64,000 nt of DNA. Source: Pegea sp. RAD2-039. Lineage: Eukaryota; Chordata; Thaliacea; Salpida; Salpidae. Position 1 is the first letter of the stretch. Every line of letters begins with the position of its first letter. Positions 1 through 64,000 of the stretch are shown here, one piece after another. The translations under genes were made by a program, and so were the position numbers. The stretch spans positions 744,001 to 808,000 of the forward strand of contig JAQGEQ010000177.1 in assembly GCA_034620365.1 (NCBI GenBank), written 5' to 3'. Under the pieces are notes generated by a model. The model was not told where the DNA came from and did not search any database. It was given only the letters and a program-made list of their open reading frames with translations.

Positions 1-3000
1 TCAAAATAAACTAAAATCTGTTTAAAAACTTTATTATATTCTTTCTTAAAACTTAACTATTCAAATTAATAAAGCCATAAGCAAAGTGCAAAATTTTACT
101 AATCATACTAAAAAACAAAAAAAATTAGGCTAAAAATGTATGCTACTTAAAAAAGAAAGCTAGAGAACAATTTAAAATTATTGTGAGCTAGAAAATTGAT
201 AATTGAGAAACAAAACGTTTTAGATTTTGTAATAAAAAACAACCAACTAAAATAACTTTATGTATAAACAAAAGCCTAAAAAAAATCTGAAAACTCAAAA
301 TAAGCAGTCTCTATTTTTTATTTTCTGTAAATAAAGTTTACTTAAAAATATTGACAAAGTTTGTTGCTTTCAAACAATTTATAATAATAACGTTTTTTTT
401 TCAATCAACAATCTTTAAAACTAATTATCTAATATTAAATTGACTTTATTCCGGCTTTTGTCACTATTGAACTTCGCTTAATAAATTACAAAAAGGTTGG
501 TCAAAAGGCAGCCAACCAGCTGCGACCCAAATTGGAGTATGCCAGATTCTAAACGTAACTAAAATTTAGATTCTAATTGTGCCGAAAGAAGTATATATCT
601 AAATTGTGACTAATAAAAGCCAGTCCATTAGTGTATAAGTATATGTTGTTAGTTTTACAATTAAAGTAAATTGCTAGTTTATTTTTTCAAACAACTTGAT
701 TAATTTAGATAATATTTATGAAACCAAAATCGTAACTTATTGTTAACATAGTGTATAGCTCTAAAAAGACACAAAATCCTGAAACAGATGATCTATTAAA
801 CTTTTACAAGATTAATCATTCAAAGTGGCTAATAACTGCAAATACTACATCATTTCTAAACAGATTTAAAAAATTCACTAGAATATAACTTTCTTAAACT
901 GAAAGCTGAATAAGACAGTAAAATTTCAAATAATTGTTTAAAATAAAATCTGAACAAATACCTATCCAATATAAAAGTACTATATCTATTTATTTCTATC
1001 TACTAATTGCAAAATCATAAAATTTCAATTGTGGTTTTATCGTTCTGTTGCAATAGTAAGTTTTAACTCTCTTTTGTAAACCTTAACGCTGTTGTATCTG
1101 ATTAATTTCTCTTAAGTAAATACCTTTAAGAAAATTATCTAAACTCTATGAAAATTACAGACAAAGATTATTTTTTCTGTCATTTAGAAAACACTTCTAG
1201 TAAAGAGTAACTAATTTTTTACAGGATATTTTTATCTGGTCATGCTATAATCCTTTGTCAATACCTTTCAGTGGGTAATAATCGTGCATAGAGTAGTTCC
1301 TTGCCTTTGATTATCTCATAATTTGTCAGAAGTTTATTACATATTTTTAAAATGCTTTTGGGATATTTTAAACACTGAGCTGCTTCTTTCTGTCATTAAA
1401 TTCTATGTTTAACAACAAACACTAGGATTCGAAAAGTTAAATTAAATTATATAAGCTTACTACTTTAGCAATGTGAATAATAAAGCTTATACCAATTATT
1501 AAAAGCTATGACAAAGTGTTGAAGACATTGAAAACAATCATACAAATAGCCTTTTTCTTTATCGCTATGCAACAGTTTTCTTGATTGAAAAAACTGCTTA
1601 AGGAAAAATTATAGTTCAAAAAATCGAACTTAAATATGAAATTAATACACTAATAGTACAAAACTATACGTTTTTTAGTAAAATTCTTTAGATATGGAAA
1701 ACTATGCAAGTTTAACGAAAATTAGCATCTTGAAACCTAAAATTCATTTTGGTTAACGTAAATAAAGTAATAAGTTTTTTTTTTTTTTAGCAATTATAAA
1801 ACAATAAAATTACTTTGATAAACTATTTTAAAGTACAATATGCCGTTTTATCTAGTTATTTAATGTGAATCAGTCAAAAAGTAGATAAGTAAGTTCAAAA
1901 TCTTTTTAAGGAGGACAAACATTGACACAACATAAACAAATCTTTATACTTTTGGATCAGCAAGTGCTAAATTTTAATGTACTTTAAATTGCTTGTTATT
2001 TATCATTCATTCTACAGAATAAATTTTGTATTTTTACAGCTGTGATAAAAGTTTTTTGGCTTGGTATCTTTGGACGAGATAAAGCAGTGATTGAAGTCTT
2101 TTTTTTAGTTTAACGGCTTATTGTAAGATTTTTGTGATTTTATTATATTTTGAATAAGGATGTTTTTCAAATCATCGTTTTTGACATACATATATAAAAC
2201 TTGTTAATATAGATTTGTCATTAAATTAGAAACATATCAAAGAGATTAAAAATAAAGTTTTTTGGACAAAACATAAAGTCTGACTTTGAATTATAATGTC
2301 TTAATAATTCAAAACCTTTACATTTTTTCTCAAAAGGCTAACTACAAGCAGGTCGACTACTAAGATGATATGAGACGAAAAGAACTTATACGTTTGATGA
2401 ACATCAAGATTTTATCATCTTTTCAGCTAATTTACTTTAGAATAAAATTCTAACTTCGTGAATTATAAAAAAAGAGAATACTACCAATTTTTATGTAAAA
2501 GTTTTACAGTAGTAAAAATATAAATACTTTTCTTTTCTGATTATTCTTAGCTAATGCTCAGCAAAATAATGGTTTTATCGGGTTAGTTGAAACTATTTTA
2601 CTTTATATATTCGAAAAAATGACGAAAATTGTTAGAAGCAGATAATGCTATAAAATATCATCATGCTTTTAATATAGCCTTCATAGAAAATTATAAACTA
2701 TTTAAATTTTGGGATAACTACCTATAATAGCTTAAAAAACTCTAAATAGTGCGAAATATTTCGACCTCCATGTTTATATTCATTCTCTCGAGCTTTTTTG
2801 AGTAAGTTGAGCTATAGACGAAAGCTTTTGTGATAAGAGATTTCTCTCAGTAGAAAAATTCAAAAACTCCACAGTTTCAGGTGATTGTTCAAAAAAAAAT
2901 ATTGGCCATTTAATATCTCTCTAAAAATATTTATTTTATTATTTTTGTAAGTATAGATTTACCTAATGTCTTATATTTACATATATAAAAAAATTTATCT

Positions 3001-3850
3001 TATTACTATTTGTGCGATAATGTAAATCTTTTAAACCAGAAACCTACTTTTATCTGTGTTTTTCTAGATTGCTACATACTAGTTTAACCAAATATATTAA
3101 CAATTATTAGATAATTATTAAAAAGTATATTTTATACTTGTCGCGTTGTAATTTTTTCGCTTTAATTAATGTTCAACTGTAGTATTCAAGACTGTTTTAA
3201 CAGTTTCTCTACATTCATATTGTGCTTTGTTCGATATAAGAGCTGTATGATGTGTCACCTGCAGCCGTGTCTTATTCTGTAAATAATTATTTTAAAATAT
3301 GATACATACCTTTTTATGTGGTTTTGTTCATATATAACTTTTTTGCAATAGATATATAGCTTTTATTAAACATTTAAGCAATGAATTGATATGATGTAAT
3401 AACTTTTAATTCTTTTTTGCTATAAATTTATATTGTGTTGAGACTCAAGTTTAATATCTATGTAATGGGTTATTCAAACACATTAGCTGTGTAAACTATA
3501 GGCTTTTTTAAATAAAGCTTAAAAGTAAACAAAAATAAATTAGTAGCATTCTAAAATTTCAGAAAATTACTCCTATTAAAATAATTCATTTGTTATGTTC
3601 ACAATTACTTATAGGTAGCTTCAGTGTTTTATTAGATTTGAACATTTTTTTTATCTTTTGGTTTAGATAAGTGAGTGATAAAAGTAATTTCTTTTAACTT
3701 AGAGAAATATATTAGCATTGCAATATATGGTATCAGTAGATGGTATCACAAAATAATTGAAGTTATTACTTGTTTTTATTCATGTTTACTGTTTGATATT
3801 CAAAAGTTTTTATTTATTTAAAAAATTTATGTTTATGATAGAAAATTATT
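1..3850. other. Intergenic AT-rich DNA, no gene seen
   Basis: No open reading frame, exon-like segment or RNA gene could be supported here on either strand. The stretch is strongly AT-rich with many homopolymer runs. The only structured element noticed is one copy of a direct repeat at 1970-2051, described separately. Confidence 0.6.
1970..2051 (+). repeat. 82-nt direct repeat, upstream copy
   Basis: This segment aligns without gaps to 3851-3932. By hand count 70 of 82 positions agree (about 85%). Both copies carry a pyrimidine-rich acceptor-like site ending in ACAG, followed by the shared stretch AATAAATTTTGT. The downstream copy contains the acceptor and 5' UTR of the activin receptor gene. 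This copy lacks the start codon because the sequences diverge just after the shared GATAAAAG. Confidence 0.75.
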
Positions 3851-3932
3851 AATTTTAATTTGCTTTAAATTGCTTAATATTTATAATTTATTCCACAGAA
3901 TAAATTTTGTGTTTTCATAACTATGATAAAAG
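3851..3932 (+). repeat. 82-nt direct repeat, copy carrying the acvr2 5' UTR
   Basis: This is the partner of 1970-2051. The copy ends two bases before the predicted ATG of the activin receptor (3934). It contains a splice-acceptor-like TTATTCCACAG ending at 3898. The 5' UTR exon of the receptor is therefore probably derived from, or shares ancestry with, a duplicated or dispersed element. Confidence 0.7.
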
Positions 3933-3933
3933 C

Positions 3934-6900
3934 ATGAAGTCTATACTTGAAAGTAAGTTTTTGATATAATTTATTTCTTTGTTGAGATATAATTATATCT
4001 AAGTTATTTTTTAATAAGTATTTTCTTTTATAAATTTTTCAAGTGCAAGTGGTTAGTTAGCTTTATGACTTTGTAGCTTATTATACAAATTAAAATGTAC
4101 TATATATCTACAATAAAAGGTAAACTGTTTGAATCAATTGAATTTGAACTTAAATAATTTGTAAACAGTTGTCAACTATATGAATATTGTTTTTTAGGAC
4201 ATATATCATTTGCTCATCTCATTGCTGTTGTGGTGGTATCTTTTATGATAATAGAAGAGACTTATTGTGCTAATTCTTTATGTAAAGGTTTTGGTATTGG
4301 TGGTAGAGATAAAATACCTGCTTGTCTTGGTCTTGTAAGTAAACAATTTGTTTATATATATATATCACTAAAAGTTTTAAAATCTTTTTTCTTTAATCTG
4401 ACAGCTTTTTAATGTTTATGAACAATAATTTCAATTTTTCACAAATGTTTTCATTGATTTTCAATTTAGAAAAAATGTTAATAGATTACCTGTTTTGTAT
4501 AATCTTCTAAATAGTTCGAAGAATTAAAAGTTTCTTGAAATTATAAATAATTTTGATAAAAATATTGAGTCTTATAGTTTGATTAATTGTTTATCATATA
4601 GCTTTTTTTCTACTCATACAAACCTTCTTCATTTTATAAATTTCTAATAAAAAAATATTTCAGCCAACAGCTGAAGATGGCCGTTGTAACTTGACTTGTG
4701 ATAAAGTTAGCAGGTGCTTCTCTTTGTATAGCAATGTTACTGGAACACTACAGAGATCATATGAAGGTTGTTGGCTGGAATACATCCCATGTACTAATAA
4801 GTAATTTGATAATTCGAATGTTTTTGAATCAAATACTTTCCAGTCTGTTTTTATAATTACTTTTTTTTCAGAATAAATTGTCTTTATTTTAATTCTGATA
4901 CACCTATGTACCACTGTAGCTGTTGTGGTGATTACTGCAATGAGAGAACCTATGGCAAGCAGGAAATTCTGGAAAGTCTCCCTCCCGCTAAACATGGAAT
5001 AGCAGATGCAACTACTGCTTCAAGTAACATTTAATTTAGTCTCAATAAGTCTTTGAGTAAGTTTCTGTTTGGTTCTACAGAAAACCTTGGTATTCTAGCT
5101 CCAGGACCTCCAATAATGATCACAATTACTGTAATATTTGGAGGTCTAGCAGCTGTATGTCTGGGTGTCATGTTTTTTTGTTTTTACAACATTAGGAGAC
5201 AGAGACATAAGATGTTGCCAGGAAGTGACAATTGTAGTGTTGTAAGTTTGACTTCAACAAAATTTGCTGTTCAAGATGTGTTCAAAATTAAAATATTTAG
5301 ATTATTCTAGAATAGTTTGCTTCATATTGAATCAATTTGATGTAGGAAACACCGCACAGTGGAGACACTCAAACTACTCCTATATTAGAAAAAGATCGGA
5401 TCTCCGTTAATCGAATGGATATAGATTTGCCAGAACTAGCTGAACTAAAAGCTCGTGGAAGATTTGGTTGTGTTTGGAGAGCTGAGTTGCCTGATCAAAC
5501 TAGTGTTGCAGTGAAGATATTCCTTATGCAGGTGACTAACAGCATTAATTAATCAATCTTTTATATCTCAGTTTTCTCATTTCTTACTTTTATCATGACA
5601 AATATTCCGATTTTCAGGATAAAGCTTCATGGTTGAATGAGCAAGACATCTTCAACACCAATTTGGTCAACAATCACCCATTTATATTAAAATTTATCAC
5701 CACTGCTACTCGCAACGCTGGAGTAGAAAAAGAACTTTGGCTGATTACAGAGTTTCATAAGAAGGTTTATCAGCAGTTTTTTGCAATTATTTTTCGCTAA
5801 TGTAGATACAGTTTATTCACTGTGAACACTCGAATGTCGAAACTTATGAATTGTTGCATTCTATAATATTTATTTTTCTTTTTTATGAGTTTTCTCTTAA
5901 CAGACTTAAAAGAAAATTAATAATTTATTTGAATAGTTTAACTTATATTTTAAAACTTATTTGTCAGGGTTCATTGTCTGATTTTTTGTACAAAGAGACA
6001 ATGACTTTAGCAACAGCATTGAAATTTCTAAAAAGTATGGCGAATGGACTTGCTTTCCTGCATGAAGATATCACAGAAAATAAGTCAGTTTCAAAATGAA
6101 CAAATATTTATTTCGACCAACACCTATTCATTTCTCTGTTTAGCTAATTTTTATTAAAATAGATTAAGAAGTTAGAGATTTAAAATTTGCAAAATCTAGA
6201 TAATTCTATGAAATGAAAAATTCCTGGAATCAATTCATCTGTTTCTACTGATGATGATCATCAATATTTCTTTTTAAATTACAAATGATCTTTGCTACTC
6301 TTAAAATTGCCGCTTCAACATTAATAGTTTTGAAGTAGCTTCTAAAAACATGATACAAAATAAAATCGGAAATATTTCTTTTCTAAATATCATCTATTAA
6401 TAGAAATCTCTAATAATTAAATATCTACTCATAAATAAGAAATTTCCAACAAATTCTAGAAGTGATTCCAGCAAAGGATTAAAACCAGCAATTGCTCATC
6501 GAGACTTTAAAAGCAAAAATGTCCTTGTCAGGTCTGACATGACTGCTTGTATTGCCGACTTCGGTCTTGCAATAAAGTTTGTCCCTGGTCAAAACACAGG
6601 AGAAAGTCATGGACAGGTGGGTGTGCTTGAAGTTTCTTTTTAATTTAATTTAATTACTTCATCTACTTTCAAGTAATCAGCATAAAGTATGTAGAATTCT
6701 TGATAAAAGTTCTTTATTTTGAAGGTTGGTACAAGGCGGTATATGGCTCCAGAAGTATTAGAAGGAGCAATTAACTTTCAACGTGATGCTTTTTTGAGGA
6801 TTGACATGTATGCTTTTGCATTGGTCTCATGGGAAGTATTGACTCGTTGTTCTGACATACCAGGTAAAGTTCAAACGTTATATGTTCAAATGTTTGTTTA

Positions 6901-7485
6901 AAACAATAACCTGAGCAGGCGGACATACGATCAACTACCAACTTCCTTATGAGTTGGAATTTGGTAACCAACCAGTGATGGAGATTTTAACCAACTATGT
7001 GGTTGACAAAAAAAAGAGACCGATCATAAAACAAGAATGGCGTGATGATAAAGTGATTATTACTCTCATCTAAGTCCTATTTGTTAAACTCTTCTTTGTA
7101 TCGTCAGGTTATTAATGTAATCTGTGAAACTATTGAAGAATGCTGGGATAATGATGCAGAAGCAAGACTTCCCGCAGGATGTGTAGAAGAGAGATTGAGT
7201 GGTCTTATTGATCATCTTAATATGTCTTCTTCGGATTTGATCATCAGCAAATCTTCAGTTTGTCCAGATGTTCAATTACAAGTTAGTTTTTGGTTGAGGT
7301 TGTATTTAGGTGAAAAGTAAAAGTTTTTATCTAAAAAATTCAGTATCTTCTGTTTCAGCGTTACTCTGATTAACAAATCTTATTTTAATCTTCAGAATTT
7401 AATTAACTTGAAGAAGAATCAAATGGATATAGCTGAGGAGGAAGAACTGGCTTTGATTAATAAAGAAATGGTTTTAGATGTTTAG
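3934..7485 (+). CDS. acvr2: Activin receptor type-2-like serine/threonine kinase receptor, 13 coding exons
   Basis: Type II TGF-beta superfamily receptor: at the plasma membrane it binds activin/BMP-like ligands and phosphorylates type I receptors. Coding exons: 3934-3952, 4198-4334, 4664-4800, 4872-5023, 5081-5241, 5346-5531, 5618-5764, 5968-6083, 6460-6616, 6725-6863, 6919-7052, 7108-7281, 7396-7485. They join in frame to 582 aa. A signal peptide lies at residues 1-25 and a Cys-rich extracellular domain follows, ending in a [10 protein letters not shown] box near 113-122. A membrane segment covers about 159-184. The kinase starts near 235 with ARGRFGCVW, then AVK (Lys259), HRDFKSKN (365-372), DFG (385-387) and APE (412-414). 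The stretch [18 protein letters not shown] is typical of type II activin receptors. At 582 aa it is longer than vertebrate ACVR2 (about 510). The start is inferred: exon 1 holds only six codons plus one base, chosen because it completes a signal peptide with a good GTAAG donor. Confidence 0.93.
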
Positions 7486-8035
7486 AATAACTAATATACT
7501 GAAGAGAAAGTGTCTGGAGCCTGTAGGTTGCTGGAATTTGTCTTTGATCATGGCGTCAGTGATTGTATTGTTTGAAATTGTCGCCATTCTACATAAGCTT
7601 CGTCTGAAATCATTCAAGTTATCTTTTGAAGGAATTAGCAACTTGTAATAAAACCGGTAGTTGCAACATTCTTGGGTTATCTCTTGAAGTGATCTAACCA
7701 CCGGCCGGCCCAACACTTTTATACTTCGCTTATTTGGTTTTCTAATGTTTTTATCTGTTACTTTATCACTTACTGCCCACCATTTGTTTATTTGTTTGTA
7801 TATTAACAAAATCTAATAATTTTTACTACCGAACTTGATTACGGGAAGTTTATTTGGATGTAAGATTCAATTGTGCCTGGTTAGTTTCTGTATTTACATC
7901 TCTCTTTTTTCCTTCTATGGCCTTATTTTCTTTCAATTTTTAGCTATCGTGGCATTATTGTAGCACTTGAAAATGTCATTTTGCTTTTATAATGACATGA
8001 TGTAGATTTTCGTTGATTTTATTAAACATTTTGTA

Positions 8036-8041
8036 AATAAA
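8036..8041 (+). terminator. Candidate poly(A) signal of acvr2
   Basis: AATAAA lies about 550 nt after the acvr2 stop codon and overlaps a second AATAA. AATAAA is common by chance in this AT-rich DNA, so the assignment is tentative. Confidence 0.35.
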
Positions 8042-10769
8042 TAATCGAAAATTAAAGTTCTACAGTTTATTTTGTGGAAATCAGCACGTCTTGATAGAAT
8101 TTTTAAATTGATTGCTCATAACTGAGAAAATCTTTAAAAATGTCAAGATTTCTTTTATCTAATCAAGTTATTTGAACATAATTCATTGAATAAATGTGTC
8201 ATTTCACGTTGTGATTTTTTTGAATGCTTCAAGTTTAGTGGAAATTCAAACTATTTTTTTTTACGAAACAAATTAACCGATAAATAAATGCATTAATTAG
8301 CAAGATAAAACTTTCACATTTGTCTACTTATTCATTCAACTCAGATAAGCTGCTAAACAAATAATGAAGTTTTAATTCTACGTCAAAAACTAAACTGTTT
8401 TTATCACAATTTTGGAGTTCTTGTCAAATAGATCATTTGCCTTCTTGCTTTATCAGTTGTTTCTCAGCATGAAATATTAGTTTTAATGTCTACTACTGAT
8501 TATACTTTTAAATTATTAAACAATTTCTTTAGTGTTGAGCTTTTTTAAAAACTAATTAATTTGATTAAATAAAGCTTTAATAAAAATCCTATCTTTATCA
8601 ATGTCTTCAAGTTACTTCTCTTTCTCTACTAATCTTTAAACATAATATAATTATGTTTAATTAGACTGAAATTACTTTTAAATAATCTTCAAAGTAATAT
8701 TAATTTTTAGTAATTTTGTATTATTACAAAGAGAACTCTTTGTTTTAAAATCCTTTGAAGAATTCTCTTCCTCATTATCTTCAAAATTACAAATACTTTT
8801 AGAAGTCATCAACAAAAGTTCAAGCTTTCGTTTTTCAAAATAAATACCAAATAAAGAAAAAAACAGTAATCTGTTGTGTAATCGAAAACTATTTTGTTGA
8901 CTAAGCCGTAATCACTTCACCAAGTTGTAAGTATTTATTAAAAGTTAAAATTAATCTTTTTAATCTGAACTAATCTGTTACTTCAAAGAGTTTTTATTTT
9001 CATTAATTTCAAATTCTAAGTTTAATTTTAACAAAAGTTTATCTTTTCTTCACTGTTTTATTCGAATTTATTTTTTTGTAACGAAATATCGATTTAACTT
9101 CATTTCCTTTCAAAGTTTCTATTTCTAAATCAAAGTACTGAGTACCAAAACTAAGCTTTCAACCGTTGTATTATGTTTTATTTTTGTATTGAAGTATAAT
9201 TTTTGAAAAGTTTATAAGTTTGTAAAATAAAACAAAGTTCAGAAATAAAACCTAAACTTTCTAATGACATTTTTTCATGAACTTTTTGGTTGATGCAAAA
9301 GTTGTTTGGAAAGCACTAGAAAATTGTTATATATAGATTTTTACAAACAGCTGAAAATTCCCCGTTTTATACTAGAAAGGTGCCAACGCTAATACAGGAA
9401 AATATTGCCGGCCCTTGTGCCGCATTAGCTCATGTGATATTGATCATTTCAGTACTTTTTGTACCTTATCTAAAAGAACCTATATATGTATGAACCTTTC
9501 ATTCGATAATAACAGAACATTGCTTCGTTGATTTTAGAAGAACCTTTGGAAGAATACTTAGACCTCCTATCTAGCAGTTTTATTGATTATTTTTCTTTAT
9601 TTAAAAATAAGGCTGTTCCAATTTACAAATTTTCAAGCTTATTTGAACCATTTTAAATCTTTTCAGAAAAGTATTCAGCTCTTACTAAATAATTACTCAT
9701 TTCAAATAGAGTCATAATTAATTAAACTTGTTATAAAATTCTTTTATTCAAGTTTTACAATTAAAATTTTCAGTTGAATATATTATAAATTTTAAGTTCA
9801 CTATTATAGTATCAATTAATCACAATATCGAACATGGCAATGTACAAAAAACAGGTTAAACAATGATTGTTGCTAAAAATACTTTTTATAGATAATTTGT
9901 ACAAAAAAAGCAGAGTTTTAAATATAAAAAAATCTAAATTAGATAGTAAATCTAACCGATAAAGTACTTTTAATAAAAATTCATAAAATCTAAAAGCAAA
10001 TAAATTTATTTGTCCTATTATTGGACAAATAACAGTGAGTTAGTTATGTTCTCAGGTGAGCAAACCTTAGTAATCGGTCTCAGTTTTAGATAATTTCTCA
10101 TCTAAAATATATTTTTGTTTATCTGTGTCAATTTCCTTGTGAATAAATAAAAATAAAAAATCTTTTTAGTATCAATTGCTAAATAAGTTAAACCTTAGAA
10201 TAAATAGCGCTAAGAAAAGTTTAAATACTATATTGTTATCTACTTTTCCGTTTTTCTGAGTTCATTAGAAAATTCAAATACAATTTTTTAATTGATTTTA
10301 ATGCTTAAGTCAAGGAGAGTATTAATAAAAGTACTAGGGTGGTTTTATAACTATACAATTCTGAAAGAGTCTGTAAACTGACCTAGTATCTGCAAGGCAG
10401 TCAAATTCTGTAACAATCAGAATCAAACTACGGCGAAGAAGATCATGAAGCAGCATTTTATGAAAATTTATACAGAGATAATTTTGAAGAAAAATAATAT
10501 TTTTTTGATTTTAAGAACGACAGCCCAACAATTCTTTCTTTTGTCTGTTTATTCATTTAATTAAACAAATAAGTTTACAAGAGTTTTTAAAAGATTATTG
10601 TGATAAAATTTATATATTTCCTATTTCATAGATTATATTATAATCATTTTGCTGCTATAAATTTTTGATTTCAACTATATAATGTTTTCTATTTTAAGTA
10701 AAAAAATAATTTTATCGCTTAAGTAGGTTTACAGTTTGGTCTGCTGTAACTCGTTTTTTTTCTACCTAG

Positions 10770-10776
10770 CCTTTTG
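10770..10776 (+). promoter_or_regulatory. Candidate 5' terminal oligopyrimidine (TOP) start or splice acceptor of rpl23
   Basis: The sequence CCTTTTG sits 26 nt upstream of the rpl23 ATG, directly after a long pyrimidine tract ending in CTAG. Ribosomal protein mRNAs usually start with C plus a pyrimidine run, so this could be the cap site. The tract plus AG could equally be a splice acceptor. The sequence does not decide between them. Confidence 0.35.
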
Positions 10777-10795
10777 TTCACTTGCTATTTGAAAC

Positions 10796-12593
10796 ATGTC
10801 AAAGAGAGGTCAGTTGTTGATTGAATATTTATTTTATATAATATTTATTGTAGACTTATTAGAGAAATTGATATTTTGTTTAACTTAAGCTGGAATAATT
10901 TTCTTTGAATTAATCATTTTAAAAGTATATTTTTGTTAGTATTGATTTTAACTTATTTGAAAATATTGTTAATAATTTTTTATAACTAAATATGACTGGA
11001 ATAGTTTTTCTGTTTATTCTAATTTTTTGTGTTTTCTCATTTATTTTATAAAATATGTATTTAACAAGAATTATTTATTCTTTATTATTTTAATTCATTG
11101 AATTTTACCAGAAAAATTGTACTAACAGTTTTTCTACTCCTCTCTTTGTATCTTAATATAAGTTATTTGTTACTTTTTTTGATAATTTTCATTTCAATTT
11201 CTACCATTATAATTTGATTTTAAAAGTTTAAATTTTTTATACTTATATAATTTATTTATTATTTCAATGTAATTTTTAAGCTTTAATTTAAACTGAACTG
11301 CATTAGTTATACTTTATGAAGTTTATTATAATTTTGCCATTAGTAATTATATGATATCAATTGTTTACTTTTAATATACCTATGAGTAAATTTTATTTTA
11401 TATAAATCCTTCTAACTTAATTTTTAGTTAAATTTCATTTTTTAATTTATTATTACTAGTTTTTAACTTTCATAATTTTAAAGATTTCATTTAAAATCTC
11501 CTAAACTAAAAATTATAAGTCATTTTTTTATATTAACTTGTACATTTTAAAAATAATTATAGTTTTTAGTATATTATGTACTTTTTTATATTTCCTCAAT
11601 TTCATTGTATGTTTTGAATCCAACTTATTTAGTTCTTTATGTAATGTTAAAATCTTTTTCTATAAAATGATTTATATAATTTAATTATCTATATATGTTT
11701 ACAAATATCTAGTTTGTGCCCTACTTGTTGATTCTTATTATTATTTTATCATTTCAACTTGTTCTTAAATCATTTATTTTTGTGTGTCCACAGGACGTGG
11801 AGGAGCCGTTGGAGGCAAATTCCGAATCACCTTGGGTCTTCCAGTTGGAGCAGTTGTTAACTGTGCTGACAACTCAGGTTAAAAACTTATATATTTTGCC
11901 AAGATGATATTTCTGAAATTTATGATGATATTTCGTATCCATCTTTCGGGTCTGATTAATATGATGCCACTTTTACATCTGAAGATTTTCATCTCTAACT
12001 AAATGTCATTTATTTTGATCATTGTGTTTAATCACATGTATTTTACCAGGTGCAAAAAATCTGTATATCATCTCAGTAAAAGGAATCAAGGGTCGTTTGA
12101 ACCGTTTGCCAGCTGCTTGTGTTGGTGATCTTGTTCTTGCTACTGTCAAGAAGGGAAAACCAGAACTTCGTAAAAAAGGTTTGTACTTGATCGGTCACTT
12201 GCTTAGTTTGATTAAGCTGCGCTATGATGTCTTACATCTTTCGGGACTGAATATTTTGATTACAACTTAACTGCTGAGTGCCAATTAACTCTAAATCAAT
12301 CATCCTTCATCTGGCGTCTTCTCATCATAATTCTCTATTTCAGTGCATCCTTGTGTCATTGTTCGTCAATCAAAATCCTTCAGACGTAAATATGGGACCT
12401 TTGTATACTTTGAAGACAATGCCGGAGTCATCGTAAATAATAAGGGCGAGATGAAAGGTGATTTCTATTTAAGGCGACATTTTCAACCAAACTGATCAAC
12501 TTGTTTACAGGTTCTGCTATTACTGGACCAGTAGCCAAAGAGTGTGCAGATATCTGGCCTAGAATTGCATCTAATGCCAGTTGCATCGCATAA
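10796..12593 (+). CDS. rpl23: 60S ribosomal protein L23 (uL14), 5 exons
   Basis: Large-subunit ribosomal protein uL14, which binds 28S rRNA and sits at an intersubunit bridge. Exons 10796-10808, 11794-11877, 12050-12178, 12344-12457 and 12511-12593 splice to 140 aa, exactly the usual length. The protein begins MSKRGRGG and contains [45 protein letters not shown] and [20 protein letters not shown], and it ends SNASCIA. All are diagnostic of the family. Exon 1 holds only 13 coding bases and intron 1 is 985 nt of AT-rich DNA with nothing recognised in it. Introns 2 and 3 each host a box C/D snoRNA. Intron 4 is only 53 nt. A poly(A) signal AATAAA follows at 12671. Confidence 0.98.
11914..11991 (+). 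ncRNA. Box C/D snoRNA in rpl23 intron 2
   Basis: A box C/D architecture is visible: C box ATGATGA at 11922-11928, D' box CTGA at 11952-11955, C' ATGATG at 11961-11966 and D box CTGA at 11979-11982. A short terminal stem GAAA/TTTC flanks the boxes. The guide in front of D' reads ccatctttcgggt. It is complementary over 13 nt to the conserved 28S/25S rRNA segment ACCCGAAAGATGG. By the fifth-base rule it would direct 2'-O-methylation of the G in CCCG. I believe this is the site served by snR39b (yeast G805, human G1509), recalled from memory. Release by splicing and debranching of the host intron is the usual route. Confidence 0.85.
12218..12284 (+). ncRNA. Second box C/D snoRNA in rpl23 intron 3, same guide
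   Basis: C box ATGATGT lies at 12224-12230, D' CTGA at 12247-12250, a degenerate C' (TTGATTA) near 12256-12262 and D box CTGA at 12274-12277. A stem GCGC/GTGC flanks the boxes. The D' guide catctttcggga shares 11 nt (catctttcggg) with the intron 2 snoRNA at the same spacing to CTGA, so both predict the same rRNA target nucleotide. The second guide region, before the D box, differs between the two. This is most simply an intron-to-intron duplication. Confidence 0.8.
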
Positions 12594-12670
12594 TAAAAAA
12601 ACTTTTTCAGTTTTAGCTTTCGTGTTTTTGCCGAAAACATCACATCCAGTCAGTTCAACTATTTTATTTA

Positions 12671-12676
12671 AATAAA
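12671..12676 (+). terminator. Poly(A) signal of rpl23
   Basis: AATAAA lies 78 nt after the rpl23 stop codon, a normal distance for a ribosomal protein transcript. Confidence 0.55.
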
Positions 12677-13283
12677 ATCAGCAGAAGATTGTAATTTAGT
12701 GAGGGCGAATGATTTGTATCTCAAAAAAAATTACTTGAAAAGAATTCTCATCTTGCAAAACATTACTCACCCTCACACATCTTAGTTTCTAGTCCTGAAA
12801 TAAATCTTTGATAACTTATTTGTAATATAAAATCACCTGGCAGCCGAAATGTTGCTTTTTGGAAAATAAATTTCTCTTGTCAACTTGCACTAAATGTAAT
12901 TTTCTTCAAAGCGCAAGTTGATTGAAGCTATTCATATTTTAAGAAAGTACAACCCAGCGAGCAGACCTTATCCTAAACCCTTCAAAAAGACGCTTTGATT
13001 TGGATAAAACTAATAATTTGCCAAAGTCGTCATAAAATAACTACCAATATAGAAAATCCAGTTTTTCATATCACTTCATGAAGTTCAATTACTCAACTCA
13101 GATCCCAAAAGATTGAGAAGAGCAGGGAGATTGTTCAGGGGAGGATAAAAACATTTTAAGAATTATCTCCTTTAAATATCTAGGTGGTTTAATCGATAAA
13201 ATTACTGAATCGTCTACCTTTATAACAACACAGAGTTGAATTCAAAGAATACTTTTATTGTTGAGAAGTTTCAAAACTAAGAT
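12677..13283. other. Intergenic space between convergent rpl23 and mtx2
   Basis: About 600 bases separate the tail-to-tail genes. They should contain the mtx2 3' UTR on the minus strand. No other feature was supported. Confidence 0.5.
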
Positions 13284-14947
13284 TTAATTGTTGACTTTTT
13301 TAAAGAAAAGTCGATCGATATTACGACAAAACTTTACCAGGTTGGGATACTTTTGAACAGCAACTGCGAGTCTATTATCTGGCAGAGTTGTTGTAATGAT
13401 AGTATAAAGATGTCCAAACACAAAAGCATCCAGTTCAGTTGGTCTGTATAAGATACAGACATAAAGGAAATAAATTGAAGTAAACTTTTACGTACTTATC
13501 GCCGAAGAAGTACAACTGATCACCAAGTTTTTCAGTCAACGCGTTGCAACATCTCACCACTTCTTCTTCAACCTTCATCAACGATTTCTGATCCTTTCCC
13601 CAACCAATTGCATCAAGATGATGGAGCATAGATTCCTTCTTACGTTTGCACATAATGAAATTCAAAGGCCATTGATAAACACTTCCATATCTTTTGTTAG
13701 TAATCTGACACAATAATTAAATGTCAGCAACACCAAAATCTTATATTTATATATTTATGCAATAAAATTTGGTGTTTCGAAATCTAAGAAAATCATGCTA
13801 ACTTTCTTGTTAGTATCTTCATGAGCCCAGGCTATATATTTTTGAGCTGGATTCAGAACATTATTTACCAATGCCAAGTAGGCTTTTAATTTATTGCGAT
13901 CGGCATCTGACAGATGCTCATCAAGACAATGACCCTACAAAAATAGTTTATATTTGAGAATAACTTTCGTTTTATAATTCTGAAAAGCTCCCAGCATCAT
14001 TGTAAATAAAATATTTTGACACAAGTAAAGGAGTTTTACTGCTACAAATTACTTTAATATATTTGTTAAGTGTTTAACGAAAAACATCTTTTTTATCTTT
14101 TATATCTTCTTACTTTAGCAATGACAAATTCAACTATAGAGTTAGCTTCAGAAATTAAATGCTTTCCACAATGTAAAACTGGAAGTTTCCCAGAAGGTGA
14201 CATATGTTCACAATTTTCAACTTGTGAAGTCTGTTAAATAATAAATAACTCTTTGTAATTAACTATATTTTATGAAAAATATAAAGTAATAAAAATAAAA
14301 TAATGCAGAAATATAAACATTTAAATAACAACCTTTATATTTTTAAGAAAAAAAAAACAGAAAAAAATTAATAAATTTAGAAGTCTTTATTTTGTTCTGA
14401 ACAATTATATGAAAATATGAAGCTAACCTCAAACTTCAGGCCACACATATGCAGGAAAGCTTCAATTGATAAACACAAAGAACTATCATAAGGTAAAATT
14501 TGACTACCTGTTCATAAATTATAATAAATATTTATTAAGTTTAGCTAAAGAACTATAGAAGAAATTGTAAACTAATGACCACAATTTTCTCATTCAATGT
14601 TATAAATAAACAAAGAAATTTAAACTATAAGTTCAAGATTTTATTCTAAAATAAAAAACATCAAAAACTCACTTTCTATTGGTTTATAAAGAGTTGAAGT
14701 TTGGACCCAAGGATCTAAACCTAAAATAATCATAGAGATTGTTAATAAAATAAAATGATTTAACATAAATGATATTATGTAAGATAACATATAGTAATCT
14801 AATATATCTCATGACTACAAATTTTAAATGTTGAAAAAAAAAGATTTTGACAATTATGAAAAGAATAAAGGGTAAAATTTTAAATAAAAAATATAGCAAG
14901 AATAACAAACCAACAAAGTAGGTGACAGAATTTTCAGCATAAAACAT
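13284..14947 (-). CDS. mtx2: Metaxin-2, 7 exons
   Basis: Metaxin-2 is a GST-like protein on the cytosolic face of the mitochondrial outer membrane, working with metaxin-1 and SAM50 in import of outer-membrane proteins. Minus-strand exons, 5' to 3': 14911-14947, 14673-14720, 14428-14507, 14114-14230, 13803-13934, 13496-13704, 13284-13443. They join in frame to 260 aa (human about 263). Family landmarks in order: LYKPIESSQILPYDSSLCLS, the thioredoxin-fold segment HMSPSGKLPVLHCGKHLISE, AYLALVNNVLNPAQKYIAW, RYGSVYQWPLNFIMCKRKK, AIGWGK, and the C-terminal GST helix motif PTELDAFVFGHLYTI. There is no C-terminal membrane anchor, as expected for MTX2 rather than MTX1. A splice-acceptor-like AG lies 12 nt upstream of the ATG. 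All seven junctions use GT-AG. Confidence 0.96.
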
Positions 14948-15061
14948 GTTTGAAGCTTACTAGGAATAATTTAAAACTAAACTTAACCGATATCAAAAGC
15001 ATTGATGTGAATATGCTATAAAATACAAAAAGTAAAAATAAATGTAAAAATTACTTGAAAT

Positions 15062-15223
15062 ATGAAAGAAAGATTTAACTCCAATGGAAGTCATTATAGT
15101 AATTTGCTTGAAAGCTCAGAAGATGACGAGCAAAAAATAATTAAGTTTAATAAAAGTTATTTGGTCAAGTACAAAAGAATCTTCAAAACAAAAATTCACC
15201 AATTTGGTTTACTTTCAAGTTGA
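15062..15223 (+). CDS. Doubtful 53-aa ORF divergent from mtx2
   Basis: An ATG-to-stop frame on the plus strand starts 115 bases from the mtx2 start codon, head to head. It is unusual here for not being purely low-complexity: it contains the acidic stretch LLESSEDDEQK followed by a basic C-terminal half (about residues 30-46). It resembles no protein I know. It could be a real micro-protein, the first exon of a longer gene (GTCAAG and GTACAA inside it could be donors), a uORF, or chance. Confidence 0.25.
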   Translation: MKERFNSNGSHYSNLLESSEDDEQKIIKFNKSYLVKYKRIFKTKIHQFGLLSS

Positions 15224-17140
15224 AACTAAAAAATAGTTGCCCAAACTTTAGAAATAATATCAATAATAATATCAAAGATTTCTTACTCAATTATTCTGTT
15301 TTTTTTTTTAATAAGGAACCATTAAGGTTGATAATTTTATTTGCACTACGACTGTGTTTTCTTGGTATTCTCGACCACTAAGTGCAAAGCTTATCTCTAA
15401 TATAAGACTTATGAGATTTATTGCTGTTGATCAAATGGGTTTTACAACATTGTGATTAATGAAACTTCCAGTTTTTAAATTTTAAGATATACGGAAAATT
15501 TAAGCAACGGTTCGCTGGTAATACAATTTATCATGCTGCCAGATAAATACAAAAATTACCGGTTAATATCTAATATATCTAATCTTTAATAATATCTAAC
15601 TACATTTTTATCTCAAAATTATTAATCCAAACTTATTTATGCCCAAACTAAAAAAATTGCTAAGGATAATTATGCACAAATTAATTATTTAGTGTTTCTC
15701 TTATAATTATTTCGTATATCATTTTCTAAGGATTTTTACAATAGTAAGTTTCACTTCTATAAATATTTTTTTAATGTTGAATTTTTTTATAACGGAATTT
15801 AACAAACTGATCACCGCTTCTTAATGAAAAAACTTTTCAAAAAACTATTATCTGAAAATAATTAAAATTTTTTGATAATCGTTTAGTAACAAACTTCATT
15901 ACATTATTTGCTTAGTTTGAATAAGTTAAACTGTTTGGCTTATAACATTTGATTTCTTATATAATTTCTTGAAGCTGTATTTAATGGTTAGTATCAGTAA
16001 GACTATACATAAATTATTATTTTTTATGAAACTTTTAAAAGGTTTGTGTAGAAAAGTTGACTGCAAGTAAATTTATCCTTAAAAGTCTGATTTCGGTTTT
16101 TATATCAACTTTTATTCTAAGAATTTCAATATTGTTAGCACCTTGAAACCCCGGATTAGTTTGTAAACTGAGTTTTTTTTACTCAATTTTATTTACATGA
16201 ATTTTCTACTGTCTACAAGGTAAATTTGCTGGTAAATTGTTCAATTTACATGCAGTCGTTGATTTTGTAAGATTGGTTTTAAATAAAGATTATGTATAAA
16301 GTTTAAGCTTAATAGTCTGAACAATTTAAAGAGATTATTTCATTGGAAAAAATGTTACTTGCTTGTTAGTTAAAAATTTATATGAAATTAAGAAAATGTT
16401 AATTATTGGTTATCAACTTTTTTTAAACTCTTACTCGTTTCTTCATATTTAAGTAACTGGGTGTATTCTATTTAAAACTGTTTTCCAAAAGATGTTCGAT
16501 AACATGCAAGTTTGTTAAAAAAGGCAAATTATTACTTTTGTTTTAATATTTTAATAAAATTATTTACAATTAAAAAACTTTCTAATTCTAACTAATATTT
16601 ACAAAAAGTAATTCTAATGTTCAAAAGTTTATTCAACATCTTCATAGTACAGTTAATATAAATTACTAATTAATATAAATTTAAGAAATTTAATTTAAAC
16701 GTTTTAAAAATTGTAATTGTTTTGTATTCAAACATATTTTTTCGATCGTTAAAAACGATTTATTTTTCTTACAAAAACCTAATAAAAACTAAAGTTTTCG
16801 TAAACTTATTTTTAAAATAGTTTTATTAATTATTATACGATTCTAAAGTTATATAATGTTAGTTTAAGGGATTTATAACTTTAATTATTAATAAAAATGT
16901 TTCTTTCTTTATGTTTAAAAGTGTTTAAAGTGTTATTCTTTATAAATAATTTGATAAAATATATCTTAGTAAAAAAGTATCGTTTTTTAAAGAGATTCAA
17001 AAGTTGTCACAATTACTTAACGTTACATAACGATGTCGTTCTAAATAATTTGATTATTACGCTTCCGATGTACTGACGTGATAGATTATGTAAAAATAAT
17101 GCAAAAAAACATCTATGAAAAAAAGCAAAATTCGAAGATA
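15224..17140. other. Intergenic AT-rich DNA
   Basis: No gene, exon or RNA feature was supported on either strand. Long T and A runs dominate. Confidence 0.55.
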
Positions 17141-17146
17141 TAAATT

Positions 17147-17270
17147 CAGTTCGGAAAGAAAGAAGGAATTATGAAGAGATTTCAGTGACAGATCGTGTGA
17201 GGAATGTTTTATTCTGCTATCGTTTCAACTTCATATTTCCAGCTTTATCTATAAAGTAAACAATTTATCA
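17147..17270 (+). other. Candidate non-coding first exon of the 17.66 kb gene
   Basis: A TCAGTT initiator-like sequence begins at 17147. The segment ends at a strong donor TCA/GTAAGT (GT at 17271). The matching acceptor is ATTTAAAG ending at 17658, four bases before the next ATG. Two short upstream ORFs of 5 and 16 codons lie inside. The exon start is a guess. The donor is clear. Confidence 0.45.
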
Positions 17271-17662
17271 GTAAGTATTACTTTATTCAAAAGTTAAATT
17301 TTACCATAATGATATTTCAAGTTTAACAATATAAACTAATTTTATTGAGGTTTTACATTTTATTTGTTAAAATTATCTGAAAAACAAAATTAACTACATA
17401 TTTAAATAGTTGAACATTTCATACCAAGTTTGTATATTATTGCGTTCGTCTTTTGCTACTCGTTTTCAGCGAAGTAGTAATTACAATAAAGTTACGAATA
17501 GTTAAAAGTCAATTTAAAATCAATATAAATGATTTTTGAATTGGTAAATAACTTATATTTGATATTTTACTACTTGAAACTGATTTTATATTTTGATCAA
17601 ACTATTTTAAATAGAGAGAATTTAGTCGATTAAACTATTTTTTTTATTGCATTTAAAGGTAA

Positions 17663-18049
17663 ATGGAAACTTATCGTAATTTACGTTCGCGTTTCTTTCT
17701 GAATTTTTCAAATAAAATAAAACTGAAACGAAGGCATGGGCCCAGGAAACATTCATCTTATGAAGTTTATACAGAAGATGATGTTTGTTTCAACTATTAC
17801 ACAACAAAATACAAAAATGGGTATTGGAGAGTTTATAAGGCACAAATACTTGAAAGAATTGGTTGTGAATATTATATATTGAGAATTTACAAAAGTACGA
17901 AAAAATCTTTAACAGTTTCTACAGTTTATGAAGGGAAATTGAATTATGTCAAAGAAAAATTGGATGAGTGGTTGAATAAGAATCAGAATAATTTATCTTT
18001 AACACCACTTTGGAAAGAAGAAGAGAATTATTTCTTTTCAAATAAATGA
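17663..18049 (+). CDS. Unrecognised basic 128-aa protein, single coding exon
   Basis: I do not recognise this family. The frame is open for 128 codons and its composition is not low-complexity, which is uncommon in this AT-rich window. The N-terminus (residues 1-32) is strongly basic and Arg/Lys-rich, including KIKLKRRHGPRKH. The middle (about 40-90) alternates charged and aromatic residues (FNYYTTKYKNGYWRVYKAQI) and looks like several beta strands. Residues 95-112 (VKEKLDEWLNKN) look like an amphipathic helix. There is no signal peptide or membrane segment. The coding region has no intron, but a good donor at 17271 and an acceptor at 17658 suggest a spliced 5' UTR. The basic N-terminus could bind nucleic acid or serve as a targeting signal, but that is inference. 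Confidence 0.6.
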   Translation: METYRNLRSRFFLNFSNKIKLKRRHGPRKHSSYEVYTEDDVCFNYYTTKYKNGYWRVYKAQILERIGCEYYILRIYKSTKKSLTVSTVYEGKLNYVKEKLDEWLNKNQNNLSLTPLWKEEENYFFSNK

Positions 18050-20914
18050 CAATAAATTATGTCAAAAATCCAATGAAAAATCACAAAACATTTTAATGAT
18101 TTAAGATGTTGTTAAAAACATTCCTAAAGATTAGAGAAAATTTAATTTTTGAGTTAAATTTAGCATCATTTTCAAAATAATTAAATTTAATCAAGCAATT
18201 TTTTATTGAAATGCTCTTGTAAATGTTAGCGTGTTGAAAAAGTGAAATTTTACTTGAAAATTAAATTTTTTAAATTACATCGATGTTTTTCTAGAACATG
18301 AGAATGTTAGTGTGCTTCATTGATTTAAATTTAATGACTTTTTGTCAAACAATCGTAGAAATAAAGTCTAGAAAGCTTAGAGTATGTCTTTGATATAAAA
18401 AAATTAATTATGTAAAATGTAAATATAAGTGAAAAATTTTATTTTCCTAACCTGTTATTCAATGCTAGAATAAAGTCGTTTAAGATTCTTTAGTAATATG
18501 AACAAAAAAGTATTTTATTTTAAAAGAAAACAAAAAGCTTCAAACATGTCGCTTTTATTTTAAATTCGTCAAATATTACAAAAATATAAAACTAAAAAAT
18601 ACTTGAATAACAGCACCAAGCCAAACACTTCTATTGCAAATAATTCTTCGTCTAATTATTCAAACTATTTAAAAGTTAACTTAAAGTTTTAACTTAAAGA
18701 CTTAAAATGAACAAGGACTTTTATTATTTTAAATAAACCAGTTATAAAGACTTTATTTTAAAATTTAGGATTGTTAGAATCAAAGCTTTAGATCACTCTA
18801 GATTGTTAAAACTTACTTCCAAATAATTAAATTTTAATGAACCAACTGTTATTTTGAAGTATATTCAAAAACATTAACAGCATTTTGCCTAAACTAAAAC
18901 TCAGTAGAACTGATTTCTGTATGATGGTTATGTTACTATAAAAAATGATTATCGTTTATTGAGAATTTATTATGTCAACTTTTGGAGACACAAGACTTAA
19001 AGTCAGCATTATAAAATAAATAAATCATCCGAGAAATTAGATTTACAGTAAGTTAATTATAATAGATTTTCTTTTTCAAGCGAAATAATGGCTCAAATAC
19101 TTTAATTAGATTATATAAATTTGGTAATCTACATCCACAATTTATTGTTTAAATAGATTTTTAGTAAATAATTTAAAATTTGAAATTAAAAAAATGTTTG
19201 TAATTTTGGAAATAACAAATAAATTTAGATAACATTGTGTTTGGGTGATTATACAAAAAAGTACTGTTAAAGTATTTTTGTTTTTCGACTCCTAGTTGGT
19301 GATAAATAATTTTGTTAAAAAATATTTAATTTTAATTGACTAAATTTCTGATATTCAGAAAAAAATTTGTTTTATTCCTAATATAGGAAAATAGAAAATT
19401 GTTATAGTCTAACAGCTTGCACATAATTGAAATAATTGGCAAATTTTTTGTTGGATGACTCTTCCACATGGATGACCCCTCTTTAGTTGGGATTTTACTC
19501 CCTTACAACGCAAAGAGTAACGAAAGCTCAATGTCGAGCTTCAATCTTATCGTCGTTGAATTAGTGAAGAAATATACTGAAAAATAACAAACAGAAAACA
19601 GGATATAGAACAGAAAATAAAGAAATATAGATAACAAAAAAGTACAAGTAAAAATAAAACGCAAGAAAAACTGGAACAATTTTGGATTAGGGTTCGGTTA
19701 CGCTTAAAATTTGGGCTGGGGTTATAGTTAGTTTGAGGGTTATTTTTATTTTTTTACTTTATTTTAAGATAACTTTGTTTTACACCTAATATTATAATTT
19801 AGGCCTGTTTATTCGATATCTGTGATTATGTTTGAAATAAATAAAATTAAGTCAAGTCAAGTAAGTGTTTACTACTTTAGATGCTTTTAAGAAGTTTTAG
19901 TTTTTTTTTAAGTTAGTTGTTATTTTAAAGGAAGTCTACGAAGTTTTAGTTTATTGTTTGTTTTTTATATGCCTATTACATTTCTAATACAGCAGTAAAT
20001 ATTAGTTATTATATATTAGAGTTTAATTAAAGTTAGTAAACTTAGTTATTAAAATAGTTATTATGAGATTAAGTTAGTTTTAATTCAATCATTTAAATAC
20101 TAATTTTTCAATTATTATTATAACTTTTATACTTTTAATCTAAAATCTGCCAGTGGTAAAGCCGTAATTAAATAAATTAAATCTATCTAAATTAAAATTA
20201 TGCCTGAAATATTTAGATAAAGTAATAAATCAATATCTCAACTATAATTATTTGTCGATTTCAGTTTTTTTATTGTGGTTCCATTGATTTTTACGGTAGG
20301 GTTTATTATTTTTGTTTTCTATTAACGATAATGACACATGTAAATTTGTACAAATGTAAATCCATTTGAATTAATTTCCAGTTTATAGTTGCTGAGACTT
20401 TTGTGTATTAGTTTGTTAGGTATTGTAAGTCATACAAGTTTGATGCCATCAGTCGACACTGTCAAAGTTTTTTTTTTGATTCCAAGGAAGATAACACCAT
20501 TTTTATATAACTGATATTGCTATTGGTTAATTTTAGTCCTCTTTTTTGAATTTTCTATCTTATAGTATTATTTCCTTCTGTTCATTGCGACTTTATTGAA
20601 TGTCCTTTTGGTCTCTACTTTAAACAAAATATTGATTTGTCGGGTTGTATTTGTGGGTTAATAGAATAAATATATATAAAAATCTAGTTGATGATGGTCA
20701 CATAGATTTGGGAAAACTTTTGTGGGGGTTATTAGTCGAATCTAACTATGCACTTTTAAACATGTTAGATCCATTCAGTTGTTATATGTACCTTGAATTA
20801 AAATAATGGGCGAAAGTGTTTTAAGTATATTTATTTTATTTATTTAGAACTCATTTATAAAAAGTTTATTATTGTTCTTCATCAGATAAACAAATCGCTT
20901 TATCTTCAATGACC
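18050..20914. other. Intergenic DNA with a less AT-rich block
   Basis: Mostly AT-rich with no gene. The block 19430-19865 is different. It contains CCCCTCTTTAGTTGGGATTT, a G-rich run with GGGTT units near 19685-19740, and the short repeat AAGTCAAGTCAAGT near 19849-19862 after AATAAATAAA. Tails of this kind are typical of 3' ends of non-LTR elements. No reverse-transcriptase motif was found, so this is at most an element fragment. Confidence 0.4.
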
Positions 20915-22825
20915 ATGAATTTATTAAATTATTTTTGTAGTTTATTTTTATTTAATCTTATTGCTTATATCAAAGGAGCAGATATTAATGGTAAGCTATT
21001 TTTTTAACCAATTTGTTTAGGTTTTTTAAATGAGTAATTATTATTAGGCTTTATATAAACGGCTTTCATCTTTTGATCGAAGACTACAGTGATCTTAATT
21101 TCATTTTTATTGCTATATATAAATAAAATATTTGAATATGACTTCTAAAATAAGTTAGTGTTTTACCTAGTTCTTCAAATCTTATATTTAAAATTTATTC
21201 TTTAGCTTTTAACTGGTATTGATGTTTACATATATATCTTATTTTGAACTTCCTTTTTTATAACTCTTCTATTTTTGTGTAGTTCTGAGTAACATTTGTT
21301 GTAGCTTCTTTGTATTCTATTTTATGCTTATAATTTAAAGCTTTAATCTTTTGGTTATTAGCATAAAATTGTAAAATGATTTGTTTTTTAATCATTAGAA
21401 ACTATATTAAACTTTTTTCATCCATCATTGTTTTATAATTTAAATTAAATAATTTCTTTAAGTTTTTCTCTTTTTATAAAATATTATTATTCTACTTTAA
21501 GAAAAATATAAGCTTTGATAATATTCTAATTTAATCTTAAAAGATCTTACTTAAAAGCTAATCTTTTTTATTAGATTGTTGGGAGAAGGAAGATTTTAAC
21601 ATAACTTTATCATGCCATGGCTGTTCGTCTGTTGAAGCTGCTGCTTATACTCAATGCCTACTAACAGGTTATATGGAAATCTTGAAGTGTGAAAAATCAG
21701 GAGTTGCTATTAGGAGGTATGAAATGCTTTATAGCTGGATGTTTTTCCTTCTCAACAAATTAATAGAATGTTATGAGAAAATATTTAAATTTTTCTGCTT
21801 TAAACTTATATTATAAAAGTAAACTTAAATTGTTATAATAAATTATTCTTCTATAAAAATTATAATATTTTTTATGTCATTTTTAAGTCATACAAAAATA
21901 TAATAAAATTGTTTAATGTAATAGTTGATTTGATGCTTAAACTTTTCTTCCTAGAAATCTTATATTATATATATCTAGATAACTCAATACATTATGTACT
22001 ATTTAAGTTATATTTTGTTTGTAAATAACATAATTGATAAAATTATTGAATATTTTCATGAAAATCACGTGATAACGAACAGTGATTTTTAACTCTAGTT
22101 ACTGGAGAAAAAGACTTTATATTATAAGTTGTTATGTTTTTATAGCTTTTATTAGAAGTTGTTTTATCCTAGGTTAAAATTTTAGAAAGTGAACCTCAGA
22201 TTACTTAGATGATCCCATTTAGCTTTGTAGGTCAAAGAATTATATAAAACCATATGTGGAAAGAAAGGTATATCAAAGATAGAGAGAGATCGAATCATGT
22301 TCCTTGTTCTTTTGACAAGCTTGTTCATGAATGAATAGACCAAAGCTGAAAGGCATTCCTGGTTGCCTTATTTATAGTGATTGTGGTAGCTTGGAATAAT
22401 GGACACCAAGCATAACTTTTTTTACATAAGCACTGTCAGCAGCTAGTTGAATGATTGTTTTGAAAAAAAAATAGTTTTAAAAATTATTAGATTTGATCTA
22501 GAGGATACTTTTTTATCCAATCTATTTTTCATTAAACTTGACTCGAAAAACCAAATTTGTTTATAATCAAACTGAAAAGATTTAAATTTAAGTCACTGAT
22601 ATAGGATTACAATTTCCAACAAAGTTACTTTTCGTGAGTTTTAACAATCCTTTCTTAAATTACAGTTGTCCTCAAGATAAAAAAATAGAAGCCTCAAAAT
22701 TTTGGAAGTTTGAGTTATCGATGATTTGTGTGAGCCTTGTATCTGGAATCATTGTCATGCTAAGAAGGAAAAAACTTGACAGACTAAATATGGACAGAAT
22801 TCATAAACAACTTTCTGCTCTTTGA
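20915..22825 (+). CDS. jtb: JTB (jumping translocation breakpoint) family protein, 3 exons
   Basis: Small type I membrane protein. Vertebrate JTB is implicated in cytokinesis and mitochondrial or membrane functions. Exons 20915-20990, 21575-21716 and 22666-22825 splice to 125 aa (human 146). Residues 1-22 form a signal peptide ending near IKGA. The lumenal part carries the family's cysteine pattern (DCWEKEDF, SCHGC, QC, KCEKSG, SCPQD). FWKFELSMICVSLVSGIIVM covers the juxtamembrane FWKFE signature and the membrane helix. The cytosolic tail RRKKLDRLNMDRIHKQLSAL parallels the vertebrate RQLDRKALEKVRKQIESI tail. The intron 2 segment 22255-22450 is less AT-rich than its surroundings and may be an inserted element. 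An acceptor-like AG lies 29 nt upstream of the ATG. Confidence 0.93.
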
Positions 22826-25381
22826 GATTCAATTATTTTATCTTTATTGAACCTATCTCAGCCACATTTGTCAAACTGTGTGAGTTTTTTTCTGATTTAT
22901 CAAATATTTATTACTGAAATTTCAAATTACTTCATCATATTTTGTAAATTGAATTTTTTTGCTAAAAAGGTTTTGTTTCCAAAACAAAGTTTGTCATCAA
23001 AAGTATAAAGTTGATAAATATATGATAAACTTAGATATACCAAAAACTTGATATTTTAATGAACTTCTTTAAAATTTATATGAAGTTTAAAAATATGTTT
23101 TTAAAAATCATTAAAATTGAACTAATAATTTCCTTAAATTCATTCCGGCTTCTAAAACTTGTTTTTTAAGAAAAGTATTTATTTTCAGCAAACATCATGA
23201 CTCTTGATAAATATTCCTTTTCTTATTTATTCTTTTGTTGCTGTTATTTGGCTGTTTTTACCTTCATATTTTATTATAAGAACAAAATAAACTTATGTTG
23301 GTAATATATTTTATTAGTTACAGCGAATATTTTTTTTGATATCTTATACAATGTTTTGTTGAAAAGTTAATTGCAATTTTAATAAATTGTCATCTCATTT
23401 TAATTGATGAATAAAACCAAACTAATTCTAATACATCAGAACTTAGAAGTAAATTTTGTAAATCAAATAAAAAGAAAATGGAACTAATCTTTAATTAGTT
23501 TAAATCACATTTTTGAAATAAAATTAATCAGTTAATCCGTTTAAAGAGTTTTAATCAAATGAAATCATTCTTTGTAAACTTAAAAACTTCTAAAAGTAAA
23601 ACTTTTGTAGGTATCCTCATCAAATAACTCTAATTTTGTGTCTTATTAAGCTTGTTTTTTATAATTTTAGCTCTAATATAAACTTGTATAAACAATTTTA
23701 AATCTAGGTGAAAATTAGTATAAAATGTCTTATTACTACATGACAAAAACTATATATAGCTTCAAAAGTATTTGAAGATCACCACCAGAAATCACCAAGC
23801 TAAAAGTTTAACAGTTAGACAGCTAAAAATATAATTAGAAAGATTTGCATCTAACAAACACAAATAATTCATCAAAATGTTCAAAAATTTATCTCTTAAA
23901 CTACAGAATCTAATATATTTCATTTCAGTTTATTTAAAAACGTTTTTGATATTTGTATAAGACATTGTAACTTGTTTTGAAGATTCAATTGAGCAATAAT
24001 AACAATAATAATAAAGTTGGTATAGTTTTATCTTATATTCTTTAAACCGTTCACAAAATCTTGTCATTTGTTATATTATGACCTCCAAAATCAATTTTGT
24101 GAGTATTTAGTTGTATTCATTTTTACTACAAGTATTTAAACTTCAATATCTTTGAGAAAGTAAAATCTACAAACAGAATATTATAGAGCAATTTAGTTTT
24201 CAATCAATTAGCTTGTAGTTGTTAGTTGAGAAGACTCTTAGAATTATACTTTTAATCAAACCAACTAATTTTACCGTTATCCGCTAAAATTTCTAATAAA
24301 ATCTTTTTAAAATTATATATAGCATAAACTTCCCCAAAAATTACAGAATATCATTTAGTTAATTGAAACTTTTAAAAAGTAGTACAGATGAAGTTATAAA
24401 ATAAAACGTAGCTTTAGAAAATATCTAATGTTTTTTGAAAGACCTTAATATTAAAAAATTATCGATAACCTTTCATCGTTCTGTTACTTACTTGCAATGA
24501 AAATATGACAAATTATTGAAAACTAAGAAAGGCCAATAAGAAGTTATATCAATAAGCAAGGGCCTAGAATGTAGCTACTAGGAGACTTGAAATGAGGTAT
24601 GAAGTTAGAAGCTCCGCAAACTGAATTCTGGTGGAGTGTTTGTGCAAAAATACTGCTTAAATGTTTATAATTATATCTAGTTCACCATGTTTGCTATAAG
24701 AGCTGTTGAATTTGCAACTCACTGCCTCTCGTTGAATAAATAAAGAAAAATATTAAGATGAATTATTATTTTGCTAACTGTTGCAATAAAACTAGATTAA
24801 AAACGTTAAAAGCTAAATAACTTTAGGTCTGTGAGTTGCTTTTATAATTTTTCATATTTAGATACTAACATTAGTAAAATAATTTTAAAGATATTTATAT
24901 AATTATCAATGCTAATATTTAAATAGTTTAAATTCTGTATAATCTTTACAGACAAACAAGATTTTCTTTAAGCTTTTCTTGAACAAACATTATTGTATAA
25001 TTTTTATTGTTTCAAGATATATATAGTAAATAAAAATCTCTTATCTCCAACCTACCAACATTCATTAAATTCCTTTACTGAGTTTATTTGTACTTTAATT
25101 CTAAAAACTAAGCAATTAAAAGTGAACTAATTATATCAAAATAAGTCATATCAAATATTCATAAATAATAGATGACAGAAGATAACTGATTGCAAAAGAA
25201 ATAAACGCATACTAGAAAAACAATTTGGTAAATTTTCAATAATTTTCTCATATAAAAATACAAGCTACAATCTAATACGGGTTAAAATTTACTTATTTAA
25301 AAGAAGACAGCACAGATCAATGAATCATCAAACAATTTAATAACTTTTACCATCAAATCTTGTTTCAATCAAAGCTACTTA
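22826..25381. other. jtb 3' region and intergenic DNA
   Basis: No gene supported. Around 24530-24600 the reverse complement contains a frame reading ILGPCLLI, loosely resembling the LGPLL part of LINE reverse transcriptase. It may be a very decayed remnant, but the match is too short to call. Confidence 0.4.
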
Positions 25382-27880
25382 TTAGGAAACTGGTAACTTC
25401 ATTGTATTGTAAGTATGATGACCATAAGTATGACCAATCATATACTTGTAACCTGTTAGAAATATTTGAAGTGTTCTGGTTTGTTGCTCAACAACAAAAA
25501 TTTTAAATGTACCTGGTATATAGCCAGTATATTTAGGGACCATTCCTCTATTTGGTGGGTAGATAATATTCTTATAATGTCCTTCACTACTAGGTCGTTG
25601 CTGGTTAAACTGAAGAAGAGCTTCTTTGTTAAACTCTTGTCGCTTCTTTTGTTCGTCTGTAAACCGCTTCAAGCCGTTGTTAGTTTGTCTTTTATAATTC
25701 AATGCAATCAGATCTCGAGTTCGAGGAACGAAGCCAGTAAAACCTGAATAATAATAAAGATTTATGTATTGATATAAGCTCTGAAAGTTGTTTTACTGTC
25801 ATTTTATTTTGTACTTAAACAGTTGTTTGGACTAAAAAATGGGTTCGATTTGGTCATTTGCTGTTATTATTATTTTATCTAATATTTGTGAACATATTTA
25901 TTTTAATAGATTTTAATTCGATAGTTTTAAACTCATAAACATCTCAGTCTACTCTATATGAATTTTAAATATATTTGTTATACTTTTTGATAATAAACTT
26001 TTTATTGAAAGTAAATCACCTGTTTTAAACCATTTCATTTCGGAATCATTTTCTAATGAATATGGAGATCCATAAGGTTTAAACTCGTGAGATGAGTTGT
26101 AAATTGGAATCTTATCATTTATCGGATTTAAAGGAGTTGTCTTCTGCTGTTTTAGTAACTGTGATAAAATTTGATAACGTTGAATAAAAGAATTACTTTT
26201 TTTGTTTATTTGTAGATTATTCTATAATTAGCATGAAGTCTTAATGAACAAATATAAAACAGCATATTTGGAATCGATCGAAACATTTCAATGAGTATAT
26301 ATTTTGTTTTACTTTAAACTTTAGGATTAATTTCGTTTAGAATGTGTAGTTCAGTCATTTCTTATTTAGATATAAAATGATATAATAAATATTAAAAGTT
26401 CTTATTTAATGCTTTGATAAAATAGAAATATTTTATCCAAATCTTTTAGTTATACCTAAAGTAATTTGTTAGTTATTTTTATTTCTATTTCTTACAATTT
26501 TTTGAGTTTCACTAATTGGCTGTAGCTTGCCAGTTTGCAAATCAATAATCTCTTTCAATTGAGCTTGATCTCTGCTTCTCTGACGTTGTTCATTCTCATG
26601 ATGTGAAATTGCTGACATACAAACATCTGCATATCGTTTTGCAAAGTAGTGTTGACGTTTTGGTATATACCCTGAAAGCAAATAATGTCATTGATGAATG
26701 TCATGATTTGATACTGATGAAAGTTTTGATTAAATAAACTTTTGTACAATCTATTTATTACCAGTATATCCTGGTAACATGTCATTAACAAGATTTTGAT
26801 TTCCAAACATGGATGTTCTTTTTGAGATTATTTCTGATCTTTCATCAATCTTGGGTTCATTTAGAGAGTCAAGTGAAGTCAACACATAGTTTCCTGATTT
26901 TTTTACAGATTTATCAGTTAAAATTTCTAACGAATGACGTCCATAAGTTTTTCCAATTCGATATTTAAACTGCGGTAAGTAGCCACAATACCTGAGAACA
27001 AAACAATGAATCCATTTATGATATCAGTTTACAAGTTGTTGTTTTATAAACTTATTGAATTTTAATCATCGTTAGAAATAAAGTTTCAGCGTTTATTTTA
27101 AAAATAAAACATTTTATTGCAGAACAAAAGACTTTTAAGTAACTAGATTAAAGAATTTTAAAACAACTATTTTATTGTTTTTTTTTGTTTTATTTGTAAT
27201 AAACCAAGTATATCAATAAGTTAGATAATTCAGTTAAATAAATGTTTCAGCAAATTTACTTTTAAACATTTATTATACAATTTGATCCTTTAAACTCATT
27301 ATCATGATTTCATAATATGATGTTTAAAGTAAATACTGATCAATCTAAATAAAAGAAGCAAAATTCGTGTTTAATTTTAATTAAATTGTTTAAATTTGCT
27401 GAAGAAACATAAAAATTTTACTTTTACTCTGTTTACTCGATAAATATTAAAATGTAATTAGTCTAAAGTAAACTTTAAAACTGATTTTAAACAAAAAATT
27501 TTCAACCACCAAAACCCTATAATATTATATAAAAGATCTTAATTTGAGTAAAACATTTAGCTAATGTAACAATTTGCTACTTATAGATTTATTTTCGATT
27601 TTTAGGGAATATAAAAAACGAAAACTGTAACTTGAAGATATTTTCGAAAATGAAACTTGTAGTTATCTCATTATAAATATATTATCTTAGTTTTTTATTG
27701 GGTAATAGTTATTACTAATTTCAGTTTTTTGCTGATATCTTAAAAACTTCTGTAAAATTAATAAATTTATAAAAGTAATAAGATGAACAATCGTAATTAA
27801 TAAAGTCTTAATATATATGAATTCACTTGCTTTGGTAAATAATGAGGTTCTTCTGAGAAATATTTTGGTTTTCCTGGCAT
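25382..27880 (-). CDS. cimip2: CIMIP2/FAM166-like ciliary microtubule inner protein, 6 exons
   Basis: Member of the CIMIP2 (FAM166) family, proteins bound inside axonemal doublet microtubules of motile cilia. Minus-strand exons: 27831-27880, 26762-26991, 26496-26671, 26020-26158, 25513-25743, 25382-25452. Together they encode 298 aa (vertebrate FAM166A/B about 275-317). The family's repeated G-Y-x-G-x-P motif is seen four times: YCGYLPQFKYRIGKTYG near residue 17, GYTGYIPKRQHYFAKRYAD near 90, GFTGFVPRTRDLIALNY near 200, and KYTGYIPGYKYMIGHTYG near 265. Exon 1 joins exon 2 in frame only if intron 1 begins with GC (AAA/GCAAGTG), a recognised minor donor class. The last intron (25453-25512) is 60 nt, stop-free and in frame. 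Whether this is the A, B or C type is not resolved; the length and the N-terminal HYLP favour the A/B side. Confidence 0.9.
26992..27830. other. Intron 1 of cimip2
   Basis: This 839-nt AT-rich intron contains no recognised feature. A missed microexon cannot be excluded, and would offer an alternative to the GC donor. Confidence 0.5.
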
Positions 27881-27896
27881 TATTTCTATTTAAAAT

Positions 27897-30215
27897 CTAG
27901 AAATACATTTGATTAACAATTTTTAGACAAATTTATAAACGACTATTGAATTGATAACAAAAGTTCTTTGCAAATTGTATCTTCTAGAATGAAAGAAATA
28001 AAAACCTTAAAAGCAAAATTTATATTCTATTGCTTGTAAAAGTAAGTTTAGTGGATTTATTTAGACGTTTTAATATTTATTAAAATTTACAGCAACTGAA
28101 TTATATGCATTTTTAAATATATAAAGTCAAATATTTCTTCCATTTAAAAGCAAATAAAAAAGTATTTTAATACTTTCCAAAAATTTAAATATTACAACAA
28201 CTTTGACTCGATCAAATTCAGCAAAATAAAAAGAAACAAAAATGAAATTTTCAGATTTGAAATACACAACTTAAAGCTATTGTTAAACAACTGACATTTA
28301 AAAACGTACACGTCTTGCTAATGAAGCTTTGTAAAAAGAATTCAGTTAGTTTATCGATACTGAACACTTTAAACTACTTTTATTGGGTACTCTTTATAAA
28401 CATGAATTTGTCACAGAATAGAAAACTGAAGTGGAAAAAACTTAGGCGCCAATTCCAAGCTCTTACAAAAACTTAAACTAATCCTTAAACAAACGTTTTA
28501 CAGTTTGCAACAATTAAGGCTTAACTAGAACTGTTACAAAACTTATTTATGTCTTTACGTACATTATATTCGAGTTTTGTGTTTTTGCTGTCACAATGTG
28601 CAGGTAATCCCTGTTGGTTTTGCCTATCTCATTTTGTGGTCTAGATGGTATCATCGCTTGACAACGCAAACATAGGCTTGGCCAATGTTGTCACAGTACC
28701 AATAAAATTCAATTCAATCCAATCTTATTTACTTGCTTGAATTAAAATCAACGTATGTATTTTATTTATGTACTTTAGTTGGATATAAAATTCTAATAAA
28801 ACTAAATTTAACAAAGGATTTATGTGGCTTGCTAGAATTGATTAAAAGCAACTTATGTTAAACACTTTTTGATAAATTAAAAAGCCTAAAATTATTCAAC
28901 AATTTATTCAAACACTAAAAGTACAAAAGTTGCTACAACTTCAAATTTGAATGTGATAAATGACCAATAACAAATTCTTCTGATATACTTTTTACTTGAA
29001 AGTGTCTATTATTACTGATAAAAACTATCAACAAAATATTATAATATTAAAAAAACTGATAATTATTTTACGAATATAAATATGGAATAAAAACTATGAA
29101 TCAACATTTTAACCAAATATTCTTTTTTACAAAATACTTAAACATGTTATAACTAAATAGATATAACAGAATAAAACTAAAAAGATTGTTTTTTTAGATT
29201 TAGAATCACAAAAATGATTCTATAAAACAAATACTTTTATTACTAGTCAACAAGAAGCTATTAATTTCAGAAACCTTTTTACAAACTATTAGAGAGATGA
29301 TTTAATTACCAATTATTTTTTCAAAAATTTAATAAACTCTAAATCACATAAACAGTTGATTCTGTTAGTTTAACACCTTTGAAATAAAACAGCAAATATT
29401 ATCAGCTCAATTTCCACAGCTTTTGTGCAAAAAATCAGCTTTTATAGCAACAACTTAAATTAAGCTGAAAACTAGTTCGGCTTTTTTTTTACAAGCGTTA
29501 GCGGGTGGGTTAGAAAGACTAACTAAAAGATTTCAAGTATACTTCAAATCAGCTTCTATTCAATTTGCAAACTGTAATTGAAATCTAATTGTATTTTTCA
29601 TTTCATTAATTTCTTACAAATACAACAAAATCGCTAACATTTTCTATCTTTATCACTTAAAAGAAATTTTTTTAGATTTGAAACACTATTAATTAAGTTT
29701 ATCACAGCTGAAAAATACTGCATGCTAATGAGATAAAGATCAAATTAACAATTCAAAAATAGAACTAAAAAACAAAAAACTACGCCCCTTGCTATTAAAG
29801 AAGCTATTGAAATCTTGGGTAGTCGTGTAAACATTTAATTCAGTTAAATTATTAACTTTAAGTTCTAAGATATAAAAAAGTATAAAATGTCAATCAAAAG
29901 ATATGATTCAAAACTAATTTAAAATTTAAGCAATTTATTTATACAGCAACAAAGAAAATTTAAGAATTTTGAAATGAAATATTTAAAGAGGAATTTGAAT
30001 TATCGAGATCCTTAAATATAATTACATGAGATCATTGTAACCAATTTACAGATTAAATTGTATCTTATACTGTAAATTTAAATTTAGAAATTCACTTCTT
30101 AAACATACAAACTAGTAATAAATCTTTAAGTATACTCATGTACTTTTATTTACAGATATTTATCATTTTCAACTTAAGTTTAAAAGGTTTTTGACTAGGT
30201 GATTTTTCATAAGCT
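27897..30215. other. Intergenic DNA with a possible transposon tail
   Basis: No gene supported. The block 28555-28740 is less AT-rich and ends in AATAAAATTCAATTCAATCC, a short tandem motif of the kind found at 3' ends of non-LTR elements. At 29775-29837 a 20-codon open stretch (TTPLAIKEAIEILGSRVNI then stop) looks protein-like but has no partner exon. Confidence 0.4.
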
Positions 30216-31601
30216 CTATAATAGTCGAGGAGTGGCTGAACCCAGATGAGTTTTAAGCTCATCAAGACTTGTTTTGATAAGTTTTGCTGGAACAGTTGAC
30301 CCTAGTCTACGGTACGCTTCAATCCTGCAATTAATTTTTATTGAAATCATTTAGAATGAAAGATTTATAACTACTTGGAGAAATTAAATTGCATGGAGAA
30401 AAGTACAATCAACAAGAATTTAATAGATTAAATAAGTTTTAAGCCAAGTATAAGAACAAATTCAATTAATATAACTGAATACAACCTTCAAGAGATACTA
30501 TTCTTTACTTGAAATATATTTGTGTTTATAAAGTTTAATAACTTGCAAAAAAAGTGAACCTGTGTGCACCAGAAAAGGAGTAAAAATAATTTCCGCCTTT
30601 TTCTCCAGTTACCCACAACACGTCAACAGCAGGAATATCTATTTCCTTTTTAGACTCCTAAATCAGTAAAGTTGAAAAGAAAACTTTATTATTTTTCAAT
30701 TTCTTTTGGAAATAGTTTACCAATTTAAAAAATTATGATTAGCTAAGTAAAAGAATCAGCTGATATTTTTAATACAATACAAAATTCTTTAGGTTAATCA
30801 AACGAAATTAATGTATGCAAAGACTGTAGAATATATCATTTTGACAAAACCAACTTTCATATAAAGCTGTACTTTAAATATTATTAAATTATTTCAATTA
30901 CATTTTGCAGTTATTAAAAAAAGAAGAATTTCAGTTACATACTTTCATAATTTGTAACAAATCTACTATCTTATTTTCATTAATTTCTTCTTCAAAAGGA
31001 CAAATTAGTTCTTTAATAGGCATATGATGAATTTCTCCATCAGCTTGATCAATTCTATTCTCTAATGAACTATTTGATTCCCTAAAATCTAATTCCTTTA
31101 TTTGTGATTGCTTGAACCCTGTTCCGAAATTCGAACCATACTACAAAGATAACTTTCTAAAGCTTGGGTAAAGTAATTGATTTGTTTTTAAAAGTAAAAT
31201 ATTTGTCATTATAGTTTTTAAATTGGTTTATTAATTCTATATTGTATCTTCACAAAGTATATTAATCGAATGTATAAACTAAAAATAAAAAAGTTAGATT
31301 TTGTTGTGCATAAAAATACTTTGCTTAAATTAATAGTTTATAAAATAATAGTTAAAATAAACTAACCTCATAGTCATTCTCAGCAGTGGATTTTTTTACA
31401 GAAAATCTTATGGAAGGCTTTTTTGTTTTTCGACACTAATAAGGTCGAAACAAAGTTGTACAGTTAATATAAAAAATTTATTTTTATTCATCTAATTTAA
31501 GTTTGGTGACGCTTAATTTTTTTTTTTGAAAATAAATAACTTTTATTTACCCTAATGCAAGAGATAAGAATTGAAGAAAACAGTATTCCAAGTAAAATCA
31601 T
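30216..31601 (-). CDS. srxn1: Sulfiredoxin-like protein lacking the catalytic cysteine, 5 exons
   Basis: Sulfiredoxin uses ATP and one Cys to reduce sulfinylated 2-Cys peroxiredoxins. Minus-strand exons 31551-31601, 31367-31435, 30943-31140, 30560-30657 and 30216-30324 give 174 aa (human 137). The fold matches throughout: [61 protein letters not shown] and the end SATPRLL. The active-site loop reads SFSGAHR where sulfiredoxins have FGGCHR, so Cys99 (human numbering) is Ala. Human Arg51, Ser64 and Thr68, which contact ATP, align with Cys, Asp and Ile. Lys61, His100 and Arg101 are kept. Residues 2-16 are hydrophobic ([15 protein letters not shown]) followed by basic residues: a membrane anchor or organelle signal. 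The introns are intact and the frame is open, so this looks like an expressed pseudoenzyme rather than a dead gene. Confidence 0.9.
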
Positions 31602-31636
31602 CAAACTTAACTCAGAAACATTAAACTTGCTTAAAG

Positions 31637-33299
31637 CTGCAGTTTAAAAATGTTGATAAAAACTTTTGATAGATATCTAGCAATTAATTTTCTCACCTGA
31701 GAAGTTAAGTGCTTTAAAAGTATCTTCTTTTATCATGTTTATTTATCAAAGTAAACACATTACAAATAAATTGTTTAAAATCGAACTTCTTTTTACATTT
31801 ATTATTTTATGAGTTTAGCTAGTAATCAACAAATCATAATAGAAAGCTTAAATAAACTAAAGACATATTCTATATGGCTTTAATTAAAATAAAATTGTAA
31901 GTAAATCTATTAAAAGACTAAGCTAATTATAATCCAAAAAGTTAAAAAATACTTTGGCCGAGAACAGCCATGCTGACAACTACATATAAATAAAATATTT
32001 GTAAATGTAATTAAAAAAGTTTTCAAAATTAGATTTTTTTATACAAAAATTGAACTAAATTTGTTTATGTACTTAAAACTACTTGTTTGTTATTAATTAA
32101 TATTGACCTTAGTTACGTTACTTTTTGACTTTTTTTATTATGTACATATTCGGATAAAAAGTCGTTCAGTGCTGTAACAAAAATAATATTCAAACAAATA
32201 ATAAAAAAATAACTTTTATAAATCTACGGTAGTCAAACTTTGGTAAAATTAAACTTTGATGAACACGATATCATTTCACAAACCACGTAAAAGTTGATTA
32301 TCATCAAGTTAAAAAGCCGAACTTAAAAAAGATTGAATAAGCTTTCTATTATATCAATGAATAAATATATGGCAGTAGAAGTAATTTCTTAATTCAATTA
32401 AGCAAAACATTATGACATAAAATTATTTCTATATATAAGTATATAGTTTTAAATTGCAATAAGTGTTTGAGAATTACAAAAAAACTTAAAGATTTCTACT
32501 TATTATCTTCCTACATATTTATTTCTACCATGTAATTCTATTATCTCTGCGTTAACGGTTATATGATCCATACAAATAGTCTTGTATCGCTTATGAGTAA
32601 ATTTGTGACTTTCACTTTCCTACATCGCTGTAGGACTGTTATAGGTGCATGTTTTCCAATTAGTTTAATAAATAAATAAAACTTACAAAGCATTATATAA
32701 TCTATCAACGTAAACAACTTTTTTATGCAAGTTAGTTTAGATTTTATATGAGGTAGGAATGATTATTTAAAGCTAGATAATTTGAACTATCAGGTTGACC
32801 AAGAAACTTTATTTCTTTCAAAATCAATCTATAAAAGCAATAAAATCTGTCTATAAGAGACTGCATTTGTTATTGTATCTGAAGGAGCAAGCACTTACAT
32901 GGTTTTGTAAATATTATTTTTTAATAAATTTGTTTTTTTTAACTTACATCATATAAATTTCGATCAATTTCAAAATATCCAAACTTTTTCAAAAATCAAA
33001 ATAGTTAAGATTAAACTTTAACAATCATTAAAATCATTTGATGTCAAATGTTAAAGTAGTTATTTTGAAAAAAATTTAAAATAAGCATTTTTTCCTGTGA
33101 TGTAAAATTATAACCCATTTGGCTTACAGAAAGATGCAGAACTTGTTAAAAATGTAGTTGATCTAACAACCAAAGCTGAAGTAGTCAGACAAACAAACAA
33201 GACTTCCCGAAAATATTTCTGCTTAGCCTTACACTGATATTTAGAATAATTTTTTTTTGTTTCTTGATGAGTAATTAGAATACAAATCAGTTACAAGTA
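31637..33299. other. Intergenic AT-rich DNA
   Basis: No gene or RNA feature supported. The part beyond 33120 may belong to the 3' end of the minus-strand LINE remnant, but no reverse-transcriptase motif could be read there. Confidence 0.45.
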
Positions 33300-35580
33300 A
33301 AGACGGTTTGCATACACAAACATACTGACATCATCTACTGCTACTAATCTTCTGATGAGGTCTTCAATAAAAATTATTAAGAGAAGGGACCTAGAAAGGA
33401 ACCCTGAGGAACACCACTGGTGACTTGACTACGAGTATTAAAGGTATTTTAAATGATTAGTCATGTGATTGTGAATAATATGCTCTTCAGTTCTGCAGAT
33501 AACTGAAGTCAGCGATAACTGAAGTCAGGTCTGTAGTTAAGTGCGGTGTTTCTGGGACTATTTTTATAAATAGGAGTAATGGTAGCTTTCTTCTAAATTT
33601 GTAGAACTCTTCCTCGCCTCAGAGTGATATTAAAGAGTAGCGATAAAGGTAGTGATATAGAGGAATTAGTTTTTCTTTAAAACAAAGCAGAGATCTGATC
33701 TGGGGTGTTGGAAACTGATAACTTTAAAGAAGAAATAATCTTAGTTACCATATCGACCCTTATGTCAGGATTTTTTATCTCAAGGACATTTGTGAGAATA
33801 TAGGAGAGGGAAGAGAAGGGGTATTGCCATCATCGGTTATAACAACGATATCAAATTGATTGTTTAGCAATTCAGCTTTATTCTCCGGTTCCATCACAAG
33901 CTGGTTGCTGTTATCAAGCAAAGAAGGTATTTGAGATCTCGCCGTAAGCTTGCTAGGGTTTCTTGTTAGGTGAAGATAAGACTGCACTTTCGCTTCCTAA
34001 GTAGAAATTAGAAATAGATTTCTTGTAAACTAAACAAAGATCTTTGTACAGAGATTTGACGGAAGGGTCTGCTTTAGTTTGTTTGTATAGGAGGTTTTTT
34101 AAATGTGTTAAATTCCTTAAATATTTGGCCTTTTTTGACTCTATAAAATGGTATGAATTTTTCAATTTACTCTTTAATGATTTTGGTAAACCGTGAGTAA
34201 ATAGTATTGGTGTATTTGGTAGAGTTGAAAATAGAAATTCAGTCAACACCCAGTAGAAACTTGTTTATAGCATTATAATTTCCACGATAAAAATTCTGTT
34301 TGCTTCGAGTTTTAACGTTCATGGAAAAATTTTGATAGAGCTTGAATTCAATCATATTGTGATCGCATGTCAAAGCAAAGGGCTCTTTTTGATTTACGTA
34401 GATAATGTTCTCAGGTTTTGATGTGATAAGAAGATCCAAAGTATTGCCACTAACTTGGATCGGAAAGGTAGCCATCTGAGATAGATTATTGGCATCGAGG
34501 AAGCTTACAAGGGCATGACTTAGAATGGATGAATTATTATTGTCGCTATCCAAGTTAAACGATTTTCCCATAAATGCTAAATTCCGGTTATTCCAATCAA
34601 TTTTACTAAAATTAAAATCCCCCAAAATATATAACTCAGGAAACACAACACTCTTCAGAACCTTTAATAAGGCGTTAACAGTAACCTCATTATTAATTTT
34701 TGAGGGTGGTAGATAGGTACATATAAAACGAGAAAATTTGGACTTTGAGTAATGAAAATCGAAAGCGATAATCTCAAACCCTGGACAATTAATGACAATT
34801 AATTACGTAAATACCGCCGCTTCTATTATACAGTCTGTCACAACGCAAAACACAAAAAAGATTACCGTCAACCAGAAAAGAATCAGGATACACCGGTTTC
34901 AACTAAGTTTCAGCAATAAAAACAAATGTGAAATCTTGAAAATGCAAAAAAGCTTTCGATTAGAAAATTTTGTTAATAATTGATCGCGTGTTGAAGACCA
35001 TACCTAATGTAATAGAAGAGTTGTTTTTTTGATAGTTGTGAGATTCGATGATGGGCTTCTGTGAACTGATATCTTTGGCTGGAAGAATGGTATTCACGAT
35101 TGTGTTCGGAGAGAATTTATTTGCAACTTCCGTTTTAAAAAAAAAACCTTGACAATTCTCAAGACCCATGATGGACCTCAAACTTTGTTTTTGAAATCAG
35201 TTGGTTGTTCTTTCTGACCTCTGTTATACGCTTCTTTTAGAAGACGCATATTTTCTAAGCAACCATCTTCACATATATCATGTGCTAATCTAATGTGCTT
35301 GAATTTTCTGTCAAGTTTGATTTAAAAAAACTTAGCAAGAAACTTGCATTTGTTCCAACTTTTCTGAAAAGACATTTTTAGCGGTCTTTGATGATCTGAG
35401 GTCTTCGCTCCAAGTCTGGCCATTGGTACCCTTTGAATGAAACCATGAACTTAGAGCACATTTGATTTACAAACTTATTGTCATCATCTTCATTAGTCTC
35501 ACAGACATTATGTGTGCATTGATTGAATAAAATTAAGAAAGTATTTTTTATATTGTGGGAAGTTTCTGAAATCAATAACA
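33300..35580 (-). mobile_element. Decayed non-LTR retrotransposon (CR1/L2/Rex1-like LINE)
   Basis: Read on the minus strand, the pieces occur in LINE order. At 35200-35580 lies a broken frame resembling the end of an ORF1 (VGTNASFL, FFKSNLTENSSTLD). At 34239-35181 is an apurinic-type endonuclease: ITLGMVFNTRSIINK, FSRFICTYLPPS, YILGDFNFSKIDW, GNTLDLLITSKPENI and TCDHNMIEF. At 33775-34249 is the linker to the reverse transcriptase (KAKYLRNLTHLKNLLYKQ, KAELLNNQF). At 33300-33750 is reverse-transcriptase debris: ATITPIYKNSPRN, NYRP, then GVPQGSFLGP. Frames change at least three times and stops interrupt the RT. The RT stretch between NYRP and GVPQG is only about 40 residues, so most of the palm is deleted. 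The element cannot be autonomous. Confidence 0.88.
34239..35181 (-). pseudogene. LINE endonuclease domain remnant
   Basis: This is the best-preserved part of the retrotransposon. The endonuclease family motifs GDFN and CDHN are intact. The longest uninterrupted part is 135 codons (34239-34646), and the frame upstream (34647-34760) continues through TYLPPSKINNEV. Frame breaks occur between about 34760 and 34960 and again near 34240. The catalytic fold would cut the genomic target in a live element. Here the breaks make the protein incomplete. Confidence 0.8.
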
Positions 35581-36530
35581 TTTTGTAAGAGTATTAAAAG
35601 ATTCTATTATTTACAAAAAAACAAAGCAATAATTTTAAACATCACTATTATTAAAGAACTTTTATAGTTTAAAAAAAAAACTTATTTTCATTTAAGTGAA
35701 TCAAATTTATCGCGAGTTTATTTCTAAGCATACTTATTAAGGTCAAATGTACTTTAGTCATAAATAATTTAATAACAGCTAGAATAAAAAATTGTTGACA
35801 TTTAAATTTTTATAAGTCAGATAGAATGTTACCTTGACGATATTTTACACAAGCGTGGGTACAAGTAGATAAAAAAAATCAAATAATTATTCTTCAACAT
35901 TGTATAAATACTTTAAGTTCAGTTTTGTTACAGTTGCTTTATTTATTTATGATTATTCACCTGTCTATTATTCTTAGTTTAACTATAATATATATATTAT
36001 ATATACGATTTTCATTTATAAAATTTATTTATTTATTTATTATTATTTTTTTACGGTATTATAAATTTACTTTGAAAATAGTTATCATGAAATTATATTT
36101 TATATCAGGTTTGTTTTATTTATTTTTTTATCATGTTTAAGATGTATTATGTTTGATTTGTTCAATAACAAGAGTTTTAGGTGAAAGATTTCAAAACTAT
36201 TTCATATTGATTTATTTTAAATTAGATATAAAATTAGGTTTAAATTAAGAATTCTATAGATTTAATAACTAAATAATTATGAGGCTTATAATGATTATTA
36301 AAATTTGTAAAGAAGTTTTTAATATTTTTTTGGAGGTAAGTTTTAAACTGCGTTTAAAATATTTTTACAAACCTTATAACTAAAATAAGTTGAATGTCAT
36401 AACTAAGCATATTTTCTTTTAAAATATAATTATTCAAAATGTATTAGATGTATTAATTTTTATGGAATTAAATAATTTTAGGTTTTAAAGACATATTATA
36501 GAAGATATTTGATCAAATAGATTATTAATT
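35581..36530. other. Very AT-rich spacer with probable dzank1 5' UTR exon
   Basis: 35925-36140 is open on the plus strand but consists of Phe/Ile/Leu/Tyr runs expected from AT-rich DNA. A strong donor GAG/GTAAG (GT at 36336) and an acceptor TTTTAG ending at 36481 suggest a spliced 5' UTR for dzank1, whose ATG is at 36531. Confidence 0.4.
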
Positions 36531-40922
<4,392 letters not shown>

Positions 40923-43693
40923 CTCTTATTCATCTTTTTGCTTTTAAGTATTTTTCTCATATAATTATTCCAACTGTTTTATACTATTTTCTAGAAAATA
41001 TTGTTTTGTTTGATTATCGACGAACTGAATAGAGATTGCATGTTTCCGGTTTGTTTTATTTCTGATTATTTATATTCGATCAATAATGTACATTTAGATA
41101 AGCATCGCAATTATTTGTTTCAAATCTTTAACTAAGTTGGTTTTGTCATAATCTCTTGTAATTCGATGAATTAATATAACCACTAATTAAACTTCGTTTC
41201 AATTTAATATTTTCTTATAATAATTCTTTGTTGAGTTTCTAGATAAAAATCACATCTTTATAACTTTAATTATTCTTTTATATAAACTTTTATTGATGAT
41301 GATACTTTAGATAAAATTTGAAATATTTTGGTACTTTTAGTAAATTTTAATTATTATCTACTAATTGCGTTAATCATGTCTTTATAATTTATCTCATTTT
41401 TCAATATTCTAAGATGAAAAAGTAAAAGATTTATTTTAAAATTTATTATAGTTTTATTAGTATAGTTTATAATTCAAACTTTACATTCAATTTCAATTAC
41501 ATGATTGTTCAAAAGTATTATTATCTTGAATAAAAAACTATTTATATACAATGTGGTTTTTAAAAGTGAAAATATTTGAATATCGACAAACCCAATACTT
41601 TCTACTGAAAAATGTTTTGAATAAAAACTTTATTATTCATCTTCACCTATATTTTAAGGTCTTGAAAAATAACAAATGAATTATTTTTTCTGTAATACCA
41701 TCTGCAACTTTACTGCGTCACTAGTTGGTTTTCATTAAAACATTTTTCAACATGTAATATCTATATATAGTTCATTTGGTTTTTGACTAGAAATAAAATG
41801 TCTTATCTACTTTTTAGATATATATACATTTTGTTAAGAATTTTAGTTTGAAATCATAAAAATCTATTCGAAACATCTTATTTCTGTTTATGTCACCAAA
41901 AATCAACGTTTTTTAGATGATATAAATCTTCATTCGCTTACTTGTAAAACAATAACCTTTTACCCACATACTAAATTTCGAGATAAATATTAAAACATTT
42001 TCAAATTATCTTGATCTCTATATAAGTATTTGTAAGAATTTAAGTTATCTTCATCAGCTTTACCTCATTTTCAATATTTTCACAAATTCTTTAATGATTG
42101 ATGTTTGGTGAAAACAAGTACTATTAAACAAACATGTTCACAAAATTTCTGATTTATTTTCTGTAAGTAGTTCTTAGTTCAATATAAAATTGTTGGTTCT
42201 GATAGCCAATGTCATTACAGTTTGAATATCCTAAGAGGTTTAATTGAATTTACTCATTAAATAAATTCAAATAAAAAAAATATTTGTAAAGTGTAAGATA
42301 TAAATTGATATATTCTGCTAGAATTATAATTCTAAAAAGTATATATGTAAATAATAATGATATCATTTAAATATATAGCTTGATTAGAATTACAATTCAA
42401 TAAATGATTTTATTTCACAAACTTTAAAGAAGTTAACAAAGCTGTTTTATCTCTTAAACCAAATGAATACTCTTTAAGTATTTAAAATTTAGGGCAAAGT
42501 TTGCTAAAAATCAGATAGAGGCTCTAAATTTAGCCCATCGACATATTTTAACATTCTAGAAACATGTACATTGGCAAAAATATGGTTGTAACAAAATAGT
42601 ATTAAATAATACTTTGGCTAAAAAACCTATTAAAACGTTGTTTATGTGAATGAGTTTCTACATAAAGTTATAATTTTTCTACTAATAAGTAGATAATATG
42701 TTACATAAAATAATTTTGCCAATTATATTATTAGTTACAATAATATGAGATCAATTTGTCTTGAAAAGTTTTATCGTATTGAGTTTCATGATTGATAAAT
42801 TTGAGAAATTTTATACCAAAAGCTTGATGTAAGCTTATATCAAAATCATCATTTATGTTTGTATACTTATTTGTAAGATCAAATGTTACCTATAGAATGT
42901 ATAAAAGTTATCAAAAACCTTAGAAAAATACTGAAATAAGATATTTGTAAGAATGGAACTGTAGTTAGGGTGTAATAGTTCTAGAAAATTCTGTTCTTCA
43001 ACATTTCAGTGACATATACAAAACTAGCTATTTGAATTTTGAAGACGTGTTCAGTCATGCGTTACTAGCAACTTTCATGACTCAAGGCAAAACTAATCTT
43101 TAAAAATAGTATATTTTCACATAAAGCAAATTTTATATTCTTTTAATAAAACAGAAATAATTTATCTAAAGAAATAAAAAGAAAATTATAATCTCAGATA
43201 AAATGTTGTAACAGTAAAAGACCATGATTCTACTTTTATAAGTCATCATTAACTAAATTTTTAAAGTAATTTTCCGAGGAAAACTTATAAGGCAAAAAGA
43301 TTTTTTTAAATTTCTTTCTTTCATCTTTCTTCAAGACACTTATTAAATGTTTTAATTATCTTCAAACTTTGTAAAAAAGTTTAAAAATATTTTGAAAATT
43401 TCAATTTTGATGTTTTATTTTCATCAATTAATTTTTTAAAAGCAAAAATTTATTAAGCTGGCGGCAAAGAAAGTGTTTTAAAAAATACATCAATAAGCGA
43501 AAAAAAAAATGAATCCGACTTAGTGACATCTTTGATACTAATTAAGATGATGATAAATCTTTTGCGATCATCAGGAAAATCTTTTATAAGAGAAAGGTTT
43601 TTTTCTTTTACAAATTTAGTAGTTCAGTTTTTACATCAAATTATCAAATAGAAAATATTAAAAAGTTAAAGTTGCTAAAAATAGATTTGTTAT
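40923..43693. other. Intergenic AT-rich DNA between dzank1 and the receptor kinase
   Basis: Holds the convergent 3' UTRs of dzank1 (+) and the kinase gene (-). No other gene or RNA was supported. Confidence 0.5.
43449..43454 (-). terminator. Candidate poly(A) signal of the FGFR-like gene
   Basis: AATAAA on the minus strand lies about 240 nt beyond the stop codon. Chance occurrence is likely in such AT-rich DNA. Confidence 0.3.
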
Positions 43694-45784
43694 TTACACT
43701 TGAGTTTCTTCAATAAGATTTGTATCTTCTAGAAAAGTAGTTGATGACGAAGAGGCTAAATAATTGTCATCTAAAATATCATTTTCATCATCTTGAGAGT
43801 CTTCTTCATCTTCTTCATCATCTTCAAGATCTTCAACATCACATTCCTTCCAAGGCTCGCGCACATTTAACTTAATTGGCATAAAAGCGCTGAGTAGTGT
43901 TTCTTCTGATACAGAACTTACCATGAGACGAAAATCATCTGATAATTGGCGAAAAGAAGGTCTATTGATCGGATTTTCTTCCCAACAATCCTTCATAAGC
44001 CTATAGAGGACTGGAGAAGCAAACTCAGGCTGCTCAAGACGGTTCCCACTTCTTAAATATTGAAGCAGCTCATTGGTTCTTACTCCTGCGTAGGGTGATT
44101 TCCCCAAAGTAAAAATCTCCCACAACAGGATACCAAAAGACCAAACATCAGTAGAATGAGTGAAGAGGTTTTCTGACATTGCTTCAATAGCCATCCACTT
44201 AAAAGGAAGATGTCCTTTCGTTTTCTTCCGATAGTAATCTTTAACTTTAATATCACGTGACAAACCAAAGTCTGAAATCTTCATTGTAAAATTTTTTGTC
44301 ACTAAAATGTTTCTGGAAGCTAAATCGCGATGAATACATTTCTTCTGGACCAGGAATTCCATCCCATTAGCAACTTGATGTGCTGCGGACAACAAGTCTC
44401 GATGAGTGAGATCGTGGAATCGACGAGTTGTATTTTGGGCTACTTCAGGATTATCGATTCGATTGTAAGGACGATTTCTTCGTAGAAAATCTCTTAAATT
44501 ACCTTCTTCAGCATACTCAATCACCAACCAAATCAAATTGTCATTGTTACAAACACCCAACAAACTAGTGACGTTGATATGGTTACCTACTCGCTTCATT
44601 TGCTTAAACTCTCGAATCAGATCTTGCCGATCACGTTCACTACTAGAGTCTTTCAACATCTTCACAGCACATACAGTGTTAATGATGGCCCCATCTTCAT
44701 TTGATTGAATTAGGTTGGCTCGATACACTTGTCCAAAAAATCCTTCATCTAAACGTTCATCAAGTACGATATTACTCCGATCAATTTTCCATTTCACATC
44801 GATAGTCACGTGATCATTGGCGGCAATTTGCATATCATTAGTAAAGAAGACAGTCCTCCACGCAGGATTGTGGGCGTACATTCGGCCTGGTTCTTCCAGT
44901 TCTTCCATTTGTGGGATACAGTCAAGATCATGGATCTGATAAATGCTGGATTTAAATTTACGTCGCATCCAAAACTTAGCATTTCCGAAAAAGATCAAAA
45001 CCAAAACAAAGGCGACCAAAATCCACCAATAGTTGGAAAATAATTTCGGAGGATGGTTCCGAACATAAAGCTCAAATTCTGTGAAGTCTCCACCGAGCCA
45101 ATTAGTTGCTAGGCAACGGTAAAGACCTGCGTCGTTCATTGTCACTTCTTTTACAGTTAATGTGGTCAATCTTTCATTGCTTTTTGTGCCTGTGACGTTT
45201 TGAAGCAGCTCTTTTGTGATTGTGACCCTCTCATTATCTTCCAATTTCAGAAACTCTTCCCCCTTTTTAGCTCCAAATGGCATTTTACTCCACGTCACGT
45301 CATCACTACTATAAGCTTTGCATTTTAAAGTAACGTTTTCACCGACAAGATGGGTCTTATTCGATGAACCCTGAGATGAGAGTAGAGGTCGAATTGAAGG
45401 TCTCATATAGACTTGAAGATCAAAAAGTTCAATTCGCTTCCCTCTCTTTGTTGTTACTTCACATTTGTAGAGGCCACTGTTGTCTATGTGAACTCTTTTG
45501 ATGTTTAGAGTTTGATTCTTATGTCTGAATCGATACTTGGGGTCTCCTTTCCTCTTGACAATTGGCTGGTTGTCAACCCACCAAGCAATTCTAAATTGAG
45601 TTGAGTTTTCAGAACATTCAAACGACACGTCATTGCCAGATGGCTCTTTGTACACTACAGCTGATTGGCTCTTTACTTCCTCTTTACTGATCTCTTTGCT
45701 GAGTATTGTTGTCGTGTTCATCTCAGCAGAATTTGGTTTAAGACTCCAATTTAGTGTGATCAAAATTATGGCAAAATAATTCAT
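43694..45784 (-). CDS. fgfr: FGF-receptor-like receptor tyrosine kinase, intronless
   Basis: Single-exon 696-aa receptor tyrosine kinase. Signal peptide is 1-20. Ig domain 1 has Cys57-Cys108 with the YKC motif, and Ig domain 2 has Cys155-Cys224 with DAGLYRC. Membrane helix is about 252-268. The kinase spans about 336-622: glycine loop DEGFFGQV (346-353), Lys375 in AVK, Glu392, catalytic loop HRDLASRN (485-492), DFG (505-507), paired activation-loop tyrosines YY (517-518), and DVWSFGILLWEIFTLGKSPY. The short kinase insert and the YYRKKTKGHLPFKWMA segment point to FGFR. Unlike vertebrate FGFRs there are two Ig domains, not three. The APE motif reads AIE. The tail (650-672) is almost all Asp/Glu. 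Expected signalling is Ras/MAPK after ligand-induced dimerisation. The absence of introns, while neighbouring genes have many, suggests a retrocopy or intron loss. An acceptor-like CAG lies 35 nt upstream of the ATG. Confidence 0.93.
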   Translation of the reverse strand: MNYFAIILITLNWSLKPNSAEMNTTTILSKEISKEEVKSQSAVVYKEPSGNDVSFECSENSTQFRIAWWVDNQPIVKRKGDPKYRFRHKNQTLNIKRVHIDNSGLYKCEVTTKRGKRIELFDLQVYMRPSIRPLLSSQGSSNKTHLVGENVTLKCKAYSSDDVTWSKMPFGAKKGEEFLKLEDNERVTITKELLQNVTGTKSNERLTTLTVKEVTMNDAGLYRCLATNWLGGDFTEFELYVRNHPPKLFSNYWWILVAFVLVLIFFGNAKFWMRRKFKSSIYQIHDLDCIPQMEELEEPGRMYAHNPAWRTVFFTNDMQIAANDHVTIDVKWKIDRSNIVLDERLDEGFFGQVYRANLIQSNEDGAIINTVCAVKMLKDSSSERDRQDLIREFKQMKRVGNHINVTSLLGVCNNDNLIWLVIEYAEEGNLRDFLRRNRPYNRIDNPEVAQNTTRRFHDLTHRDLLSAAHQVANGMEFLVQKKCIHRDLASRNILVTKNFTMKISDFGLSRDIKVKDYYRKKTKGHLPFKWMAIEAMSENLFTHSTDVWSFGILLWEIFTLGKSPYAGVRTNELLQYLRSGNRLEQPEFASPVLYRLMKDCWEENPINRPSFRQLSDDFRLMVSSVSEETLLSAFMPIKLNVREPWKECDVEDLEDDEEDEEDSQDDENDILDDNYLASSSSTTFLEDTNLIEETQV

Positions 45785-45819
45785 GTTGATTAATTATAGT
45801 TACGAATAAAAAATTAGGA

Positions 45820-48800
45820 CTGAAAAACTGGTTATTACATCTACTTAATCTATTCAACAACAAAATCAAAATAAAGAATTAATTTGAAAAAAAAAGTTGT
45901 TTTTTAAATCCTATTTTAGATGTTTAACTTTGAACTTATCTGTTTACAGAATCCTTTTGACTTCAATTAAACCGTTTTTTGCGAACTTCATTCTTTTGTC
46001 TATCTTTAATAACGCAGAGCTTGTAAGATAAATTTTACGAACAATTAATTTTCACAAATACTTCATAAGTCAGTCTTAAGTCAAGTTGCTAAAATTTGTT
46101 TAGTAGTAAAGTACAAAAATTTAAGCTTTTCTGAAATTGAAAATATATTTTTCCTCTCAAATCTATTTTTGCTGCTTAATAAAGTCAAATCTATGATTTT
46201 AAAACTTTCATTTAGAAGTATGTTTTAAGACTTGAAACAAGTTATGTCTCTTTGCGTGTTTTAAAACTCAACAAAGTATTCATTTTTTATTTGTTTCAAA
46301 AACTGCAAATATTCTAAAATATAATTTCATAATCATACTAAAACTCAATAAAGCTTACATTCTAAAAATAAGATTTAATCTATAAACTATAAAATCGAAA
46401 TCTCTATCAAACCATCGACAGATATCAGATTATCATTGATTAATTTTCTGTTTTGTATAAACTAACTTGAATCGAGTTTTGTAAAGATTACTACCGCTTC
46501 ATTAGATTTTAAAATATTAAGCTTACTTGAAAAATATGATCAAAGATAAATACAGAAATACAAATAGATTTAAAGTTAGAAATTATTGATGGATTTATTT
46601 AAATGTATACAAAAAATTTCAATTTTTACACTTACATAGTAATCCTAAAAACCATTCCTTAAAATAAAATCATTGAAAATCTGAATATTTAAAAGTCTTT
46701 AAAGTTAACACAAATTCAATTTGTAAATGCTAATATAATAAATCAAATATAAAACTTATATTGTATAAAAAATATAAAGTCACAAAAAATCATACAATCA
46801 AATTAGACTGATATTTTCGAAAACCTTCTAAATATATAACTTTTTAAAAACCTAAATATCTTTTCAATAAATGGAGATGACTTCTATCGTATACTTGATA
46901 AACTCAATAAACAGTAAGATTTAAAAAAAGAATTTTTTAGTTATGTGGTTTTAAAAAAAAAAGTTGCTCTTGAGTAGTTTGAAAAATATCTTCACTACCA
47001 GTGCTGAAAGATAAAAGATGATATTTGTAATAGAAATACAATTTTTTATTAGTTGTTATTACACAGCTAGCAAAAGTAAATTTTCAAATGATAGGTCATA
47101 GTACATAAAATGATTTGAGTTTCAAATTCAAACAAAATAAGATTTTATTCAATTTTATGTTTTAAGCTACAGTTAGTTAAATTATTCATCTTAAATTATA
47201 TTTTCTTATCTAATTTTTTGATAAGATTTTTGGACAAGATGAATAAACATTTATAAACATCAGTTTAAACCTGAGTCAACCTTTAATAAAAAAGATAAAC
47301 AAGTCATTAGAAATACTAACTAGAACACACATAAATGAAAACTACTAAAAAAATAATTATATAAACGTTCGAATTCCAAAACAAGTAAAGAATTAGAAAG
47401 TTTCAGAATATTTTTTTTAATCCAACAATCAAACTTTTTCATATTATTAAAAACAATTAACTTTATTGTATTTAGTCACTAAAATGTAACAAAGTTTTGT
47501 AGCTGAGTCATTTTCAACTCGTAAGTAATATAATCGGTTTAATTGTTTATGGCTAAATAGTTCTATAAAGACTAGGTCAAAGTTGGCAAGCAAAGTTCGT
47601 TTGCTGATTCAAAAAATATCACATCATGACTTTTATAAGCAGTAGTTGTCTAAAAAGCTTCACAGAAATAAATATTGAGCAAAAATATTTTAAATTTTAA
47701 ATATACAAAATAGATTGCAAATAAATTATAAAAATTAATTGAAATTTCAAACGTATCAGTTAAGCTATTTAAAAACAAGCAGTTGGTATTCTTAATTTAC
47801 AACATTTATGATATTGTATTGATTCGTTGTTTAGATTCATTTTAGTAGTTATTAAGTAATGGAAAAAAATAAGATGAAATTTGGTATTAGTTTATCAAAT
47901 AATCGATTAATAATTTATGTATGCTCAGTAGTTTTGTTGAATTACATGTTTAATCAGCTGTAAAATTGTCTTTACAAAAGCTTTTTTAAAGAAGTGACTT
48001 CCTATTTATTGGATTTTTAAAAAATATTTAGTTATAATGATTTTGGTTAGTAGTTTTATGTTAAATAACTAACAACTTTCAAATAGATAAACACAATTTG
48101 CTAAAAATCCTTTTTTCAAAATTTTCATAAAACAAGCAATAAAATTATATATACTTTTGCAGATAAAAGCATGTATTTATTCAAGAAAGAAAAGGATCAC
48201 TTAATGATGAAACTGATCTCTAACACTCTCCTTAGAAAGATTTGTTATTGAACACTCTTTACGCAATAGAAGACTAGTTGATAAGTTTAGTTGTAAATTT
48301 ATTCGACTAAATCTTCAACAATTTCTGTAGATGTGATTACTCAAGCGTAACATACAAATTTAAAAGAAAAATAATGTTAAAAATTATTTCAATAAATATT
48401 AAAAATCATTACTAAAGCTCACTTAATCATATCCTTTTCTTACCTACACTTGATTCTTGAATCAAAATTATTGAAGAACCACATGTATAAGCTATTGAGT
48501 TTATCTTATAAGTAATGAAAACCTCAGAATTTACCACAAACTGAGAAAAATAATTTTAAAAACAATTCAATTTTTTTACAATATTGGTTGTTAAATACAG
48601 TTCATTATTAGATGAATTTTATCTTTAAAAGTCTAAATATTTGTTTATCAGTTTAAAAACAATCTTTTGATGCCAGCCTCTTTTTTTGAAGTAGATCAAA
48701 TTTGTTTTTTATTTATTTGTTTATATTTATTAGAAAAATAAGATTGATAAATTTCAGCAGCCTAAAATTTAATCAGATCATTTTTACCACTAGTTTATAA

Positions 48801-51296
48801 AAGATCCATTTCTTAAAAAAATTAAAACATCTAGAAAAAAAATTTAAGAAATAAACAAATAACTTGATAAGGTTTATCAAAAACGCAATTTTATTTGACG
48901 TCAATTTCTTTAATTTTAACTAAAAGTAAGTTTGAAGTAGCTAAAAAAACAATCTTAAGTTGAAGATTCTCAGTAAGTGACGAAAAAGTCCTTAGTTTGT
49001 GAATAATAGAATAAAAACAAACAAATGAACTCATAGATTTCTAACAACGAATTTTGTACTTATAAAAAACTTCATATAGCCAACTTTCTCATGTCAAAAC
49101 TTTTTCATTCATCAGACTCTTATTCAAAGCAGTAATTCCCTACTAAAAGCTGAATGCGTAACATCGAAATAATCATATCTTTTAAACACTGCTTTTTCCT
49201 GTAGTTTTTCACAGAACAATGTATAAATTGTAGTAGTTCTTCCTTCGTAAAGCTGAGTTTAGACATTTAAACAAATAAAAAACTTCTTTTTCAATTTAAC
49301 ATATATACTCTAAGCTCAAATAACTAAACATTAAAAATAAAACTCTTTTTATTCACTACTCTTTCTGATGCTTTCCTTAAAAAATCGGATACTAACAAAA
49401 TAATAAAACTGAGTTTTTCTTCTTGTAATTAAATGAAAAGTGATTCAACTTAAACCTGTGAATACTTTACTTTCTTCAGACAGTTTTAGAAGTTTCAGAT
49501 AAAATTTCGCCAGTAAAAAAACGCCTGGGGCTAAGAAAGAAAGTTGGAAATAAGACAAAATTGTATAAAAATCGTCAAACTGATTTAATTTTCTAAAACA
49601 GCAGCAAAAAGCTAGCAGTTTTTGATAAAAAAGAATTGGATGCAACTTAACCAACACGTAAATCTAAAAGTGTTTTTATATCCGCTTACAACTATTACAA
49701 TGAAAAACTTGCTTTAAAATTTGGCATAAAATGTTTTCGTTTAAAACAATACAAAAAAAAAGCTTATTGATTTTTCATTAATTTCTTTTTATCTTTTAAA
49801 CCTACTTCAGAAATAAAACAAAACTTCAACAATACTGTCAGTAAAATGAATAAAGTAAAATACTAAATTAAGTTTTATTCATACTTTACAAATTCATTTT
49901 ATCTGCTAACAATCTTATCAAAATATAACTTTTTCATGAAAGCAAGTCATGTATATCTGAAAATTATTTTAGAGAAGCATATTTAAAGCTATTTTGTATA
50001 CCTCCTCAATTTCTTTTGACTGTTTGATGTGTTTGTTTTAAAAAAGGTTAAACCAAAAGGTACCTTTATAAGGTAACAAGAAAAATATTTCCTTTGTATA
50101 ACCTCAAAGTATTAACCAAAAACAAAGTTTTTTTAGACAAAGTAGACACTGATATGATAGAAAGGTATAATTCTAAAAGTTAAAAACATGTTAACCTAAA
50201 ATTCCGACGAAATTCCATTATACGTTTGTAGTTTATCTTTATTTTGTTTGTTAAATATTGAAATATTTTCAATCTATAAGATGCTAACTGAACTGTATTG
50301 ATTTATAAGTAGTAACTACATTTCTTCAAAGTATTTGTTGGCTAATTTTTTATGTCATTAAAATTTTACTATTTAACTTAATTAATTTTAATTAGCTTAT
50401 TCAATTTAGTTAGTTAGTAGGTTATACTTTAACTCTTTGGAATAATAATAACTCATCTTCTGGACTGTATGCTGTTGTTACCATTTGTTGCTACTTACTC
50501 TATCATTTCAGGAAGTAAGTCTTATCATAGAAGAATTGAATATTTTGATTCAGTTTATTGAAATTGTAAACTTTTGAAGTTAGTTTGAAATCGTAAAAAA
50601 ACTAATACAAAAGTTGATGGTGAGTAGCAGCCTGGTTAAGTTTTGTTGACTCATAAACTCTTCAGAACTTTTAAAATTTAAACTTTTTTAATTTGCTATG
50701 AGTCACTAAACTTTACATAGTTTAATTTTTCATTTATTTTTTTCATTTCTCACCAATATAAGTTCATTTTAACATTATTTTATCTTTTTTTTCATTTGAA
50801 AAAGTCATTAAACATTTTTATAAGTAAAAATGCGTTCTAAAGCAATACCTTCAAGATTTATTTCAATTTGAGTTTATATAAGTTATAGAATATTAATGAG
50901 GAATAATATTATTAAGTTTAATAAATTTATTCCTATGTCTATAAAGTATTAATGACTTAAGTTGTTTCATTTTTATGAAAGAAAAATTCTTTTCTTCTAA
51001 ATTTCTACTTACATTTTTTCGACTCTCAAATCTTATCGAAAATCAAATTCTAATATTTATTGTTTTTAATTATTGAAATTTACAAACAAACATCAGACAA
51101 AAGTTCGTTTTATTTGTGTTTATTTGAAAAGCGTTCAAAACAAATAAGATTTTGGCTTCAAACTTGTAACAACAATAAATAAAAATGATAAAAACAGTCA
51201 ACAATGTTTTTCAGTAAATGCCTTTGATTAGCAAGTTTTATAAATTAGCAAAAATATTCATAAAATTAAGGAAATAAATCGATGTTCTATTTTCAG
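45820..51296. other. Gene-poor AT-rich DNA
   Basis: No complete gene was supported over 5.4 kb. One possible exon lies at 50469-50514 (+), listed separately. Confidence 0.5.
50469..50514 (+). other. Possible signal-peptide first exon
   Basis: ATG is followed by a short hydrophobic frame (MLLLPFVATYSIISG) that ends exactly at a consensus donor A/GTAAGT. This is how a first coding exon of a secreted protein would look. No matching downstream exon was found within the next few kilobases, so it may be chance. Confidence 0.2.
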
Positions 51297-51302
51297 TTTA
51301 TT
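51297..51302 (-). terminator. Poly(A) signal of the 51.3 kb micro-protein gene
   Basis: AATAAA on the minus strand lies 19 nt beyond the stop codon. Confidence 0.45.
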
Positions 51303-51320
51303 CTCTCACAAAAAAAAGGT

Positions 51321-51539
51321 TTAGCATGGTTTTGCCCCTAACACCATGTTTTGGGCCCAATCTAATAATAACTGCATACCTTTGTGGAGAAAGTTCATAA
51401 CATCAACACATCCATTACAGCAAGCACTGAAAGGAGATACAATCACCCAGAATATAGCACAGATCAAAGCAATTGGAATTGCAATGATTAGGATCAAGAA
51501 GAACCAAAAGATTGAAAAAAACCAATTACAACTTGCCAT
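51321..51539 (-). CDS. Hydrophobic Cys-containing micro-protein, paralogue A (72 aa)
   Basis: One of four related small proteins here. Residues 5-35 are almost entirely hydrophobic and Trp-rich (FFSIFWFFLILIIAIPIALI) with a central Pro, so they may form a membrane hairpin or a single long helix. Next comes the Cys cluster SPFSACCNGC, and then a conserved amphipathic part FLHKGMQLLLDWAQNMV ending in KPC. Cys residues next to a membrane segment could be palmitoylated (inference). Similar short proteins of unknown role occur in other invertebrates as far as I recall, without an established name. The acceptor TTTACAG lies 10 nt before the ATG, pointing to a spliced 5' leader. It is closest to paralogue B, 0.4 kb upstream on the same strand. 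Confidence 0.8.
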   Translation of the reverse strand: MASCNWFFSIFWFFLILIIAIPIALICAIFWVIVSPFSACCNGCVDVMNFLHKGMQLLLDWAQNMVLGAKPC

Positions 51540-51949
51540 TGCATTTCACCTGTAAACAAACGATCTTATTTGTTTTGTTGAATAATATATTTGCGTGTTG
51601 TAAGTAGCTTTTTCCATTTTTGTGTTCTTCTTTTATAATTTTTGTTTATTTTACTCAAATATTCGCCCATTTTTACAAAAGTCAAAAGCACACCTTCTAA
51701 GCAGGGTTAAAAGTGTGAAGCAAACTTTGAGAGCGTTGAAGTAGTAGAAGACTAACAAAAAGTTCAATTATAATAGCAATTAAATAAACAAATTTAAAAA
51801 ATGATAAAATTAGAATTTATATTTTAAATACGAAAACAAGAGAGATTTATTGCAAAAAATCTTTAAATAAATCAAAAGTTAAACTTTGTGAATTAAGAAC
51901 AAATAATAAGTTATCATCAGTTCTTGAGAAGTCTTTAGATATAAAAGGT

Positions 51950-52171
51950 TCAGCAAGGTTGTTTGCCGTTAACCATGTGTTGTGCCCAGTCCAGTGGTAG
52001 CTGCATGCCCTTGTGAAACACTTTCAATACATCCACACACCCTTTACAGCATGCACTAAAAGGGGCAACTATTACCCAAAAAAGGGCACAAATCAATGCA
52101 ACTGGAAGAGCGATAATAATTATAAGAAAAAACCAAAAAATTGACCATAACCAAGAACAGTTATTAGCCAT
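51950..52171 (-). CDS. Hydrophobic Cys-containing micro-protein, paralogue B (73 aa)
   Basis: Same architecture as A: N-terminal CSWLWSIFWFFL, hydrophobic stretch with Pro, Cys cluster APFSACCKGC, then VFHKGMQLPLDWAQHMV and terminal QPC. By eye roughly two thirds of positions are identical to A, and the genes are adjacent and co-oriented, so they are recent tandem duplicates. The reading frame is conserved while third positions differ, which supports coding function. The acceptor TTTTCAG lies 13 nt before the ATG. Confidence 0.8.
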   Translation of the reverse strand: MANNCSWLWSIFWFFLIIIIALPVALICALFWVIVAPFSACCKGCVDVLKVFHKGMQLPLDWAQHMVNGKQPC

Positions 52172-52184
52172 AAGTTTCAGTAAT

Positions 52185-55100
52185 CTGAAAATAAAGTTTA
52201 TCGTATAAACTTGTATATTTTAACTTTCTTAATCTTTATTAAAAGCACTTTCCACAATCAAATAGTAAACAAATATATAATTCTTATTACTATATCTAGA
52301 TTAAGCATGTCGTAATTGTAACTTTATTTGGTTTTAGTCGGCTATTTATTTACTACAAATACATGAAACTATAAATAATTTTAATAATTCAACAGCTCAT
52401 TAACTGAAGGATAACAGATTATTTATAAATTTGTTGATGATACAAAACACTTACTTTATTTGGAACTTTGTTTATATATCTTCATGTATAACTTTTGTTG
52501 TCAAAATTCTTTGATAAAATGTTCGAGACTTTGTGCTGAGTGGTTTTTGTTATCTCATTTAGGTTACAGTTAAAGTTCTAATCAAAACAATAAACAAAAA
52601 AGTTTGTTAGATTATTGATAAGTTAAATAACATAATAAAAGTTTTAAAGAATGAAACTTTACATGACGTTTAAGTTTTAGTTTTATTAAATCTTTATAAA
52701 TTTTGCTGAAACTGTATCAATCTTAATAGCTCAACTTTTTAAACTAACAGAATCTTTAATAACATTTTAGTACATTGAAAACTTAAAACAACCTTTTAAA
52801 GCATAGATTTTAAAAGAGGTATTTATTTGCTTTAGGTAAAGAACAAAAGTTGAAACAAGTTAATAAAGAAGACCGCTAAGTCACAAGAAAGCATAAAGCA
52901 ATAGTTCATTTATTGAAGTTCCAACATAATTCTTTTATAAGTAGTTCAACTTTATAGGGACAAATATTACCATATGGAAATAACCATAATTCATTCGTTT
53001 TATTACATAACTGGGCGTTTTACAAAGCAATTAACTAAAAAAAAACGTTTAATTCCAAACTGTAGAAACTAAAGACGTGAAAGTTTAAGTAGAATTCTAT
53101 TTTGCTTTATTTTCAAGTATAACATTTTGTGCGAAACATTTTTGGCTTATTTGATTATTTGTTACAAAACGATTAAAGTAGAAATCAATTGATTGAATTT
53201 GTTGAAGTAGAACTTGAGCGAAAAAGTTTTCAACAGCAAACTTTTATACATACAAGTTTTATAAAAGTAAAATATTTTATATACAGTATCATACTCGAAT
53301 AAATATATCATTTTGAACGAATTTGATATCAATAGAAAAAAGTTTGCAAAAACCAATAGTAAGTTCTTATTTAACTTTAATAAAAAACAAAATCTCATAT
53401 ATATATCAAAATAAAAAATCCTATTATACTTCAGAAATAAGTTAATGCTGAATTTAATCAAATATATGATACCGTCGCTTGTAACAAACATAATAGCTTT
53501 TTATTATTAGTTTAAGCTTAAAGTTCATATAAAAACTTTGCTAAAAGACCTTTGTTGTATGTTTACTGAGACAAATTTGTTTTCAAAATCATTTGATTGT
53601 CTCTTGATCTTGAACATATCTGAAATTTGTTCAGATGTTACAGTCGACTCAAAAGTATGTATGATTAAACTGTTTGCGGAATATCTGTATTTACTTATCA
53701 AATGTTGACCTGACTATTGACTTATTTTATCAGTCTTGATGAAAAGGCTCACAAAATATTTTAAAAGTAATCAATCACAATATTACTGTTTTATCAAAAC
53801 TTCTAAAAACTTTCCAGAATGTTATAAACTTTAAGTTTTCTTAAAAGACTGTATACAGATGAAGATATATACAAATTTGATCTATACAGCTTGTATATTT
53901 TTCAAAGATACCTTTATAAAACTTTTTAAAAAGTGTAATTAAGTCAAAGTGTTTATTGATTAAACAGTTTATAAACAATTTTTCTGATTTGATATATCTT
54001 ATTAATACTTTTTGTAGATATAATTAAAACTAACCGATTTACATTCTTGATTTGATATTGAAAGTCTATAAGAAGGTTAAAAACTCCCATATACTTAATT
54101 ATTACATAATTTTATAAGTCGATTTATAACTAGATCTAAAAATTAATTCATTCAAAAAGTAGAAAAAAAAACATTTTTCTGTCGATAAAATAATCAAATA
54201 ATAAATCAAATTGCCATAATTTATTTCTAATGAAAACTATTTTATCTTAACTTTTTTTACAGGTTATTTGTGAATGGCTAAATAGCCGTAGAAACTTAAA
54301 GAATTAACAAAGACCAATATTAAATGCTTGTAAGATAAAGTAAATATAAGTTTAAACATTCATAGAATTAAAATACATTTACATAAGAGCACTTTATGAA
54401 ATGAATTTTGATAAAATTTGATAATCAATTCTTTTTCTAGAAAATCTTTAACTTTTTTGTCTTTTATTGTATTGAGTTTCTTTTTTACTTGTTAATATTC
54501 AAAAATTGTTTCACTTATTAGCTCACATAATATATTTCTCGATAATATATTGCTACTTAAATTTGACTTCTGAAAAGTAAATTTTAAACATCTTGAAACA
54601 CTAATTTAACAATTGACAAACCAAAATAATCTAACTTACTTAATTTGTGTTACTATCTCACTCACCAAATAATATAAAATGATATAACTTTATAAAGAAG
54701 ATTTGTATACTTAAGCTTAAAATTGAATCCTTGTGTCAACTATTAAAACATCTAATGAAGATTATATCAACACATATAAAAAGGAGCTAACCGATTATAT
54801 GCCTAGTAACCAAGCAACAAACATATTACAAAAAGCTTCTCTAACCTTATTTTAACTTGCGGTAAAATTCTTAAAGGTTCAATAACCAATTGAATCTCTA
54901 ATGATAACATTAGACAAAAGGTATCTATATTCTCTATCTTGTTTGTTGTCACCACTTTATCAAAATCTAACTTTGTTGTAACAGACAATAAAAGTTCAAA
55001 AACTAAAACTCACTTTCTAGGCCTCACCCAAAAGTAATCAAAATTTAATCTTTATGATTAAGCACATACAACAAACTGGAAAATTAAGCATTGAAGTTAA

Positions 55101-55394
55101 ACAATCATAATTTGACCAAACATATAGAACAACAAGATGTTTAAGGCTCAACTCATGTTCAAAATCAAAACCAAAATTGTTGTTAAATATTTGCTGAATA
55201 TTTATTATTTGTTTTATTTAATAAAACCAGTGGTTGCCCACAAAGTTTTGAAAAGAAAATCTTAGAAAATATTCATTTGTTGGCATAAAATAACAAACAA
55301 ATTCGAGAAAGATAACAAACTTTAGTTTCGAGTAGTAGAAAATCATTTTATATCCAACCAAATTAGGTTAGTTGTTTTTGCGGATATAATTATT
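52185..55394. other. Spacer between micro-protein genes B and C
   Basis: AT-rich. The open frame at 53162-53491 (-) is low-complexity Phe/Leu/Ile/Tyr and is not accepted as a gene. Nothing else supported. Confidence 0.5.
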
Positions 55395-55610
55395 CTAATC
55401 ACATGGATTTTTTGCAGATACCATGTTTCGAGACCAATCCAATATAAAATGTTGTCCTTTTTGTAGAAAGTTCAGTACTTCAGTGAAGCCACGGCAACAG
55501 GCGGTACAAGGTGCAAGAAGTACCCAAAGAATTGCACACAATAGACTAATAGGGAAAGCAATGCAGAGAACTGCAAGGAACCAAAATATTGCCCACACAA
55601 AATTAGCCAT
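55395..55610 (-). CDS. Hydrophobic Cys-containing micro-protein, paralogue C (71 aa)
   Basis: Shares the family plan: VWAIFWFLAVLCIAFPIS, then APCTACCRGF, then FLQKGQHFILDWSRNMV and terminal NPCD. The Cys cluster keeps ACC but loses the following GC, which becomes GF, and an extra Cys appears in the hydrophobic stretch and before TACC. The acceptor CAACAG lies 7 nt before the ATG. It is more distant from A and B than they are from each other. Confidence 0.78.
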   Translation of the reverse strand: MANFVWAIFWFLAVLCIAFPISLLCAILWVLLAPCTACCRGFTEVLNFLQKGQHFILDWSRNMVSAKNPCD

Positions 55611-55619
55611 TCTGTGTCT

Positions 55620-58600
55620 GTTGTTGAAAAATAAAGTTCGATTAATAGAAGGAAGAATTTAAAACTAATTAAATAAAATTAAAATAATTGTTAGTTAATT
55701 AACTTTACAGACTTAGTTATAGTTGTTTATTTGACATATCACTGAATCAATATATATTACAATCAAGTTTTCTAAGTAATCACAAGTATAAAAAAGCAAT
55801 CTAAAATCTTGTTCTTAAATGTTTCAAAGTTTTCAACAAGTAAACACAACAAATTTTATATAGTTAAATAACTGTTATATCTATTAAATAAATCTAATCA
55901 AAATTAGATTTTTATTGTAACCACTTCTCAAAGAAAAATTCTTTAAAAATTAATTTTGATTTAAGTAATCAAACACAAAACATTTTTCTTTTATTTTTTT
56001 AATTATATAATGTTATAACAACAAGTTGTTGTTGTTAAAACGATTAAAAATATTTTAAAGAAAAAAATTATCTCAAAATATTTTGTAAGAATATTATAAA
56101 TTTCTGCTGTATCATTCATACAACCCACAGTTATAAGTTAATCTATATTTACAGTAAGCTGCATCATTAAAAGCCTGAATTATACAACAATTTAAAAAAA
56201 GCACGAAATAGACAAATTAAGTAATAAGCTCCTAAAAATGAATAATATACATTTTATCAAGAAATAAAACTATATTATTTGCTGCAAATTAACTTTTAAA
56301 ATCAACAATAAATAGTTTCAAATCAACTTCAGGCTGTAATAAACACTTTTTAGAAAATAATAATAAATTTATATAAAAAAGTTCATTTGTAAAAGGTTTC
56401 AAAATAATTTATAGTGAATTGATTTTAACTTAGCCGAATTATTCAGTTTTACTAATTTAAAATTCTTATTTCTAATTTGGAAACCTTAAACCAAAGAAAC
56501 TTACAACATTTTAAATTGTTATGTTTTGAATTGAAAAAGTAAATAAGATAACATGCAGCAATTGTTACATCATTATTATCAGTTCGATGAAAAACTGATT
56601 TAATATCAATAATTAGAAGTATTATTATACATTTTTTATAATTCTGATTTAGTTTTCTCAAAGATAAATCAAAGTATTTAAATCATACAAAATATTCCTG
56701 TTTCTAATTACAGATTAATTATGGTAGAAATAATGACATCATATTTACTAAAACTAAAAACAGTAAATAACTTTTGATAAATAAGCTATAAAAACAAAGT
56801 TTTTATATTTCATAACCTTAATATTGTGATGTAATCGAATAAAAATAACATAAAATTAGATAAATAAAAAATTATCTTTTAATTTAAAAGTCTCAACCAA
56901 ATATATGAAATTTAGAAAATATTTGTAGTTTATTTAATGGTAAAACACAATGAAAAAATTATATCACAAAGTAAATAAAGAATAAACTAATTTAATTTTC
57001 TAACTAATATTTCCCGAAAACTATTATATTCAGATAATGTAATTTGTATTTCACAAATCTATGAAACTACAGACATTCAAAAAAATAATCAGAGAAAGAA
57101 CCAATTTATGAAATCTGAACCATTAAAAAAGCTAAATATAAAGTTCAAAGTTTATACAAGATTAAAAAATAATAAACAATTCATTAGATGAGTTAAAATA
57201 AAACAATATTTTCTCTAATATTTCCATAGAGCTGAAATATCAATAATATTAAAAATAGAAAACTTTTCTAAAATCAAAATATAGTTTTATCAAACTACAA
57301 AAATTTAACAGATTAGTTATGAGATTAAATTGAATATTATAGAAAAGTTGTTTATGTTTATATAGACAACGCCCATGAATTTTTAATTTTTTTACAGCTT
57401 AATATAAAAAATAAGTTTTGTGATTTAAAATATTTATTTAGTTATGACGTTAGTGTTTTTTAGTTACAAAAGTATTGGAATTAAAAAGTTAAGGGTAAAA
57501 CTGAAATCTTTTTTATTATTCTAAAAGAATATACAGCAATAAAAAATATGAATAGAAAACTGATTTGTGAAATCTACAAATTATAACTAAGAAGTGATTT
57601 ACTGATTAACAAAAATAACTTTTTTTTGTCAAGTTACTGAAGCATAAAAGTTGTTTTATATGAGAAATTTTTTATCAGCTAAAATAATTAAAATACTTTA
57701 TCTATGACTTCTTTCATTGATACAATCACTAACTTCAATTCAAATATGCCAAAGTACATTATTTTAAATTATTATGCTGTACTGAATTAAAACTAATTAA
57801 AAGCATAAAAAACCATTATCACCAATTACAGTAACAACATTTACTGGTCTACTTAAAGGCTTTTGCATTTTACTAAAAAATTCAAGTAGTTTTTAGTCTT
57901 CATTTTTTTCTGTCTGTAAGCTGATATATGATGACTGTCAAAATACTTCCTTAAATTTTCAGTTTATAAACTGTTAACAGCTTATCAGTAGCTGTAAGTT
58001 TATTTTTATTGCCAATTTCAGGTAAAAGGAATTAAACATTTCTATTGCTGTTACTGTTAAGGAGAAAGTCGTTTCTGTCAAAGATGACATATTCAGTAAA
58101 AATAGAAATTTGTCAACTCCAAATAAATCATTTTCCAGATTAAAAACCTGTATTTTGTGTAATTAAAAGACAAAAATTAAATAATACTTGAAATAATGTA
58201 GTAACAATGAATTGGTAAATGAAAACATCATAAGTTTTTTTCAGCTCCATATGACGTCATCAGTATACTTATTTTCTCCTAAAGTCAAGTTTTAGACTAA
58301 ATGAATAATCAATTGTAAAAACTTAAGGTCCAAAAATTTGAGTTATACAAATTTCATTACCTTGTAATTATCATGTAGAAGTTACTTTGGTTTTTACAAA
58401 TGATAATCATTTGGTTCTTAATCTTACCTTTCTACTTATCACACTGTAATTTCATAAACTTACAAAAACTATTAATCATCTCTCACAGAAAACATTTTTA
58501 AGTCAATTTCTTGATTTATCAGTACTAGTCTAGTAGATTAAATATATCTTTTTATCTAATTAAATAACTTGGTATATTTTTATCTTTCATTAAAATTTTG

Positions 58601-61600
58601 TTTAAATTAAATTATACAAAGTATAAGCCTTCAATTGTTCTCGTAATTATAAAATATTTACAAACAGAAACACTCTTTAAGGAAAGAAACTTGTTTACTA
58701 TGTCTATTTTACCTAATAGCTAGTACAATTCAAAAGCTAAAACATAAATTTGAATGAAAGCTTTTTTAACTACATTAAGATCATACTCTAATTATACAAA
58801 TTTTAAAACACTACATTTTGAAAAATTAATTTTTTAAATTAAAACCTGTTAATAAATACATTACACAACGTTAAAGGCATTCATTGAATGTGAAAATGAT
58901 TTCAAACAAGTGAAGTTATTGAAATATCATTTATAATGTCACGTATTTAGTATCAGTTTCTACAAAAACCCGGAAATGAGATATCATCCTCTAGATATAA
59001 CTGTCACGGCTCAGTGATTATCAGTCAATAGATTTCGTGCATGACGTATGAGTTTTTGCTTACAAAAATATATGTTAAGAAGATTTAAGCTTTTTTTTTT
59101 GAGTATTTTTGACTCTATATGTCTGTAACATTGGATAAACTTCTTTTCAAACTTTATTAAAAAATCTTTCTGAAATAAAAATAAAATTAGCTTTAGATAT
59201 TTCTGCTTTAAAGCTAATCTATACGTTGAAATTCAATATATAAACTACAGTGGAATAAACCTACTTTGGTTGATTAAGTACTTGAACCTTCAACAATTTC
59301 TTATTTAATAAAACTTGTGTATTAGGTACCTTTTGATACGATAAACAAATTTGGTTAAATTCTTTTACATGCTAGAAACTAAAGTTGCAAACTTTTTTTT
59401 TAAAGTTTTGTTAATTTAGCTGTTCTATGTTTACATCTACATTTTTATCAAATGCCTTAAATGCAATCTGCATTCGTTTCAACTTTCTTAGTTGCAAGCT
59501 TGACTGCAATTTGAAAAACAAACTAAAAATGATATTCATCTTGATAATGATATATATTATTCATATTCAGTTATTATAAGATAAAAACTAGTTTACAAAA
59601 ACTTTAGAAATTAGAAAATATTTTATGCCTAAAAACTTATATTGGTCGAAATATTTGTGTTTTGTTTACAATTTTAATGAGTCTTTAGTGACAAGATATT
59701 TTTATGTACAATAAATTATCTGTTAAAACATCTGAAATATTTTTATGTTAATCATTGCAAACACGAATCCACTGATCCAAGTATTTGTGTAATTACATAC
59801 TCAAAAATATCAAAATGTAACGAATCTCAGAGACATGTTTATCATCACTTCTTAATCATTCAAACTATCAAATGGAAAATAAGACCCTAATTTTTTTCTA
59901 ATGAACTTTGCAGGACGAAACAGTAACCAAAAGGTAATTGATGGAGCTTTCTTTCTACCTGCGTAATAAATTTTGATTGTGTCTTGTTAGATTTGATGAT
60001 TGCTGAAACGGTCCAGTTAAATAGGACAGTGAACTCGAGCTTTTCCTACCAGGGTTTGTGAGACGCATCTAATTTCTTCTCCAATCAAAAATTTAGCTGC
60101 TTGCTTCTCCAAAAGCAACTAATGGGAAGGACGCTGTTTACTTATAGTTTGGAAATATTCTTCGGCATTCGATAGGTGGAATTATATAGCGTATGACAAG
60201 GTTGGATGTGGAAAGCACAACAGATTAAATCAATCTACTTGGCCACTAGATCTACTTCGTCACCTTTATATTAAACCGTCAATTAAACTAGCTGAAATGT
60301 TTATTTTTATAAAAATTTTATAACTAGTTTATATGTTTTCTGCATTCAGTACAACATTTGTATTTTAAATTGAAACCATCTTATGAAAGCTTCATTTGAT
60401 TTTTCTCTAATATTTTACTCCTTTAACATTCTTCATCCAGAAGTTAAAAGTGATGTATGAACTGATATTTATGAGGCAAGCGTTTACTTAAATATTTCTA
60501 TGGTGATGTCTCTAGGTGAAGCCTGTAGTCTACAAATCAAAGTTATTAACAGCTTTTTAGACGAACACAAATCAAGTGACAGAAAGTTTAATTTGTTTAT
60601 ATTTTAATAATTTGTTTTATTTCACACTTCTATTATAAAAACATTTTCTTCAGGTTGATTGTGAGTCTTAAGATTTTTAGTGCTTAGAAATCTACTCTAG
60701 AAATGTCCCTTTGAAATGTTTTCTTCTCGTTCTTCTGCAGAATTGTATTCTTTCAGAAATAAACGACTTTTAAATAACTTCAGTTATCGTAAAATATATT
60801 CAAATAATTTTAATTCAACCAAGCAGTTGTTTTAGAGGCTTAAACATTCTTCAATTTTAACCTATTTCTCGCTCTGTTCAAATGAGTGTTACAAGTTCAA
60901 ATTCTTTTTGCTCAGTCCTTTATTCAGCAGCAACATTTCACAAGAGTGTCAATTAGCAAACTTAAGAAGTCTTTTACTTATCAGAAAAATTTAAGAGTTG
61001 TCACGACTTCACTCCAACAATGAAATGACTAAGCTACCTAAACTTCCATTCCAGTTCCTGTCAAAATATTTCAACATGAATTTAGAAGTTGTGTAGTTGT
61101 CATGACAAATAACCAACAATGATGTATTTGTTCAAACATTCAATAATCGAGATAAACGAATGGTAATAAACCCTTCGTTATTTTCAAACATGTTTGCTTA
61201 AACATTAGTACTTTGTCTTTTATGCTCTACAAATACATTTTGAGAAGAGCAATTGAAATTTTATTAAGAGAAAATGTCACGAAAAGCTGCTGAAGCGCGA
61301 TTGTTATTAGCAACTGAAATATTCGTGACTAGCTTCAAGTAAAATAAACTTTTCAGTTTGACATGGTTTTCTGCTTCAATTTTTTTAACATTTTGTAATA
61401 ATGTGTAAATACAACTTTTTATAGTTAGGAATTTTATCAGTATTTACTAAATATTTTACAACGCCTTTTTATTTAGTTTACTTCTTAAATTTACTTAACA
61501 TACTTCATATATTTTTAAACTTTAGGAATAATTCACATTCTTTATTGCAGTCGAGTATATCAAAGCTTTGAAGAGACTTAAACGTATATAATTCATCTTG

Positions 61601-62086
61601 AAAAATGGTAGATAAAAACTCAAAAAGTTGTTTGGCCTCTTCTGTGAGTATGAAGAAAATGTTTAATGGCTTACAACTCAGCTAATTATTTAGCTCAAAA
61701 CAAGAAGCTGTAAAGTACATAGCAGAAAGAATGTTTACCCAAACCACTAAAGTTTCAAGTGTTATGATAAAGCCTTATGAAAAATAATTTTGTTCTCGAT
61801 CTCGTTTTTACAATTTGTTTTATTAAATTAAATTTTTCGAAAACTATTTTCATCTGTCCCTTATTTCAATTTATTCCAAGTTAAGCTGACATAGACAAAG
61901 TTTCCAAATTTTTCTGTTTAACATTTTATTGATAAGTTTTCAAAAGGTTCACTGAAAATTTTCTGTCAAAATATATATCGGTGATATTACTATTTAAAAA
62001 TACTGTTGTTAAAATAAAATTGAAATATATACTAAATTTTTCATGCAGTCTTTAAAAAGATCAATCAAATGAATCTCGAAATCTTT
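55620..62086. other. Gene desert of about 6.5 kb
   Basis: No gene was supported on either strand. Most is extremely AT-rich. The block 59930-60270 is clearly less AT-rich and could be an old mobile-element or pseudogene fragment. Its longest frame is only about 37 codons and matches nothing known to me. Confidence 0.5.
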
Positions 62087-62302
62087 TTAACCGCCACAGC
62101 TTTTTCCTTCAACCATTCCTTCCGCGAAATAAATAGGAAGTTTTATTCCTTTTTCTAAGAACTCCACTAAACCTTTACATGGGTCTAAGCAAGCTGTAAA
62201 AGGCAAGCAAATGATATAAAAGGCAGCAATGAATCCAGCAACTGGCCACCCAACAATCAGTAGACCCAAAAGCCACAACACTGACCACCCATTACAGTTC
62301 AT
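62087..62302 (-). CDS. Hydrophobic Cys-containing micro-protein, paralogue D (71 aa)
   Basis: The most divergent of the four. It keeps Trp residues at the start (GWSVLWLLGLLIVGWP), the Pro in the hydrophobic stretch, LPFTAC, then DPCKG, then LVEFLEKGIKLPIYFAEGMV and a terminal Cys (SCGG). The KG and MV positions are shared by all four. The nearest acceptor-like site is GTTTTTTAG, 47 nt before the ATG. It lies 6.5 kb from paralogue C on the same strand, so it is an older duplicate. Function unknown. Confidence 0.78.
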   Translation of the reverse strand: MNCNGWSVLWLLGLLIVGWPVAGFIAAFYIICLPFTACLDPCKGLVEFLEKGIKLPIYFAEGMVEGKSCGG

Positions 62303-62349
62303 TTCAATTTTTCAACAAGTAAAATTTAGGATAAGAAATATATCAGTAT

Positions 62350-64000
62350 CTAAAAAACAAATAACTTTCTAAAGTTATAAAATCTTGTTAATTATATATT
62401 ATGAAAAGTAGTAGATCAAATATTAACAGAAAAGTAAATCTCATAAATCAAAGATTAAAACTGCTGACAATTAAAGTAAGCACTACAAAAGTAGACAAAA
62501 ATCTTTGGATTTACAAAACAACAGTTTTGTCTTTAGTAGTTACAGATACCATCAAGACTAATAATCACTGTATTGCCTAGAAAGTATCAAACAAATATTT
62601 TAATCAACTCTGTTTAGCAAGCTAATCTTACTCTGTTTTGAATGTACTTTGAACACTAATAAATTACTTCTTTCTTCTTCTATCGATGTAATCAAACTTA
62701 CTCAACCGTGAAAAGTAGTTTCAAACACCTACAGGTTTTTTCACTAGCGGGAAAGAGTGTGCAAGTTTGAAATTCAAAAATTGCACATCAATTTTGTTGA
62801 TGACGCATTTGAGGTATTTGATCAAAACTATTTTTGTTATGACAAGGTTGTCAAACTTTTACATTTTTCAAAATGAAGTTGATAATATAATTTGAATTAA
62901 TTTTTGAAATATTGTATTAATGTAAACTTTGGTTGATTGTAAAGTTTTGTTGCAAATATATATCTATATCTTTAAGTACTACAACTAAAGTTTGAATTTG
63001 AAACTCCTAATAACTACTGATAAAAGTTCACAGTAAATAAATAACTATTTGATAAATAAGCCTTAATACTAAAGTTATTTGAAAATAAAAAATATTGAAT
63101 AACAATTACAAAGTTACTCTTTCAAACACTTTACAGTAATATTGGATAAACAAAAAATACTTTGAATAAACCTATTTCATCGATGATAATGATTATTGCT
63201 CAATAAAACCACTAAAAATTATTAACTCATTTTTCAAAGGTTATAAGTATGATTTAGTTAACTATTAACAGACAACTGCAAGTGACAAATATGATAGACA
63301 AGCAAATTTTACAGAAACATAAAGATTTGTTTTAAGTAACTCATATATAAAAGCTTGTTTAAGTTGGTATCAAAATTTTTTATCAAATAATAAAGAAAAA
63401 TTTAAAAACCTTTTTAACTAACCTCAGAATATATACTCTTAATGCTATTTGAAGCAAATAGCTCTTTGTTTTACTAAAACTTTCAGATTATTAAGTATTT
63501 TTGTGATTTTACTGTAAACTATAATTTTTTTTTATCACTGCAAACAAATTATAAGTTTTAATCAGTTAATTCATGCTTATACTAGTTTTCACATCTCGTA
63601 AAAAAATTGAAATTAATTTTGCAAAATAAGAATTATGAAAATGTAAGCAACTTCTGCTAACTACATTAATAAATAAAACATGCCCAAGAAAACTCTAGTC
63701 TTTAGTCTCTAGATATTTTATTTTACTGTAAATAGAAACGTAAAGTAAATAAAGTCTTGTGCAAAGAACGTTGTCAGTTGAAAGTAAACAGTTCAAAACA
63801 AACTAATTTCTTATTGAGCTAATTTCAAAAATCTTTATGTCGTTAATTGTTCTTTTTAAGTTCCTAAAATGATATTAACAGTTTTTAATTTATTAACATT
63901 GACTTTCAGTTTACACAAGATCTTTTCAAAGGCAAGTATTTTATTTTATTAATCAGATTTTTTAAATTTGCTTTATTACGGGTCAATGAATGTAATCAAA
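62350..64000. other. Intergenic AT-rich DNA to the window end
   Basis: No gene, exon or RNA feature supported. It may contain the promoter and any first non-coding exon of micro-protein gene D. Confidence 0.5.

Follow-up and report, generated by a model that had tools for sequence, protein, structure and literature searches.

A sulfiredoxin-like gene of Pegea sp. RAD2-039 with alanine in place of the catalytic cysteine

The 64,000-nucleotide stretch of Pegea sp. RAD2-039 DNA analysed here (the window) contains a five-exon sulfiredoxin (Srx)-like gene whose product carries the catalytic loop FSGAHR, with an alanine codon (GCA) at the position of Cys99 of human SRXN1. Srx is the enzyme by which over-oxidised peroxiredoxins (Prx) are repaired. 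Searches of the assembly (105.7 Mb, 387 contigs) revealed no further Srx, and at least three typical 2-Cys Prx were identified in it. We tentatively favour, at a little under an even chance, a pseudo-sulfiredoxin able to bind Prx but not to repair them. The original prediction had proposed a non-catalytic, perhaps Prx-binding protein; the lost nucleophile and the finding of a sole Srx fit this proposal, in which Prx binding stays putative.

The coding sequence comprises 525 nt in a single open frame, and all four introns have GT-AG borders (Table 1), as expected from the five exons that had been predicted to splice in frame. Splicing exon 4 at its nearest upstream GT was rejected by eye, as this donor led to a frameshift and a stop. 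In a phmmer search against the PDB, the last 95 residues of the protein matched six distinct sulfiredoxin sequences with E values of 9e-21 to 5e-20 over residues 2-94 of 95, and nine distinct PDB sequences in all matched the domain at E<=10; a sulfiredoxin match at E ~1e-20 is far beyond chance. Alignment with human SRXN1 over human residues 45-136 gave 38 identities among 91 paired residues. Judged from its sequence, the product is a Srx homologue that lacks the catalytic Cys of the family, and at most a putative sulfiredoxin enzyme.

Table 1. Coordinates of the sulfiredoxin-like gene and its exons in the window, and peroxiredoxin loci of the assembly
Feature	Position or locus	Strand	Evidence or remarks
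Srx-like gene, five exons, 174 aa	30216..31601	-	Spliced open frame and PDB sulfiredoxin match
Putative exon 1 (doubtful), hydrophobic N-terminus	31551..31601	-	Starts with ATG, in frame, ends at a GT donor
Exon 2, basic linker	31367..31435	-	AG/GT borders; codon score in the true frame >95th percentile of background
Exon 3, linker and Arg51/ATP half of the Srx domain	30943..31140	-	Alignment with human and 50 cyanobacterial Srx
Exon 4, DVLW onward, catalytic loop, two bases of the Arg101 codon	30560..30657	-	Ala for Cys99
Exon 5, from the third base of the Arg101 codon through the stop; contains PAKL and GSATP	30216..30324	-	
2-Cys Prx	C293		Single open frame, GGLG, end VEYFESAN
2-Cys Prx	C35		GGLG, last exon ends HYFSKQE
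2-Cys Prx	C32		GGLG, last exon ends KLKYFSKNKGEL, joined by eye
Prx6-like gene	C34		PF00578 match

Coding potential was assessed by codon scores trained on one gene, the long receptor kinase frame in the window. In the true frame, the scores of exons 2-5 lay beyond the 95th percentile for stop-free background sequences of approximately equal length, with a background of only 8 stretches in the case of exon 3, and with one wrong frame of exon 5 passing as well. Exon 1 did not score above background, resembling non-coding DNA in this respect, and had no homology support. Some upstream exon is likely, because exon 3 has its first Met immediately ahead of the PIKEL strand. Targeting to a membrane or organelle, as had been proposed for the hydrophobic N-terminus, depends on exon 1 and is unsupported, given that this exon shows neither homology nor a coding signal.

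No match to PF02195 (ParB_N) was obtained with the window protein or in the assembly, results that say little, since the human SRXN1 core escapes the model, too. The current Pfam version (PF02195.25) gave the human core no match at E<=1, and one cyanobacterial Srx fell slightly short of the cut-off. Surveys filtered by the ParB_N domain may under-count animal sulfiredoxins, some reported absences included.

As a yardstick for the substitutions, cyanobacterial Srx were retrieved from named genomes by means of a composed probe, and the best 80 of 255 relatives, 50 of them distinct, were retained; the search peptides lacked the GCHR loop, and the ranking of the 80 favours likeness to the GCHR-carrying probe. 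All 80 loci of this selection (best 80 of 255 relatives) read FSGCHR, so the Ser in the loop of the window protein is ordinary and Cys→Ala is the real change. The alignment reproduced Arg51→Cys, Ser64→Asp, Thr68→Ile and Cys99→Ala, just as first described. The alignment to human residues 51-99 had been taken as ungapped; this was wrong, since 51 residues of the window protein face 49 human ones, and a two-residue insertion follows human residue 74 or 75, where it leaves the named sites unaffected. Besides Arg51→Cys, Ser64→Asp and Thr68→Ile, exon 3 carries Asp58→Asn, which had been overlooked. All 50 distinct cyanobacterial Srx carry Arg51, Asp58 and Cys99, and human shares Arg51 and Asp58 with them. 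Position 64, by comparison, is occupied by Ala in 43 of the 50 cyanobacterial sequences and by Ser in 3, and position 68 is Ser in every one. Of the ATP contacts thought to be lost, Ser64 and Thr68 thus do differ from human, but the human residues are not universal in Srx and their replacement is the weaker change; Asp58→Asn is a stronger loss. Lys61, Gly98, His100 and Arg101 are kept. Among 30 positions common to human and >=90% of the cyanobacterial rows (all of which human keeps by construction), the window protein keeps 18 and changes 12, some of them conservatively.

Divergence from human Srx is lopsided. For residues 45-72, identity between the window protein and human was 7/28 (25%), below the agreement of all 50 cyanobacterial Srx with human (mean 48%, 39-57%, n = 50). 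For residues 78-136, identity was 30/58 (52%), with a mean of 46% (38-50%) for the cyanobacterial sequences, and for residues 78-129 its value of 26/51 equalled the best cyanobacterial one; residues 73-77 around the insertion were excluded from this half-by-half comparison. In one half, the Srx-like protein is farther from human than each cyanobacterial row; in the other half, it equals the closest of them. The contrast within the protein itself is modest, with Fisher p = 0.03 for residues 45-72 versus 78-129 and p = 0.06 for the 30 shared positions. The half containing Arg51 and its helix (residues 45-72) is presumably the one that forms much of the ATP pocket. Uniform decay would not produce such a pattern, but one sequence cannot prove selection.

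The main rival to a pseudo-sulfiredoxin is a dying gene: Srx would be dispensable in this lineage, with sestrin or a slow turnover of hyperoxidised Prx being enough, and the gene would be intact only because its loss is recent. The change of 12 of the 30 shared positions suits such relaxed constraint and counts against the favoured reading, and a sestrin match (PF04636, C6, E 2.4e-52) spanning introns is present in the genome. Sensitive Prx without Srx was reported in 10 of 19 animals, with C. elegans lacking even the domain (PMC9925728), and no reduced survivorship was reported for srx-mutant flies (PMC8071185). The reading frame and splice borders are intact, however, coding bias is kept in exons 2-5, and the C-terminal half is as near to human as the nearest cyanobacterial Srx; the three base changes between a Cys codon and the Ala codon would make a very recent loss unlikely. 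Overall, we consider a dying gene possible but rather unlikely.

The missing cysteine could also reflect an artefact or an incomplete picture: the assembly may be wrong at this codon, or a canonical Srx may be unassembled, split by an intron within the motif or too diverged to be detected. GCA differs in three bases from either Cys codon (TGT, TGC), so that a single read error cannot explain the alanine. A sequencing error whose correction would restore TGT, considered with the original prediction, is very unlikely, as it needs three base errors in one codon, and two invariant residues are lost in another exon as well. No alternative Cys-bearing exon (TGY-CAY-MG) was found on the gene strand between 29600 and 32400. 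Further Srx-like exons in the window were sought by tblastn with human and cyanobacterial Srx, which recovered exons 4 and 5, all further matches being weak (E >=0.28); queries from the N-terminal half missed exon 3 itself, and the search is insensitive for that half.

A second Srx was not found when the assembly was searched with the window protein (E<=0.001), which gave three matches only, all to domain exons of the same gene, or with the human core (E<=10), which gave two, to its exons 4 and 5. No canonical GGCHR sulfiredoxin was thus detected, with the limit that the human-core search missed exon 3 of the known gene, so a much-diverged second gene could escape it. The DNA pattern GGNGGNTGYCAYMG (GGCH-R/S type) had 15 matches in the assembly versus 5 for the reversed control; several were mutual copies, and no Srx sequence lay beside any of the 15 in the short flanks from which context was judged (90 bases before, 60 from the motif start). 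The fragmentation into 387 contigs and a search for COX1 that gave no match would fit a hidden gene. Taking the codon and the searches together, we regard an artefact or a hidden canonical Srx as very improbable.

The potential partners of the protein are encoded in the same assembly. Among 15 PF00578 matches, three loci are 2-Cys Prx, each with the GGLG and YF motifs, and one is Prx6-like (Table 1); no GGLG was found on either strand at the other PF00578 loci, two of which carry a thioredoxin-type WCGPC motif. GGLG and YF mark the sensitivity of Prx to hyperoxidation (PMC9925728). Between two exons that encode one of the 2-Cys Prx, and on the same strand, a 325-aa open frame was observed (L155, G000:C35:159500-165200, reverse 1612-2589) with RRPSTR-type repeats, 8 of them exact RRPSTR; it may be a nested gene, an alternative exon or a chance frame.

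In the accepted mechanism, the sulfinate of Prx attacks the γ-phosphate of Srx-held ATP (PMC12093155), and a covalent Prx-Srx complex via Cys99 then forms (PMC12093155, PMC8230665). Canonical repair is not expected of the window protein because Cys99, Arg51 and Asp58 are all absent. We propose that the gene descended from an ordinary animal sulfiredoxin. It retains the overall domain sequence, the GxHR frame of the phosphate loop and some of the hydrophobic surface on which the Prx active site is received, but no longer has the nucleophile, Cys99, or the Arg51 and Asp58 portion of the ATP site. As no thiosulfinate could form via Cys99, canonical reduction of Prx-SO2H would fail, as judged from the known mechanism.

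The hydrophobic face on which Prx docks consists of L53/L82/F96/V118/Y128 (PMC12093155). In the window protein these positions read F/L/F/I/H; two are thus identical and two still hydrophobic, and one is changed, Leu53, Val118 and Tyr128 being the altered residues. The best PDB match was a chain of 3HY2, a Srx-PrxI-ATP-Mg complex (PMC12093155), which scored approximately two bits over Cys-bearing Srx chains and shows GAHR in the alignment; its first rank is no doubt due to the shared Ala. As an analogue, 3HY2 demonstrates that Srx with Ala99 can hold peroxiredoxin and ATP, in a complex made with engineered partners. Docking on 2-Cys peroxiredoxins would most likely be retained in the window protein, as in the Ala99 human Srx of 3HY2. 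A locally unfolded peroxiredoxin might then be held or capped unrepaired, and the protein may serve as a regulator or sensor of hyperoxidised Prx. A broader version, in which a conserved animal pseudo-Srx replaced the repair enzyme and captures hyperoxidised 2-Cys Prx unreduced, turning the sulfinic form into a stable, protein-bound signal, is in our view unlikely.

A different use of the altered site would be a rewired active enzyme, in which ATP first activates the sulfinate and Cys51 or an outside thiol then finishes the repair without Cys99. A new Cys stands in place of the invariant Arg51, at a position that we take to lie in the ATP pocket near Cys99, and Lys61, Gly98, His100 and Arg101 are kept. 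The first step is, moreover, the attack of the sulfinate on the γ-phosphate of ATP and not an attack by Cys99 (PMC12093155). A redox role of Cys51, as raised earlier, is a bare possibility. ATP binding itself, however, would be doubtful without Arg51, Asp58 and the human Ser64 and Thr68. We know of no rewired Srx that uses a replacement thiol, and consider such an enzyme quite improbable.

Several other features of the window were noted. A LINE-type element fragment (34239-34802, minus strand; Exo_endo_phos_2, E 1e-11) lies approximately 2.6 kb upstream of the Srx-like gene. A receptor tyrosine kinase of ~696 aa with two Ig domains is encoded at 43694-45793 (minus strand) in a single uninterrupted frame, whereas its neighbours look intron-rich. 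ORFs at 4158-7320 (plus strand) resemble by eye exons of a TGF-beta/activin type II receptor serine/threonine kinase, and the one exon scanned gave a weak kinase match. At 37869-40922 (plus strand), a double zinc ribbon (one ORF scanned) is followed by ORFs that are ankyrin-like by eye, an arrangement that resembles DZANK1. Four ORFs of ~75 aa on the minus strand (51321-51545, 51950-52219, 55395-55658 and 62087-62311) appear related by eye; each is strongly hydrophobic in its first half and carries repeated Cys and a D-W-A-like or similar motif in its tail. The two that were scanned had no Pfam match above cut-off. A link to a viral contig was rejected, as it consisted of a single 17-residue match that was taken as chance.

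Animals that keep easily over-oxidised Prx without a recognisable repair enzyme have been raised as a puzzle (PMC9925728). The Srx described here is the sole one found in its genome, lacks the nucleophile, has diverged chiefly in the Arg51/ATP half and coexists with at least three sensitive Prx that carry both motifs. It thus offers a tangible case for asking if Srx acts beyond repair, and also if hyperoxidation is left unrepaired on purpose. In the open-licence literature, neither a natural Cys-to-Ala Srx or a named pseudo- or inactive sulfiredoxin nor a sulfiredoxin C99A was found. Animals without a recognisable working Srx are already in print, and the window protein is a variant of the Srx family.

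Compared with human SRXN1 and the 3HY2 chain, the window protein keeps Lys61, Leu82, Phe96, Gly98, His100 and Arg101, and shares Ala99 with 3HY2; it differs in that its Ala99 is natural and that Arg51, Asp58, Ser64, Thr68 and Tyr128 are also changed. With cyanobacterial Srx it has the FSG-HR loop in common, including the Ser, and a His at position 128, whereas the cyanobacterial proteins have FSGCHR in 80 of 80 loci and Arg51 and Asp58 in 50 distinct rows. Other NTP binders of the ParB fold are ParB, SerK and SbnI (PMC12704722), which resemble the window protein in a GxxR phosphate motif without Cys. PF02195 gave 38 matches in 12 cyanobacterial genomes; from 30 loci fetched, the motif was readable in 21, as GERR, GLHR or GGRR in 14 and as the Srx motif GCHR in 7. 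Unlike ParB, SerK and SbnI, the window protein is Srx-like in its remainder, and other ParB domains were not seen in its 174 aa. A further precedent is a Srx-type ParBc domain without F(S/G)GCHR, reported in 7 of 19 animal species; there, too, the catalytic motif is missing although Prx sensitive to hyperoxidation are retained (PMC9925728). The excerpts of that study name no residues for these domains, which are putative Srx orthologues; the gene described here has a defined Cys→Ala exchange with the rest of the loop intact.
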